The notes under the pieces were generated by a model. The model was not told the DNA's origin and did not search any database. It saw only the letters and a program-made list of their open reading frames with translations. Source: a virus. From it: a stretch of DNA of 39,406 nucleotides. A program made the position numbers and the translations under genes. Shown here in pieces: positions 1-39,406 of this stretch (positions are counted from its first letter, which is position 1; each line of letters begins with the position of its first letter). The stretch lies in IMG/VR virus record IMGVR_UViG_3300029787_000126, positions 1 to 39,406 of that record. One strand, given 5' to 3'.

Positions 1-62
1 GGGATAAGGTCGCAAGCCCAACGATAAAGAATGTCGCTTGCTGTATTAATTCGATTTTCCAT
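1..62 (-). CDS. 5' fragment of the leftward gene at 39198-39389 (duplicated by terminal overlap)
   Basis: Read leftward from the ATG at 62-60, this encodes the first 20 codons of the same protein (MENRINTASD...) whose full copy ends the window. It is not a separate gene. Its value is that the true upstream region of that gene, with its promoter and leader hairpin, is seen only here at 63-140. Confidence 0.9.
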   Translation of the reverse strand, partial: MENRINTASDILYRWACDLI

Positions 63-77
63 TGTTTTGTTTCCTTA
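1..77. repeat. Left copy of 77-bp terminal direct repeat
   Basis: Bases 1-77 are identical to 39328-39404; the last two bases of the window (GT) differ from bases 78-79 (TT). A long exact terminal overlap is what an assembler leaves when a circular or circularly permuted molecule is closed, and 77 is also a common assembly word length. It is much shorter than the direct terminal repeats of T7-like phages. The repeat cuts through the start of the leftward gene at 39198-39389. Confidence 0.95.
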
Positions 78-85
78 TTTCTAGT

Positions 86-99
86 GGGCACAATCGCCC
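86..99 (-). promoter_or_regulatory. Leader hairpin, copy 1 (GGGCGATTGTGCCC on the minus strand)
   Basis: Read on the minus strand as RNA, GGGCG pairs with UGCCC around an AUUG loop, the fifth pair being a G.U wobble. It lies 24 nt upstream of the ATG at 62, between the putative transcription start and the ribosome binding region. Two more copies precede the other two gene groups of the same leftward cassette (36807-36820 and 38012-38025). The change from A-U to G.U keeps the stem, which favours an RNA structure, although a DNA operator is not excluded. Confidence 0.6.
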
Positions 100-111
100 T
101 ATGAATACTGT

Positions 112-138
112 TGTATATACATATATAGATAGCGTCAA
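112..138 (-). promoter_or_regulatory. Putative sigma-70-like promoter for the leftward accessory cassette
   Basis: On the minus strand a TTGACG -35 element (138-133) is followed by a very AT-rich tract containing TATACA (117-112, 15-bp spacer) or TACAAC (115-110, 17-bp spacer). Transcription would begin near 105, so the leader hairpin at 99-86 would lie almost at the mRNA 5' end. The prediction is from consensus only, and the spacing is ambiguous. Confidence 0.45.
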
Positions 139-334
139 GTATTAAGAGCGAAAAAAGATATATTATTTTGGGATGTTGGGGATGGATAGTTTGCCAACCC
201 ATATCACTCTTTTCGCGGCCGCGAACGTCGCCCTGTTTAAATGCCCTGGTTAATCGGTATCGATAACGTCAATCAATCGGAATCATTCATTTATAAAAGT
301 CAAAAGGCGCGGTAATCCTTGGCTGTCGTCGCCG

Positions 335-362
335 TTGTCAATAATTATTGGTTTACTCTTAT
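335..362 (+). promoter_or_regulatory. Possible promoter of the late (packaging and virion) operon
   Basis: TTGTCA (335-340) and TCTTAT (357-362) with a 16-bp spacer give a moderate sigma-70-type match about 107 bases before the first gene of the operon. No better match was noticed between 140 and 468. The evidence is weak, and a phage-specific late promoter cannot be excluded. Confidence 0.3.
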
Positions 363-468
363 CTTTTGACGGCAGGGGGTGGCAAGGCAGGGGTACCCCG
401 CTGGCGCCCGACGCGCAGACAGTTGGATGGGACCACAACCCGTATCTCACTACAGTTGGAGAACTTTT

Positions 469-672
469 ATGGTAGCGAAAAAGGTATCGACCAAGAAGGA
501 ACCGGCAAGGCGTAGGGCCAGGGCTAAGAAGGATGACGGGACGTTTATGGCTGATGATCCTAAAACGCCTGATGTTAATGAGGCTTTTGTTCAGGAACCG
601 GCCCCAGAGGTCCAGAGAGAGGCTCAGAGGGCCGTTGGTGGGCGGTATCTTGGTGGCAAGCTGATTGGCTAG
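469..672 (+). CDS. Small basic phage protein with DDPxTPDxNEA motif
   Basis: A 67-residue protein that opens the late operon. The ATG at 469 has a GGAG site 8 bases upstream. The N-terminus is rich in Lys and Arg (residues 1-25), followed by the motif GTFMADDPKTPDVNEAF at about residues 28-44. I recognise this short motif from unassigned small proteins near packaging and structural genes of tailed phages; no function is known to me. Its end overlaps the next gene by 8 bases, suggesting translational coupling. The basic tail could bind nucleic acid, but that is speculation. Confidence 0.8.
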   Translation: MVAKKVSTKKEPARRRARAKKDDGTFMADDPKTPDVNEAFVQEPAPEVQREAQRAVGGRYLGGKLIG

Positions 673-1093
673 ACTTGTTGTCCCTGACGTTCTGGACGCC
701 ACACAGTGCGCTTTGCTGGCGAAAGAGGTTGGGTATAGGGGGTTTGATGACCCGCTTGTGGAGCCGGTTATTGATGCCGTGCTTACGAGGTTTGATATCA
801 CGCATCGGGATCCTTCGTATGTGAGGGTGGAGTGCCGCAAGGAAGGCCATGATTGGCATTTGGACAATGGCAGTCATATGCCGTGGTGCGCGGTGTCGGT
901 ATCCGTTTTGCTGACAGAACGCCCTGCCGATGCGGTGGGGGGGATTTTACAGTTTCATGATTTTGTGCCGGACCAGAAGCCTGGGGAGTTATGGATGTGG
1001 GATACACAGGCAGAGAACCGGCACAGGGTTTCCAGCCATGATGGCTGGAGAGTGTGTTTACTGATGTTTTTGGCCAAGCCGGTGGAAGCGTAA
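665..1093 (+). CDS. 2-oxoglutarate/Fe(II)-dependent oxygenase family protein
   Basis: A 142-residue protein from a TTG start at 665 (no ATG fits; the start lies inside the previous gene's end). The iron and co-substrate residues of this superfamily are visible in order: H65-x-D67 in HDWHLDNG, distal H120 in NRHRV, and R129 in GWRV, nine residues further on as expected for binding 2-oxoglutarate. The size matches the single-domain prolyl-hydroxylase-like proteins common in phages. The substrate is unknown. The gene sits between the first small gene and a PAPS-reductase-like gene, ahead of large terminase, so modification of DNA, RNA or a virion protein is possible but unproven. Confidence 0.8.
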   Translation: MARLVVPDVLDATQCALLAKEVGYRGFDDPLVEPVIDAVLTRFDITHRDPSYVRVECRKEGHDWHLDNGSHMPWCAVSVSVLLTERPADAVGGILQFHDFVPDQKPGELWMWDTQAENRHRVSSHDGWRVCLLMFLAKPVEA

Positions 1094-1103
1094 TCGGTAC
1101 GGA

Positions 1104-1829
1104 TTGCGTCGTATTAGCTGGTTCTCCTGTGGGGCGGCATCTGCCGTCGCCACGAAATTGTCGTGCCCTGATGTCATTGCGTACTGCCGCACGGGTTCAG
1201 AGCATGAGGACAATGCGCGGTTTATGCGTGATTGCGAGGAATGGTTTGGCCAGGAGATCACGTTTTTGCAGAGCCAGACCTACGCGGATACCTGGGATGT
1301 GTGGGAGCGGCGTAAGTTTCTTGCTGGCATTGCTGGCGCCCCGTGTACGGGCGAATTGAAGATTAAGCCCCGCCTGGAGTTTGAGCGTGAGGGCGATGTC
1401 CATGTGTTTGGTTATACGGCTGACGGCCCTGATGTGAAGCGGGCCGACGCCTTGCGGGAACATTGGCCGGATTTGATTTGTGAGTTTCCCCTGATTGAGC
1501 GGGGGATTACGAAAAGTGCTTGTTTATCAATGGTGAAGACGGCGGGGATAAGCCCGCCTTTAACTTACGCTTTGGGGTTTCCCAATGCTAATTGTTTGCC
1601 CTGTGTGAAGGCCACAAGCCCCAGCTATTGGGCGTTGGTGCGTAAGGAGTTTCCAGAGAAGTTTGAACGGATGGTGAAGTTAAGTCGCGATCTGGGGGTG
1701 CGGCTGGCGAGAATTGATGATGAGCGGGTGTTTATTGATGAAATCCCTGTGGATTACGCGGTGACGGCGCCCATTGCCCCTGACTGTGATTTTCTGTGCG
1801 TGATAGCCGAACAGGATATGCAAGCGTGA
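1104..1829 (+). CDS. PAPS-reductase-like adenine nucleotide alpha hydrolase
   Basis: A 241-residue protein from a TTG at 1104. Residues 8-13 (SCGAAS) fit the PP-loop of the PAPS reductase / adenine nucleotide alpha hydrolase superfamily, which adenylates or reduces substrates using ATP or PAPS. C81 lies in APCTGELK, resembling the PAPS-reductase CTxELK segment. C140 with C164-x-x-C167 (in GFPNANCLPCVKA) looks like a metal or Fe-S site typical of the phage branch. The true reaction in phages is not settled; sulfur chemistry on nucleic acid (DndC and tRNA thiolation enzymes are relatives) is an inference. Its stop overlaps the terminase GTG as GTGA, so the two are translationally coupled. Confidence 0.8.
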   Translation: MRRISWFSCGAASAVATKLSCPDVIAYCRTGSEHEDNARFMRDCEEWFGQEITFLQSQTYADTWDVWERRKFLAGIAGAPCTGELKIKPRLEFEREGDVHVFGYTADGPDVKRADALREHWPDLICEFPLIERGITKSACLSMVKTAGISPPLTYALGFPNANCLPCVKATSPSYWALVRKEFPEKFERMVKLSRDLGVRLARIDDERVFIDEIPVDYAVTAPIAPDCDFLCVIAEQDMQA

Positions 1830-3157
1830 CCCAGCCGAATAGAGTGATCATCCCCTATACGCCCAGGCCGTTGCAGCAGACGTTCCATGAGCAATGCCGA
1901 CGGTTTAACGTAGCGGTGTGTCACAGGCGTTTTGGCAAGACGGTGATGGCCATCAACTGGTTATTGCGTGAAATCCTTACTTGTGACCGCAAGAACGCCC
2001 AGGGGGCTTATATCGCGCCGACGTATTCAAGCGCCAAGCGGATAGCCTGGATCATGTTGCGGGAATATGCGGGGGTGATACCAGGGGTTAAGTTTAATGA
2101 GGCCGAACTAAGATGCGATCTGCCGGACGGCAAGCGGATATGGCTGCTGGGATCGGAAAATCCCGATGCTCTCAGGGGGTTACGCCTTGATGCTGCCGTA
2201 TTGGATGAATATGCGGACATGAATGCGCGGCTGTTTCCTGAGATTGTAAGGCCCGCGCTTTCTGATTTTGGCACCGGCAAATGTTTGTGGATCGGGACGC
2301 CCAGAGGCGACAACCAATTCCGAACGATTTACGATACGGCTATTCGGAATATGGAAGACGGCGACGATGAGTGGTTCGCCATGCGCTTCCCTGCCAGCCA
2401 GACAGAGATTATTCCTGAGAAAGAACTGAAGGCCGCAAGGGATACGATGGATGAGAGCCAGTTTGAACAGGAATTTGAATGTTCCTGGTCAGCAGCCTTG
2501 GTGGGCGCCTATTACGCCAAGACACTGGACAGGATGGAATTGCAGAGCCAGATCGGATCGGTTCCCTGGGAGCCGAACGCGCCCGTCTGGACGGCTTTTG
2601 ATTTGGGTATGCGGGACAGTACGGCCATATGGTTCGGTCAGTCCATACGCGGGGAAGTTGGACACAGGATTATTGATTATTATGAAAGCAGCGGCGAAGG
2701 ATTGCATCACTACATTGGCCACCTTCGCGCTCAACCTTATGTCTATGGTGATCATTATTTTCCTCATGATGTGCTTGTGCGTGAGTTGGGCAGTGGCAGC
2801 AGTCGTTACGAAATGCTCCAGGGCCTTGGGGTTCGCCCGACCATTGTCGCCAAGTTATCTCTTCAAGACGGGATCGAAGCGGTAAGGGCCTTGCTCCCTA
2901 CCCTTCATTTTGACCGCCAGAACTGCGCTTTGGGGCTGAAGTATTTGCGGCATTACCACAGGCAGTGGAATGATAAAAACCAGACGTGGCGGGAAAAGCC
3001 CAACCACGATGCCAGTTCCCATTCTGCCGACGCCATGCGCTATGCGGCCATAGGATTACGCGACGGCGATGCAAGTGATTACGCCATGATGGCACAAACA
3101 GGGCGCCAGCCTGGGGGCCAGCCGGTTATAATCAGTGATTACAATGAGTTCGGTTAA
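1826..3157 (+). CDS. terL: Terminase large subunit
   Basis: The 443-residue packaging motor ATPase and nuclease. The GTG at 1826 (GTGA overlap with the previous stop) gives a start just before the conserved region; a further upstream GTG at 1796 would only extend into the previous gene. Walker A is CHRRFGKT at residues 32-39, Walker B with catalytic Glu is AVLDE at 124-128, and the coupling segment WIGTPRG is at 155-161. The C-terminal RNase-H-like nuclease shows D259 in TAFDLG and D402 in SHSADAMRYA. Its partner, the small subunit, is unusually placed at 35890, beyond an inverted cassette once the circle is closed. Confidence 0.93.
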   Translation: MTQPNRVIIPYTPRPLQQTFHEQCRRFNVAVCHRRFGKTVMAINWLLREILTCDRKNAQGAYIAPTYSSAKRIAWIMLREYAGVIPGVKFNEAELRCDLPDGKRIWLLGSENPDALRGLRLDAAVLDEYADMNARLFPEIVRPALSDFGTGKCLWIGTPRGDNQFRTIYDTAIRNMEDGDDEWFAMRFPASQTEIIPEKELKAARDTMDESQFEQEFECSWSAALVGAYYAKTLDRMELQSQIGSVPWEPNAPVWTAFDLGMRDSTAIWFGQSIRGEVGHRIIDYYESSGEGLHHYIGHLRAQPYVYGDHYFPHDVLVRELGSGSSRYEMLQGLGVRPTIVAKLSLQDGIEAVRALLPTLHFDRQNCALGLKYLRHYHRQWNDKNQTWREKPNHDASSHSADAMRYAAIGLRDGDASDYAMMAQTGRQPGGQPVIISDYNEFG

Positions 3158-3716
3158 TATTATCGATGCCCGCTATCCTGATGTGGTGGAGATTGCGCGG
3201 AATATGCGTGAACTGGATGCGGAAGAAATATGGCCGGTAACTCATGCCCAGACGCCGGAAACGCTGGCAGTGGCGACTGTAGCTGGAAACGGCTTGAAGT
3301 ATGTTGCGCGTTGTGGGGCGGTCCCTGTCGCTACCTGGGGAGCATCGGAGGTCCGGCCACGGGTGGCCAGCGTCTGGATGTTCGCAACGGACAGGTGGCC
3401 GAAAGTGGCACTCAGCGTGACCCGCCACATCAACAGGACGGTGATGCCGATCCTGATGAGCGCGGGATGCGTGAGAGCGGAATGCTGGAGCCATGACAAC
3501 CATCATGTGGCCCATCGCTGGCTGGAACTGCTAGGCGCCGTCCGCGAAGCCACCGTTGACGATTACGGGCAGAACAGAGTGCCCTATCACTGCTATAGCT
3601 GGACCCGAACCCGATTGGAGAACGATGATGTGCATTGGACCCTTGGCACCCAAGGTGCCGAAAATGCCCGCGCCAACGCCACCGCCGACGCCGGAACCCC
3701 CGCCCACGCGGGATGA
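3144..3716 (+). CDS. GNAT-like phage protein (T7 gp13-type, DUF2833)
   Basis: A 190-residue protein from the ATG at 3144, overlapping the terminase end by 14 bases. The segment from about residue 10 to 140 (ARYPDVVEIARNMRELDAEE, then VASVWMFATD, ARxW-like turns and HRWLELLGAV) resembles the acetyltransferase fold of DUF2833, the family of the T7 internal or accessory virion protein gp13. A catalytic role is not established for that family. The last 40 residues are low-complexity and lie over the start of the next gene in another frame (92-base overlap), so the true functional part may end near residue 145. Confidence 0.65.
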   Translation: MSSVNIIDARYPDVVEIARNMRELDAEEIWPVTHAQTPETLAVATVAGNGLKYVARCGAVPVATWGASEVRPRVASVWMFATDRWPKVALSVTRHINRTVMPILMSAGCVRAECWSHDNHHVAHRWLELLGAVREATVDDYGQNRVPYHCYSWTRTRLENDDVHWTLGTQGAENARANATADAGTPAHAG

Positions 3717-3852
3717 TCCCCGTGTCAACGAGGAAGCGCGGGCGTTACGCCGACGGCGGCTGGCTATGAAAGGCCGGAAGTCCACGATCCTGACGGGATC
3801 AATGGGCGACGAAACCCAAGCCAACATCGGCAAGACTTTGTTAGGAAACTGA
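3625..3852 (+). CDS. Small proline-rich protein, paralogue 1 (C-terminal TILTG...TLLG motif)
   Basis: 75 residues from ATG ATG at 3625/3628, with a GGAG site at 3617-3620. It starts MMCIGP, then a proline-rich stretch (residues 8-27), then a basic helix-like segment and the C-terminal motif STILTG...NIGKTLLG. The next gene has the same plan, and the gene at 4306 shares the ends. Such cysteine-start, proline-rich proteins sit just before the connector gene in many podoviruses; their function is unknown to me. It overlaps the GNAT-like gene by 92 bases out of frame. Confidence 0.8.
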   Translation: MMCIGPLAPKVPKMPAPTPPPTPEPPPTRDDPRVNEEARALRRRRLAMKGRKSTILTGSMGDETQANIGKTLLGN

Positions 3853-3853
3853 T

Positions 3854-4072
3854 ATGTGTGTAGGCCCGCCCGATCCACCCAAGCCGCCACCCCCACCCCC
3901 GCCAGCCCCTCTTGTTGAAACAAACTTGCCACCAGCCGACAGCGGGGACGGAGCGCAAGCCCGCCGCCGTGCGCGTGTTCAGGCCGGTGGGCGCCGATCC
4001 ACATTAATGACTACGCCATCCGGCGTTTTGGGGGAACCCAACATCGGACGGCCTACTTTGTTAGGGGGCTGA
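3854..4072 (+). CDS. Small proline-rich protein, paralogue 2
   Basis: 72 residues, ATG at 3854 with AGGA about 10 bases upstream. MCVGP at the N-terminus, a run of prolines at residues 8-17, an Arg-rich segment (ARRRARVQAGGRRSTL) and a C-terminus ending NIGRPTLLGG. It is clearly related to the preceding gene. Even the DNA at the two gene ends is similar (TTTGTTAGG followed by CTGATATG at both junctions), pointing to tandem duplication. The function is unknown; the conserved Cys2 and TLLG tail suggest two short docking elements joined by a flexible linker. Confidence 0.82.
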   Translation: MCVGPPDPPKPPPPPPPAPLVETNLPPADSGDGAQARRRARVQAGGRRSTLMTTPSGVLGEPNIGRPTLLGG

Positions 4073-4073
4073 T

Positions 4074-4220
4074 ATGGCCAAGAAACCTGGCTTGTATGCC
4101 AATATTAACAAGCGCCGTGCGGCGGGAACTTCACGGCCCAAGAGCAAGTCAACAATTTCATCGAAAGCCTACAGCAACATGAAGGCTGGGTTTCCCAAAT
4201 CCAAAGCAAAAAAGAAATAG
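4074..4220 (+). CDS. Tiny basic KPGLYANI-type phage protein
   Basis: 48 residues; ATG at 4074 one base after the previous stop, with AGGGGG upstream. It begins MAKKPGLYANINKRR and ends in a Lys-rich tail. The KPGLYANI start is a signature I recognise from very small proteins of marine cyanophages and podoviruses, where it often lies among structural genes. No function is known. The strong positive charge (about one third Lys or Arg) suggests nucleic acid contact or packaging within the capsid, which is only an inference. Confidence 0.85.
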   Translation: MAKKPGLYANINKRRAAGTSRPKSKSTISSKAYSNMKAGFPKSKAKKK

Positions 4221-4229
4221 GAGTGCGCT

Positions 4230-4304
4230 ATGCCTAAAGGCAAGGGAACATACGGAAGTAAGCGCGGCAGACCGCCAAAGAAGTCAAAGCCCAAGGGCAA
4301 ATAG
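4230..4304 (+). CDS. 24-residue GTYGSKRGRPPKK micro-protein
   Basis: ATG at 4230 with a perfect AGGAG 7 bases upstream; the product is MPKGKGTYGSKRGRPPKKSK followed by four residues. The GTYGxKxGRPPKK pattern recurs as a free-standing tiny protein in tailed phages and contains an AT-hook-like GRP core, so minor-groove DNA contact is plausible. The stop lies one base before the TTG of the next gene. Short length alone would be weak evidence; the ribosome site, conserved motif and operon position make it convincing. Confidence 0.8.
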   Translation: MPKGKGTYGSKRGRPPKKSKPKGK

Positions 4305-4305
4305 T

Positions 4306-4515
4306 TTGTGCGTCCCTGGTATGTACCGGCAATCGGGCGGGAAGAAGCTGCCCGCATCTTCTATGGGTGCGCGGCTGGATAAAGCGCAACGGAATGCCAC
4401 GGCGAATTACGGCGGCGGGTCCGCTCCGCGTAACGGCGTGCAGACAACATTAATGGGAGCGCCGCGCAATACCGACGTGGCGGCAATCCGCAAGAATACG
4501 CTTTTGGAGGTCTGA
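4306..4515 (+). CDS. Small protein, paralogue 3 (MCVPG start, TTLMGAP...NTLLEV end)
   Basis: 69 residues from a TTG at 4306. That start is preferred over the ATG at 4321 because it yields MCVPG, matching the MCVGP and MMCIGP starts of the two paralogues. It lacks the proline run but keeps the C-terminal TTLMG...NTLLEV, matching STLMT...PTLLGG. It overlaps the connector ATG by one base (TGATG). The function is unknown; it probably works with the other two, adjacent to the portal. Confidence 0.75.
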   Translation: MCVPGMYRQSGGKKLPASSMGARLDKAQRNATANYGGGSAPRNGVQTTLMGAPRNTDVAAIRKNTLLEV

Positions 4516-6131
4516 TGGCTGCTCCTGATACAAAAGAAGTTTTTACCCGCTATGCCCGCCTCAAGAATGACCGATCCGTATGGGAAGGGCATTGGGAAGA
4601 GATAGCCGAACGTGTTCTGCCGCGTTCGCGCATATTCACGGGTGAGTTGACAGCGGGCGATAAACGTACATCAAAATTATATGACGCCACGGCTGCACTC
4701 GCCTGTGAGCGTTTTGCCTCTGCCATTGAAAGCCTGTTGACCCCTCGCGGTTCCCGCTGGCACCAGTTGCGGTCTACTGATCCTTCTCTTAACCGTGACC
4801 ATGATGTCCGGCTTTGGTTTGACCAGGTCACAAGCATCATGTTTGGCTACCGCTATTCCCCGAAAGCCAGTTTTTCCAAGGAAATGCATGAGGGGTACAT
4901 GGCCCTTGGTGCCTTTGGAACGGGCGCTCTCTTTGTTGATGAGCATCCCGATGGCGGCCTGATGTACCGGCAAGTCCATCTGTCCGATCTGTATATTGCC
5001 GAAAACGAAATGGGCCGCGTTGATACGGTGTTCCGCAAGTTCCAGGTAACGGCACGGCAAGCCCTCAGAATGTTTGAGGACGGTGACCTGTCTGATAATC
5101 TTCGCAAGCAAGCGGAAGACAAGCCGGACGACAAAATTGAACTGATACACCTGGTCTGCCCGCGTACTGACCGCGATATGTCCGCACGGGACCGGCGTAA
5201 CCGCCCGTGGTTCTCAGGATACTATGAAGTCAAGGAACAGCAGCTTATAGAAGAAGGCGGCTTTGATGATATGCCCTATATTGTCAGCCGTTATGTGACC
5301 GGCCCGCGTGAGGTCTACGGACGATCCCCCGCCATGACGATCTTGCCGGACATTAAGATGATTAACGAAATGTCAAAGACGGTGATCCGCGCCGGACAGA
5401 AGGCCGTTGATCCCCCTCTCATTATTGCAGACGACGGCGTCATTCTCCCTGTGAACGCCAAGCCTGGAGCGGCGACGTTTGCGAGGATGGATGGGCGTTC
5501 CCAGGCGCCTATTCAACCCCTTTATACCGGCGCCCGTGTAGACATCGGGCTTGAAATGATGGAACAGCGCCGGAAGATGATTAACGATTCCTTCCTGGTG
5601 ACTTTATTTCAAATCCTTGTGGAATCGCCGCAAATGACGGCAACGGAAGTGTTACAACGTGCCCAGGAAAAAGGCGCCCTGTTAGCGCCTACGGTGGGCC
5701 GACAGCAGTCGGAAGCGTTGGGACCGTTGATTGAGCGTGAATTTGCCGTGCTTGCCGAACAAGGCGTTATTCCACCGCCACCCCCTGTTCTTGAGGAAGC
5801 GGCGGGCGAATACGAAGTTGAGTATGTTAGCCCACTGACACAGGCCATGCGGGCACCAGAGGGCGTCGGCATCCTGAGAACGCTGGAAAGCGTTCAGGCC
5901 ATTGCCGCCGTTGACCCGTCTGTCATGGATAACTTTAACACTGATGAAATTACACGGTCCCTGGCTGAGATTAACGGGGCACCGCAACGTATTCTTCGCG
6001 ATGAAGAAGAAGTTGCCGAAATGCGCGGCCAGCGCCAGCAAGCAGAAATGGCCCAGACGGCTATGAACTCTGCACCGCAACTGGCCGATGCCGGTTTAAA
6101 AGTCGCCCAGATAGCGGACATGGCTCAGTAA
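4515..6131 (+). CDS. Portal / head-tail connector protein
   Basis: 538 residues; ATG at 4515 with GGAGG 4 bases upstream. The N-terminal pattern (RYARLKNDRSVWEGHWEEIA, then VLPRSRIF, TSKLYDATAALACERFAS, LTPRGSRWHQL) is characteristic of the podovirus head-tail connector family of T7 gp8 and BPP-1 type. Twelve copies form the vertex ring through which DNA is packaged and ejected and to which the tail adaptor binds. The C-terminus (about residues 500-538) is Gln- and Ala-rich and probably helical. The length is typical for the family. It precedes the Bbp19-like protein and scaffold, the usual order. Confidence 0.92.
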   Translation: MAAPDTKEVFTRYARLKNDRSVWEGHWEEIAERVLPRSRIFTGELTAGDKRTSKLYDATAALACERFASAIESLLTPRGSRWHQLRSTDPSLNRDHDVRLWFDQVTSIMFGYRYSPKASFSKEMHEGYMALGAFGTGALFVDEHPDGGLMYRQVHLSDLYIAENEMGRVDTVFRKFQVTARQALRMFEDGDLSDNLRKQAEDKPDDKIELIHLVCPRTDRDMSARDRRNRPWFSGYYEVKEQQLIEEGGFDDMPYIVSRYVTGPREVYGRSPAMTILPDIKMINEMSKTVIRAGQKAVDPPLIIADDGVILPVNAKPGAATFARMDGRSQAPIQPLYTGARVDIGLEMMEQRRKMINDSFLVTLFQILVESPQMTATEVLQRAQEKGALLAPTVGRQQSEALGPLIEREFAVLAEQGVIPPPPPVLEEAAGEYEVEYVSPLTQAMRAPEGVGILRTLESVQAIAAVDPSVMDNFNTDEITRSLAEINGAPQRILRDEEEVAEMRGQRQQAEMAQTAMNSAPQLADAGLKVAQIADMAQ

Positions 6132-6392
6132 TTGCCGGAACAGCATAAGGCCCAGGCTGAACTGGCCCAGGCTTACAAGGAAATCTTTCTCTACACCCCG
6201 CAAGGCAAGGCCATTCTGCTCGACCTGATCAAGGTCAGCGGCATCCTGACCATTAGCGGGCATCGGGAAAACAGTGAGTTACAGCATATGCACGGCTCAC
6301 AGGACATGGTGCGAAGGATTTTATCAATCCTCTGCATCGATGAAGACAAACTTTTATCACTGAGCATAGGAGAAGATATTAATGCCGAATGA
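6132..6392 (+). CDS. Bbp19-like small phage protein
   Basis: 86 residues from a TTG at 6132 placed directly after the connector stop. The core AYKEIFLYTPQGKAILLDLI ... SGHRENSELQHMHGSQDMVR ... RILSIL resembles the Bbp19 family of Bordetella phage BPP-1, typically found between connector and scaffold genes and of unknown role. No ATG upstream of the conserved core exists in frame, which supports the TTG. It overlaps the scaffold start by 11 bases. Confidence 0.7.
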   Translation: MPEQHKAQAELAQAYKEIFLYTPQGKAILLDLIKVSGILTISGHRENSELQHMHGSQDMVRRILSILCIDEDKLLSLSIGEDINAE

Positions 6393-7218
6393 AACTGAAG
6401 GGTCCGCAATCCTTACGGAAGATGCGGGCAACCCAGAAGTTGCAGCCGATTGGACGCAAGGTCTGGATGATTACCATGAGGTCATTGAAGCCAAGGGATG
6501 GAAAGGCGCCGATGACGTTCTGAAATCTTACGTCAACCTGGAAAAACAGGTGGGCGCCGACAAAGTTGTTTTGCCAACGGACGGCAGCGATCTTTCTGAA
6601 TGGGAAGGCTGGCAGAAGCTGGGAACGCCGGAAAAGGCCGAAGATTATCAATTGGCCGCGCCGGAAGGTTTTGAGGCGTACAATCAGGACTTGTCCGATT
6701 GGTTCCGCACCGCCGCCCATGAAATGAAATTACCGGCACAAATGGCCCAGGGGCTGCATGACCGCTTTGTTGAAAACATGATGGGCCAAGCGGAAGCCGC
6801 GCAGACCCAGGCGGCAGACCAGCAAGCCGAATGGGAAGGCGAATTGCAGAAAGAATACGGCAACGCATTTCCGCAACGGGTAGAAGCGGCCAAACGTGCC
6901 TTGAGGGAATACGGTTCCGATGAACTTAAACAGGTCTTAAATCAATCCGGCCTGGGATCAAACCCGCATATTGTCCGCGCCTTTGCCAAGATCGGCATGA
7001 CGCTGGGCAGTGGTCCGCAATTCAAGGAAGGCGAGAGCGCCGGACAGTTTGGCACAACGCCTGAAATGGCGAAGGAACAAATGGCCCAGCTACGGGCAAA
7101 CCCCGCCTTCTGGGATAACGCCCATCCAGAGCATAAAGCCCTGGTGGCGAAAGATAAGAGATTAGCAGAATTGGCCTACGGCACTGAAGTCGTAGCGCAA
7201 AACATATCTGTCGGATAA
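6382..7218 (+). CDS. Capsid assembly scaffolding protein
   Basis: 278 residues, ATG at 6382 with AGGAG 10 bases upstream. It is acidic, highly helical and without a globular signature. The N-terminal part contains DWTQGLDDYHEVIEAKGWKG and YVNLEKQVGADKVVLPTD, which I associate with podovirus scaffolds, and the middle is Gln- and Ala-rich (residues 135-165). Position directly before the capsid gene is diagnostic. It should organise capsid monomers into the procapsid and leave or be degraded during packaging. Confidence 0.8.
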   Translation: MPNETEGSAILTEDAGNPEVAADWTQGLDDYHEVIEAKGWKGADDVLKSYVNLEKQVGADKVVLPTDGSDLSEWEGWQKLGTPEKAEDYQLAAPEGFEAYNQDLSDWFRTAAHEMKLPAQMAQGLHDRFVENMMGQAEAAQTQAADQQAEWEGELQKEYGNAFPQRVEAAKRALREYGSDELKQVLNQSGLGSNPHIVRAFAKIGMTLGSGPQFKEGESAGQFGTTPEMAKEQMAQLRANPAFWDNAHPEHKALVAKDKRLAELAYGTEVVAQNISVG

Positions 7219-7320
7219 CCATTCGGCCCGACACTTGACCGCCGGAAAGACGGCGCGTGGCCCCGCACGGGACAACCACTTTCACCCTAAACGCAACCAG
7301 TGAAGAAGGAGAATTGACCA
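7219..7320 (+). promoter_or_regulatory. Structured leader before the capsid gene
   Basis: A 102-base gap inside an otherwise overlapping operon. It can form CGCCG-(6-base loop)-CGGCG at 7240-7255 and CCCG-CA-CGGG around 7263-7272, and ends with AGGAG 9 bases before the GTG of the capsid gene. Possible roles are mRNA processing, stabilisation or a promoter for very high capsid expression. No clear sigma-70 promoter was recognised. Confidence 0.4.
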
Positions 7321-8202
7321 GTGTCAGTTCAAATCACTACAGCGTTTGTTGAGCAATATAAGGGGAATGTCGAACATCTTGTTCAACAGAAAGGTTCTCG
7401 TCTGCGTGAGTCGGTTGGAGTTGAAACCGTCGTGGGCAAGAATGCTTTCTTTGAGCAAGTGGGAAGCACTGCCGCTCAACAGCGCACGTCACGTCACAGT
7501 GACACTCCAAGGATGGACACGCCCCATGCAAGGCGTCGTGTCAGCCTTATCGACTTTGATTGGGCCGATCTCATCGATGATGAAGATCGTGTTCGTATGC
7601 TTATCGATCCGCAAAGCCCCTATGCTTCGGCTGCTGCCTGGGCTATGGGCCGTGCGATGGATGAGCAAATTGTTTCGGCTGCTGACGGGACCGCTTTTAC
7701 GGGCGTTGCCGGTGGCACCTCAACAAGCTACGACAGTTCTAACACTGTTGATGTCCAGGTCGGTATCAGCCCTGCTGCTGATACGGGTTTGAATGTCGGC
7801 AAGTTACGCGCTGCCAAGCAAATCCTCGACGCCAATGAGGCAGAAGATGGTGATCGGTATATGATCATCAACGCCAAACAGCTTCAGAACCTTTTAGGTC
7901 AAACTGAAGTCACTAGTTCCGATTTTGCCACTGTGAAAAGTTTGGTAAACGGGGAAGTGGATTCCTTCATGGGATTTACCTTCATCCGAACGGAACTCAT
8001 TGGTACAGATAGCAACTCTGACCACAAAGTCTTGTTCTGGCAAAAAGCCGGAATGAAGCTGGCCATAGGCGCTGAACCGTCCATCAAGATTTCTGAGCGG
8101 GCCGATAAAAATCATGCGACGCAAGTCTTCGCATCGATGGCTATCGGGGCAACCCGTATGCAGGAAAAACTTGTTGGATATATTGAATGCGATCCAACCT
8201 AG
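7321..8202 (+). CDS. Major capsid protein
   Basis: 293 residues; GTG start at 7321 with AGGAG (7307-7311). The N-terminus (VQITTAFVEQYKGNVEHLVQ, then QKGSRLRESVGVE) and the middle (PRMDTPHARRRVSL, DFDWADLIDDEDRVRMLIDP) match the capsid family of BPP-1-type podoviruses, an HK97-fold shell protein. Length is typical. It lies between scaffold and a decoration-type gene, and a strong terminator at 8704 ends the head block. Confidence 0.9.
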   Translation: MSVQITTAFVEQYKGNVEHLVQQKGSRLRESVGVETVVGKNAFFEQVGSTAAQQRTSRHSDTPRMDTPHARRRVSLIDFDWADLIDDEDRVRMLIDPQSPYASAAAWAMGRAMDEQIVSAADGTAFTGVAGGTSTSYDSSNTVDVQVGISPAADTGLNVGKLRAAKQILDANEAEDGDRYMIINAKQLQNLLGQTEVTSSDFATVKSLVNGEVDSFMGFTFIRTELIGTDSNSDHKVLFWQKAGMKLAIGAEPSIKISERADKNHATQVFASMAIGATRMQEKLVGYIECDPT

Positions 8203-8216
8203 AGGAGGGCTGAGAA

Positions 8217-8696
8217 ATGGGTACTAAAAACACATCCTTGGTCACAAATTTTGAGGCCACTCCCCCTACCTTGAACGACAGTGCCGAACTGCATGGCCGT
8301 GTGCGAATTGCACAAGGTACTGTGGCGCTTGCGGCTGGGGATACCAACGATAACGACATCGTTATGTTGGCGCCCATCCCGTCGAACGCATCTGTGCCCC
8401 ATATCTTTGTTGGGTCCGATACGTTTGGTGGAAGCTGCACGTTCAACGTAGGCATCTACACATCGGCTGGCGTGGTCAAAGACGAAGACGTTTTTGCTAC
8501 TGCCGTTGCTGATGCTGGGGCAATGGCTGATGTTCGCCATGAAGCGGCAGACATCAACACTTGCGGCCAGAAGATGTATGAATTGGCTGGTGATTCAACT
8601 GATCCAGGCGGTTTCTACTATGTCGCGGCAACGATGCACGCGGAAGGTGGAACCGGCGGTGACATGAGTTTCATCATTCATTACATCGTTGACTAA
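8217..8696 (+). CDS. Capsid decoration (cement) protein, Bbp16-like
   Basis: 159 residues, ATG at 8217 behind a near-perfect GAGGAGG. Gly-, Ala- and Thr-rich beta-type sequence with VRIAQGTVALAAGDTNDNDI at about residues 28-47 and a Cys pair candidate (C75, C121). By position directly after the capsid gene and by general pattern it resembles the BPP-1 cementing protein Bbp16, which trimerises on the capsid surface. No motif proves it. The strong ribosome site fits a product needed in hundreds of copies. Confidence 0.65.
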   Translation: MGTKNTSLVTNFEATPPTLNDSAELHGRVRIAQGTVALAAGDTNDNDIVMLAPIPSNASVPHIFVGSDTFGGSCTFNVGIYTSAGVVKDEDVFATAVADAGAMADVRHEAADINTCGQKMYELAGDSTDPGGFYYVAATMHAEGGTGGDMSFIIHYIVD

Positions 8697-8703
8697 CTGA
8701 ATT

Positions 8704-8733
8704 GGGGAGGGCTTGTCCCTCCCCTTTTCTTTT
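8704..8733 (+). terminator. Strong intrinsic terminator after the head genes
   Basis: GGGGAGGG (8704-8711), a 5-base loop, CCCTCCCC (8717-8724), then TTTTCTTTT. An 8-bp GC-rich perfect stem with a T tract is a textbook factor-independent terminator. Placed between decoration and tail genes, it would make capsid transcripts more abundant than tail transcripts by partial read-through. Confidence 0.92.
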
Positions 8734-8744
8734 GGAGATTTTAT

Positions 8745-9299
8745 ATGGCCGGATCAATCGTAGACATTGCCAACAAAGGTCTGACCTATCTGGGCGCCGA
8801 TCCTATTACGGCGCTGACAGATGATACGGTTGAAGGCCGCGCAATTAACCGCATCCATGAACAGTCGCGGCAATATTGTTTGCGCGATCACCCCTGGAAC
8901 TTTGCCATGACCCGTGTCGCCTTGGCGGCTGACACAACAACCCCAGTTTGGGAATATTCTAATTCTTTCCCCTGGCCGTCTGATTGCCTTCGCATCATTG
9001 AGGTAGATACGACAGAGGAATGGTCAGTGGAAGGCCGCAACATTGTTACCGATGCTGCCGCGCCTTTAAACATCCTTTACATTGCCGACGTTACGGACAC
9101 GTCAATCTATGATGCAAAGTTTACAGAAGCCTATGCCATGCGTCTGGCGTCTGATGTGGCGTATGAAATTACGTCTTCGCAAACCGTGGTAACGGCTGCA
9201 TCGACAGCTTATGCATCACTAATACAAGAAGCGCGGTTGGTTGATGCCCAGGAAACAACGTCTGCCAGCGAAAACACATGGCTTGAAGCGAGGTCGTAA
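8745..9299 (+). CDS. Tail adaptor (tail tubular protein A, T7 gp11-like)
   Basis: 184 residues, ATG at 8745 with GGAG upstream and just past the terminator. Signature segments are IVDIANKGLTYLGADPITAL at the N-terminus, then CLRDHPWNFAMTRVALA and PWPSDCLRII, all typical of the podovirus head-to-tail adaptor family. Twelve copies connect portal to nozzle. Its TAA abuts the next ATG (TAAATG). Confidence 0.88.
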   Translation: MAGSIVDIANKGLTYLGADPITALTDDTVEGRAINRIHEQSRQYCLRDHPWNFAMTRVALAADTTTPVWEYSNSFPWPSDCLRIIEVDTTEEWSVEGRNIVTDAAAPLNILYIADVTDTSIYDAKFTEAYAMRLASDVAYEITSSQTVVTAASTAYASLIQEARLVDAQETTSASENTWLEARS

Positions 9300-12050
9300 A
9301 TGTCCCGCGTTTCGACCATTAAAACAAACTGGACTGCCGGTGAGTTAGCTAAAGACCTCTATGGCCGTGTCGATATTACCAAATATGCCAACGGCGCCGA
9401 AACGCTGGAAAACTTTATTGTGCAGCCTCACGGTGGCATTACCCGTCGTCCAGGCACACGCTTCGTTAAAGAGGTTAAGACATCAAGCGCAAAGACGCGC
9501 CTAATCCCTTTTGAGTTCTCAACCACACAAGCCTATTGCATTGAGTTCGGCAATTTATATGTCCGTTTTTACAAGGACAACGGGTCTATCCTTGAAGCCA
9601 ATAAAACGATCAGCGGAGCGACACAAGCCAACCCGTGCGTCGTGACCGCAACTTCACATGGCTATGACAATGGCGACGAAATCTATATTGCCTCTGTCGT
9701 TGGCATGACCGAATTGAACGGCAAATATTACAAAATAAAAAACAAGACAACGAACACGTTTGAACTGACCGATGTTGATGACACAAACATCAATTCCAGT
9801 GCTTTCACGGCCTATTCGTCTGCTGGTACGGCAGCGCGGGTATACACCGTCACAACAACCTATGCCACGGCAGATTTGTTTAACATCCAGTTCGCGCAAT
9901 CTGCCGATGTGCTTTATCTAACGCATCCATCTTACGCACCTAGAAAATTATCCCGCACGGGTCATACATCGTGGACTTTGGAAACGATTACGTTTACGGA
10001 CGGGCCGTACCAGGACGAGAACATTACCACGACAACGCTGACGCCTAGTCATACAACAGGCAGTTCGCGAACGATTACCGCAAGTGCGGTTGCTGGCATC
10101 AATGGCGGTGACGGGTTCCAGACAACGGATGTGGGCCGCATTATATCTATTGGCCATCAGGCAGCGGCGTGGGCATCAAGTACAAGTTATGCTGTTGGTG
10201 ACGTTAAGCGTAATAGCGGAAACGTCTACGAATGCATCAAAGCCGGTACGTCTGCCGGATCAGGCGGGCCAAGCGGCGAAGGCGACGAGATCGTTGACAA
10301 TAGCTGCACCTGGAAGTTTTTGCGCGACGGCGGCATCCAGTGGGGGTTCGCCACGGTTACGGGCCGCACCAGTACGACAGAGGTAACGGTGACCGTTAAT
10401 GCCACCTTTGGCGGCACGACGGCTGAAACTAAATGGCGCCTTGGCGCGTTTTCGGACACAACAGGGTTTCCCACTGCCTGTGCTTTCTATGAGCAAAGAT
10501 TATTTTTTGCGGGCACAACGGAACAGCCACAGACGTTGTTTGGCAGCAAATCGGGTGATTACGAAAACCATACCCCAGGCACTTTGGATGATGACCCCGT
10601 CATCTACACCTTGGCCACTGATCAGGTAAACGCAATTCGCTGGTTGTCGCCTGGAAAGGTTATGGCCATTGGCACGGTGGGCGGTGAGTTTATTATTTCG
10701 GGATCAACCACGGCAGATGCGCTAACGCCAACCAATGTTCGGGTTGTGCGGGAAGGAACGCGGGGATCGGCAAGTCATACGCCCATCCGTATCGATAACG
10801 TGGTTATTTTTATACAACGCCAGCAGCGCAAAATCCGCGAGTTTGCCTATCTTTTTGACTCTGACAGCTATCAATCGCCTGATCTGACTATCCTGTCCAA
10901 TCAGGTGGCAAAGGGCGGCGTTACGGAAATTGCCTATCAACAGGAGCCAAGTACGGTTATCTGGGGGGTAAAGGCCGACGGCCAACTTGTCGGCATGACC
11001 TACTTGCGTGACCAGCAAGTTGTTGCATGGCACCGGCATAAGATCGGCGGTACGTCAGGTTCATGCACAATCACCGTATCCGATTATGCAAACATTGCCG
11101 CTGGAACCACGTTGACGTTTACGAAATCTGATGGGTCAACCGTGACGTTTACATCTACGACAGGAACCGCCGGAACAGATGAATTTAGAACCCAGACCAA
11201 TAACAATACGACAGCAGATAATATTTATACAGCCATCAATGCCCATGCAGATTTTACCGTAGCCAATCCGGCAGCAGCGGTTGTTACTGTTGAAGAAACA
11301 ACGAGAGCCGGTGCGGCACCGCTCACGGTAACGTCAAGTGATACAGCGCGGCTAACCACAACGGACCAGGCAATCGCAGTTGTGGAAAGTCTAGCCATCA
11401 TCCCTTCGTCAACAACCGGCGAGGAAGAAGTGTGGATGATTGTCCAGAGAACCATCAACGGAGTGACAAGGCGTTATGTTGAATATCTCTCAAATCAATT
11501 TGACATTGAAGAAAGTCAAGAAAAAGGCGACGCATTTTTTGTTGATAGTGGCCTCAGTTATTCAAGTACGGCGGCTTCATCTATCAGTGGCCTTGGTCAC
11601 CTTGAAGGTGAAACTGTTAGCATTCTGGGTGACGGTTCGGTCTATACTAAGCGCAATGTTTCATCGGGTGCTGTCACTTCCATTGATCCGACGGTTGCGA
11701 AGGCACAGATTGGACTCACCCAACAATGCACCATGAAGACATTGCGGCCCGAAGCTGGCGGCGATGACGGCACGGCACAGGGCAAGACCAAGCGCGACTT
11801 TGAAGTCACCCTTCGCCTGATTGATACGCTGGGCGGCAAGGTTGGGCCGGACACATCCAACCTGGATGAAATTATATTCCGAACGGGGTCTGATCCGATG
11901 GACAGTTCGCCGCCGCTGTTTACCGGCGACAAGAAAGTCAATATTCGCGGGGGATGGGATACAGCGGGTCAGATGGTTTACACCAATGACGAACCCCTGC
12001 CCGCCCACATTACCGCGCTTATTACGCGCATTATAACTCACGATGGGTAA
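9300..12050 (+). CDS. Tail nozzle (tail tubular protein B-like) with inserted beta domains
   Basis: 916 residues, immediately after the adaptor. The N-terminus (WTAGELAKDLYGRVDITKYA, LENFIVQPHGGITRRPGTRF) is the hallmark of the podovirus nozzle family equivalent to T7 gp12. Residues about 105-180 (VVTATSHGYDNGDEIYIASV ... TTNTFELTDVDD) look like the FCCH-type beta domain often inserted in these proteins. About residues 583-680 hold another Thr-rich beta insert (TLTFTKSDGSTVTFTSTTG). The nozzle closes the tail tip and anchors fibres. It is longer than T7 gp12 (794) because of the inserts. Confidence 0.85.
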   Translation: MSRVSTIKTNWTAGELAKDLYGRVDITKYANGAETLENFIVQPHGGITRRPGTRFVKEVKTSSAKTRLIPFEFSTTQAYCIEFGNLYVRFYKDNGSILEANKTISGATQANPCVVTATSHGYDNGDEIYIASVVGMTELNGKYYKIKNKTTNTFELTDVDDTNINSSAFTAYSSAGTAARVYTVTTTYATADLFNIQFAQSADVLYLTHPSYAPRKLSRTGHTSWTLETITFTDGPYQDENITTTTLTPSHTTGSSRTITASAVAGINGGDGFQTTDVGRIISIGHQAAAWASSTSYAVGDVKRNSGNVYECIKAGTSAGSGGPSGEGDEIVDNSCTWKFLRDGGIQWGFATVTGRTSTTEVTVTVNATFGGTTAETKWRLGAFSDTTGFPTACAFYEQRLFFAGTTEQPQTLFGSKSGDYENHTPGTLDDDPVIYTLATDQVNAIRWLSPGKVMAIGTVGGEFIISGSTTADALTPTNVRVVREGTRGSASHTPIRIDNVVIFIQRQQRKIREFAYLFDSDSYQSPDLTILSNQVAKGGVTEIAYQQEPSTVIWGVKADGQLVGMTYLRDQQVVAWHRHKIGGTSGSCTITVSDYANIAAGTTLTFTKSDGSTVTFTSTTGTAGTDEFRTQTNNNTTADNIYTAINAHADFTVANPAAAVVTVEETTRAGAAPLTVTSSDTARLTTTDQAIAVVESLAIIPSSTTGEEEVWMIVQRTINGVTRRYVEYLSNQFDIEESQEKGDAFFVDSGLSYSSTAASSISGLGHLEGETVSILGDGSVYTKRNVSSGAVTSIDPTVAKAQIGLTQQCTMKTLRPEAGGDDGTAQGKTKRDFEVTLRLIDTLGGKVGPDTSNLDEIIFRTGSDPMDSSPPLFTGDKKVNIRGGWDTAGQMVYTNDEPLPAHITALITRIITHDG

Positions 12051-12055
12051 ATAAT

Positions 12056-12661
12056 ATGTGTTCTATAATTCTATTTGGTAGTGCAGCTACAGCAACAACA
12101 GCAGCAACGACGGGTTTACTTGGAGCGGGAGGTGCTTTTGCTGCCGCTCAAGCTGTGCCGACTTTGTTTTCTGCTGCTGGCGCCTTAACGTCCGCTTACG
12201 GACAAGCATATACGGGCGCCGTTCAATCAGCAAATTACGAATATCAAGCCGGTATGATGCAATATAATAAAAAGATTTCTGAAAACAACGCGCTGATGGC
12301 CCGTCGCGCTTCTGAGTTTGATGCGGATACATTTGATTTGGACAAGCGCCGGATGTTGTCACGGCAGCGCACTGGCTACGCCAAAAGCGGCGTGGTTATT
12401 GACCAGGATACACCGCTGGACATTTCTGCTGAAACGGCATCCGAAGCCCAATTAGAACGCCTTGCCATTTTATATAAGGGCGAAACACAGGCTGAAGCGT
12501 ATCTGCAACAAGCGGTGGGACAGGAAGCTGCTGCCGCCCGTTATCGCTTAAATGCACAGATGGCAAGTACAAGTGGGGCTATTGGTGCAACAAAGGAATT
12601 AGGCAAAGGTGCCTATACGCAATACCGCTACGGCGCTGGCACAAGTTTATTGGGGAACTAA
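12056..12661 (+). CDS. Internal virion protein B-like (T7 gp14 position)
   Basis: 201 residues, ATG at 12056. The N-terminal 50 residues are Ala-, Thr- and Gly-rich and hydrophobic (ATATTAATTGLLGAGGAFAA and following), suitable for membrane insertion. The rest is helical, with a conserved-looking segment RQRTGYAKSGVVIDQDTPLD at about 103-122, which I associate with the smallest internal virion protein of T7-like phages. It is expected to be ejected into the host envelope to form part of the DNA channel. Two genes for large internal proteins follow, the usual order. Confidence 0.75.
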   Translation: MCSIILFGSAATATTAATTGLLGAGGAFAAAQAVPTLFSAAGALTSAYGQAYTGAVQSANYEYQAGMMQYNKKISENNALMARRASEFDADTFDLDKRRMLSRQRTGYAKSGVVIDQDTPLDISAETASEAQLERLAILYKGETQAEAYLQQAVGQEAAAARYRLNAQMASTSGAIGATKELGKGAYTQYRYGAGTSLLGN

Positions 12662-12662
12662 T

Positions 12663-15116
12663 ATGGCTCGTATTCCCACAATTCAGCGTCGCGCTACGCT
12701 TCCAACAACTACGGGCGTCCCTGCTGCCCCTGTTGTTTTGCTTGACGATAAAACGGGACAGAGTTTGCAAGCGGCTGGGCAGGTAGTTTCAGACATTGGA
12801 GAAAACCAGTTGCGGGCGCGGGCCGATGCAATGGTTACGCAATCTTTTGTTAATGCCACGCTTAAGATGGATGAGTTAAAGCAGAGCATTGACACAAACA
12901 AAACTTTGTCCTGGGAGTCAGACCCTGAAAGCAGTCAGTTTAATCCAGGCGCTGTGGCGCCAACGGCTGATCCCGAAGATGTTAAGGCGCGGATGGCCCA
13001 GATTTATGAAACTGCTTCTGAGGGCTTGTCACCCTATGGACGTGAGAAGTTTGATAAAGATTATTCCATGCTGTCGGCCAAGGGGCAGATTGAAATTCGC
13101 CGCGAACAGGTGGCCCGCGACCATTCGGTATTGCAAAAAGATAGCTTGGCGCTTAGAGAAACTTTAATAAAAACAGCCATTAAAGATGGCAGCGAAGTTA
13201 TATGGTTGGCTAACTTAAAAAAAGGCATTGACGACATTGATAGCCGTGAGGTCAACCGCGTGTACCGCCCCAAAGAAGCTGAAAATGAGCGCCAAAAGTT
13301 TCGCAAGATAATGGATGCGGTTAAGGGCGACAGGCTTAACGAGAACATTGTCCTTGCCGTTAATGAAGGGCTGCGAACGATTAATCTCTTTGAGGATGAT
13401 GCAGATGCAGAAGATCGGTTTGATAAAGTAGATAAAGCTATAAAATTAGCCGTTGCATTCGGGTCTACCTCAAGGAAGGCGGGGGCAGACAAACGGGAGG
13501 CTTTTAAAAATCGGGTTGCTGATACTATGGCTAATCTGCAAATGGTGGATGATCCAGATCATTTTTTGACAAAAATAAAGGACATAGACCATCTGCCCGA
13601 TCTTTTAACAAGTAGGCGAAGTTATTATACCAAGCGGGCACAGGAGATCATTGATCGTAGGACAAGGAAAGCTGAAACAGAAGACAATAAAGCGGAGCGA
13701 ATATATCTTGGTAAGGCAAACTCTGTTATTGAAAGTATAGCTATCCCAGGCACGGAATTAACGGAGGAAATGGAAGCTGTAGTCAGTGATATAGAAATTG
13801 ACAACAATATTAAAGACCCCGATCTACGGAAAGAACTGAAATTACGCCGTGATTATAACAGAGATTTTAAAACTGCTTATGCGACACAGATCAGAGGTAA
13901 GCATCCATCGGAACAGGCAGCGGCTCTACAGGAGATACAAGATAAACTATCTGCCGCACCTATTGGAAACATTGCTCAAGCCGAAACAAGCAAACAACTA
14001 AAAAGGCAAATTGATATTCTGCAACAGGGCTTTGCAACCGATTTGCGGGCGCGGCAAAAAGACACGGCAAAATATGTCGTAGATAATGACGATGCCGTCA
14101 AAGATGCGCTTCAGATTTATGAGTCTTCAGTCGATCAAAATGCCGCTCCTAATGTGGTTGCTATTAAGTATGCAGAGTATGCAGCGGCCAGGGATTCGGC
14201 ATATGCCAGGATGGGCATTGATCCAAGTTTGCGACATCGTAAATTACCCGAATCCGTAGTGAAACGGCAAGTCGCCGCTATTATGACCGGCACTGCTGAT
14301 GAAATGCCGCAAAGGATACAGCGTCTTAGCACACAGATGGGGCCGGATTGGTCTTATATGCTGGGTGAATTGCAGAAGAACGGTCTATCAGAAGATGCAA
14401 GCGTTCTGACCATCGTTACAGATATTGAAGCCGCGCCTAAAATTGCTGAGATAGTGAAAAATGATGGATACAAAGGACTAAAAGAAGGAATAGATACAAA
14501 GTTAGTAAGTAACCTTGAACAGACCATCAACAGCAAAACAAAAAACTTAGACAACAATTCCGGCATAGGCGCCACATCACTGGTAAACACAATGCGAAAA
14601 GCTATGTATATGCTGGCATTGAACGGCGTCCGCAATGAAAGATTGAGCGAAACAGAAGCAGTTGATAACGCAATCAGGGATGTTGTCAGAAAAAATTACC
14701 AGATCGTAAGTGAGGCACGGCTAAAGGGCATTGTTCCCGCCGGAACTATTGAGTCTTCAGCCGCGTTAATGCATGGGCTGAGTAAGTGGATAAAAGAACC
14801 TGACAACCTCGAAACCATTGATTTGAGCGAAGCGCCGCGAGAAATAACAACGGATGAGGACAGAAAATCATGGATAATCCAAAACGCCCAATGGACATTA
14901 ACAGGCGATGGTGAGCGCGTAGAACTCAGATCACAATACGGCAAGCCTGTTAAAGATACAGAAGGAAACAATATCGTACTTCCGTTAAATGTAATTGAAA
15001 CAGAGCGTCTTGGGGCCGCTGGTCAAGGGCCATTGAGGTCAAGGCAATCCCTTTGGGCGCGGAAATTGGCAGAACAGGCTGAAAAGCGGGCTAGGGAAAG
15101 CCAGAAACAGAAATGA
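12663..15116 (+). CDS. Internal virion protein C-like (T7 gp15 position)
   Basis: 817 residues; ATG at 12663 one base after the previous stop. Almost entirely helical and charged, with an N-terminal pattern (RRATLPTTTG, DDKTGQSLQAAGQVVSDIGE) and long coiled-coil-like stretches (about residues 150-480). It corresponds in place and style to the second internal core protein of T7-like phages, which lines the ejection channel. No enzyme motif was seen. The stop overlaps the next ATG (ATGA). Confidence 0.7.
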   Translation: MARIPTIQRRATLPTTTGVPAAPVVLLDDKTGQSLQAAGQVVSDIGENQLRARADAMVTQSFVNATLKMDELKQSIDTNKTLSWESDPESSQFNPGAVAPTADPEDVKARMAQIYETASEGLSPYGREKFDKDYSMLSAKGQIEIRREQVARDHSVLQKDSLALRETLIKTAIKDGSEVIWLANLKKGIDDIDSREVNRVYRPKEAENERQKFRKIMDAVKGDRLNENIVLAVNEGLRTINLFEDDADAEDRFDKVDKAIKLAVAFGSTSRKAGADKREAFKNRVADTMANLQMVDDPDHFLTKIKDIDHLPDLLTSRRSYYTKRAQEIIDRRTRKAETEDNKAERIYLGKANSVIESIAIPGTELTEEMEAVVSDIEIDNNIKDPDLRKELKLRRDYNRDFKTAYATQIRGKHPSEQAAALQEIQDKLSAAPIGNIAQAETSKQLKRQIDILQQGFATDLRARQKDTAKYVVDNDDAVKDALQIYESSVDQNAAPNVVAIKYAEYAAARDSAYARMGIDPSLRHRKLPESVVKRQVAAIMTGTADEMPQRIQRLSTQMGPDWSYMLGELQKNGLSEDASVLTIVTDIEAAPKIAEIVKNDGYKGLKEGIDTKLVSNLEQTINSKTKNLDNNSGIGATSLVNTMRKAMYMLALNGVRNERLSETEAVDNAIRDVVRKNYQIVSEARLKGIVPAGTIESSAALMHGLSKWIKEPDNLETIDLSEAPREITTDEDRKSWIIQNAQWTLTGDGERVELRSQYGKPVKDTEGNNIVLPLNVIETERLGAAGQGPLRSRQSLWARKLAEQAEKRARESQKQK

Positions 15117-16972
15117 CAACGCAATTTTTTCCTTCGGTTGGCCCAGCAGATCAGTTTGGTTTGATGGAGCATCGGGGTGCCTTTGATCTTGGTACGGTGC
15201 TTACAACAACTTTTGAAGAAACTTTGGCAACAAATCCACTTACCCAGCTTTGGCGATGGAATGAACTGTCCAGTGCGCGGGCCGGTGATCTGCAACCTGA
15301 TTTTGCCACAACGGACATTGACGGTCAGGCAACTAATTTACCGCCACGTTATCGCTTTGCCGATTACAGCGTCTACGGGAACCGGCAACGCACCAGGGAA
15401 CCCGATGTTATTTCAGAGGAAGATCAGGAAAAACTTATCAAGGAGCAAAACCTTGAAAAACATTTGACGCCGGTTGAGGGCGAAACAACGGAAGGTCTTG
15501 CGCTTCGCGTTAAATGGAAGACAGAAGAACTGAGAAGAAAGGGCATTCTGTCTAATTCCGATGGCGACGTATCGACGTTCGCTGCCCAGCTTGGCGTCGG
15601 CCTGTTTGCATCTATGCTTGATCCGCTTAACGTAGCCAGCGGATTTGTACCCGTTGTAGGTGCAGCGCGGTATAGCCAAATGCTTACGCGACAGGCATCT
15701 ACTCTTGGTAGATTTGGTACGCGCACCTATGTCGGCGCCAAAGAAGGTCTTGTTGGCGCGGCTATGATTGAACCCGCGTTGTTGGCAGCAACGGATGCCA
15801 CACAATACGATTACGATCTTTATGACAGCTTTGCTAACCTCGCTTTTGGCACGGCATTAGGCGGCGGTCTGCATGGGCTTGGGGGTCTTGCCAAAGATGC
15901 TGTTGTACGGGCGGGCGCTAGGGATGCGGGGTTAAGTGTTTTAGAAAAATCAACATGGGCAAACCGTCGTATAAGTAAAGCCATTGATGCCGTCGATGAG
16001 CAAACGCGGCGAACGAATATGGCAACTGCTGTTGGGCAAGTTCAATCAGGTCGCCAGCCCACCGGCATGGATACAGCGTTACGAAAAAGTCTGGAAGAAA
16101 ACCAAGCTATTGCACCTGGGCCAAGGCCGGATCGGGATGTTATTTCTGATCCGGCAGAGATCAGGTTCGACAATGATCCGGCTCTAGGTGAAGGCCGCGC
16201 TATTACGGTAACAGCTAGTGATGGCAACGGCGTACAGATGTCGTTTCGCAATGTTGCCGATGCTGAGAAAAAAGCAAAGCAGCTAGAGAAGAAAGGTTTT
16301 AGCACAACAGTCCGTTCGCTTGGCGAGGACGATCACCGCATCGATCTGACAGTTGAAAATACATTTGTCCGCAAGCCGGATGGTGAATATGTCACCTATC
16401 CTGATAGAGCAACGGCTGAGTATGCGGCAAAACTAAACAAAGACCCTGATACAGCTATGCACGTTGTTAAAATTGGGGATGAATACCTTCTGTATGAATT
16501 AAACACAAGGTCACGCACTGCCGCTCAACTTAAACAGGCAATGGGGCTGAGAGAAGAAACACAGCGGGCGTTGGATGCCAGCGGTGATGAAATTCAAATG
16601 CCGTTGGAAGTGCCGGTTGTCCGCTCTGAAATTAATCCTGATGTTGAAGGCCCGACTATTCAAGAGATTGCCCAACAGGATGTTCGGGACGCTAATTCCG
16701 ACAATACGCTTTTCGGTGAAATGCAAGAACGTGAGTTGGCGGCAGAAGTTGACCGCATTATGGAGAACATTACCGAAGCGGCAGATATTCCCCAGATTGA
16801 AGCAGAGATTGCCGAACTTGAAGCACAGATTGAAGTGATGAAAGCCGAAGTCGGGGATGACGCCCAGGCACGGCAAGATTTGGATGACGCAACGGCGGGG
16901 TTACAGAAGACACGCGAAAGTCAGAAGGCTTGGGAACAAGCTGCCGTGTGTGTGCTTGGAGGGCTTACCTGA
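15113..16972 (+). CDS. Internal virion protein, third of the set
   Basis: 619 residues, ATG at 15113 overlapping the previous stop by 4 bases. A Gly/Ala-rich hydrophobic central region (about residues 155-270, including LGVGLFASMLDPLNVASGFV and LAFGTALGGGLHGLGGLAKD) could cross or perturb a membrane. The C-terminal 100 residues form an acidic coiled coil (AEIAELEAQIEVMKAE). I do not recognise a catalytic domain. Context makes it an ejected internal virion protein; together with the next gene it may fill the role of T7 gp16. Confidence 0.62.
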   Translation: MTTQFFPSVGPADQFGLMEHRGAFDLGTVLTTTFEETLATNPLTQLWRWNELSSARAGDLQPDFATTDIDGQATNLPPRYRFADYSVYGNRQRTREPDVISEEDQEKLIKEQNLEKHLTPVEGETTEGLALRVKWKTEELRRKGILSNSDGDVSTFAAQLGVGLFASMLDPLNVASGFVPVVGAARYSQMLTRQASTLGRFGTRTYVGAKEGLVGAAMIEPALLAATDATQYDYDLYDSFANLAFGTALGGGLHGLGGLAKDAVVRAGARDAGLSVLEKSTWANRRISKAIDAVDEQTRRTNMATAVGQVQSGRQPTGMDTALRKSLEENQAIAPGPRPDRDVISDPAEIRFDNDPALGEGRAITVTASDGNGVQMSFRNVADAEKKAKQLEKKGFSTTVRSLGEDDHRIDLTVENTFVRKPDGEYVTYPDRATAEYAAKLNKDPDTAMHVVKIGDEYLLYELNTRSRTAAQLKQAMGLREETQRALDASGDEIQMPLEVPVVRSEINPDVEGPTIQEIAQQDVRDANSDNTLFGEMQERELAAEVDRIMENITEAADIPQIEAEIAELEAQIEVMKAEVGDDAQARQDLDDATAGLQKTRESQKAWEQAAVCVLGGLT

Positions 16973-19479
16973 TGGCCATTGATAAGTGCATTCAGTCTGT
17001 TCGCGATGCCATGCCCGATCTGGACGAAAAGCAAGCGGAAGAACTGCTGGCAGAAGTTGTCGATATTGTTGACACAATTAAATCAAACAAGGCAGAGCAA
17101 AAGGTAACGGATTTACAACGCGCCGTTGATGAGGCCATTCAGAACCGTGTGACAGATGCCGTTCGGGAAGCGGCAATTCTCAAACGCAACGCGGCCATTA
17201 ATTTTCGCGTCAGGTTGGCGTTTATTACCAAGTTAAATGCAACGCCTATTGAGGAAGTGCCCGTAATGCTGAACGCAATTATGGCGGGCAGATTGGGGAA
17301 AAGCCAATACAAGCAGAGTATTGAAAGCACTTCACGCGGACTAGCATCAATGGCTATGTCTGTATTTATGCGGACTGTTGAGGCTAACGGTGTTCCAAGA
17401 AGTGTGGCTATTGGATTTTTGCAACGCGCCAAGAGCGGCGAAAGTCTAGTTAAAGAAATGGACAGGATGGCAACAGCAGATGCAGAAAGTCCATTAAAAG
17501 GGTCTGGCGATCCCACAGCAGAAGCAGTGGCCAAAGCGATGGAAGCCACCAATGAGTTCTTGCGAAAACAGGGGAACAGAAGTGGTGCCGACATTGGGCG
17601 TATTATAGGGCGAATTGCCAAGCAATCTCATGACAAGACAAGGATTGCGAAAGCTGGGTTCGACACATGGTACAACGACATTTCCCCATTGTTGGACGAA
17701 GGACTCACGTTTGGGCGAAAAATGAGTGACGGGGAAAAAAGGGCGTTTCTTAAAAGCACATGGGAACACATTGTTCTTGGTAAGCGCACTGATATGATGG
17801 CCGATCTTGATGCGGCACCTGGGTTTACCGGCCCTGCTAATATGGGCAAGAAACTATCCCGCGCACGATCCCTGCACTTTAAGAAAGATGGGAAAAGCGC
17901 GTGGACATATATGCAAGCCTATGGTGACAGGCATATAGGCACAGCGTTTAGTAATCAGTTAGTTGGAATGTCGGACTCCGTTGCTGCGATGATGCACTTG
18001 GGGCCAAACCCGAAACATATGCTTTTGGGCAAAGATGGTTTTTTAACACTGGCCAAGAACAGGGCTATAGACGAAGGCAATGTTGCGGTTATTAATGAAT
18101 TGGAAGACCCTAATTATCTTTCGTCATTAAACTTTATGTATGACGAAGTAACGGGGCAAGGCAATGCGCTCCCAGGTTATGGGCAGTCGGGTTATTATAT
18201 TGCGCGAATAGCAAATTGGGCTAAGAACCTTACCTCATCGGCGCTGCTTGGTGGTACTACTCTCGCATCTATTGGTGACATAGGCACGGCATCGATACGC
18301 CTCAATGAAATTGGTATTCCGTTCTTTGAGGCGAACGCCTCTGTTCTTAGTGGCTTAATGCGGGGTCGTGGTTCGGGTGAAATACGCGAGGTAGCGGATA
18401 GCCTTGGCGTGGGCTTGGACTCACTAATGGCGGGCATACAGTCACGATGGCTTGGCAATGATGCAATTAACGGGCAAGGGGCACATTTTGTAAGTGGGCT
18501 AATGCGTATTACCGGCATGAACTGGATGAACGACAGCTTAAAAACAGCCGTCGGCATTAGTCTGTCCAACTTTATTGCCAAACAGGCGGGCAAGAAATTT
18601 GCCGATATAGATGTTTCGCTTCGTAGCGAAATGGAAGCCTACGGCCTGACGCCCGAAGATTTTGATTTAATGAACAGCGCAATGCGTGAAGTAGACGGCG
18701 TTAAATTCCACGACATAAGTGCCATTGATGATGTTGATGCTCAAATTCGTATCAACGGGTTCTTCACTGGATTTGCCAATAGCGCAATCTTGACGCCAGG
18801 AGCGCAAGCTAATGTTGCATCCCGTGGAATGCACAGACGGGGAACTGCAATAGGTGAATTAAGAAACTTGTTTATGCACCTTAAATCATTCTCCGTAACC
18901 TATGGCATGGAAATATTATCGCGTGGGTTTAGTAAAACAAATGAAGGCCACCGAACGGGAATGCTGGTCAAGATACTTATGACCTCAATGGTCTATGGTT
19001 ACATTGCATCGACATTAAAAGACCTGGCTAAAGGCAAGGAGCCGATCAACGTAGCTGAGAACCCAGGCAAAGTATTTTACCGAAGCCTCATGCAAGCGGG
19101 CGGTCTTGGGTTCTACGGCGATACGTTAATGGGCATGGTGGCTGGCGATGCGCGGTTTGGCGAGGGCGTTGCGGAAATTGCCGGTGGCCCCGTAATTGGC
19201 AATCTTAGCCGTGCGGCAAAAATACCAAAGATGCTTTTTGATGAAGATTTTGATAAGGCTGGCCAGACAGGATACCGCATAGCCAAGTCTATGCTTCCAG
19301 GCGCCAACATCTTTTATGCCCGCATGGCATTGGACTATCTGCTTTTTTGGAACATGAGCGAATACCTAAACCCTGGATGGGCGCGGAACTATGAACAGCG
19401 AATTAAAGACGAAACCGGCCAAGAATTTATGGATTTAGGCATCCCGCCATTTAGGCCGCCAACCGAAGCCGTGCGATAA
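16972..19479 (+). CDS. Large internal virion protein
   Basis: 835 residues from the ATG at 16972 (TGATG overlap, GGAGG upstream); an upstream TTG frame extension overlaps the previous gene and is not needed. The N-terminal 110 residues are helical and charged. The middle contains WAKNLTSSALLGGTTLASIG and IGTASIRLNEIG, and near 675-695 is a hydrophobic stretch (LVKILMTSMVYGYIASTL). I know similar proteins as the last internal protein before the fibre in BPP-1-like podoviruses. No lytic transglycosylase motif was found. Confidence 0.62.
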   Translation: MAIDKCIQSVRDAMPDLDEKQAEELLAEVVDIVDTIKSNKAEQKVTDLQRAVDEAIQNRVTDAVREAAILKRNAAINFRVRLAFITKLNATPIEEVPVMLNAIMAGRLGKSQYKQSIESTSRGLASMAMSVFMRTVEANGVPRSVAIGFLQRAKSGESLVKEMDRMATADAESPLKGSGDPTAEAVAKAMEATNEFLRKQGNRSGADIGRIIGRIAKQSHDKTRIAKAGFDTWYNDISPLLDEGLTFGRKMSDGEKRAFLKSTWEHIVLGKRTDMMADLDAAPGFTGPANMGKKLSRARSLHFKKDGKSAWTYMQAYGDRHIGTAFSNQLVGMSDSVAAMMHLGPNPKHMLLGKDGFLTLAKNRAIDEGNVAVINELEDPNYLSSLNFMYDEVTGQGNALPGYGQSGYYIARIANWAKNLTSSALLGGTTLASIGDIGTASIRLNEIGIPFFEANASVLSGLMRGRGSGEIREVADSLGVGLDSLMAGIQSRWLGNDAINGQGAHFVSGLMRITGMNWMNDSLKTAVGISLSNFIAKQAGKKFADIDVSLRSEMEAYGLTPEDFDLMNSAMREVDGVKFHDISAIDDVDAQIRINGFFTGFANSAILTPGAQANVASRGMHRRGTAIGELRNLFMHLKSFSVTYGMEILSRGFSKTNEGHRTGMLVKILMTSMVYGYIASTLKDLAKGKEPINVAENPGKVFYRSLMQAGGLGFYGDTLMGMVAGDARFGEGVAEIAGGPVIGNLSRAAKIPKMLFDEDFDKAGQTGYRIAKSMLPGANIFYARMALDYLLFWNMSEYLNPGWARNYEQRIKDETGQEFMDLGIPPFRPPTEAVR

Positions 19480-19491
19480 TGGAGTGACACT

Positions 19492-21270
19492 ATGACGGTA
19501 TCAACCACAACTACTTCCGTTAGCTATACGGGCAATGGATCAACAACAAGTTTTGCAGTTACTTTTCCATTTTTTGGATCAGGATCAACAGCAGAACTTG
19601 AAGTTGTTGAACGCACGATTGCGACAGGCGCGGAAGTCACGAAGTCTTATAGTACGCACTACACGGTGACGGGTGGCGATGGATCAACAGGCGCCGTTGT
19701 TGCTGGTTCCGCACCGGCTGACACGGTGCAGTGGCACATACGCCGCAAGACAACGACGACACAGACATCCAACTATGTCACCAATGACCCCTTCCCTGCC
19801 GACACATTGGAAGGCGACATTGACCGATTGGCTATGTCTGGCCAGGAGCGCGATGGTGACATCAGTCAGGCGTTTCGGTTTCCAGATACCTACACAGGTG
19901 GTGCATCTGTTACGATGCCAGAGCCTACGGCAAATAAATTGTTGCAGTGGAACTCAGATGGCGACGCACTTGCCAACGGGTCAGAGGTTGCGTTGCCAGC
20001 TTCACTAACGGCAAGCAACTTTCTTCAGGTCAATTCGGGAGCCACCAACTACGACATGAAGACGGCGGCACAGGTGTTCACCGCACTGCTTGCCACAGAA
20101 GGCAACGGCATGATTGCCCACGCTGGATCAGGTGCGGCAGAACCGCGCACGATCACTGGAACTAGCAACCAGATTACGCTTGTAAACGGAAATGGCGTAA
20201 GCGGAAATCCTACAATCAGTATTCCCGATGCGATTACCTTCACCGGCAAGACTGTCACGGGCGGCACATATAGCGGCATTACCTCAAGTTCGACAATGGC
20301 CGCAATGGGTACGGCAAACCTTAGTATTGCCAGCAAGCAATACGTTGACCAGGCGCTCGCCGGTATCCGCACCAGGCTCACGGTCAGGGCTGCGACAACG
20401 GCGAATATTGATCTAACTGCTGATTTGCAGAACGGGGATAGCTTAGATGGTCTAACAGGGGGCAGTGCTTTGTCTACGGGCGATGCGGTGCTTGTTAAAG
20501 ACCAATCGGACCAAAGTGAAAATGGTATTTACACGGTTGTTAGTTCCGGCACTGCCTCGCGGTCAACCGAAGCAGATACTTGGGATGAAATTGCTGGTCA
20601 ACTTATTTCAATCCAAGAGGGAACGGCAAACGCTGACGATCTCTATTTATGCACCGCAAACTCTGGGGGTACGCTTAATACTACGGCAATCACCTACACC
20701 AAAATTTACCCAGGAAGTGGCGGCACAGTTACAAACATCGCCACGGCTGGGCTGGCCAGTGGCGGTGCTATTACATCAACAGGCACAGTCACTGTTAGCA
20801 TTAACGGACAGTCGGCCCTTGGGGCCTCACCTGTCGCAGCAGATGAGTTTGCTATTTATGATGCCGACGCTACGGCCCACAAGAAGATTACAACGACACA
20901 GCTATTTGGCTCGACTGAATTAACAGCCACGGCAAGGGAATACACCAAGACGCAAAACTTTAATGCAACTGCCTTGGGTGATGGGGCCAACATAAGTTGG
21001 GATTTGTCGCAAAACCAAGTAGCGTCAGTCACGCTTGCCGGAAACAGAACGCTTGATGCACCAAGCAACCAAGTTGCAGGGGCCACATATATTCTCATCG
21101 TCAAACAGGATGGGACGGGCAGTCGAACACTGAACACAAGCGCGTCAGCTTACAAGTTTCCAGGCGGTACTGAGCCAACTCTTAGCACGGGTGCGAACGC
21201 CGTAGACATTTTGAGTTTTGTTTCAGACGGATCATCCATGTTCGGCGTAGCACAGTTGAACTTCAGCTAA
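19492..21270 (+). CDS. Tail fibre protein with T7 gp17-type attachment domain
   Basis: 592 residues, ATG at 19492 with GGAG upstream. The first 150 residues (VSYTGNGSTTSFAVTFPFFG ... YTVTGGDGSTGAVV ... IRRKTTTTQTSNYV, LEGDIDRLAMSGQERDGDIS) are the conserved N-terminal domain that anchors T7-type fibres to the tail. Then come Thr- and Ser-rich repeats and, at about 290-405, a module IRTRLTVRAATTANIDL ... GDAVLVKDQSDQSENGIYTV that is widespread in phage fibres. The C-terminus is beta-rich. It recognises the host or carries the next protein. Confidence 0.87.
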   Translation: MTVSTTTTSVSYTGNGSTTSFAVTFPFFGSGSTAELEVVERTIATGAEVTKSYSTHYTVTGGDGSTGAVVAGSAPADTVQWHIRRKTTTTQTSNYVTNDPFPADTLEGDIDRLAMSGQERDGDISQAFRFPDTYTGGASVTMPEPTANKLLQWNSDGDALANGSEVALPASLTASNFLQVNSGATNYDMKTAAQVFTALLATEGNGMIAHAGSGAAEPRTITGTSNQITLVNGNGVSGNPTISIPDAITFTGKTVTGGTYSGITSSSTMAAMGTANLSIASKQYVDQALAGIRTRLTVRAATTANIDLTADLQNGDSLDGLTGGSALSTGDAVLVKDQSDQSENGIYTVVSSGTASRSTEADTWDEIAGQLISIQEGTANADDLYLCTANSGGTLNTTAITYTKIYPGSGGTVTNIATAGLASGGAITSTGTVTVSINGQSALGASPVAADEFAIYDADATAHKKITTTQLFGSTELTATAREYTKTQNFNATALGDGANISWDLSQNQVASVTLAGNRTLDAPSNQVAGATYILIVKQDGTGSRTLNTSASAYKFPGGTEPTLSTGANAVDILSFVSDGSSMFGVAQLNFS

Positions 21271-24200
21271 TGTTTACATTTCCTTTCACCCACATGTCAT
21301 CTGCTGATGATGCATACTGTCCAGCAGGGGCGTTACTTCTTGATGGTTCTTCGGATTACCTCACGTTTAATACGGGTACACCATCAACGGCAGATAAATA
21401 TACCGTATCTATGTGGCTAAAACCTTTTGAATTATCTGATACTAGTAACGCTTTTCAAACCTTTTTTAGTAGCAATGTTGATGCTGCTGGTACTCCTGCC
21501 GACAACGCCGAACATTTTGGTTTCGATAGCGATGGAAAGCTAGTTCATATTCATGGAAATTTAACTTCAAGTTCAAGGGGTGTCAGTGGTTTTAAAACCA
21601 GTGCTGCCGTTTTCCGTGATCCGACAGCATGGGGGCATTTCGTTTGTTACCGAAGTGGGGCAACTACTCTGTATTTTTGGAACGGCTCCGCATTATCAAT
21701 GACCCAAACTACGGCGATGGATGCAGATACTGTCATCAACGGGTCAAGCGGATACGATATTGTAGTTGGTGGTTATGGCGTAGGTGAGTCAAGTTTTCAC
21801 GTTACGACTACACGTTTTGAGGGATACTTAGCTGATGTAATACTTTTAGATGGCGTAACTATATCAGATGCTAGCGATTTTGGTGAAACTAATTCATCAG
21901 GTATATGGGTGGCAAAAAACCCTAGTACAATAAGTTCCTTTAACACTAACGGTTTTTGGTTAGGTTTTAGTGACGGCTCACAAGTTGGTAAAGATAGCTC
22001 TGGACAAAATAATCATTTCACTCCAACAAGCATAGGTGCAAACAACATTGCTGTAGATGGCCCAGTAAATAGTACGACTAAAGAAGTAACTGTTCATCCT
22101 TGTATTGACCCATTAACTCTTAACGGCGGCACTCTAAGCAACAACAATCTTACATACGATGTAGGTGGTGGTTCAAATTATGGCCTTGGGAATTTTTATG
22201 TAAATAGTGGCAAGTATTACTGGGAGGTAATTCTTACTCACACAGGATTTACATTTGGTGTTGCTGGAGCAGGAACAACACACACTGGTAACGGTAACGG
22301 TTCGATTACTGCTATGTACGATGCAGCAAATGGTCAAAGTAAAGTAAATGGTTCAACTGCAAGTTACACACTAGCAGGGTCGCACAGTCCAGCAGACGGT
22401 CAACGTGGGCAAGTTAAATTAAATCTTACAGATAATGAAATTGAATTTGGAGTAAATAATAATTTTGGCCCAGCCCTTTCAATAACAGATACGGCATACA
22501 CCACTCATTTTGCTAGGAATAGTGGTGATAGTGCAGACGATGGTACAGCGGTTTTTGCCGCTGCGGATTGGACATACTCTTTACCAACAGGATACAGCGC
22601 ACTCACAAAAACTGTTACAGGAATTGGGAATACAACTCAGCTGGCTATATTAGACCCTGCTGCTGGCGGGATTTCAGATAGAAATTTACGGGTGTCGGGC
22701 ACTGGTTCTGGTGGAGAATATATGCATGGCACTTTGTTTATACCGGCTACTGGAGATTATTATTTTGAGGTGCAGGTCACGGGGAGGTCAGGCCCAGAAC
22801 TAGTTGTCGGCATTACAAAAGACGGTCAGACAAATACAAACTTTGGCGGTGTTGATTGGGCCCACTATTTATATAAAGACAACGGAAAGTTTGATGATAG
22901 CGGTTCACAAAGTAGCTATGGAGGTACATGGCAAAACGGCAACGAAAGGCTTGGTGTCAGGTTAAATAACGGTTCGCTATTCTTTTATCTGAACGGAACA
23001 ATTCAAAACAGCGGTACAGCAGCAAAAACAGGCATTACTGGAAACTACTCACTTTTTGCCTACGACAATGGAGCGTCCGGCAACGAATACACTTTTAAAA
23101 TCACCCCAGATCAATGGATCTACGCACCTGCTGGGGTGTCTTCATTTTCCACACAAAAACTTCCAGAGCCGACTGTTACTGATCCAAGTGCTTATTTTGG
23201 GACAATTTTATACTCAGGTAATTCCACTTCTGACACAAACAGAACGGGTCTTACTGATGCGTCAGGAGCGGCATGGACACCAGACTTTGCTTGGCTAAAA
23301 GGTAGAACTGGTGGAACTGCAACTCATAAACTTTATGACAGTGTTCGTGGTGCAGGGAATGAACTAAACCCCGATAGTACAAATGCACAAAGCACATATA
23401 CGGCTGGAATGTCAGCGTTTATTTCTGGTGGTATTACTGTCGGCAATGGAACAACAGGCTATAACGAATCAGGACGGACATTTGCCGTTTGGTGTTTAAA
23501 AGCTGGGGGAGCGCCTACTGCTACAAATTCTGCTGGTCAAACACCAACTAGCAATTCAAAATTTAAGGGCGGTGTAGCAGATAATAGCGCCTATGCTTCT
23601 GCTGGAATTTACCCTCTCAAGGCATCTATTGCAGCACATGGTGGGTTTTCAATTCTTCAATACACTGGAACAGGGTCTGCTGCGACTATTCCTCACGGCT
23701 TAGATTCCGCTCCTTCCTGTATCATAGTTAAAGAAACAAATAGTAGCTCGTATGGCTGGCAAGTTTATTTTGATGGCGTTGGAAATACGGCAAGTCTGTC
23801 TTTAGATGTAGGTGGTTCTATATCACCTAGTAGCACCTATTGGAATGATACTTCACCAACAGCAACTTTATTTACAGTCGGAACTTCTGTTGCAACGAAC
23901 AAAGACGAATCGACATACATTGCCTATTGTTTTGCAAAAACTCCTGGTCTTATTGGTATTGGTAAATTTAAAGGAAATAATTCTGCTGCTGGTCCGTATA
24001 TAATTGTTGATGATGGAGCTTCAGGATTTAAGCCAGCTTGGACAATGTTTAAAAAAACTGACGCATCTGGTAACTGGTTTATTCGTGATTCTGCAAGAAA
24101 TCCTTACAACCCAGTTAATCTTGAACTGTATTCTAATTCTACTGATGGAGATTACTCAGATGGTAATTCTGATGTAGATTTTGTGGGTAATGGTTTCGTC

Positions 24201-24299
24201 ATCAAAGGTGCGGCAGGAGGCTACAATTCATCTAATAATTCAATTGTATATTTGTCATTTGGAGAATCTTCATTTTCACTAAACAATCGGGCCAGATGA
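21270..24299 (+). CDS. Receptor-binding protein with LamG-like and SPRY-like modules
   Basis: 1009 residues; ATG at 21270 overlaps the previous stop (TAATG). About residues 20-260 form a LamG/concanavalin-like lectin module (LLLDGSSDYLTFNTGTPSTA ... YTVSMWLKP ... FEGYLADVILLDG). Two SPRY-like beta modules follow at about 275-450 (YYWEVILTHTGFTFGVAG) and 465-620 (YYFEVQVTGRSGPELVVGIT). About 635-1005 resembles DUF7483, a module of marine phage fibres. DNA here is AT-richer than the head genes (one 60-base line at 21841 has 21 G+C; the line at 4561 has 31), suggesting recent exchange. Likely binds host surface glycans. Confidence 0.75.
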   Translation: MFTFPFTHMSSADDAYCPAGALLLDGSSDYLTFNTGTPSTADKYTVSMWLKPFELSDTSNAFQTFFSSNVDAAGTPADNAEHFGFDSDGKLVHIHGNLTSSSRGVSGFKTSAAVFRDPTAWGHFVCYRSGATTLYFWNGSALSMTQTTAMDADTVINGSSGYDIVVGGYGVGESSFHVTTTRFEGYLADVILLDGVTISDASDFGETNSSGIWVAKNPSTISSFNTNGFWLGFSDGSQVGKDSSGQNNHFTPTSIGANNIAVDGPVNSTTKEVTVHPCIDPLTLNGGTLSNNNLTYDVGGGSNYGLGNFYVNSGKYYWEVILTHTGFTFGVAGAGTTHTGNGNGSITAMYDAANGQSKVNGSTASYTLAGSHSPADGQRGQVKLNLTDNEIEFGVNNNFGPALSITDTAYTTHFARNSGDSADDGTAVFAAADWTYSLPTGYSALTKTVTGIGNTTQLAILDPAAGGISDRNLRVSGTGSGGEYMHGTLFIPATGDYYFEVQVTGRSGPELVVGITKDGQTNTNFGGVDWAHYLYKDNGKFDDSGSQSSYGGTWQNGNERLGVRLNNGSLFFYLNGTIQNSGTAAKTGITGNYSLFAYDNGASGNEYTFKITPDQWIYAPAGVSSFSTQKLPEPTVTDPSAYFGTILYSGNSTSDTNRTGLTDASGAAWTPDFAWLKGRTGGTATHKLYDSVRGAGNELNPDSTNAQSTYTAGMSAFISGGITVGNGTTGYNESGRTFAVWCLKAGGAPTATNSAGQTPTSNSKFKGGVADNSAYASAGIYPLKASIAAHGGFSILQYTGTGSAATIPHGLDSAPSCIIVKETNSSSYGWQVYFDGVGNTASLSLDVGGSISPSSTYWNDTSPTATLFTVGTSVATNKDESTYIAYCFAKTPGLIGIGKFKGNNSAAGPYIIVDDGASGFKPAWTMFKKTDASGNWFIRDSARNPYNPVNLELYSNSTDGDYSDGNSDVDFVGNGFVIKGAAGGYNSSNNSIVYLSFGESSFSLNNRAR

Positions 24300-24300
24300 T

Positions 24301-24864
24301 ATGGACCCTGCAACCCTTGCCCTTGGCGTTGCGGCTTTCCAAGCGGCAAGGAAATCGATAACGGCAATTCGGGAAACGCTTAAGGAAGTTGACGGCGCGG
24401 CAAAAGACATCAGTAGTATTAGTCACCACATCAGTGATTTGTTTCATCATTCGCGTGAAGCAAACAAAGCTTACACAGCGCAAAAATCTCACAATGAGGC
24501 CATTGAAAAAGGCGAGGTGAAGCCATCTGAATCGTTGCAAGAATCAATTGACCTGATGATCCATCGTCAGGAAATGGCTGAGATGCTCAAAGACCTCGAA
24601 TACGAACTCAATAAATCTTTCCCCCAACCGCCTGACCAGCCAACCATGTGGCAGCAGATAAAGCGTGAGCAATCCAGGCTTCAGGCTTTAAAGATTAAAC
24701 AGAAGAGAGAGCGTGAGGCTCAGAAAATAGCAGACGATCTTGCATCAAAAGAGCGATGGAAAAAGATTGGTCAAGAAACTTTAAAATTTGGTGCGGTAAT
24801 CCTTGTCGTGCTTGGCATGACTTGGATGCTCATTACTGCTTACGACACGGGGCCAATACGATGA
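24301..24864 (+). CDS. MDPxTLA-type coiled-coil protein with C-terminal membrane segment
   Basis: 187 residues, ATG at 24301. Starts MDPATLALGVAAFQAARKSI, a start I recognise from a marine phage family lying between fibre and lysis genes. The middle is a charged coiled coil, and residues about 162-180 (FGAVILVVLGMTWMLITAY) are a C-terminal transmembrane helix. Function is not established; a role in lysis control or envelope contact is plausible. It overlaps the next gene as ATGA and begins a chain of six genes with 1- to 4-base overlaps. Confidence 0.7.
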   Translation: MDPATLALGVAAFQAARKSITAIRETLKEVDGAAKDISSISHHISDLFHHSREANKAYTAQKSHNEAIEKGEVKPSESLQESIDLMIHRQEMAEMLKDLEYELNKSFPQPPDQPTMWQQIKREQSRLQALKIKQKREREAQKIADDLASKERWKKIGQETLKFGAVILVVLGMTWMLITAYDTGPIR

Positions 24865-25205
24865 TGGATGGCGCGGTTGACATCAAACTGCTTGTCACTT
24901 TCGGCGGCATTATTGTCAGCATGGCTGGCGCTGCTGCTGTTGCAAAATCACAGATACAAAGATTAACCGAAATGCTTAAAGACATGGAAGGCAGAATGAG
25001 GGTCCACGATAATCGCACAGACCGCATTGAAAACACAGTTAATACAAATGAGCAACGCTTATCTGTGATTGCAAAGATGATGTCGCCAGAAGTCATGGAA
25101 AGACGGGCTAGAGAGAGCGCGACTGTCTTGGCTAGGCTCGAAGTCTTGGAGCGCACACAACATAAGATCGAAGGGCGTGTCGGATTAAACGGGGTTAAGA
25201 AATGA
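24861..25205 (+). CDS. Small membrane-anchored coiled-coil protein of the lysis region
   Basis: 114 residues from the ATG at 24861 (ATGA overlap). Residues 8-28 (IKLLVTFGGIIVSMAGAAAV) are an N-terminal transmembrane helix; the remainder is a charged coiled coil with RxHDNRTDRIEN and SVIAKMMSPEVMERRA. Topology resembles an inner-membrane spanin or a holin partner, but no lipoprotein partner with a lipobox was found, so a spanin pair is not shown. The name is left open. Confidence 0.65.
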   Translation: MMDGAVDIKLLVTFGGIIVSMAGAAAVAKSQIQRLTEMLKDMEGRMRVHDNRTDRIENTVNTNEQRLSVIAKMMSPEVMERRARESATVLARLEVLERTQHKIEGRVGLNGVKK

Positions 25206-25402
25206 AAATCTTATATCTCGTTGTCTTCATTATTATGAACGATGGCTCTTACGATGTTTTGGGAACGCCTGTAAAAAGCTGTCCGTCAAAATTAATGACA
25301 GAAGACCATTACAACTATCACCAGAAATTAGGCGCCTTTAAACAATGGGCGGCGTTTTGCACGACTGTAATTTTTTCTGTTCCAACGAAAAAGGAAACGT
25401 AA
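25202..25402 (+). CDS. Small protein of unknown function with hydrophobic N-terminus
   Basis: 66 residues, ATG at 25202 overlapping the previous stop (ATGA), with its own stop overlapping the next ATG (TAATG). The N-terminus MKILYLVVFIIM could be a short signal sequence or membrane anchor. Two cysteines (C27, C53) would suit a periplasmic disulfide. No family recognised. The two exact overlaps are the main evidence that it is translated. Confidence 0.6.
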   Translation: MKILYLVVFIIMNDGSYDVLGTPVKSCPSKLMTEDHYNYHQKLGAFKQWAAFCTTVIFSVPTKKET

Positions 25403-25851
25403 TGCTTTCATTACTAGGATCACTGCTAGGATTCGGCACCAGTTTTCTGCCAAAGGTCATGGATTATTTTCAAGACCGTTCTGACAAGGCACATGAACTA
25501 AAAGTTATGGACGTGCAGATACGCCAGCAGAAAGAATTGGCGGCACAAAAACTGGAAATGGTTAATGTTGAAGCTGACATAAGAGAGGTTGAGGCGTTAC
25601 AAAAATCCATGCAACCAACAGGCGTGACCTGGGTGGATGGGCTTCGCGGTTCCGTTAGGCCAGTGATTACCTACGCATTCTTTGGGCTATTTGTTTTTGT
25701 TGAAATATCGGCGTACCTCGCTCTTACAAATGCTGGGGTATCAGGGCTGGATGCGGTTAACGCCGTCTGGGACGAAGATACCAAAGCACTTTTTGCGGCG
25801 GTCATCGCTTTCTGGTTCGGTGGAAGGGCCATTAACAGAGCAAGAAAATGA
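25402..25851 (+). CDS. Putative holin (3-TM, gene-transfer-agent-like)
   Basis: 149 residues from the ATG at 25402. An N-terminal amphipathic part (MLSLLGSLLGFGTSFLPKVM), a charged coiled coil (residues 25-75), then WVDGLRGSVRPVITYAFFGL with a transmembrane helix and a second hydrophobic helix in TKALFAAVIAFWFGGRAI. The RPVITY and FWFGGRA signature occurs in marine phage proteins next to endolysins and resembles the 3-TM holin of gene transfer agents. It would permeabilise the inner membrane for the lysozyme encoded next (ATGA overlap). Assignment rests on topology and position. Confidence 0.6.
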   Translation: MLSLLGSLLGFGTSFLPKVMDYFQDRSDKAHELKVMDVQIRQQKELAAQKLEMVNVEADIREVEALQKSMQPTGVTWVDGLRGSVRPVITYAFFGLFVFVEISAYLALTNAGVSGLDAVNAVWDEDTKALFAAVIAFWFGGRAINRARK

Positions 25852-26291
25852 GGATCAACGCCATCGGGCTGCACCTTATAAAGACGTTTGAGGGCTTTCG
25901 CTCTGAACCGTATTTCTGTTCGGCAATGGTTGCCACCATTGGATTTGGTTCTACTTGGTCCTTTGATGGCAGTCGTGTCACCTTATCTCACCCCCCGATT
26001 AATGAAGCAGAGGCCGAAGAGTTACTTTTACGAGAGGTCGCTAACTGCGAACGTGCGGTTGACCGACTTATCAAAGTCAGACTAAATGAAAATGAACACT
26101 CTGCCCTGCAAAGTTTTGTATACAATTTAGGCAGCGGACGCCTTCAGTCGAGTACGTTAAGAAGAAAAATTAATCGGGGCGATATGATGGGTGCCGCTGA
26201 TGAGTTTCCAAAATGGCGACGCGCTGGCGGCAAGATTCTTAAAGGATTAGTCTTACGCCGCGCTGCCGAACGCAAACTGTTTCTTTCTTAA
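25848..26291 (+). CDS. Endolysin, GH24 lysozyme
   Basis: 147 residues, full-length T4/R-type muramidase cutting the peptidoglycan glycan chain. E15 (TFEGF) is the catalytic acid, followed at the family spacing by C24 and T30 (PYFCSAMVATIGFG), i.e. the Glu-8-Asp/Cys-5-Thr pattern with Cys in place of the usual Asp. IGFGST and the C-terminal LQSFVYNLGSGRLQSSTLRR also fit the family. There is no clear cleavable signal or SAR helix, so export depends on a holin, fitting the upstream membrane-protein gene. Confidence 0.9.
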   Translation: MRINAIGLHLIKTFEGFRSEPYFCSAMVATIGFGSTWSFDGSRVTLSHPPINEAEAEELLLREVANCERAVDRLIKVRLNENEHSALQSFVYNLGSGRLQSSTLRRKINRGDMMGAADEFPKWRRAGGKILKGLVLRRAAERKLFLS

Positions 26292-26461
26292 TGATCCCCG
26301 ATAAACTCATTGACTGCCCGTGGTGCGGACAAAGCACCCGCCTGGAACGGGTGCAGTCCCACTACGTCTGCACCTCATGCAAGCAGCCTTGTCTTGATTG
26401 TTGCGACGGCGAACAGGAATACGCACCAGAAGCTGAAGCAAAAGGCATTGGGTGCAAATAA
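26291..26461 (+). CDS. 56-residue zinc-ribbon protein
   Basis: ATG at 26291 overlaps the endolysin stop (TAATG). Product begins MIPDKLIDCPWCGQSTRLE. C9-x-x-C12 and C27-x-x-C30 (CTSC) give a two-knuckle zinc ribbon; extra cysteines at 34, 37 and 38 follow. It closes the late operon, and its last 100 bases face the end of the convergent leftward gene at 26362. Function unknown; such small ribbons often bind nucleic acid or act as structural modules. Confidence 0.75.
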   Translation: MIPDKLIDCPWCGQSTRLERVQSHYVCTSCKQPCLDCCDGEQEYAPEAEAKGIGCK

Positions 26462-26592
26462 ATATTCTGTCTGTTTGCAGACCTGATGACAGCCCAAGCG
26501 GTATCGATCAGGCTTGATGAAAACTTGTCAGGGTTTGTGATAACGCGCCTTGCGTTTCGCAACTCCCGCCGAATAGATTGACGGTCATTCAT
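26362..26592 (-). CDS. Small leftward protein of unknown function
   Basis: 76 residues from an ATG at 26592, overlapping the previous stop (TGATG). The N-terminal half (MNDRQSIRRELRNARRVITN, then FSSSLIDTAWAVIRSAN) looks like a genuine helical protein. The last third runs antisense over the zinc-ribbon gene and looks random, so the end is either a convergent overlap or decayed. No family recognised. Confidence 0.5.
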   Translation of the reverse strand: MNDRQSIRRELRNARRVITNPDKFSSSLIDTAWAVIRSANRQNIYLHPMPFASASGAYSCSPSQQSRQGCLHEVQT

Positions 26593-26978
26593 CACACATT
26601 CCCCCCTACTTCGACATTCAGTTTTTGAAGCGCAGCTTGAACGTCATGGCCCATTTCTTCTGTGTCTTGACCGCGCTCCACCGCATTCATAAATGCGCGG
26701 TGCTTCTGAACAAAATCAGACGCGGCCACATGGACTTTGCTTGACGGGCTTGCCCCGCCAGCATCATCGACAATACTGTAAGAGCGCACTGTTCTTGGCG
26801 GGCCAGGATTAATGTACCCACGGGCGATTAGCCCTTGCAGCAATCGATAAGCATTTGAGCGTGGCGTTTTGACAGCGGCCCCTATCTCTGCATTGGATGG
26901 AACCGTGCCATGTTCGGCATGATAGTCCACGATGTATCGGTAGACTTTCATTTGCATAGGCGTAAGTGATGCTCTCAT
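26592..26978 (-). CDS. LexA-like winged-helix DNA-binding protein
   Basis: 128 residues, ATG at 26978 overlapping the RecT-like stop (ATGA). Residues 5-55 (LTPMQMKVYRYIVDYHAEHG ... PSNAEIGAAVKTPRSNAYRL) form a winged helix of the type found in LexA's N-terminus, without any protease domain. The rest is helical. Being last but one in the recombination operon, it may regulate it or help replication; the target site is not known. Confidence 0.72.
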   Translation of the reverse strand: MRASLTPMQMKVYRYIVDYHAEHGTVPSNAEIGAAVKTPRSNAYRLLQGLIARGYINPGPPRTVRSYSIVDDAGGASPSSKVHVAASDFVQKHRAFMNAVERGQDTEEMGHDVQAALQKLNVEVGGNV

Positions 26979-27982
26979 TTGCTGGCATCCTTTGCTTTGG
27001 CCGACAGGCGCCGTAAGATTTTTTTGTAGTCTTTGCCGAACGCTTCTGCTTTCTGAGGATATTCTGCCTTCAGCCGGTCAATCGTATCGTCGTGATCTTT
27101 TTTATGTTCCGCGATCTCATGGCGCCGGTCTTCAAAACTCAGGTCTGCATCCGCTTCAATGTCCTTCCATACCTTCCACATGGCCGTCTTCCATTTATCG
27201 GCTGTTTGAAACTCTTTTGTGCCGTCTTCATGGTTCATTTCCCACGCCCGTTCGCCCTCTTCGTCTGAAGCGTCCTCTGTTGCGCTCTCAGCAACATCCG
27301 TATTTTCTGGACCCGAAGTGTCTGGAGCGGCAACATCGTCGCTCACGGGCAAAATTTGGGGGTCACTTTCTGGCTCTCCCTTCCCAAAGGACGCATCCAT
27401 CGGATGTGCGGGCACTTCCACTACCTGATCGGTAATGTCGATAGGTTTATCCGAAGCCGTTGGATAATCCTGTGCCTCTTCCTTAATGATCACTCCCGAT
27501 AGCGCATCTGGAAATGCATCCCTGGCGGCAAATCCCCTCGCCCGCATCTGGAGCATACGCTTTGGATATGCCCGCCACGGTCCCTTGCTTATCAGTCCAG
27601 CAAGTTTAGCATCGGCCATAGAAAACGATCTTGTCGTTTCAACCTTTTCGCCAAACCGCATACGAATAATAGTGCAGAACGCTTCATCGCCTTCGCGCCA
27701 TTCCTTGTGACCGACGTACTCAGGATGGCCAGTGATTAGGGCCATCATGCCATCGCCGTATAAGGATGGCTTGCCATTAATGACGGCCATATTCTGCATG
27801 GCAGCTAGAGGCGCCAGCCCCACTTCAGATGCCCATTGTACGGCAACCACAATATCTGCTGGCTTATGCTGGAATGCTTTCGGGCAGAATGCAGACACGG
27901 CCATTGTTTCCGCAAACTGCATCGCTTCTGCCATATTGCTAGGCGTCAGAACACCCGATTGCTTAACTGCGACTTCACCCAT
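26975..27982 (-). CDS. RecT-family single-strand annealing protein
   Basis: 335 residues; ATG at 27982 overlaps the exonuclease stop by 8 bases. Family landmarks are FCPKAFQHKPADIVVAVQWA, GLAPLAAMQNMAVINGKPSL, DGMMALI, and GPWRAYPKRMLQMRARGFAA with RDAFPD. RecT proteins coat single strands and anneal them in phage recombination and DNA end processing. After residue 180 comes an acidic, low-complexity linker and a charged C-terminal helical region. Partner: the YqaJ-type exonuclease just upstream. Confidence 0.9.
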   Translation of the reverse strand: MGEVAVKQSGVLTPSNMAEAMQFAETMAVSAFCPKAFQHKPADIVVAVQWASEVGLAPLAAMQNMAVINGKPSLYGDGMMALITGHPEYVGHKEWREGDEAFCTIIRMRFGEKVETTRSFSMADAKLAGLISKGPWRAYPKRMLQMRARGFAARDAFPDALSGVIIKEEAQDYPTASDKPIDITDQVVEVPAHPMDASFGKGEPESDPQILPVSDDVAAPDTSGPENTDVAESATEDASDEEGERAWEMNHEDGTKEFQTADKWKTAMWKVWKDIEADADLSFEDRRHEIAEHKKDHDDTIDRLKAEYPQKAEAFGKDYKKILRRLSAKAKDASK

Positions 27983-28922
27983 TTGCTTTCTCCACTACGC
28001 TTATTGATTTCTGACGAACCTGATATGCCGACTTGGCCGGTATAACTTTCTCAGGTTGCTCACGATATTTTTTGACAGGCCAGGACACGCGATAGTTTCC
28101 AGCAATTGCTGACGTATGGTTGCCCATTTTCCGTTGGATTTCGGCAGTCAATAGGCCAAGCGTATCGTTGGCCTCTTTGATTTGCTCTTTCATCAAGACA
28201 AACTCTTTGCAAAGTTTGTCGTAATCTTTCGGCAAATCCACAGGGTCTTCCTTGTCGCCAAGGGAATAAACCAGAGCCGCATCGGCTGCATTGGCAAGAT
28301 CGTAATACTCAATCTCGTCCGCGTTTAGCCGTCTGTTTAAATCCACACACGCTTCACCGATGGATTTCTCTGTGCCAGCATGGAGCGTGAACAGGAAGAT
28401 TCGCATTTCCACACCCCCATATAGGATAATCAGTGCCGCCCATTTATAGCCGCCGCACATCATCTGACCCTGCACCTGGACAGGACCGCGCCACATGGCG
28501 GGGAAATCTTCCGGCCTGGTCCGCGTTACCTTGCTCTCAAGGACGCCAATGCCATCCAATACAATGCGGTCATTGCCCACCACATAAATACCCTTGGACG
28601 GGTCATGGTGTATGGTCATGCTCTTGCCATCGGCCCTGCCGTCCAGGCTTGCCGCCAAAGGCAGTGTCGGATGCACCACAGGTTCAGTAATATTAAGTTC
28701 GGGAACCAAGCCCAGGCGTTCGCAACCCTCTTTAAGAACAGGCTCTTCAAGAACATTGCCCATGTGGGTCAGTTCATTGCCTTCCCACTCTTTGCCCTTC
28801 CCCTCTTTATGTGCCCACATTTCCAGCAACTGTTCGTTGGGCGTTTTGTAAGGCGATAAGCCCATAACGTAGGGCAAGATACTACATGAACACATGAGGT
28901 TTGATGTGAGTTTACCAACCAT
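27975..28922 (-). CDS. YqaJ/RecE-like phage recombination exonuclease
   Basis: 315 residues from the ATG at 28922, which directly follows the previous stop (TAAAATG); a longer frame to 28997 overlaps the previous gene. PD-(D/E)XK nuclease residues appear in order: E59/E60 in GNVLEEPVL, D94 in AASLDG, E129-S-K131 in VLESKVT and Q151 in QVQGQMM. It would chew duplex ends to give single strands for the RecT-like protein, whose gene overlaps it. C11-x-C13 near the N-terminus is typical of the SxSS/C start of this family. Confidence 0.85.
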   Translation of the reverse strand: MVGKLTSNLMCSCSILPYVMGLSPYKTPNEQLLEMWAHKEGKGKEWEGNELTHMGNVLEEPVLKEGCERLGLVPELNITEPVVHPTLPLAASLDGRADGKSMTIHHDPSKGIYVVGNDRIVLDGIGVLESKVTRTRPEDFPAMWRGPVQVQGQMMCGGYKWAALIILYGGVEMRIFLFTLHAGTEKSIGEACVDLNRRLNADEIEYYDLANAADAALVYSLGDKEDPVDLPKDYDKLCKEFVLMKEQIKEANDTLGLLTAEIQRKMGNHTSAIAGNYRVSWPVKKYREQPEKVIPAKSAYQVRQKSISVVEKANG

Positions 28923-28923
28923 T

Positions 28924-29142
28924 TTATTTAGTGCCCCGAATGTTGACGACGTTTGCAAAATGCTCTTGACGCTTGACGGCTGGCGGTAATGCAGCAAGGC
29001 CGCATTCCACGCGCAAAATATCGGTCATAACTTGCGTCAGCTTGCGCTGGAGATCATGGATTTTGCGTGTCTGGCAGCGCCTTTGTGCCGCTTCCAAATC
29101 TTGCTGTAATGTGCTATAACTGTGGTGTTGAAAGAGGTCCAT
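28924..29142 (-). CDS. Small helical protein in the recombination operon
   Basis: 72 residues from the ATG at 29142 (MDLFQHHSYSTLQQDLEAAQ), with GGGGG 8-12 bases upstream and TGATG overlap with the preceding membrane-protein gene. Coiled-coil-like with many Gln and Arg. No family recognised. Position before the exonuclease suggests an accessory recombination or regulatory factor. Confidence 0.65.
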   Translation of the reverse strand: MDLFQHHSYSTLQQDLEAAQRRCQTRKIHDLQRKLTQVMTDILRVECGLAALPPAVKRQEHFANVVNIRGTK

Positions 29143-29297
29143 CACAACACCCCCAGCATAGCTGCGGCGATGATTGTGCAAGCCCATGCCCCTAGTAGTA
29201 GGGCACTAAACCCGAACATCCCCAAAATCGTTTGGAATATCGTGTAAAGCGTTGATTTCTTTACTAAATATATATTATGCGATTTAGCTAGATACAT
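29142..29297 (-). CDS. 51-residue single-pass membrane protein
   Basis: ATG at 29297 with a perfect AGGAG 6 bases upstream; stop overlaps the next ATG (TGATG). A basic N-terminus (MYLAKSHNIYLVKKS) is followed by a long hydrophobic stretch from about residue 22 (ILGMFGFSALLLGAWACTII) to the end. Function unknown. A tiny membrane protein in the early leftward operon is reminiscent of host-takeover or exclusion proteins, but nothing proves that. Confidence 0.68.
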   Translation of the reverse strand: MYLAKSHNIYLVKKSTLYTIFQTILGMFGFSALLLGAWACTIIAAAMLGVL

Positions 29298-29328
29298 AAT
29301 GGCTCCTTTCTGCCGTTTCTTCCCTTAT

Positions 29329-29664
29329 TTAATGATTATCAAGTGATAAGAACCTTAGACCTTCGACATACTGTATATCGTCCCTAGCGAAGTTTTCCAA
29401 ATCTTGGTTCGCTGAGAACAATACTGCTTTGGCACTAAGGATTTTCTGGATGTTTGTAGACCGCTCATGGGCGATCTCATCAAACCTTTCGGCAACATCT
29501 TTAAGAACAATTGCTGCCCATTTTATATGATCGGGATGCAATAGCGGCATCTGGAGTCGCGATGCACTGTCACCCAATTTATTAACAACAGTCCTCAACG
29601 CCTTCCGCGAATGCGGCTGGTCGAGGTCGTATTTCTTTAGACGTTTTTGATACTTTGTTACCAT
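29329..29664 (-). CDS. Hypothetical helical protein downstream of operator pair
   Basis: 111 residues, ATG at 29664 with AGGGA about 9 bases upstream. Charged and helical (MVTKYQKRLKKYDLDQPHSR ... HIKWAAIVLKDVAERFDEIA). No family recognised. Its start is 47 to 97 bases beyond two palindromes of the 17-bp type, so its transcription is probably controlled by the same factor that binds before the winged-helix gene. Confidence 0.65.
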   Translation of the reverse strand: MVTKYQKRLKKYDLDQPHSRKALRTVVNKLGDSASRLQMPLLHPDHIKWAAIVLKDVAERFDEIAHERSTNIQKILSAKAVLFSANQDLENFARDDIQYVEGLRFLSLDNH

Positions 29665-29710
29665 GTGTTATTTCCCTGATCCTTTCTGCCATGACATCAC
29701 TTCGCCTGTC

Positions 29711-29732
29711 TACTCTCGCGGTGAGAGTAAAA
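29711..29732. promoter_or_regulatory. Palindromic operator/iteron, copy 1
   Basis: Core ACTCTCGCGGTGAGAGT with symmetric flanks: arms TACTCTC and GAGAGTA around five central bases. It lies between the winged-helix gene's stop and the ATG at 29664. Spacing to copy 2 is about 32 bp (three helical turns). Two further copies precede the winged-helix gene itself. Confidence 0.8.
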
Positions 29733-30329
29733 TCACCCTTTTTCACTCTCGCCGTGAGAATCGATTTTCGGGCTAAATCCCCAGTCGTAAATAGGGTTCG
29801 TTGGGGGAGTCGGTTTCTCATCGAAAAGGTTCAGCCAGTACCCTACAGAAAACACTTCTTCGATGCGTTTTGTCCGTCTGGTTATGTAGTAGACCATGCA
29901 ACTAACGATAAACATATAGAACACTGGACTATCAAAAAATGCCAACGTCCGTTTATTATGCATCTCAACCATTGGGGCCAACGGCATCCATTTATTGTTA
30001 ACGTACCCAATATCGCGCAACTTCGCGCAAACCTTGTATGCCGTGGCTTCGGGGATTCCAAAAAGATGCCGTATCTGTGCCGTGGTGGGGTCTGCCCCGT
30101 TGTGTGCCGCCGCGATTAGATAGTTTGCGATTTGGCGTGTGGCTTTATGCTTTTTGCATAGATCGTCATAAAGTTTAAATTCGCGGTCAAGCGTATACGA
30201 TTTCCGATGCTGCGCTAGAAAACAAACGAACTCAGAAAAGCGTCTAGGCACTAATTTTTCGACTTCTGACCGCGCAAGTTGCGGCATGGCCACTTCAAAA
30301 ACATCACCAAAAATTTCAAAATCACTCAT
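29733..30329 (-). CDS. Winged-helix protein flanked by 17-bp palindromes (putative repressor or replication initiator)
   Basis: 198 residues; ATG at 30329 with AGGAG 7 bases upstream. Residues about 78-113 (PTTAQIRHLFGIPEATAYKV, then CAKLRDIGYVNNKW) form a winged helix; residues about 134-149 (SPVFYMFIVSCMVYYI) are strongly hydrophobic and could be a membrane helix, unusual for a repressor. Two palindromes sit just before its start and two at its end, with a DnaA box 62 bases upstream, an arrangement typical of an autoregulated repressor or an iteron-binding initiator. Which of the two it is cannot be decided from sequence. Confidence 0.65.
   Translation of the reverse strand: MSDFEIFGDVFEVAMPQLARSEVEKLVPRRFSEFVCFLAQHRKSYTLDREFKLYDDLCKKHKATRQIANYLIAAAHNGADPTTAQIRHLFGIPEATAYKVCAKLRDIGYVNNKWMPLAPMVEMHNKRTLAFFDSPVFYMFIVSCMVYYITRRTKRIEEVFSVGYWLNLFDEKPTPPTNPIYDWGFSPKIDSHGESEKG
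29744..29761. promoter_or_regulatory. Palindromic operator/iteron, copy 2 (inside the 3' end of the winged-helix gene)
   Basis: CACTCTCGCCGTGAGAAT; same core as copies 1, 3 and 4, with one arm imperfect (GAGAA instead of GAGAG). It is read through as codons for Ser-His-Gly-Glu-Ser near the protein's C-terminus, so the DNA site constrains the coding sequence. Confidence 0.78.
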
Positions 30330-30340
30330 TTTTTACTCCT

Positions 30341-30364
30341 TTTTACTCTCGCCGTGAGAGTAAA
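30341..30364. promoter_or_regulatory. Palindromic operator/iteron, copy 3 (best copy)
   Basis: Arms TTTACTCTC (30342-30350) and GAGAGTAAA (30356-30364) are perfect 9-bp inverted repeats around GCCGT. It ends just upstream of the ribosome binding site of the winged-helix gene, the position expected for an autoregulatory operator. Confidence 0.85.
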
Positions 30365-30366
30365 TT

Positions 30367-30384
30367 CACTCTCGCCGCGAGAAT
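30367..30384. promoter_or_regulatory. Palindromic operator/iteron, copy 4
   Basis: CACTCTCGCCGCGAGAAT, with perfect inner arms TCTCG/CGAGA. Its centre is about 23 bp from that of copy 3 (roughly two helical turns), so two dimers could sit on the same DNA face. The DnaA box begins 7 bases beyond it. Confidence 0.82.
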
Positions 30385-30390
30385 TTTGCC

Positions 30391-30399
30391 TGTGGATAA
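30391..30399. promoter_or_regulatory. DnaA box in a putative replication origin
   Basis: TGTGGATAA, the exact complement of the consensus DnaA box TTATCCACA, in the gap between the serine recombinase stop and the winged-helix gene. With the adjacent palindromes and the absence of any phage DNA polymerase it suggests host-DnaA-assisted replication starting here. A single 9-mer can occur by chance, so the neighbouring repeats carry part of the weight. Confidence 0.55.
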
Positions 30400-30404
30400 C
30401 TGTG

Positions 30405-31238
30405 TTATTCGCTGCCCTCTATGCGATCTATTATGGCTTTTACCTGTTGCGGGTGCCATTTGGGCTGGCCAAAAACAGCTTTATCCTGGTCAATTATCCG
30501 CTGCCGTGCCCGCGTCTGAACGCCACGACGTGTCAGTTCCTGTGCAATGGCCCGCATGGATGTCATGCCAAGCTGGCGGCACTGTAGGATTTCGGGCCAT
30601 ACTTTAAGCGCGTAAGCATCAGCCCGCTTCTGTTTGATTTCCTGGCCGACGGCCTGGACTTCATCCCACTTTTCTGATCCCAGCTTCGTCATCTTCTTCT
30701 GGCGATCAGACGACTTGGTCGCATAGAAACCGTCTTCTTTAATGATGCGCTTCATTTCAGCGCGGGTTTTCTTGACCCGATCACTGATTTGTTCGCGCTC
30801 ATACTGGGCCATCGCGGCGACAATATGGATGGTCAGGTTGGACACAAAGGGCTGATCGGCACAGGCAAACTTGATGCCCGATTCCATCAACCTGGATACG
30901 AACGCCACTGAACGGCTCAGTCTGTCCAGTTTGGCCACCAGGAGCGTTGCCCCTTCCTTCTGGCACAGCGCCAGCGCGGCATCCAGTTGCGGCCTCTCCT
31001 TCTCCGATTTGGCGCCGGATTCAACCTCTATAAACTCAGCAATCACTTGCCAGTTGCCGCCGTTTAGATGGTCAATGCACATTCTCTTTTGTGCGTCGAT
31101 CCCCAAGCCTTCCGCACCCTGCTTCGTAGTCGAGTTACGGAAGTAAAGGACAATCTTGTCGTTTGTCCCCGCGCCCTTCTCATAAATATCGCCCGCATCT
31201 TCTCTACTAGTAGAAGATTGTAGTTCGTTTGGCATCAT
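30405..31238 (-). CDS. Serine recombinase (resolvase/invertase family)
   Basis: 277 residues; two ATGs in a row at 31238/31235 after a GGGGGG ribosome site. The catalytic domain has Y32-F-R34-N-S36 (nucleophile S36), VAKLDRLSRS (residues 101-110, with R106 and R109), and AMAQYEREQISDRVK leading into the long helix. The C-terminal part (TSMRAIAQELTRRGVQTRAR and WHPQQVKAIIDRI) is the helix-turn-helix. Size fits small serine recombinases rather than large phage integrases. It may resolve multimers, invert a segment or integrate the genome; no att or invertible site was recognised nearby. Confidence 0.9.
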   Translation of the reverse strand: MMPNELQSSTSREDAGDIYEKGAGTNDKIVLYFRNSTTKQGAEGLGIDAQKRMCIDHLNGGNWQVIAEFIEVESGAKSEKERPQLDAALALCQKEGATLLVAKLDRLSRSVAFVSRLMESGIKFACADQPFVSNLTIHIVAAMAQYEREQISDRVKKTRAEMKRIIKEDGFYATKSSDRQKKMTKLGSEKWDEVQAVGQEIKQKRADAYALKVWPEILQCRQLGMTSMRAIAQELTRRGVQTRARQRIIDQDKAVFGQPKWHPQQVKAIIDRIEGSE

Positions 31239-31399
31239 TCCCCCCGTTCCGCTAAAACGCCAAGGCTGTCGAAATGTTCGTACACCCCTTCTCGCACTTT
31301 GCCCTTAACGTCTTTTCTTATTTCATTGTGTTCCGTTCCGTAACGTAAAACCCACTCATCAACATCAATATCGACGGTAAATTCTATTTTGATCTTCAT
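31235..31399 (-). CDS. 54-residue acidic protein (MKIKIEFTVDIDVDEWVLRY)
   Basis: ATG at 31399 overlapping the previous stop (TGATG); the stop overlaps the recombinase start. The IDVDxWxxxYG pattern and following helix (IRKDVKGKVREGVYEH) recur in tiny phage and plasmid proteins of unknown role. The two exact overlaps indicate it is translated as part of the leftward operon. Confidence 0.65.
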   Translation of the reverse strand: MKIKIEFTVDIDVDEWVLRYGTEHNEIRKDVKGKVREGVYEHFDSLGVLAERGE

Positions 31400-31539
31400 C
31401 ACCTTTCTCCCTTTTTGATTGGTTTATTCTTCATGTCTGCAATGATCTTCTCCGCTGACAATGAACGGTAGATCGTTTTGCCGCCCTGCTTCTTGACCTT
31501 AAGATTCCTACCCAGCGGGTCTTTTTTCCATTTGCTCAT
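31399..31539 (-). CDS. 46-residue basic protein
   Basis: ATG at 31539, overlapping both neighbours by one base or so (TGATG at each end). Product starts MSKWKKDPLGRNLKVKKQGG; strongly basic with a helical C-terminus. No family recognised. Evidence is the ribosome site (GGAGAAGGG just upstream) and the chain of overlaps. Confidence 0.6.
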   Translation of the reverse strand: MSKWKKDPLGRNLKVKKQGGKTIYRSLSAEKIIADMKNKPIKKGER

Positions 31540-31838
31540 CACCCTTCTCCCTTCTGCATTTCGACACGCATCAACACGCTGTTGCAGTAGGCGACAACCG
31601 CGTCATCAACATTGTCTTGGCGGTTCTGTCTATGGGAATCGGCCTTTTCTCTTAAAGCGGCCTCAATGGTCATAATATCATCTTCATTAAAGAAGAACGG
31701 GCGCTGGACTAGATCGTCATCCTCAGAACCAACTGGCCAGCGTTGAACAATGTGTTCACCTGTTGAGTCATCGAAATAATAGACCTGATCGTCCATTGTA
31801 ATGTACGCCGCTCCTTCACTGCGCTGGTCAATATTCAT
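31539..31838 (-). CDS. Hypothetical acidic protein
   Basis: 99 residues, ATG at 31838 (ATGA overlap with the upstream gene). Contains VYYFDDSTGEHIVQRWPVGS, which looks like a small beta domain, then a helical tail. No family recognised. Part of the leftward early operon driven from the 32.25 kb divergent promoter region. Confidence 0.65.
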   Translation of the reverse strand: MNIDQRSEGAAYITMDDQVYYFDDSTGEHIVQRWPVGSEDDDLVQRPFFFNEDDIMTIEAALREKADSHRQNRQDNVDDAVVAYCNSVLMRVEMQKGEG

Positions 31839-32194
31839 GTGCTTTCTCCCCCAAACGCTATTTGAAACCCCCGGTCTTCCATAACATTTTCAAGCTGCGC
31901 TGTTTCCAGGTTTATCTGAACCAAAAGCCCGTTAAGCGATGCGTGTGACACATCGCTGGTGAGCAAGACCTTGCCCGTATTGCCAATATAAACGCTAAAG
32001 TCATTGGCCCGAATATCGATAATGCGCTCCAGTTCTTGTATGGTGAGGTTTTTAATATGGATGTCGCTTAACTCTTTGCGATGGCCAGTTTCATCGATGT
32101 CTGTAATATCGCGGCCACCGCTGGCGACACTATTAATAAAAGCGTCAATTATGGCCTGATTGCCTTTTGACAATTCGTTATATCTGTTTGTCAC
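31835..32194 (-). CDS. Hypothetical protein, first gene of the leftward early operon
   Basis: 119 residues, ATG at 32194. Contains HIKNLTIQELERIIDIRAND, perhaps a small helical domain. No family recognised. As the first gene after the operator-controlled leftward promoter, it would be among the first proteins made when repression lifts; a regulatory role is possible but not shown. Confidence 0.65.
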   Translation of the reverse strand: MTNRYNELSKGNQAIIDAFINSVASGGRDITDIDETGHRKELSDIHIKNLTIQELERIIDIRANDFSVYIGNTGKVLLTSDVSHASLNGLLVQINLETAQLENVMEDRGFQIAFGGEST

Positions 32195-32248
32195 TTTCCT
32201 ATTCTCCTCTGTCTTTGCGCTGACAACCCTATGTCACCAAAACGCTCT

Positions 32249-32267
32249 GTCTATACAGCGTATAGAC
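32249..32267. promoter_or_regulatory. Perfect inverted-repeat operator GTCTATA-N5-TATAGAC
   Basis: Seven-base arms (32249-32255 and 32261-32267) around CAGCG, in the divergent region between two operons. It overlaps the likely -10 of the leftward promoter. TAGA/TCTA half-sites resemble those bound by Arc/CopG ribbon-helix-helix repressors, and such a gene begins 47 bases away at 32314. The pairing of protein and site is inferred. Confidence 0.72.
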
Positions 32268-32288
32268 TACTGTGTTACAAGGTGTCAA
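32259..32288 (-). promoter_or_regulatory. Leftward early promoter
   Basis: On the minus strand, a perfect TTGACA (32288-32283), an 18-bp spacer and TATACG (32264-32259). Transcription would start near 32252, giving a leader of about 58 bases to the ATG at 32194. The -10 lies within the operator palindrome, so a bound repressor would block it. Confidence 0.55.
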
Positions 32289-32313
32289 GAATTAAATGCA
32301 AAAGTTTTGACAA

Positions 32314-32502
32314 ATGATAAAAAGAAAACAATTCAATATGCGGATTTCGCCTACAACTATGGATCAAATCCGCTGGGCGGCTGAGTTCCAGGGCGTAACC
32401 ATGACGCAAATTATTGAGGACGCATTAAAGCTGTATTTCCTAAAATGGGAAGGCTCAAGGCGCGTCGTTGACGATAAACCAGAAAACTTTGATGGCATTT
32501 AA
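32314..32502 (+). CDS. Ribbon-helix-helix (Arc/CopG-type) repressor
   Basis: 62 residues from the ATG at 32314. KRKQFNMRISPTTMDQIRWA with EFQGVTMTQIIEDALKLYFL has the beta-strand, helix, GVT turn, helix plan of ribbon-helix-helix proteins. The start at 32314 is kept because it preserves the DNA-contacting strand; a later ATG at 32338 would cut it. No clear ribosome site precedes it, so translation may be weak. It probably binds the palindrome at 32249-32267 and switches between leftward and rightward early genes. Confidence 0.78.
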   Translation: MIKRKQFNMRISPTTMDQIRWAAEFQGVTMTQIIEDALKLYFLKWEGSRRVVDDKPENFDGI

Positions 32503-32812
32503 AAACAAATACCGCGCCGTCAAAACGGAAGTAGACGGCATCATTTTTGATAGCAAGCGCGAGGCCGCACGGTACATGGAACTGGTTTTAATGCAACGCG
32601 CTGGCGAAATCTCACATTTGCAATTACAGCCCGCATTCCCGTGCATTATCGATGGACAAAAAATCTGTACCTACAAAGCCGATTTTAAATATTTCACGGC
32701 AAAGGAATGCGTTGTTGAGGATGTCAAAGGCGTTAAAACGCCCGTCTATCGGCTGAAGAAAAAGCTGGTGGAAGCCTTGTACCCAGGCGTCAAGATTCAA
32801 GAGATAAGTTGA
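32492..32812 (+). CDS. DUF1064-type phage nuclease-like protein
   Basis: 106 residues from the ATG at 32492 (11-base overlap). Family landmarks: NKYRAVKTEVDGIIFDSKRE with EAARYMEL, the QPAF segment, YKADFKYF, VEDVKGVKTPVYRLKKKL. The E, D, and D-V-K residues are arranged as in PD-(D/E)XK nucleases, and the family is thought to act in phage recombination or replication, possibly as a Holliday-junction-type nuclease. The function in this phage is inferred. Confidence 0.82.
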   Translation: MAFKNKYRAVKTEVDGIIFDSKREAARYMELVLMQRAGEISHLQLQPAFPCIIDGQKICTYKADFKYFTAKECVVEDVKGVKTPVYRLKKKLVEALYPGVKIQEIS

Positions 32813-33009
32813 TGTGTCGAATATGCAAAGGACATGGTGAAATTGTGCGTCCAATTCATACGAAAACCGTAGCGATTACGCGCTCTATGCAAAGCCGCGG
32901 CGTTGTGGACAATTACTATGTCGAAGAAACCGTTGTCCTGGGCGGGGCTGATGCCTGTCCAAAATGTACCCGCTTGGCTGAAATTGAGTATCAGGCGGGC
33001 AAGGCATGA
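32812..33009 (+). CDS. Small zinc-binding protein, first of a pair
   Basis: 65 residues from the ATG at 32812 (TGATG overlap). C2-x-x-C5-K-G-H-G at the start and CPKC near residues 50-53 form a split CxxC zinc site like half of a DnaJ-type cysteine domain (CxxCxGxG). It overlaps the next zinc gene by 4 bases. Unknown function; likely a nucleic acid or protein adaptor in the replication operon. Confidence 0.72.
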   Translation: MCRICKGHGEIVRPIHTKTVAITRSMQSRGVVDNYYVEETVVLGGADACPKCTRLAEIEYQAGKA

Positions 33010-33140
33010 CCTGTCCTGATTGCCAAGGCGAAGGATACATCGAACGGGTTAACTGGAACGGCCCTTATGAGGTTCCCTGCCCCTATTGCTGGCAATCCTT
33101 GGGCGAAGTTCCCGATGAAAAGAAAGAGTGCGCTAATTAG
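33006..33140 (+). CDS. Small zinc-binding protein, second of a pair
   Basis: 44 residues, ATG at 33006 (ATGA overlap), stop directly followed by the next ATG. Starts MTCPDCQGEGYIERVNWNGP and continues with CPYC, again CxxCxGxG...CxxC. Similar plan to the preceding gene, so the two may derive from a duplication or act together. Too short for similarity to be certain, but operon overlaps support it. Confidence 0.7.
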   Translation: MTCPDCQGEGYIERVNWNGPYEVPCPYCWQSLGEVPDEKKECAN

Positions 33141-33587
33141 ATGGCTAAAGTCGAATTGTCATACGCGGAAGTTTTTCAGGGCGCCATGATCGGCGTGATG
33201 CGGTTGCTGAGAAGGAATAAAGCGAAGCGTTCAGAACTGCGAAATACACCCCCAACAGGCACCTGGGAGCGATCAATTGAAGGGGCCATCAGTGAAATGG
33301 CGCTGGCGAAACATCTAAACGTATTTCTTGCGGACCATACAAACAGGGAAATACCCGATGTTGGCGACGTGGATTGCCGCGCAACCAGCCATAAAAACGG
33401 CAGTTTAATTGTGCATCCCTACGATGCAGATGACCGATTGTTTTATTTGTTAGTGGGGATGCACGGCCAATATGAAATTAAAGGCTGGATTAAGGGGGCC
33501 GACGCCAAACAGGACAAGTGGTGGAAAGACCCTGTGGGTGGGCGTCCGGCCTACTTTGTGCCCCAGGAGGAACTGAACGATGGCTAA
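33141..33587 (+). CDS. Conserved phage protein, nuclease-fold-like
   Basis: 148 residues, ATG at 33141. EGAISEMALAKHLNVFLADH, DVGDVDCRATSHKNGSLIVH and RLFYLLVG...YEIKGWIKGAD...AYFVPQEEL recur together in phage proteins I know only as hypotheticals. The E and D-x(n)-D-C-R arrangement is reminiscent of a PD-(D/E)XK nuclease core with an altered catalytic segment, so activity is uncertain. It overlaps the next gene by 8 bases. Confidence 0.68.
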   Translation: MAKVELSYAEVFQGAMIGVMRLLRRNKAKRSELRNTPPTGTWERSIEGAISEMALAKHLNVFLADHTNREIPDVGDVDCRATSHKNGSLIVHPYDADDRLFYLLVGMHGQYEIKGWIKGADAKQDKWWKDPVGGRPAYFVPQEELNDG

Positions 33588-34317
33588 ATTTCCTCACCTA
33601 CCCCTTTGGACCGACGCCTACATGGCCGACACGTTGCACCTGACGCATGAGGAGCATGGTCTGTATTTGATGCTTTTGATGACGATCTGGCGGTCGCCAG
33701 ACTGCAAAATTCCGAACGATTTTGAGTGGGTAAAAAGGCGTCTTCGGGCCACCGATGATCAGATGGAAAACCTGGTCAGAAATCTGCTGGATGAGTTCTT
33801 CACAACGACGGGAAATCATATCACACAAAAGCGATTAAAAGAAGAATATGAGTATGTGAAGAAAAAATCGAAAAAGAATAGCGTTTCCGCTAAGTCACGG
33901 TGGCAAAAGGAAAAAGTAGTATGCGAACGCAATGCTCCTACACCTATACCTATACCTAGTATAAGAGATACTAACGTATCTCTTTCGCTCAAAGCAGATA
34001 ATCTGTTTGAGCAATGGTATGAAACCTGGCCCCGAAAAGTCGGCAAAGGTGGAGCCCGAAAGGCGTTCAAAACCGCCCTCAAAAAAACCGATTTTGAAAC
34101 CCTCTGCCAGGGCCGTGATCGATTTATCCAGGCGGCTATCGGTCAGGACAAAAATTACATTCCCTACCCGTCAACATGGTTGAACCAGGAGCGATGGTCT
34201 GATGACACAACAGCAATTAATCCAACGCCAGCAATCCCGATCCGTAGTGGAAACGGAACACAATCTGCAAGCATCGCTGCCGCCGTCAGTGGTTTCGTCG
34301 CTAGACGCAGTGGTTGA
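33580..34317 (+). CDS. DUF1376 (YdaU-type) replication-associated protein
   Basis: 245 residues; ATG at 33580 with GAGGAACTG upstream. Residues 5-75 (FPHLPLWTDAYMADTLHLTH, then EEHGLYLMLLMTIWRSPDCK) are the DUF1376 domain, found at the position of replication initiators in many phages. A basic linker (KKKSKKNSVSAKSRWQKEK) follows, then a second helical region (LFEQWYETWPRKVGKGGARK, YIPYPSTWLNQERW) common in phage replication proteins. The last 38 residues overlap the next gene in another frame. Confidence 0.82.
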   Translation: MAKFPHLPLWTDAYMADTLHLTHEEHGLYLMLLMTIWRSPDCKIPNDFEWVKRRLRATDDQMENLVRNLLDEFFTTTGNHITQKRLKEEYEYVKKKSKKNSVSAKSRWQKEKVVCERNAPTPIPIPSIRDTNVSLSLKADNLFEQWYETWPRKVGKGGARKAFKTALKKTDFETLCQGRDRFIQAAIGQDKNYIPYPSTWLNQERWSDDTTAINPTPAIPIRSGNGTQSASIAAAVSGFVARRSG

Positions 34318-34726
34318 CAGGGATTTTAACGTGGTAGCTTACACCATCGACGGCCCCTGCCCCGTTGATGACCTTACGGCCGCTATTGCAGCCATCGATG
34401 CTGCCAGCCAGCCGATGCCAGCCAAGGCGTTGGGAATGCTGATTGCCGAAGTATTCAGCCTGACAAAGCGCAAGAAGGACGATCAGATCACGCTGGACCT
34501 GGCTGTTGAGGCTTACGGCTCACGCCTGGAGCAATACCCAGCGGACATCGTCCATGAGGTACTCAGCAAGTGGCCCGATCAATCCATGTGGTGGCCATCC
34601 TGGCATGAACTTAAAGAGGAAATCGATTGGCGTAATAATCGCGCCAAAATCAAGGCGGCGGTGGAGAAGAAGCTGACGCCGGACAGAACGCAATCCGTTA
34701 TTAATCAGGCAATTAGGAAGGGTTAG
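34202..34726 (+). CDS. Putative replication accessory (helicase-loader-like) protein
   Basis: 174 residues from the ATG at 34202, which overlaps the previous gene by 116 bases. An in-frame GTG at 34331 with AGGGA upstream would give a 131-residue protein with no overlap and all of the conserved-looking part: MPAKALGMLIAEVFSLTKRK, YPADIVHEVLSKWPDQSMWW, PSWHELKEEIDWR. Position after DUF1376 suggests help in loading a host helicase. The family name is not certain; the start is ambiguous. Confidence 0.65.
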   Translation: MTQQQLIQRQQSRSVVETEHNLQASLPPSVVSSLDAVVDRDFNVVAYTIDGPCPVDDLTAAIAAIDAASQPMPAKALGMLIAEVFSLTKRKKDDQITLDLAVEAYGSRLEQYPADIVHEVLSKWPDQSMWWPSWHELKEEIDWRNNRAKIKAAVEKKLTPDRTQSVINQAIRKG

Positions 34727-34939
34727 ATGGCAAAAAAAATAGCAGTGAAAATTATTGCAGACACAGAAAGTGGAGAAGCCGAAGCCGTTATGGCTGATTG
34801 GTTCAAGGAAGAGGGAAAGTTGTTCAAAGCTGACATTCTTCAAGATGGATTAGGCGATTTGCAAGCGATGTACAGCGAAGCATTTGGAGAAATGAATACT
34901 GAATTTGAAGAAATACAAAAGGAAGGGCTAACAACATGA
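34727..34939 (+). CDS. Small acidic protein of unknown function
   Basis: 70 residues, ATG at 34727 right after the previous stop, with AGGAAGGG upstream. Begins MAKKIAVKIIADTESGEAEA; acidic C-terminal helix. It overlaps the ssDNA-binding gene by 4 bases (ATGA). No family recognised. Confidence 0.62.
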   Translation: MAKKIAVKIIADTESGEAEAVMADWFKEEGKLFKADILQDGLGDLQAMYSEAFGEMNTEFEEIQKEGLTT

Positions 34940-35271
34940 ATTTACAAGGGAAAATTATCCAAGTCATGGACGAACAATCGGGCGAATCAGCTAAAGGGCC
35001 GTGGCGTAAACAGGAATATGTTTTGGAAACCGACGGCCAGTATCCGAAGAAAATTTGCTTTATGGCCTGGAACGACAAAATTGACGAGTTTGCTATCAAG
35101 GAAGGCCACGTCGTTGAGGTTGGCATTGACCTGGAAAGCCGCGAGTACAACGGGCGATGGTATACCGACGTGAAAGCCTGGAAGGTGACAAAAGATGCGA
35201 CGGTTAGCCCGTTACCCGCTGGCAAGCCAGACAACATTGACGATGATCTTGGTGACGATATTCCGTTTTGA
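34936..35271 (+). CDS. OB-fold single-stranded DNA-binding protein (DUF3127-like)
   Basis: 111 residues. KIIQVMDEQSGESAKGPWRK, EYVLETDGQYPKKICFMAW and EVGIDLESREYNGRWYTDVK follow the pattern of short OB-fold proteins of the DUF3127 type. The end, NIDDDLGDDIPF, mimics the acidic tip of bacterial SSB (DDDIPF), which recruits host replication and repair proteins. It would protect single strands during replication and RecT-mediated annealing. Confidence 0.85.
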   Translation: MNLQGKIIQVMDEQSGESAKGPWRKQEYVLETDGQYPKKICFMAWNDKIDEFAIKEGHVVEVGIDLESREYNGRWYTDVKAWKVTKDATVSPLPAGKPDNIDDDLGDDIPF

Positions 35272-35747
35272 TGGTTCGGCGTAAGAAAAAGCTGAAGGCG
35301 CCACACAGCGATTTAGGGACGCCGGAAGCCAAAAGTCACGGCGATTATATCCTTGAGGAAACGATGATTGCTGGCATGAAACGTGCCCGCAATACCACTA
35401 TCGATCCTATTGAAACCCTGCGACGGCGGGACTTGATTGACGGCTCTCAATACCAAGCTGGCCAGCGATTTGCCGAAGTGTTCCGCAAGGCCATGCTGGC
35501 TGAAGTGTACGCCACGGTGAGATTTGGGCATATACCGGCCACGCAAAACATTGAAATGCTGGAAGTGGTCAGCAGGGCCAAGCGCGAGGTGCGATTAGCC
35601 CTCAAGCATTTAGGCTATCCGCTGGCGTCGCTGGCAGAACATTCAATCGGAAATTCCAACCCGATTAGTACCTGGAAAACAGGCAAAGCAACCGTCGAAA
35701 CACTACGTTTGGTGCTAGAAGGGCTAAAAAACTACTATAAAATGTAG
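35271..35747 (+). CDS. Hypothetical DNA-binding-like protein (possible DUF6456 relative)
   Basis: 158 residues from the ATG at 35271 (TGATG overlap). Basic start (MVRRKKKLKAP), then IDPIETLRRRDLIDGSQYQA with AGQRFAEVFRKAML, a pattern like the DUF6456 regulators of alphaproteobacteria and their phages. The match is partial. The C-terminus (WKTGKATVETLRLVLEGLKN) is helical. It ends the early rightward operon before two hairpins. Confidence 0.58.
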   Translation: MVRRKKKLKAPHSDLGTPEAKSHGDYILEETMIAGMKRARNTTIDPIETLRRRDLIDGSQYQAGQRFAEVFRKAMLAEVYATVRFGHIPATQNIEMLEVVSRAKREVRLALKHLGYPLASLAEHSIGNSNPISTWKTGKATVETLRLVLEGLKNYYKM

Positions 35748-35803
35748 CTGTCATTGGTTTACCCTGGTTTACAGCCTGATTCTAATTGGGTTACATTGAA
35801 TAT

Positions 35804-35820
35804 GGTGGGATTGTCCCGCC
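35804..35820 (+). terminator. Possible weak terminator hairpin
   Basis: GGTGGGA and TCCCGCC (one T.G wobble) around TTG, followed by AATGCCTTTGTTTT. A 7-bp stem with a broken T tract. Together with the next hairpin it forms a tandem termination region between the early rightward genes and the small terminase gene. Confidence 0.5.
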
Positions 35821-35844
35821 AATGCCTTTGTTTTGGTCTTTAAG

Positions 35845-35878
35845 GTGGCTGGCGTAAAACCCAGCCACTCCCCTTTTG
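35845..35878 (+). terminator. Intrinsic terminator before the small terminase gene
   Basis: GTGGCTGG (35845-35852) pairs perfectly with CCAGCCAC (35861-35868) around an 8-base loop, followed by TCCCCTTTTG. Strong stem, moderate T tract. It lies 11 bases before the small terminase ATG region, so it may instead attenuate terminase expression. Confidence 0.7.
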
Positions 35879-35889
35879 AGGTGTAGGCG

Positions 35890-36324
35890 ATGGGCCGTCC
35901 AACGAAACGCAATCAGAAATTAATCGATAAATTGCTGCTTGGGCTTGAGGCTGGGCGGTACGAAAATGAGTTGTGTGCAGAACTCGACGTGCATCCGACG
36001 AACGTCCGCATATGGAAACGCAAGGATCCAGAACTGCGTGAAATGGTAAACGAGGCGAGGCGCGACGGCATACTTGCCCGCCTGGAAGCCGACAAGCTGG
36101 CGCTTGAAGCGGCGATTAGCCGTGACGACATTTTGCGGGCGAAAGAGTGCTTGGCACATAGTCGCTGGGAAGCGGAGAAATTGCTTAAAGATTTTCAACC
36201 AATTCAGAAAAGCGAAGTTACACATAGCGGACCCATGATAATCGGTTGGGAAAACGAAACGCCAAACGCTGGCGAAAACGCAACCCAAGAAAAAGGAACT
36301 AGTGAACCGCGATTAGCCCACTAG
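35890..36324 (+). CDS. terS: Terminase small subunit
   Basis: 144 residues; ATG at 35890 with GAGGTG upstream. MGRPTKRNQKLIDKLLLGLE, then an HTH (YENELCAELDVHPTNVRIWK) and a long helix with AKECLAHSRWEAEKLLKDFQ are typical of phage small terminase proteins, which recognise the packaging site and load the large subunit. The tail is Asn-, Glu- and Thr-rich. It is separated from large terminase by about 5 kb around the closed circle: the inverted cassette at 36336-39389, the control region and three genes. Confidence 0.82.
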   Translation: MGRPTKRNQKLIDKLLLGLEAGRYENELCAELDVHPTNVRIWKRKDPELREMVNEARRDGILARLEADKLALEAAISRDDILRAKECLAHSRWEAEKLLKDFQPIQKSEVTHSGPMIIGWENETPNAGENATQEKGTSEPRLAH

Positions 36325-36335
36325 TCCAAATTTAT

Positions 36336-36536
36336 TCAGTTTTCGCGCTTTTTTTCGCGCAAAAGTAAACGCAAAGCGACGGCAACGGGGCTTTGAATAT
36401 CTTGTTCGCCGGTTTCCCAACGTCGCACGGTTCGCGGGTTTACGGGTTTGTGGCCAGGTTCTGACAAAGCATTGGCCAAGCCCCGAACAGTTAAGCCCAG
36501 GGCGTAGCGAATGCTTTTTAATTCATCGGGCGTCAT
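36336..36536 (-). CDS. Small helix-turn-helix regulator
   Basis: 66 residues; ATG at 36536 overlapping the upstream stop (ATGA). MTPDELKSIRYALGLTVRGL, then NPRTVRRWETGEQDIQSPVA is a compact Xre/YdaS-like DNA-binding fold common in proteobacterial phages. Its end faces the small terminase end with only 11 bases between, so transcripts converge. It may regulate the accessory cassette. Confidence 0.8.
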   Translation of the reverse strand: MTPDELKSIRYALGLTVRGLANALSEPGHKPVNPRTVRRWETGEQDIQSPVAVALRLLLREKKREN

Positions 36537-36790
36537 GGGAATTTATTAACGTGGTATGGGTGGCCACGCAAACCTTTACCTAGCTTGCCGTCTAAATATG
36601 CGGCGGCCATAATCACGCGGCGCCCCCATTGATCCGCTTCGCGCTTAGTTTTACAGATACAAATTTTACTATAAACATCGTTTTTAAAGTGATGTTTTGC
36701 GGATTGCCAACGAACAATGCCGTTTTTTAAACCATATTCCCAAATGTAATAGAGTTTAGCTGTTCGTTTTTCTACTTCTAAAATATACAT
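36533..36790 (-). CDS. Small phage protein of unknown function
   Basis: 85 residues from the ATG at 36790 (MYILEVEKRTAKLYYIWEYG); GAGAGG precedes it. Contains IVRWQSAKHHFKNDVYSKIC, with an alternating beta/helix look. A longer frame to 36880 covers the leader hairpin and has no ribosome site, so it was rejected. It is the first gene of a two-gene group ending with the HTH regulator. Confidence 0.68.
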   Translation of the reverse strand: MYILEVEKRTAKLYYIWEYGLKNGIVRWQSAKHHFKNDVYSKICICKTKREADQWGRRVIMAAAYLDGKLGKGLRGHPYHVNKFP

Positions 36791-36806
36791 AATTAACCTC
36801 TCACAT

Positions 36807-36820
36807 GGGCACCATTGCCC
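36807..36820 (-). promoter_or_regulatory. Leader hairpin, copy 3 (GGGCAATGGTGCCC on the minus strand)
   Basis: GGGCA pairs with UGCCC around AUGG. It is 17 bases upstream of the ATG at 36790, just before the ribosome site. The spacer upstream (36821-36891) can also form GGCGGG/CCCGCC (36834-36839 with 36857-36862) and other short stems, perhaps ending the preceding transcript. Confidence 0.6.
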
Positions 36821-36891
36821 TGCTAACACCAAAGGCGGGCAACCCGTACCCCAGGCCCCGCCAATGGCGATAAATCGCAATGTAAGCGCGT

Positions 36892-37626
36892 TTATGCGGC
36901 GACGGCGCTGGCCTTTTTCTTGCTGTTACCATGTGCTGGAAAGCCCACAATCACTTTGCGCGATTGCTTTTGACATAGTCCGCACGTTTTACAAGTTACG
37001 TCGTCGCGGTATGTTGCCGGACATACGGCGAATTTGTTTTTATTAGGCGTCGTTTCCGGCAATGTTTTTAGGCGTTCGCGATATTCGTTTATCGTTTCTT
37101 GCCAAACGCCTTTTTTACTTTGGCGCTCATATTCAATAGGTAAAACCGTGGCAACGGGACCGATGCCCAAATCCGTTAATTTGTCCGCATGATTTAAATT
37201 GTTAGCAGATAAATTAATTGTAAATCCTTTGGCGTTCGCTGATTTTATCGCCGCACGATTTAGCAGATTTTGCAAAACGTCATAATGTGAAAACGTAAAG
37301 CCCTTTTTTCCGCGATTTGCTTTAACAAGCGCCCTTAGTTTTTTAACGTCTATATGAATGCCGGTTCCAGGTAAATCGCCCGCCTGGTTATGGCGCCATA
37401 GGATATTGGCGGGCAATGCGGAAACCTGGTTAACGAAATCGGAAAACAAACCGCCGCGTTTGCCATTTGTTACTTCGTCCCAGCGCCCTTTTAACGGATA
37501 GCCCTCAGCATAACATCCGTTATTCTTGAATGGGCAAGAATCGGGGCATGTGTTACGATCACTTGTGGAAACGGGAATTTTGCCGGTCTTTTTGTTCTGG
37601 GATTTCGGGTTTAGATAGAAATACAT
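36892..37626 (-). CDS. Cysteine-rich conserved phage enzyme-like protein (DUF7227 type)
   Basis: 244 residues from the ATG at 37626 with GGGAG upstream. YFYLNPKSQNKKTGKIPVST, CPDSCPFKNNGCYAEG (C-x3-C-x5-C), LPANILWRHNQAGDLPGTGI, GFTFSHYDVLQN, GFTINLSANNLNHADKL and a final C-x2-C-x2-C (CKTCGLCQ) with VGFPAHG define a family I know from many phages as a hypothetical, sometimes compared to radical-SAM proteins. Two cysteine clusters suggest bound metal or Fe-S. Reaction and substrate are unknown. It overlaps the preceding gene as TAATG. Confidence 0.75.
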   Translation of the reverse strand: MYFYLNPKSQNKKTGKIPVSTSDRNTCPDSCPFKNNGCYAEGYPLKGRWDEVTNGKRGGLFSDFVNQVSALPANILWRHNQAGDLPGTGIHIDVKKLRALVKANRGKKGFTFSHYDVLQNLLNRAAIKSANAKGFTINLSANNLNHADKLTDLGIGPVATVLPIEYERQSKKGVWQETINEYRERLKTLPETTPNKNKFAVCPATYRDDVTCKTCGLCQKQSRKVIVGFPAHGNSKKKASAVAA

Positions 37627-37991
37627 TATTTGCACTCCCATAACTCGCGGCAAGCGCCGTTAACATCCATCGGATCATTAAAGAAATGCGCTGTCGCCGA
37701 ATCAGAACCCCAATATCCTTCGACAATGCCGGTATGAGTGTTCACCCAAATATTAGGGCCGCCGAACGCTACAAGAACGCGAGCGCCGATATATTCGCCT
37801 TGGCCGGTAACAATGTATTGGATGTCCAGGGCGTCGTTTAAGTAATCAAAACCCGAAAGCATTTCGGGAATATCGCAATCGCAATTTGGCGCGTCGTTTT
37901 CGCAAGCCCCACATTCGGGGCAGTAAGTATGAGCGACGCCCTTGTGTATGTCGTTCGCAATGGCGCGGACGTGTTCAATTAATTCTTGCAT
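37626..37991 (-). CDS. Zinc-site-containing hypothetical protein paired with the DUF7227-type gene
   Basis: 121 residues, ATG at 37991 with GGAG about 8 bases upstream. Residues 23-41 (YCPECGACENDAPNCDCDI) hold five cysteines arranged C-x2-C-x2-C-x6-C-x-C, probably a metal site. The C-terminal half (YIGARVLVAFGGPNIWVNTH, GYWGSDSATAHFF) looks like a small beta domain common in phage accessory proteins. Coupled to the next gene by a one-base overlap. Confidence 0.72.
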   Translation of the reverse strand: MQELIEHVRAIANDIHKGVAHTYCPECGACENDAPNCDCDIPEMLSGFDYLNDALDIQYIVTGQGEYIGARVLVAFGGPNIWVNTHTGIVEGYWGSDSATAHFFNDPMDVNGACRELWECK

Positions 37992-38011
37992 TATATTCTC
38001 CTATTTTAGGG

Positions 38012-38025
38012 GGGCACAATTGCCC
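38012..38025 (-). promoter_or_regulatory. Leader hairpin, copy 2 (GGGCAATTGTGCCC on the minus strand)
   Basis: Five-base-pair stem GGGCA/UGCCC with AUUG loop, 21 bases upstream of the ATG at 37991 and immediately before its ribosome site. The gap 38026-38112 also holds GCCGT/ACGGC (near 38088-38100) and GCGA/TCGC inverted repeats that may end the upstream transcript. Confidence 0.62.
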
Positions 38026-38112
38026 TACGCCAAAAGGCCCGCCACGCTCTCGCGCCGGACCTAAAGGGCGATTAAGTTTCGCGATTAGCCGTCAAACGGC
38101 ATTCGCCAGCAC

Positions 38113-38568
38113 TTAATAAACCTCAATTTTTATGGTATCGATCATAATGACGCCGCCCTGAGTGCGCGTCGCCTCACGTTTAGAAACATTAAAGGGCTTG
38201 TGAAAAAGAACTTGATTACAGCATCCCAGGCCTAAATTGATTGTGAGATTTGACGGCGGGATAACGAACCGCACGGGGAAAACGCCGATAGTTCCGCTGT
38301 CGACGCCATATTGAAAGTGGTCAGAACCCCAAAAACCACCGTCGCCGCCGGTGTCAAATAACGCGCATTTGTGATCATTTCCGGCGTAATCGGTTATCGT
38401 ATGAACGCCGTTAACATGGTCCGTGAAAAACGCGCACGATTTTAAAAGGGCGCTCCAAAAATCGTCGTCCTGTAAAAAGTAACAAGGATCCCCGATTAAA
38501 TATGCACCATCGGGAAGCAAGCTCTTTTTGTATGCTTCAGGGAATCGTAAATTTTTAGGAATATTCAT
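38113..38568 (-). CDS. Conserved phage protein (GDPCY...VDSGTIG type)
   Basis: 151 residues, ATG at 38568 with GGGG upstream. LPDGAYLIGDPCYFLQDDDF and GGDGGFWGSDHFQYGVDSGT followed by IGVFPV form a pattern I know from phage and bacterial hypotheticals that start with a GDPCY motif. Function not known. Last gene of the five-gene group of the leftward cassette. Confidence 0.68.
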   Translation of the reverse strand: MNIPKNLRFPEAYKKSLLPDGAYLIGDPCYFLQDDDFWSALLKSCAFFTDHVNGVHTITDYAGNDHKCALFDTGGDGGFWGSDHFQYGVDSGTIGVFPVRFVIPPSNLTINLGLGCCNQVLFHKPFNVSKREATRTQGGVIMIDTIKIEVY

Positions 38569-38570
38569 AA

Positions 38571-38687
38571 TTAAGCCCCTATTTTGTGAATTGTGAAAAA
38601 ACCGTTATGCAGGCCAACAATGAATTGAGAGCCGTATAACTTGCGACCGGCGGACAATGCCGCGTTGTATGATGAATAGCGAACCAT
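38571..38687 (-). CDS. 38-residue protein
   Basis: ATG at 38687, one base after the previous stop (TAG-C-ATG); stop two bases before the next ATG. Starts MVRYSSYNAALSAGRKLYGS and has ordinary protein-like composition. No family recognised. The exact fit between neighbouring genes with no other coding candidate is the main evidence. Confidence 0.55.
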   Translation of the reverse strand: MVRYSSYNAALSAGRKLYGSQFIVGLHNGFFTIHKIGA

Positions 38688-38688
38688 G

Positions 38689-39084
38689 CTAGATTCTCTC
38701 TGCTACGGCGTGAAACGCGCCCTTGTGGAAACTGACAATATTGGACCCCGTGAAAACGTCGCCATTGTTCCAATGAAAATCAGAAGATTTGAACGGGTTA
38801 TAATGAACCGTTGCGGCGTCGCTTATCGGCTCACAATGTAAACCGATAAACGTGCCCTCAATTTTAGCTATTACTTCCCGATGCCCTTTTGATTGAATGC
38901 GAACAGCGCCCTTTTCACTTGTTATCGGCGTTGCATTTGAAATTGAGCATTCTTTAATTTGATTATTGGCAACGGACCATCCCTTGCCTGGGATTTTGAT
39001 AGAAATTGCCCAAGCGCCGGTATTTAAATTGCGATGAACGCGGACCTTGTCGCCCGCGTTCACTTTGTATCGATTGATTTTCAT
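38689..39084 (-). CDS. Hypothetical phage protein with KVRVHRNLNTGAWAIS motif
   Basis: 131 residues from the ATG at 39084 (MKINRYKVNAGDKVRVHRNL). The N-terminal beta segment (HRNLNTGAWAISIKIPGKGW) followed by GAVRIQSKGHREVIAKIEG is a combination I have seen in phage accessory proteins of unknown role. The upstream frame extension to 39135 was rejected because it overlaps the tiny membrane protein gene. ATGA overlap with that gene. Confidence 0.7.
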   Translation of the reverse strand: MKINRYKVNAGDKVRVHRNLNTGAWAISIKIPGKGWSVANNQIKECSISNATPITSEKGAVRIQSKGHREVIAKIEGTFIGLHCEPISDAATVHYNPFKSSDFHWNNGDVFTGSNIVSFHKGAFHAVAERI

Positions 39085-39182
39085 GATAATGACGCCTTTA
39101 TTCCGAAATAGATGACAGCGCCAAAAGCGCCCCAAATGGCCAGGAATAAAAAGACCAGGTAAATTGTAATGAATATATCCAT
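39081..39182 (-). CDS. 33-residue membrane protein
   Basis: ATG at 39182 with GAGG about 11 bases upstream; stop overlaps the next ATG (ATGA). Almost the whole product is one transmembrane helix (MDIFITIYLVFLFLAIWGAF, then GAVIYFGIKASLS). Function unknown. The ribosome site, hydrophobic pattern and coupling make it likely real in spite of its size. Confidence 0.65.
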   Translation of the reverse strand: MDIFITIYLVFLFLAIWGAFGAVIYFGIKASLS

Positions 39183-39197
39183 TGTTCGGTTTTCCTC

Positions 39198-39389
39198 TTA
39201 AAAGTGAATTTCGACGAAATTGCCGGAAGCGATATCAAAAGCTTGGACATAAGCGCCAATATCGGGTTGACGAAAATCAACGTCGAAGCCCGCTAAACGC
39301 TTGCATTGTTCTTTTGCGTCATTGGTTGGGATAAGGTCGCAAGCCCAACGATAAAGAATGTCGCTTGCTGTATTAATTCGATTTTCCAT
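39198..39389 (-). CDS. First gene of the leftward accessory cassette, hypothetical
   Basis: 63 residues, ATG at 39389 (MENRINTASDILYRWACDLI), ending ...NFVEIHF. No family recognised. The start and first codons lie in the terminal repeat, so its control region is at 63-140 in this window. GGAAAC lies upstream as a weak ribosome site. Confidence 0.72.
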   Translation of the reverse strand: MENRINTASDILYRWACDLIPTNDAKEQCKRLAGFDVDFRQPDIGAYVQAFDIASGNFVEIHF

Positions 39390-39404
39390 TGTTTTGTTTC
39401 CTTA
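39328..39404. repeat. Right copy of 77-bp terminal direct repeat
   Basis: Identical to bases 1-77. The final two bases of the window (39405-39406, GT) do not match bases 78-79, so the window either has two erroneous end bases or a small variant at the junction. Confidence 0.95.
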
Positions 39405-39406
39405 GT

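Follow-up and report, generated by a model that had tools for sequence, protein, structure and literature searches.

Conserved leader hairpins in a phage cassette and its relatives as likely operators of an Aca-like HTH repressor

Introduction

The leftward cassette of the virus IMG/VR record IMGVR_UViG_3300029787_000126 raises the question of why one short hairpin stands before each of its three gene groups. The whole stretch analysed, positions 1 to 39,406 of that record (39,406 nucleotides), is called the window here. An earlier note had suggested a shared translational operator, an RNase processing site or a 5' stabiliser, and had named the HTH protein encoded at 36336 as a candidate binder.

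Results

The hairpin motif and its position

When both strands of the whole window are searched, GGGC(A/G)AT(T/G)GTGCCC has exactly three matches, all on the minus strand: copy 1 (GGGCG-AUUG-UGCCC, 86..99) in the leader of gene group 1, copy 2 (GGGCA-AUUG-UGCCC, 38012..38025) in that of group 2 and copy 3 (GGGCA-AUGG-UGCCC, 36807..36820) in that of group 3. This confirms the earlier description of exact copies shortly before the first ATG of each group and nowhere else; the variation is also as described there, with the stem kept while the loop and one pair change (A-U to G.U). The relaxed pattern GGGC-N6-GCCC returns the same three copies only. About 0.001 exact matches would be expected from base composition, a figure calculated post hoc, while allowing two mismatches gives 3 matches in the window against 1.5 expected, which is unremarkable; the evidence for the motif thus lies in the exactness and placing of its copies. 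Between the hairpin end and the first ATG there are 23, 20 and 16 nt for copies 1, 2 and 3, respectively, and each hairpin sits 5' of a Shine-Dalgarno (SD) sequence (AAGGA, AGGAG and GAGAGG), which is left uncovered. The copy 2 hairpin appears in the predicted fold of its leader; leader folding energies lie near shuffled values, that of the longer copy 2 leader excepted (z -2.9), and folding energy was set aside as proof of structure. An Rfam scan of the whole window gave no relevant match above the gathering score.

The three groups hold about five, two and two genes, respectively, on the minus strand. Group 1 spans the contig join, since the window ends overlap by 77 bp; its first gene behind copy 1 encodes a 63-aa protein (39198..39389), whose leader is found at 60-100 owing to this overlap, and the group also encodes a 131-aa L5 gp82-like protein (38689..39084; PF25735) and a 151-aa protein (38113..38568; phrog_20074). 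Behind copy 2 follow a 121-aa protein with no function assigned (37626..37991) and a 244-aa DUF7227 protein (36892..37626; Pfam PF23872, E 5e-88), and behind copy 3 an 85-aa protein with no function assigned (36533..36790) and, as the last gene of the group, a 66-aa XRE-type HTH protein (36336..36536), the candidate hairpin binder. The 85-aa gene precedes the HTH gene with a 4-nt overlap, a short gene and a downstream HTH in one operon, as in Aca-type operons. No Pfam or PHROG match to a known anti-CRISPR gene was found in the cassette, most Acrs having no model, and the cassette DNA shows no similarity to named phages.

Surroundings of the leaders

A putative promoter of the cassette (110..138, minus strand; TTGACG at 138-133, TATACA/TACAAC at 117-110) is recognised by its resemblance to the consensus and is conserved in clade relatives. 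Since copy 1 follows this promoter-like sequence, the hairpin would lie close to the 5' end of the mRNA, where the earlier note had put it. The TATACA/TACAAC part overlaps a palindrome-like ATGTATATACAA, whose sequence is unrelated to the hairpin arms; GGGC-armed sequence in the window is confined to the leader element. Copies 2 and 3 are preceded by structured elements, without a recognisable promoter. Just 5' of copy 2 stands a strong, terminator-like hairpin, AGGUCCGGCGC-GAGA-GCGUGGCGGGCCU followed by UUU (38035..38062, minus strand), in the leader with the fold z of -2.9; just 5' of copy 3 stands an element of GGCGGG..CCCGCC with nested stems (36828..36868, minus strand), in which five pairs show compensatory changes among 11 relatives. 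Sigma-70 and terminator scans gave sites no commoner than in shuffles.

The HTH protein

The window HTH protein consists of four helices only and is without the C-terminal dimerisation domain of the 116-aa Aca2. Its best fold match is Aca2 (7ezy, TMq 0.81), the model matching the Aca2 HTH domain, and Aca10 and Aca7 are also among the matches; the fold is XRE/HTH like that of solved Acas, with weak E-values of 0.016 and up. The top profile matches are Aca3 (9vt3) and Aca2 (7ezy). Against Aca2/YdiL PF08965 it scores 18.6 bits, under the curated cut-off of 23.8, and ZF40 Aca2 itself scores 89.9.

Close relatives

The motif is kept before gene groups in 13 related phage contigs, some of them near-identical, while the genes behind it change; the absence from relatives that the earlier note had considered is not what was found. 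The HTH gene is found in every motif-bearing relative. Position 5 is A or G in these contigs and its partner is always T, so the hairpin stays A-U or G.U, and for copy 3 the four G-C pairs are invariant in 11 relatives beside the A-U/G.U pair. It had been argued that such variation is of the RNA type: the pairing does survive, but covariation in close relatives is one-sided and by itself no proof of RNA structure. Copy 1 is conserved in L001, L002, L007 and L008 behind the same promoter-like sequence. In L002, L006, L010 and L011 a hairpin copy immediately precedes the DUF7227 gene, whereas no such hairpin is present in ten DUF7227 relatives that lack this HTH.

Distant phages

GGG..CCC hairpins also precede start codons in unrelated phages that encode HTH relatives of only 36-50% identity. 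Among loci gathered by HTH protein similarity alone, such hairpins before an SD and a start codon occur at 22 sites (nine of them from one contig, and sites within one phage are not independent) in 8 of 18 HTH groups, the window's clade being one group. All 22 lie at most 4 kb upstream on the HTH strand, with none elsewhere on that strand and one on the other strand, and mirrored arms (CCC..GGG) give one site in the HTH loci. Control loci hold 10 sites per 1.24 Mb of strand-bases, corresponding to 0.5 expected in the stretch scanned against the 22 found, and control phages hold 2 per 0.58 Mb; arms of other GC sequence but the same stability show no enrichment. About half of the HTH groups are without such a hairpin, partly because contigs are cut. 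When no inner pair is required, positions 5/10 are A-T, G-T or G-C in all 14-mer sites except L111. The site in L114 resembles an intrinsic terminator.

Nine hairpins occur in contig L112; two of them have no promoter palindrome and follow a stop codon by 8 and 17 nt. Seven promoters of this contig carry, between -35 and -10, GGGGC-N5-GCCCC, whose arms match those of the hairpins. Similar operon-internal hairpins occur in L102, L074 (stem GGGGC-UUCG-GCCCC) and L106, and the post-stop copies in these four contigs lie roughly 7-17 nt behind stop codons, where there is no room for a promoter; for them only an RNA-level role would fit easily.

In contigs found by the DNA motif alone, an HTH relative lies downstream on the same strand in L054 (motif and start codon about 0.2 kb apart), L046, L034, L047/L132, L155 and L187, and directly behind the hairpin in L042/L043/L058/L120/L137. 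In the isolate phage Pan3, GGGC-GAU-GCCC stands 21 nt ahead of the HTH operon, and no other copy there is associated with a start. Before SD and ATG, 37 stretches carry the sense motif and 7 the reverse complement. The collection-wide DNA scan is noisy, with 15 matches for a near-miss pattern against 29 non-clade motif matches; with duplicates merged, an HTH follows 5 of 20 sense-motif matches and 0 of 17 control matches, a borderline difference (p 0.05). A collection-wide test of A.C against G-C variants gave 11 and 4 stretches, numbers close to chance that do not separate the two, and was left out of the support for an RNA reading; the matches of a bacterial-genome motif scan mostly look like chance. 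Of the roles proposed earlier, the shared operator is favoured by the co-occurrence in distant phages, which also lends independent support to the HTH protein as candidate binder; the RNase site and the plain 5' stabiliser are less likely.

Discussion

Comparison with known systems

The acrIF8-aca2 operon of Pectobacterium phage ZF40 is short and likewise ends with an XRE-type HTH gene; of its two inverted repeats, one lies in the promoter and the other in the leader. The leader repeat, folding as UUCGAG-AUGG-CUCGAA, ends about 20 nt upstream of the ATG, the same place as window copy 3, whose AUGG loop it also shares, by chance or not. Birkholz et al. in 2024 reportedly found that Aca2 binds this leader RNA and represses translation, and the corresponding feature, a leader stem-loop just 5' of the SD, is present in the window in three copies. 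However, the arms differ (UUCG-type in ZF40, GGGC here), ZF40 Aca2 has 116 aa and a dimerisation domain against 66 aa for the window HTH, and ZF40 has one operon against three to nine gene groups here, some with the leader element alone.

In size and fold the window HTH resembles the small Acas (Aca3 and other single-HTH Acas of about 60-65 aa). In small Aca families IR1 lies in the core promoter, sometimes with a similar IR2 up- or downstream, and IR2 is dispensable for transcriptional repression by Aca1 and Aca2 (PMC9410906); here, in contrast, no anti-CRISPR gene is recognised in the cassette and the leader hairpin is the conserved part. In cluster K mycobacteriophages, the short GGG..CCC sequence SAS precedes the starts of 11-19 genes, and about half of the copies have an upstream inverted repeat (ESAS), later noted to hold a putative promoter (PMC3203893, PMC11373665); the role of SAS has been open since 2011, and it has no established binder. 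SAS, 13 bp long (GGGATAGGAGCCC) and described as non-palindromic, includes the SD and stands 3-7 nt before the start (PMC3203893). The window motif is likewise a short sequence of the GGG..CCC type ahead of start codons, but as a 14-mer 16-23 nt from the start, with the SD outside and downstream, it does not fit the definition of a cluster K SAS. SIRV2-type archaeal viruses have many small early genes, likely for anti-defence, that share a single regulatory sequence, and Aca8 is the proposed regulator (PMC11065993); that element is a promoter/DNA sequence, unlike the leader hairpin here.

Weighing the explanations

The hairpins are best read as operators of an Aca-like HTH repressor that most likely act in the mRNA, most likely by translational control, and a probability of roughly 0.6 is given to this reading. 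Points that weigh against it are the one-sided covariation in the close clade, the mostly unremarkable folding of the leaders, the HTH groups without such a hairpin, the clustering of sites in one contig, the terminator-like site in L114, the noise of the collection-wide scans and the missing dimerisation domain of the window HTH. The HTH could instead bind the double-stranded palindrome near transcription starts and block transcription only, like Acas at IR1; the HTH family, the palindromic site, the promoter-like sequence near copy 1 and the L112 promoter palindrome built from the same arms agree with this, yet it is unlikely, as the post-stop copies leave no promoter space, window copies 2 and 3 lie behind structured elements without a recognisable promoter, the polarity of the motif relative to the gene is fixed, and the variation of pair 5/10 preserves RNA pairing. 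A generic leader hairpin without a specific binder, serving as 5' stabiliser, ribosome-standby element or barrier to translational read-through from the upstream gene, is rather improbable: a stable short GC stem immediately 5' of the SD, the copies right behind stop codons and the L074 stem would suit it, but the conservation goes beyond mere stability (GGGC arms, R-AU loop start), equally stable other GC arms are not enriched, and the hairpin is limited to HTH-linked genes, and is missing both from the rest of those loci and from the HTH-less DUF7227 relatives.

An RNase processing or antitermination site acting on the transcript is distinctly improbable, even with strong, partly covarying terminator- or processing-like hairpins just 5' of copies 2 and 3, since neither role calls for a place next to the SD, where the element is found in every phage, and the HTH link would be left unexplained; for RNase III, a stem of 5 bp is short, and such a site was set aside on that account. 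Co-occurrence is no proof of binding, as operon neighbours travel together too, and the binder might be another phage or host protein while the HTH merely co-travels in the operon; this is very improbable, given that hairpin and HTH are both kept across the phages while the intervening genes change, and that in L112 and L042 a hairpin stands directly before the HTH gene itself.

Proposed mechanism

If the hairpins are operators of the HTH protein in the mRNA, this protein, the product of the last gene of the cassette, would upon accumulation bind the GGGC-R-AUNN-U-GCCC stem-loop just 5' of each SD and block ribosome loading, by which all three gene groups, its own included, would be turned down following an early burst. 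The HTH as binder, RNA as target, repression rather than activation and the timing are what we infer from the sequence. It is probable that an entire set of phage genes is under the on-off control of one protein, which acts in part on RNA; in L112-type relatives combined transcriptional and translational control is likely, because their promoters also contain the hairpin arms as a DNA palindrome. The chances are about even that this is a widespread and hitherto undescribed form of phage control, in which a stand-alone HTH of ~66 aa coordinates many separate genes by binding the same GGGC-armed stem-loop in their leaders, sometimes together with a promoter palindrome.

Meaning

To our knowledge, control of genes by an HTH protein via RNA has been described for one phage operon only, acrIF8-aca2. 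What is new here is a multi-gene regulon together with a candidate binder, the closest known cases being acrIF8-aca2 control and the mycobacteriophage SAS. If the hairpins work as proposed, HTH control on RNA would be common in phages, many short genes without assigned function would be joined into one regulon, and the leader hairpin would be a simple sequence handle for tracing regulated genes that are expressed early and possibly serve in anti-defence. For the mycobacteriophage SAS, too, such control may provide a model that can be tested.

The hairpin motif in the window and in related phages

GGGC(A/G)AT(T/G)GTGCCC matches exactly at three minus-strand positions, 99-86 (copy 1), 38025-38012 (copy 2) and 36820-36807 (copy 3), just where the earlier note had placed it, and a relaxed search of the window for GGGC-N6-GCCC returned these copies and no fourth. 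At each copy, the hairpin ends 16–23 nt before the ATG and is followed on its 3' side by a good Shine-Dalgarno (SD) sequence. Because the first and last 77 bases are identical (1-77 and 39328-39404), copy 1 heads the gene at 39389-39198; the identical ends probably reflect an overlap left by assembly, the genome being circular or circularly permuted. The palindrome-like TGTATATACA at 110-122, conserved in relatives, covers the putative -10 box of the promoter that reads leftward and is possibly a separate DNA operator. Copy 2 is preceded by a strong hairpin, and copy 3 by a structured element (36828-36868, minus strand) with five compensated stem pairs among 11 relatives; both resemble processing stems or terminators, and they leave little promoter room ahead of copies 2 and 3.

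Searching with the DUF7227 protein encoded in the second gene group gathered 23 viral contigs. Within the close clade, the motif precedes gene groups in all contigs, with variants GGGC[AG]AT[TGA][GTA]TGCCC, and the hairpin is kept while the genes immediately behind a given copy differ between phages. The DUF7227 gene lies directly behind the hairpin in contigs L002 and L011, and in L011, the promoter-like sequence of window copy 1 is found directly before that hairpin. The gene of the small helix-turn-helix (HTH) protein (36336-36536) is present in every motif-bearing clade member, while in the fetched loci of 10 more distant DUF7227 phages, neither the HTH family nor the hairpin was found.

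The HTH protein and its association with hairpins

The AlphaFold model of the HTH protein is confident (pLDDT 94) and has four helices. Among solved structures, the closest in fold is the HTH part of the anti-CRISPR-associated (Aca) repressor Aca2 (7ezy; TMq 0.81, 30% identity, E 0.016), and the best solved matches of the family profile are Aca3 and Aca2 (E about 5e-4). The protein is thus Aca-like in fold and setting, yet outside the Aca2 family, since it scores under the Pfam Aca2_YdiL cut-off and is without the C-terminal domain that Aca2 has.

In loci picked solely by HTH similarity, start-associated hairpins with any of eight arm types were sought. With GGG..CCC arms, 22 sites turned up across 8 of the 18 independent groups, the window clade counting as one group with 3 sites; all lie on the HTH strand within 4 kb upstream of the HTH gene. 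The rest of this strand had 0 sites, and the opposite strand had 1. Mirrored CCC..GGG arms gave 1 site, and the seven other arm types together 10; control loci, amounting to 1.24 Mb of strand sequence, held 10 GGG..CCC sites, and named control phages held 2 in 0.58 Mb. When no inner pair was required, it was still A-T, G-T or G-C in all 14-mer sites except one. Pan3, an isolate phage of Pseudanabaena, has an HTH that shares 61% identity with the one in contig L112; GGGC-GAU-GCCC precedes the HTH operon of Pan3, with no further start-associated copy. Among the contigs retrieved by the DNA pattern alone, a noisy scan, several encode an HTH relative on the motif's strand and downstream of it: L054, L046, L034, L047/L132, L155 and L187, as well as L042/L043/L058/L120/L137, which have the HTH gene directly behind the hairpin. 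Of 22 control-pattern matches, 0 had such a downstream relative; with duplicates merged, the excess is borderline only.

Several other elements were observed. GGGC-GTAGGAG-GCCC stands ahead of the HTH gene in L071 (317-331) and resembles the start-associated sequence of mycobacteriophages, with the SD within the loop. In L198 (Bradyrhizobium phage ppBeUSDA76-2), a GCTCCGT-CAACA-ACGGAGC hairpin, whose 3' arm appears to hold an SD, lies in the leader of the HTH relative's operon, the leftmost such operon on the minus strand. L117, an HTH-bearing phage, has another start-associated repeat, AGCTATGGAAA, ahead of several start codons (about 1939-3400). The 14-mer hairpin motif itself also occurs in Rhizobium and Mesorhizobium chromosomes (L134, L144, L163, L167, L139, L186), immediately ahead of small proteins whose N-termini are signal-like; chromosomes may thus use the hairpin independently.

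RNA or DNA element

Before an SD and ATG, viral contigs hold the motif in 37 sense stretches (8 from the clade) versus 7 in reverse complement. In the covariation analysis that the earlier note had proposed, one pair of copy 3 alternates between A-U and G.U among 11 relatives, and the other four pairs are invariant. L112 is the most telling case. In front of seven of its genes, including the HTH gene, promoter-like -35 and -10 elements flank a GGGGC-N5-GCCCC palindrome, and the leader holds a GGGGC-GCT-GCCCC element, whereas two more genes have the leader element without the promoter palindrome, 8 and 17 nt after the preceding gene's stop codon; such operon-internal copies also occur in L102, L074 and L106. 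This layout of promoter and leader elements resembles acrIF8-aca2 of Pectobacterium phage ZF40, where the leader hairpin UUCGAG-AUGG-CUCGAA lies at an equal distance to the ATG and is reportedly the element through which Aca2 represses translation. The nine L112 genes with the leader element (1-4213) are short and unnamed, and are candidate early or anti-defence genes.

Most likely, the hairpins form an RNA operator regulon of the Aca-like HTH protein, to which some phages add control at the promoter; for this proposed regulon, we infer the binding by the HTH protein, its target and the direction of control. This kind of mechanism is already known from one operon, while its multi-gene form and the attached family of small HTH proteins appear to be new.
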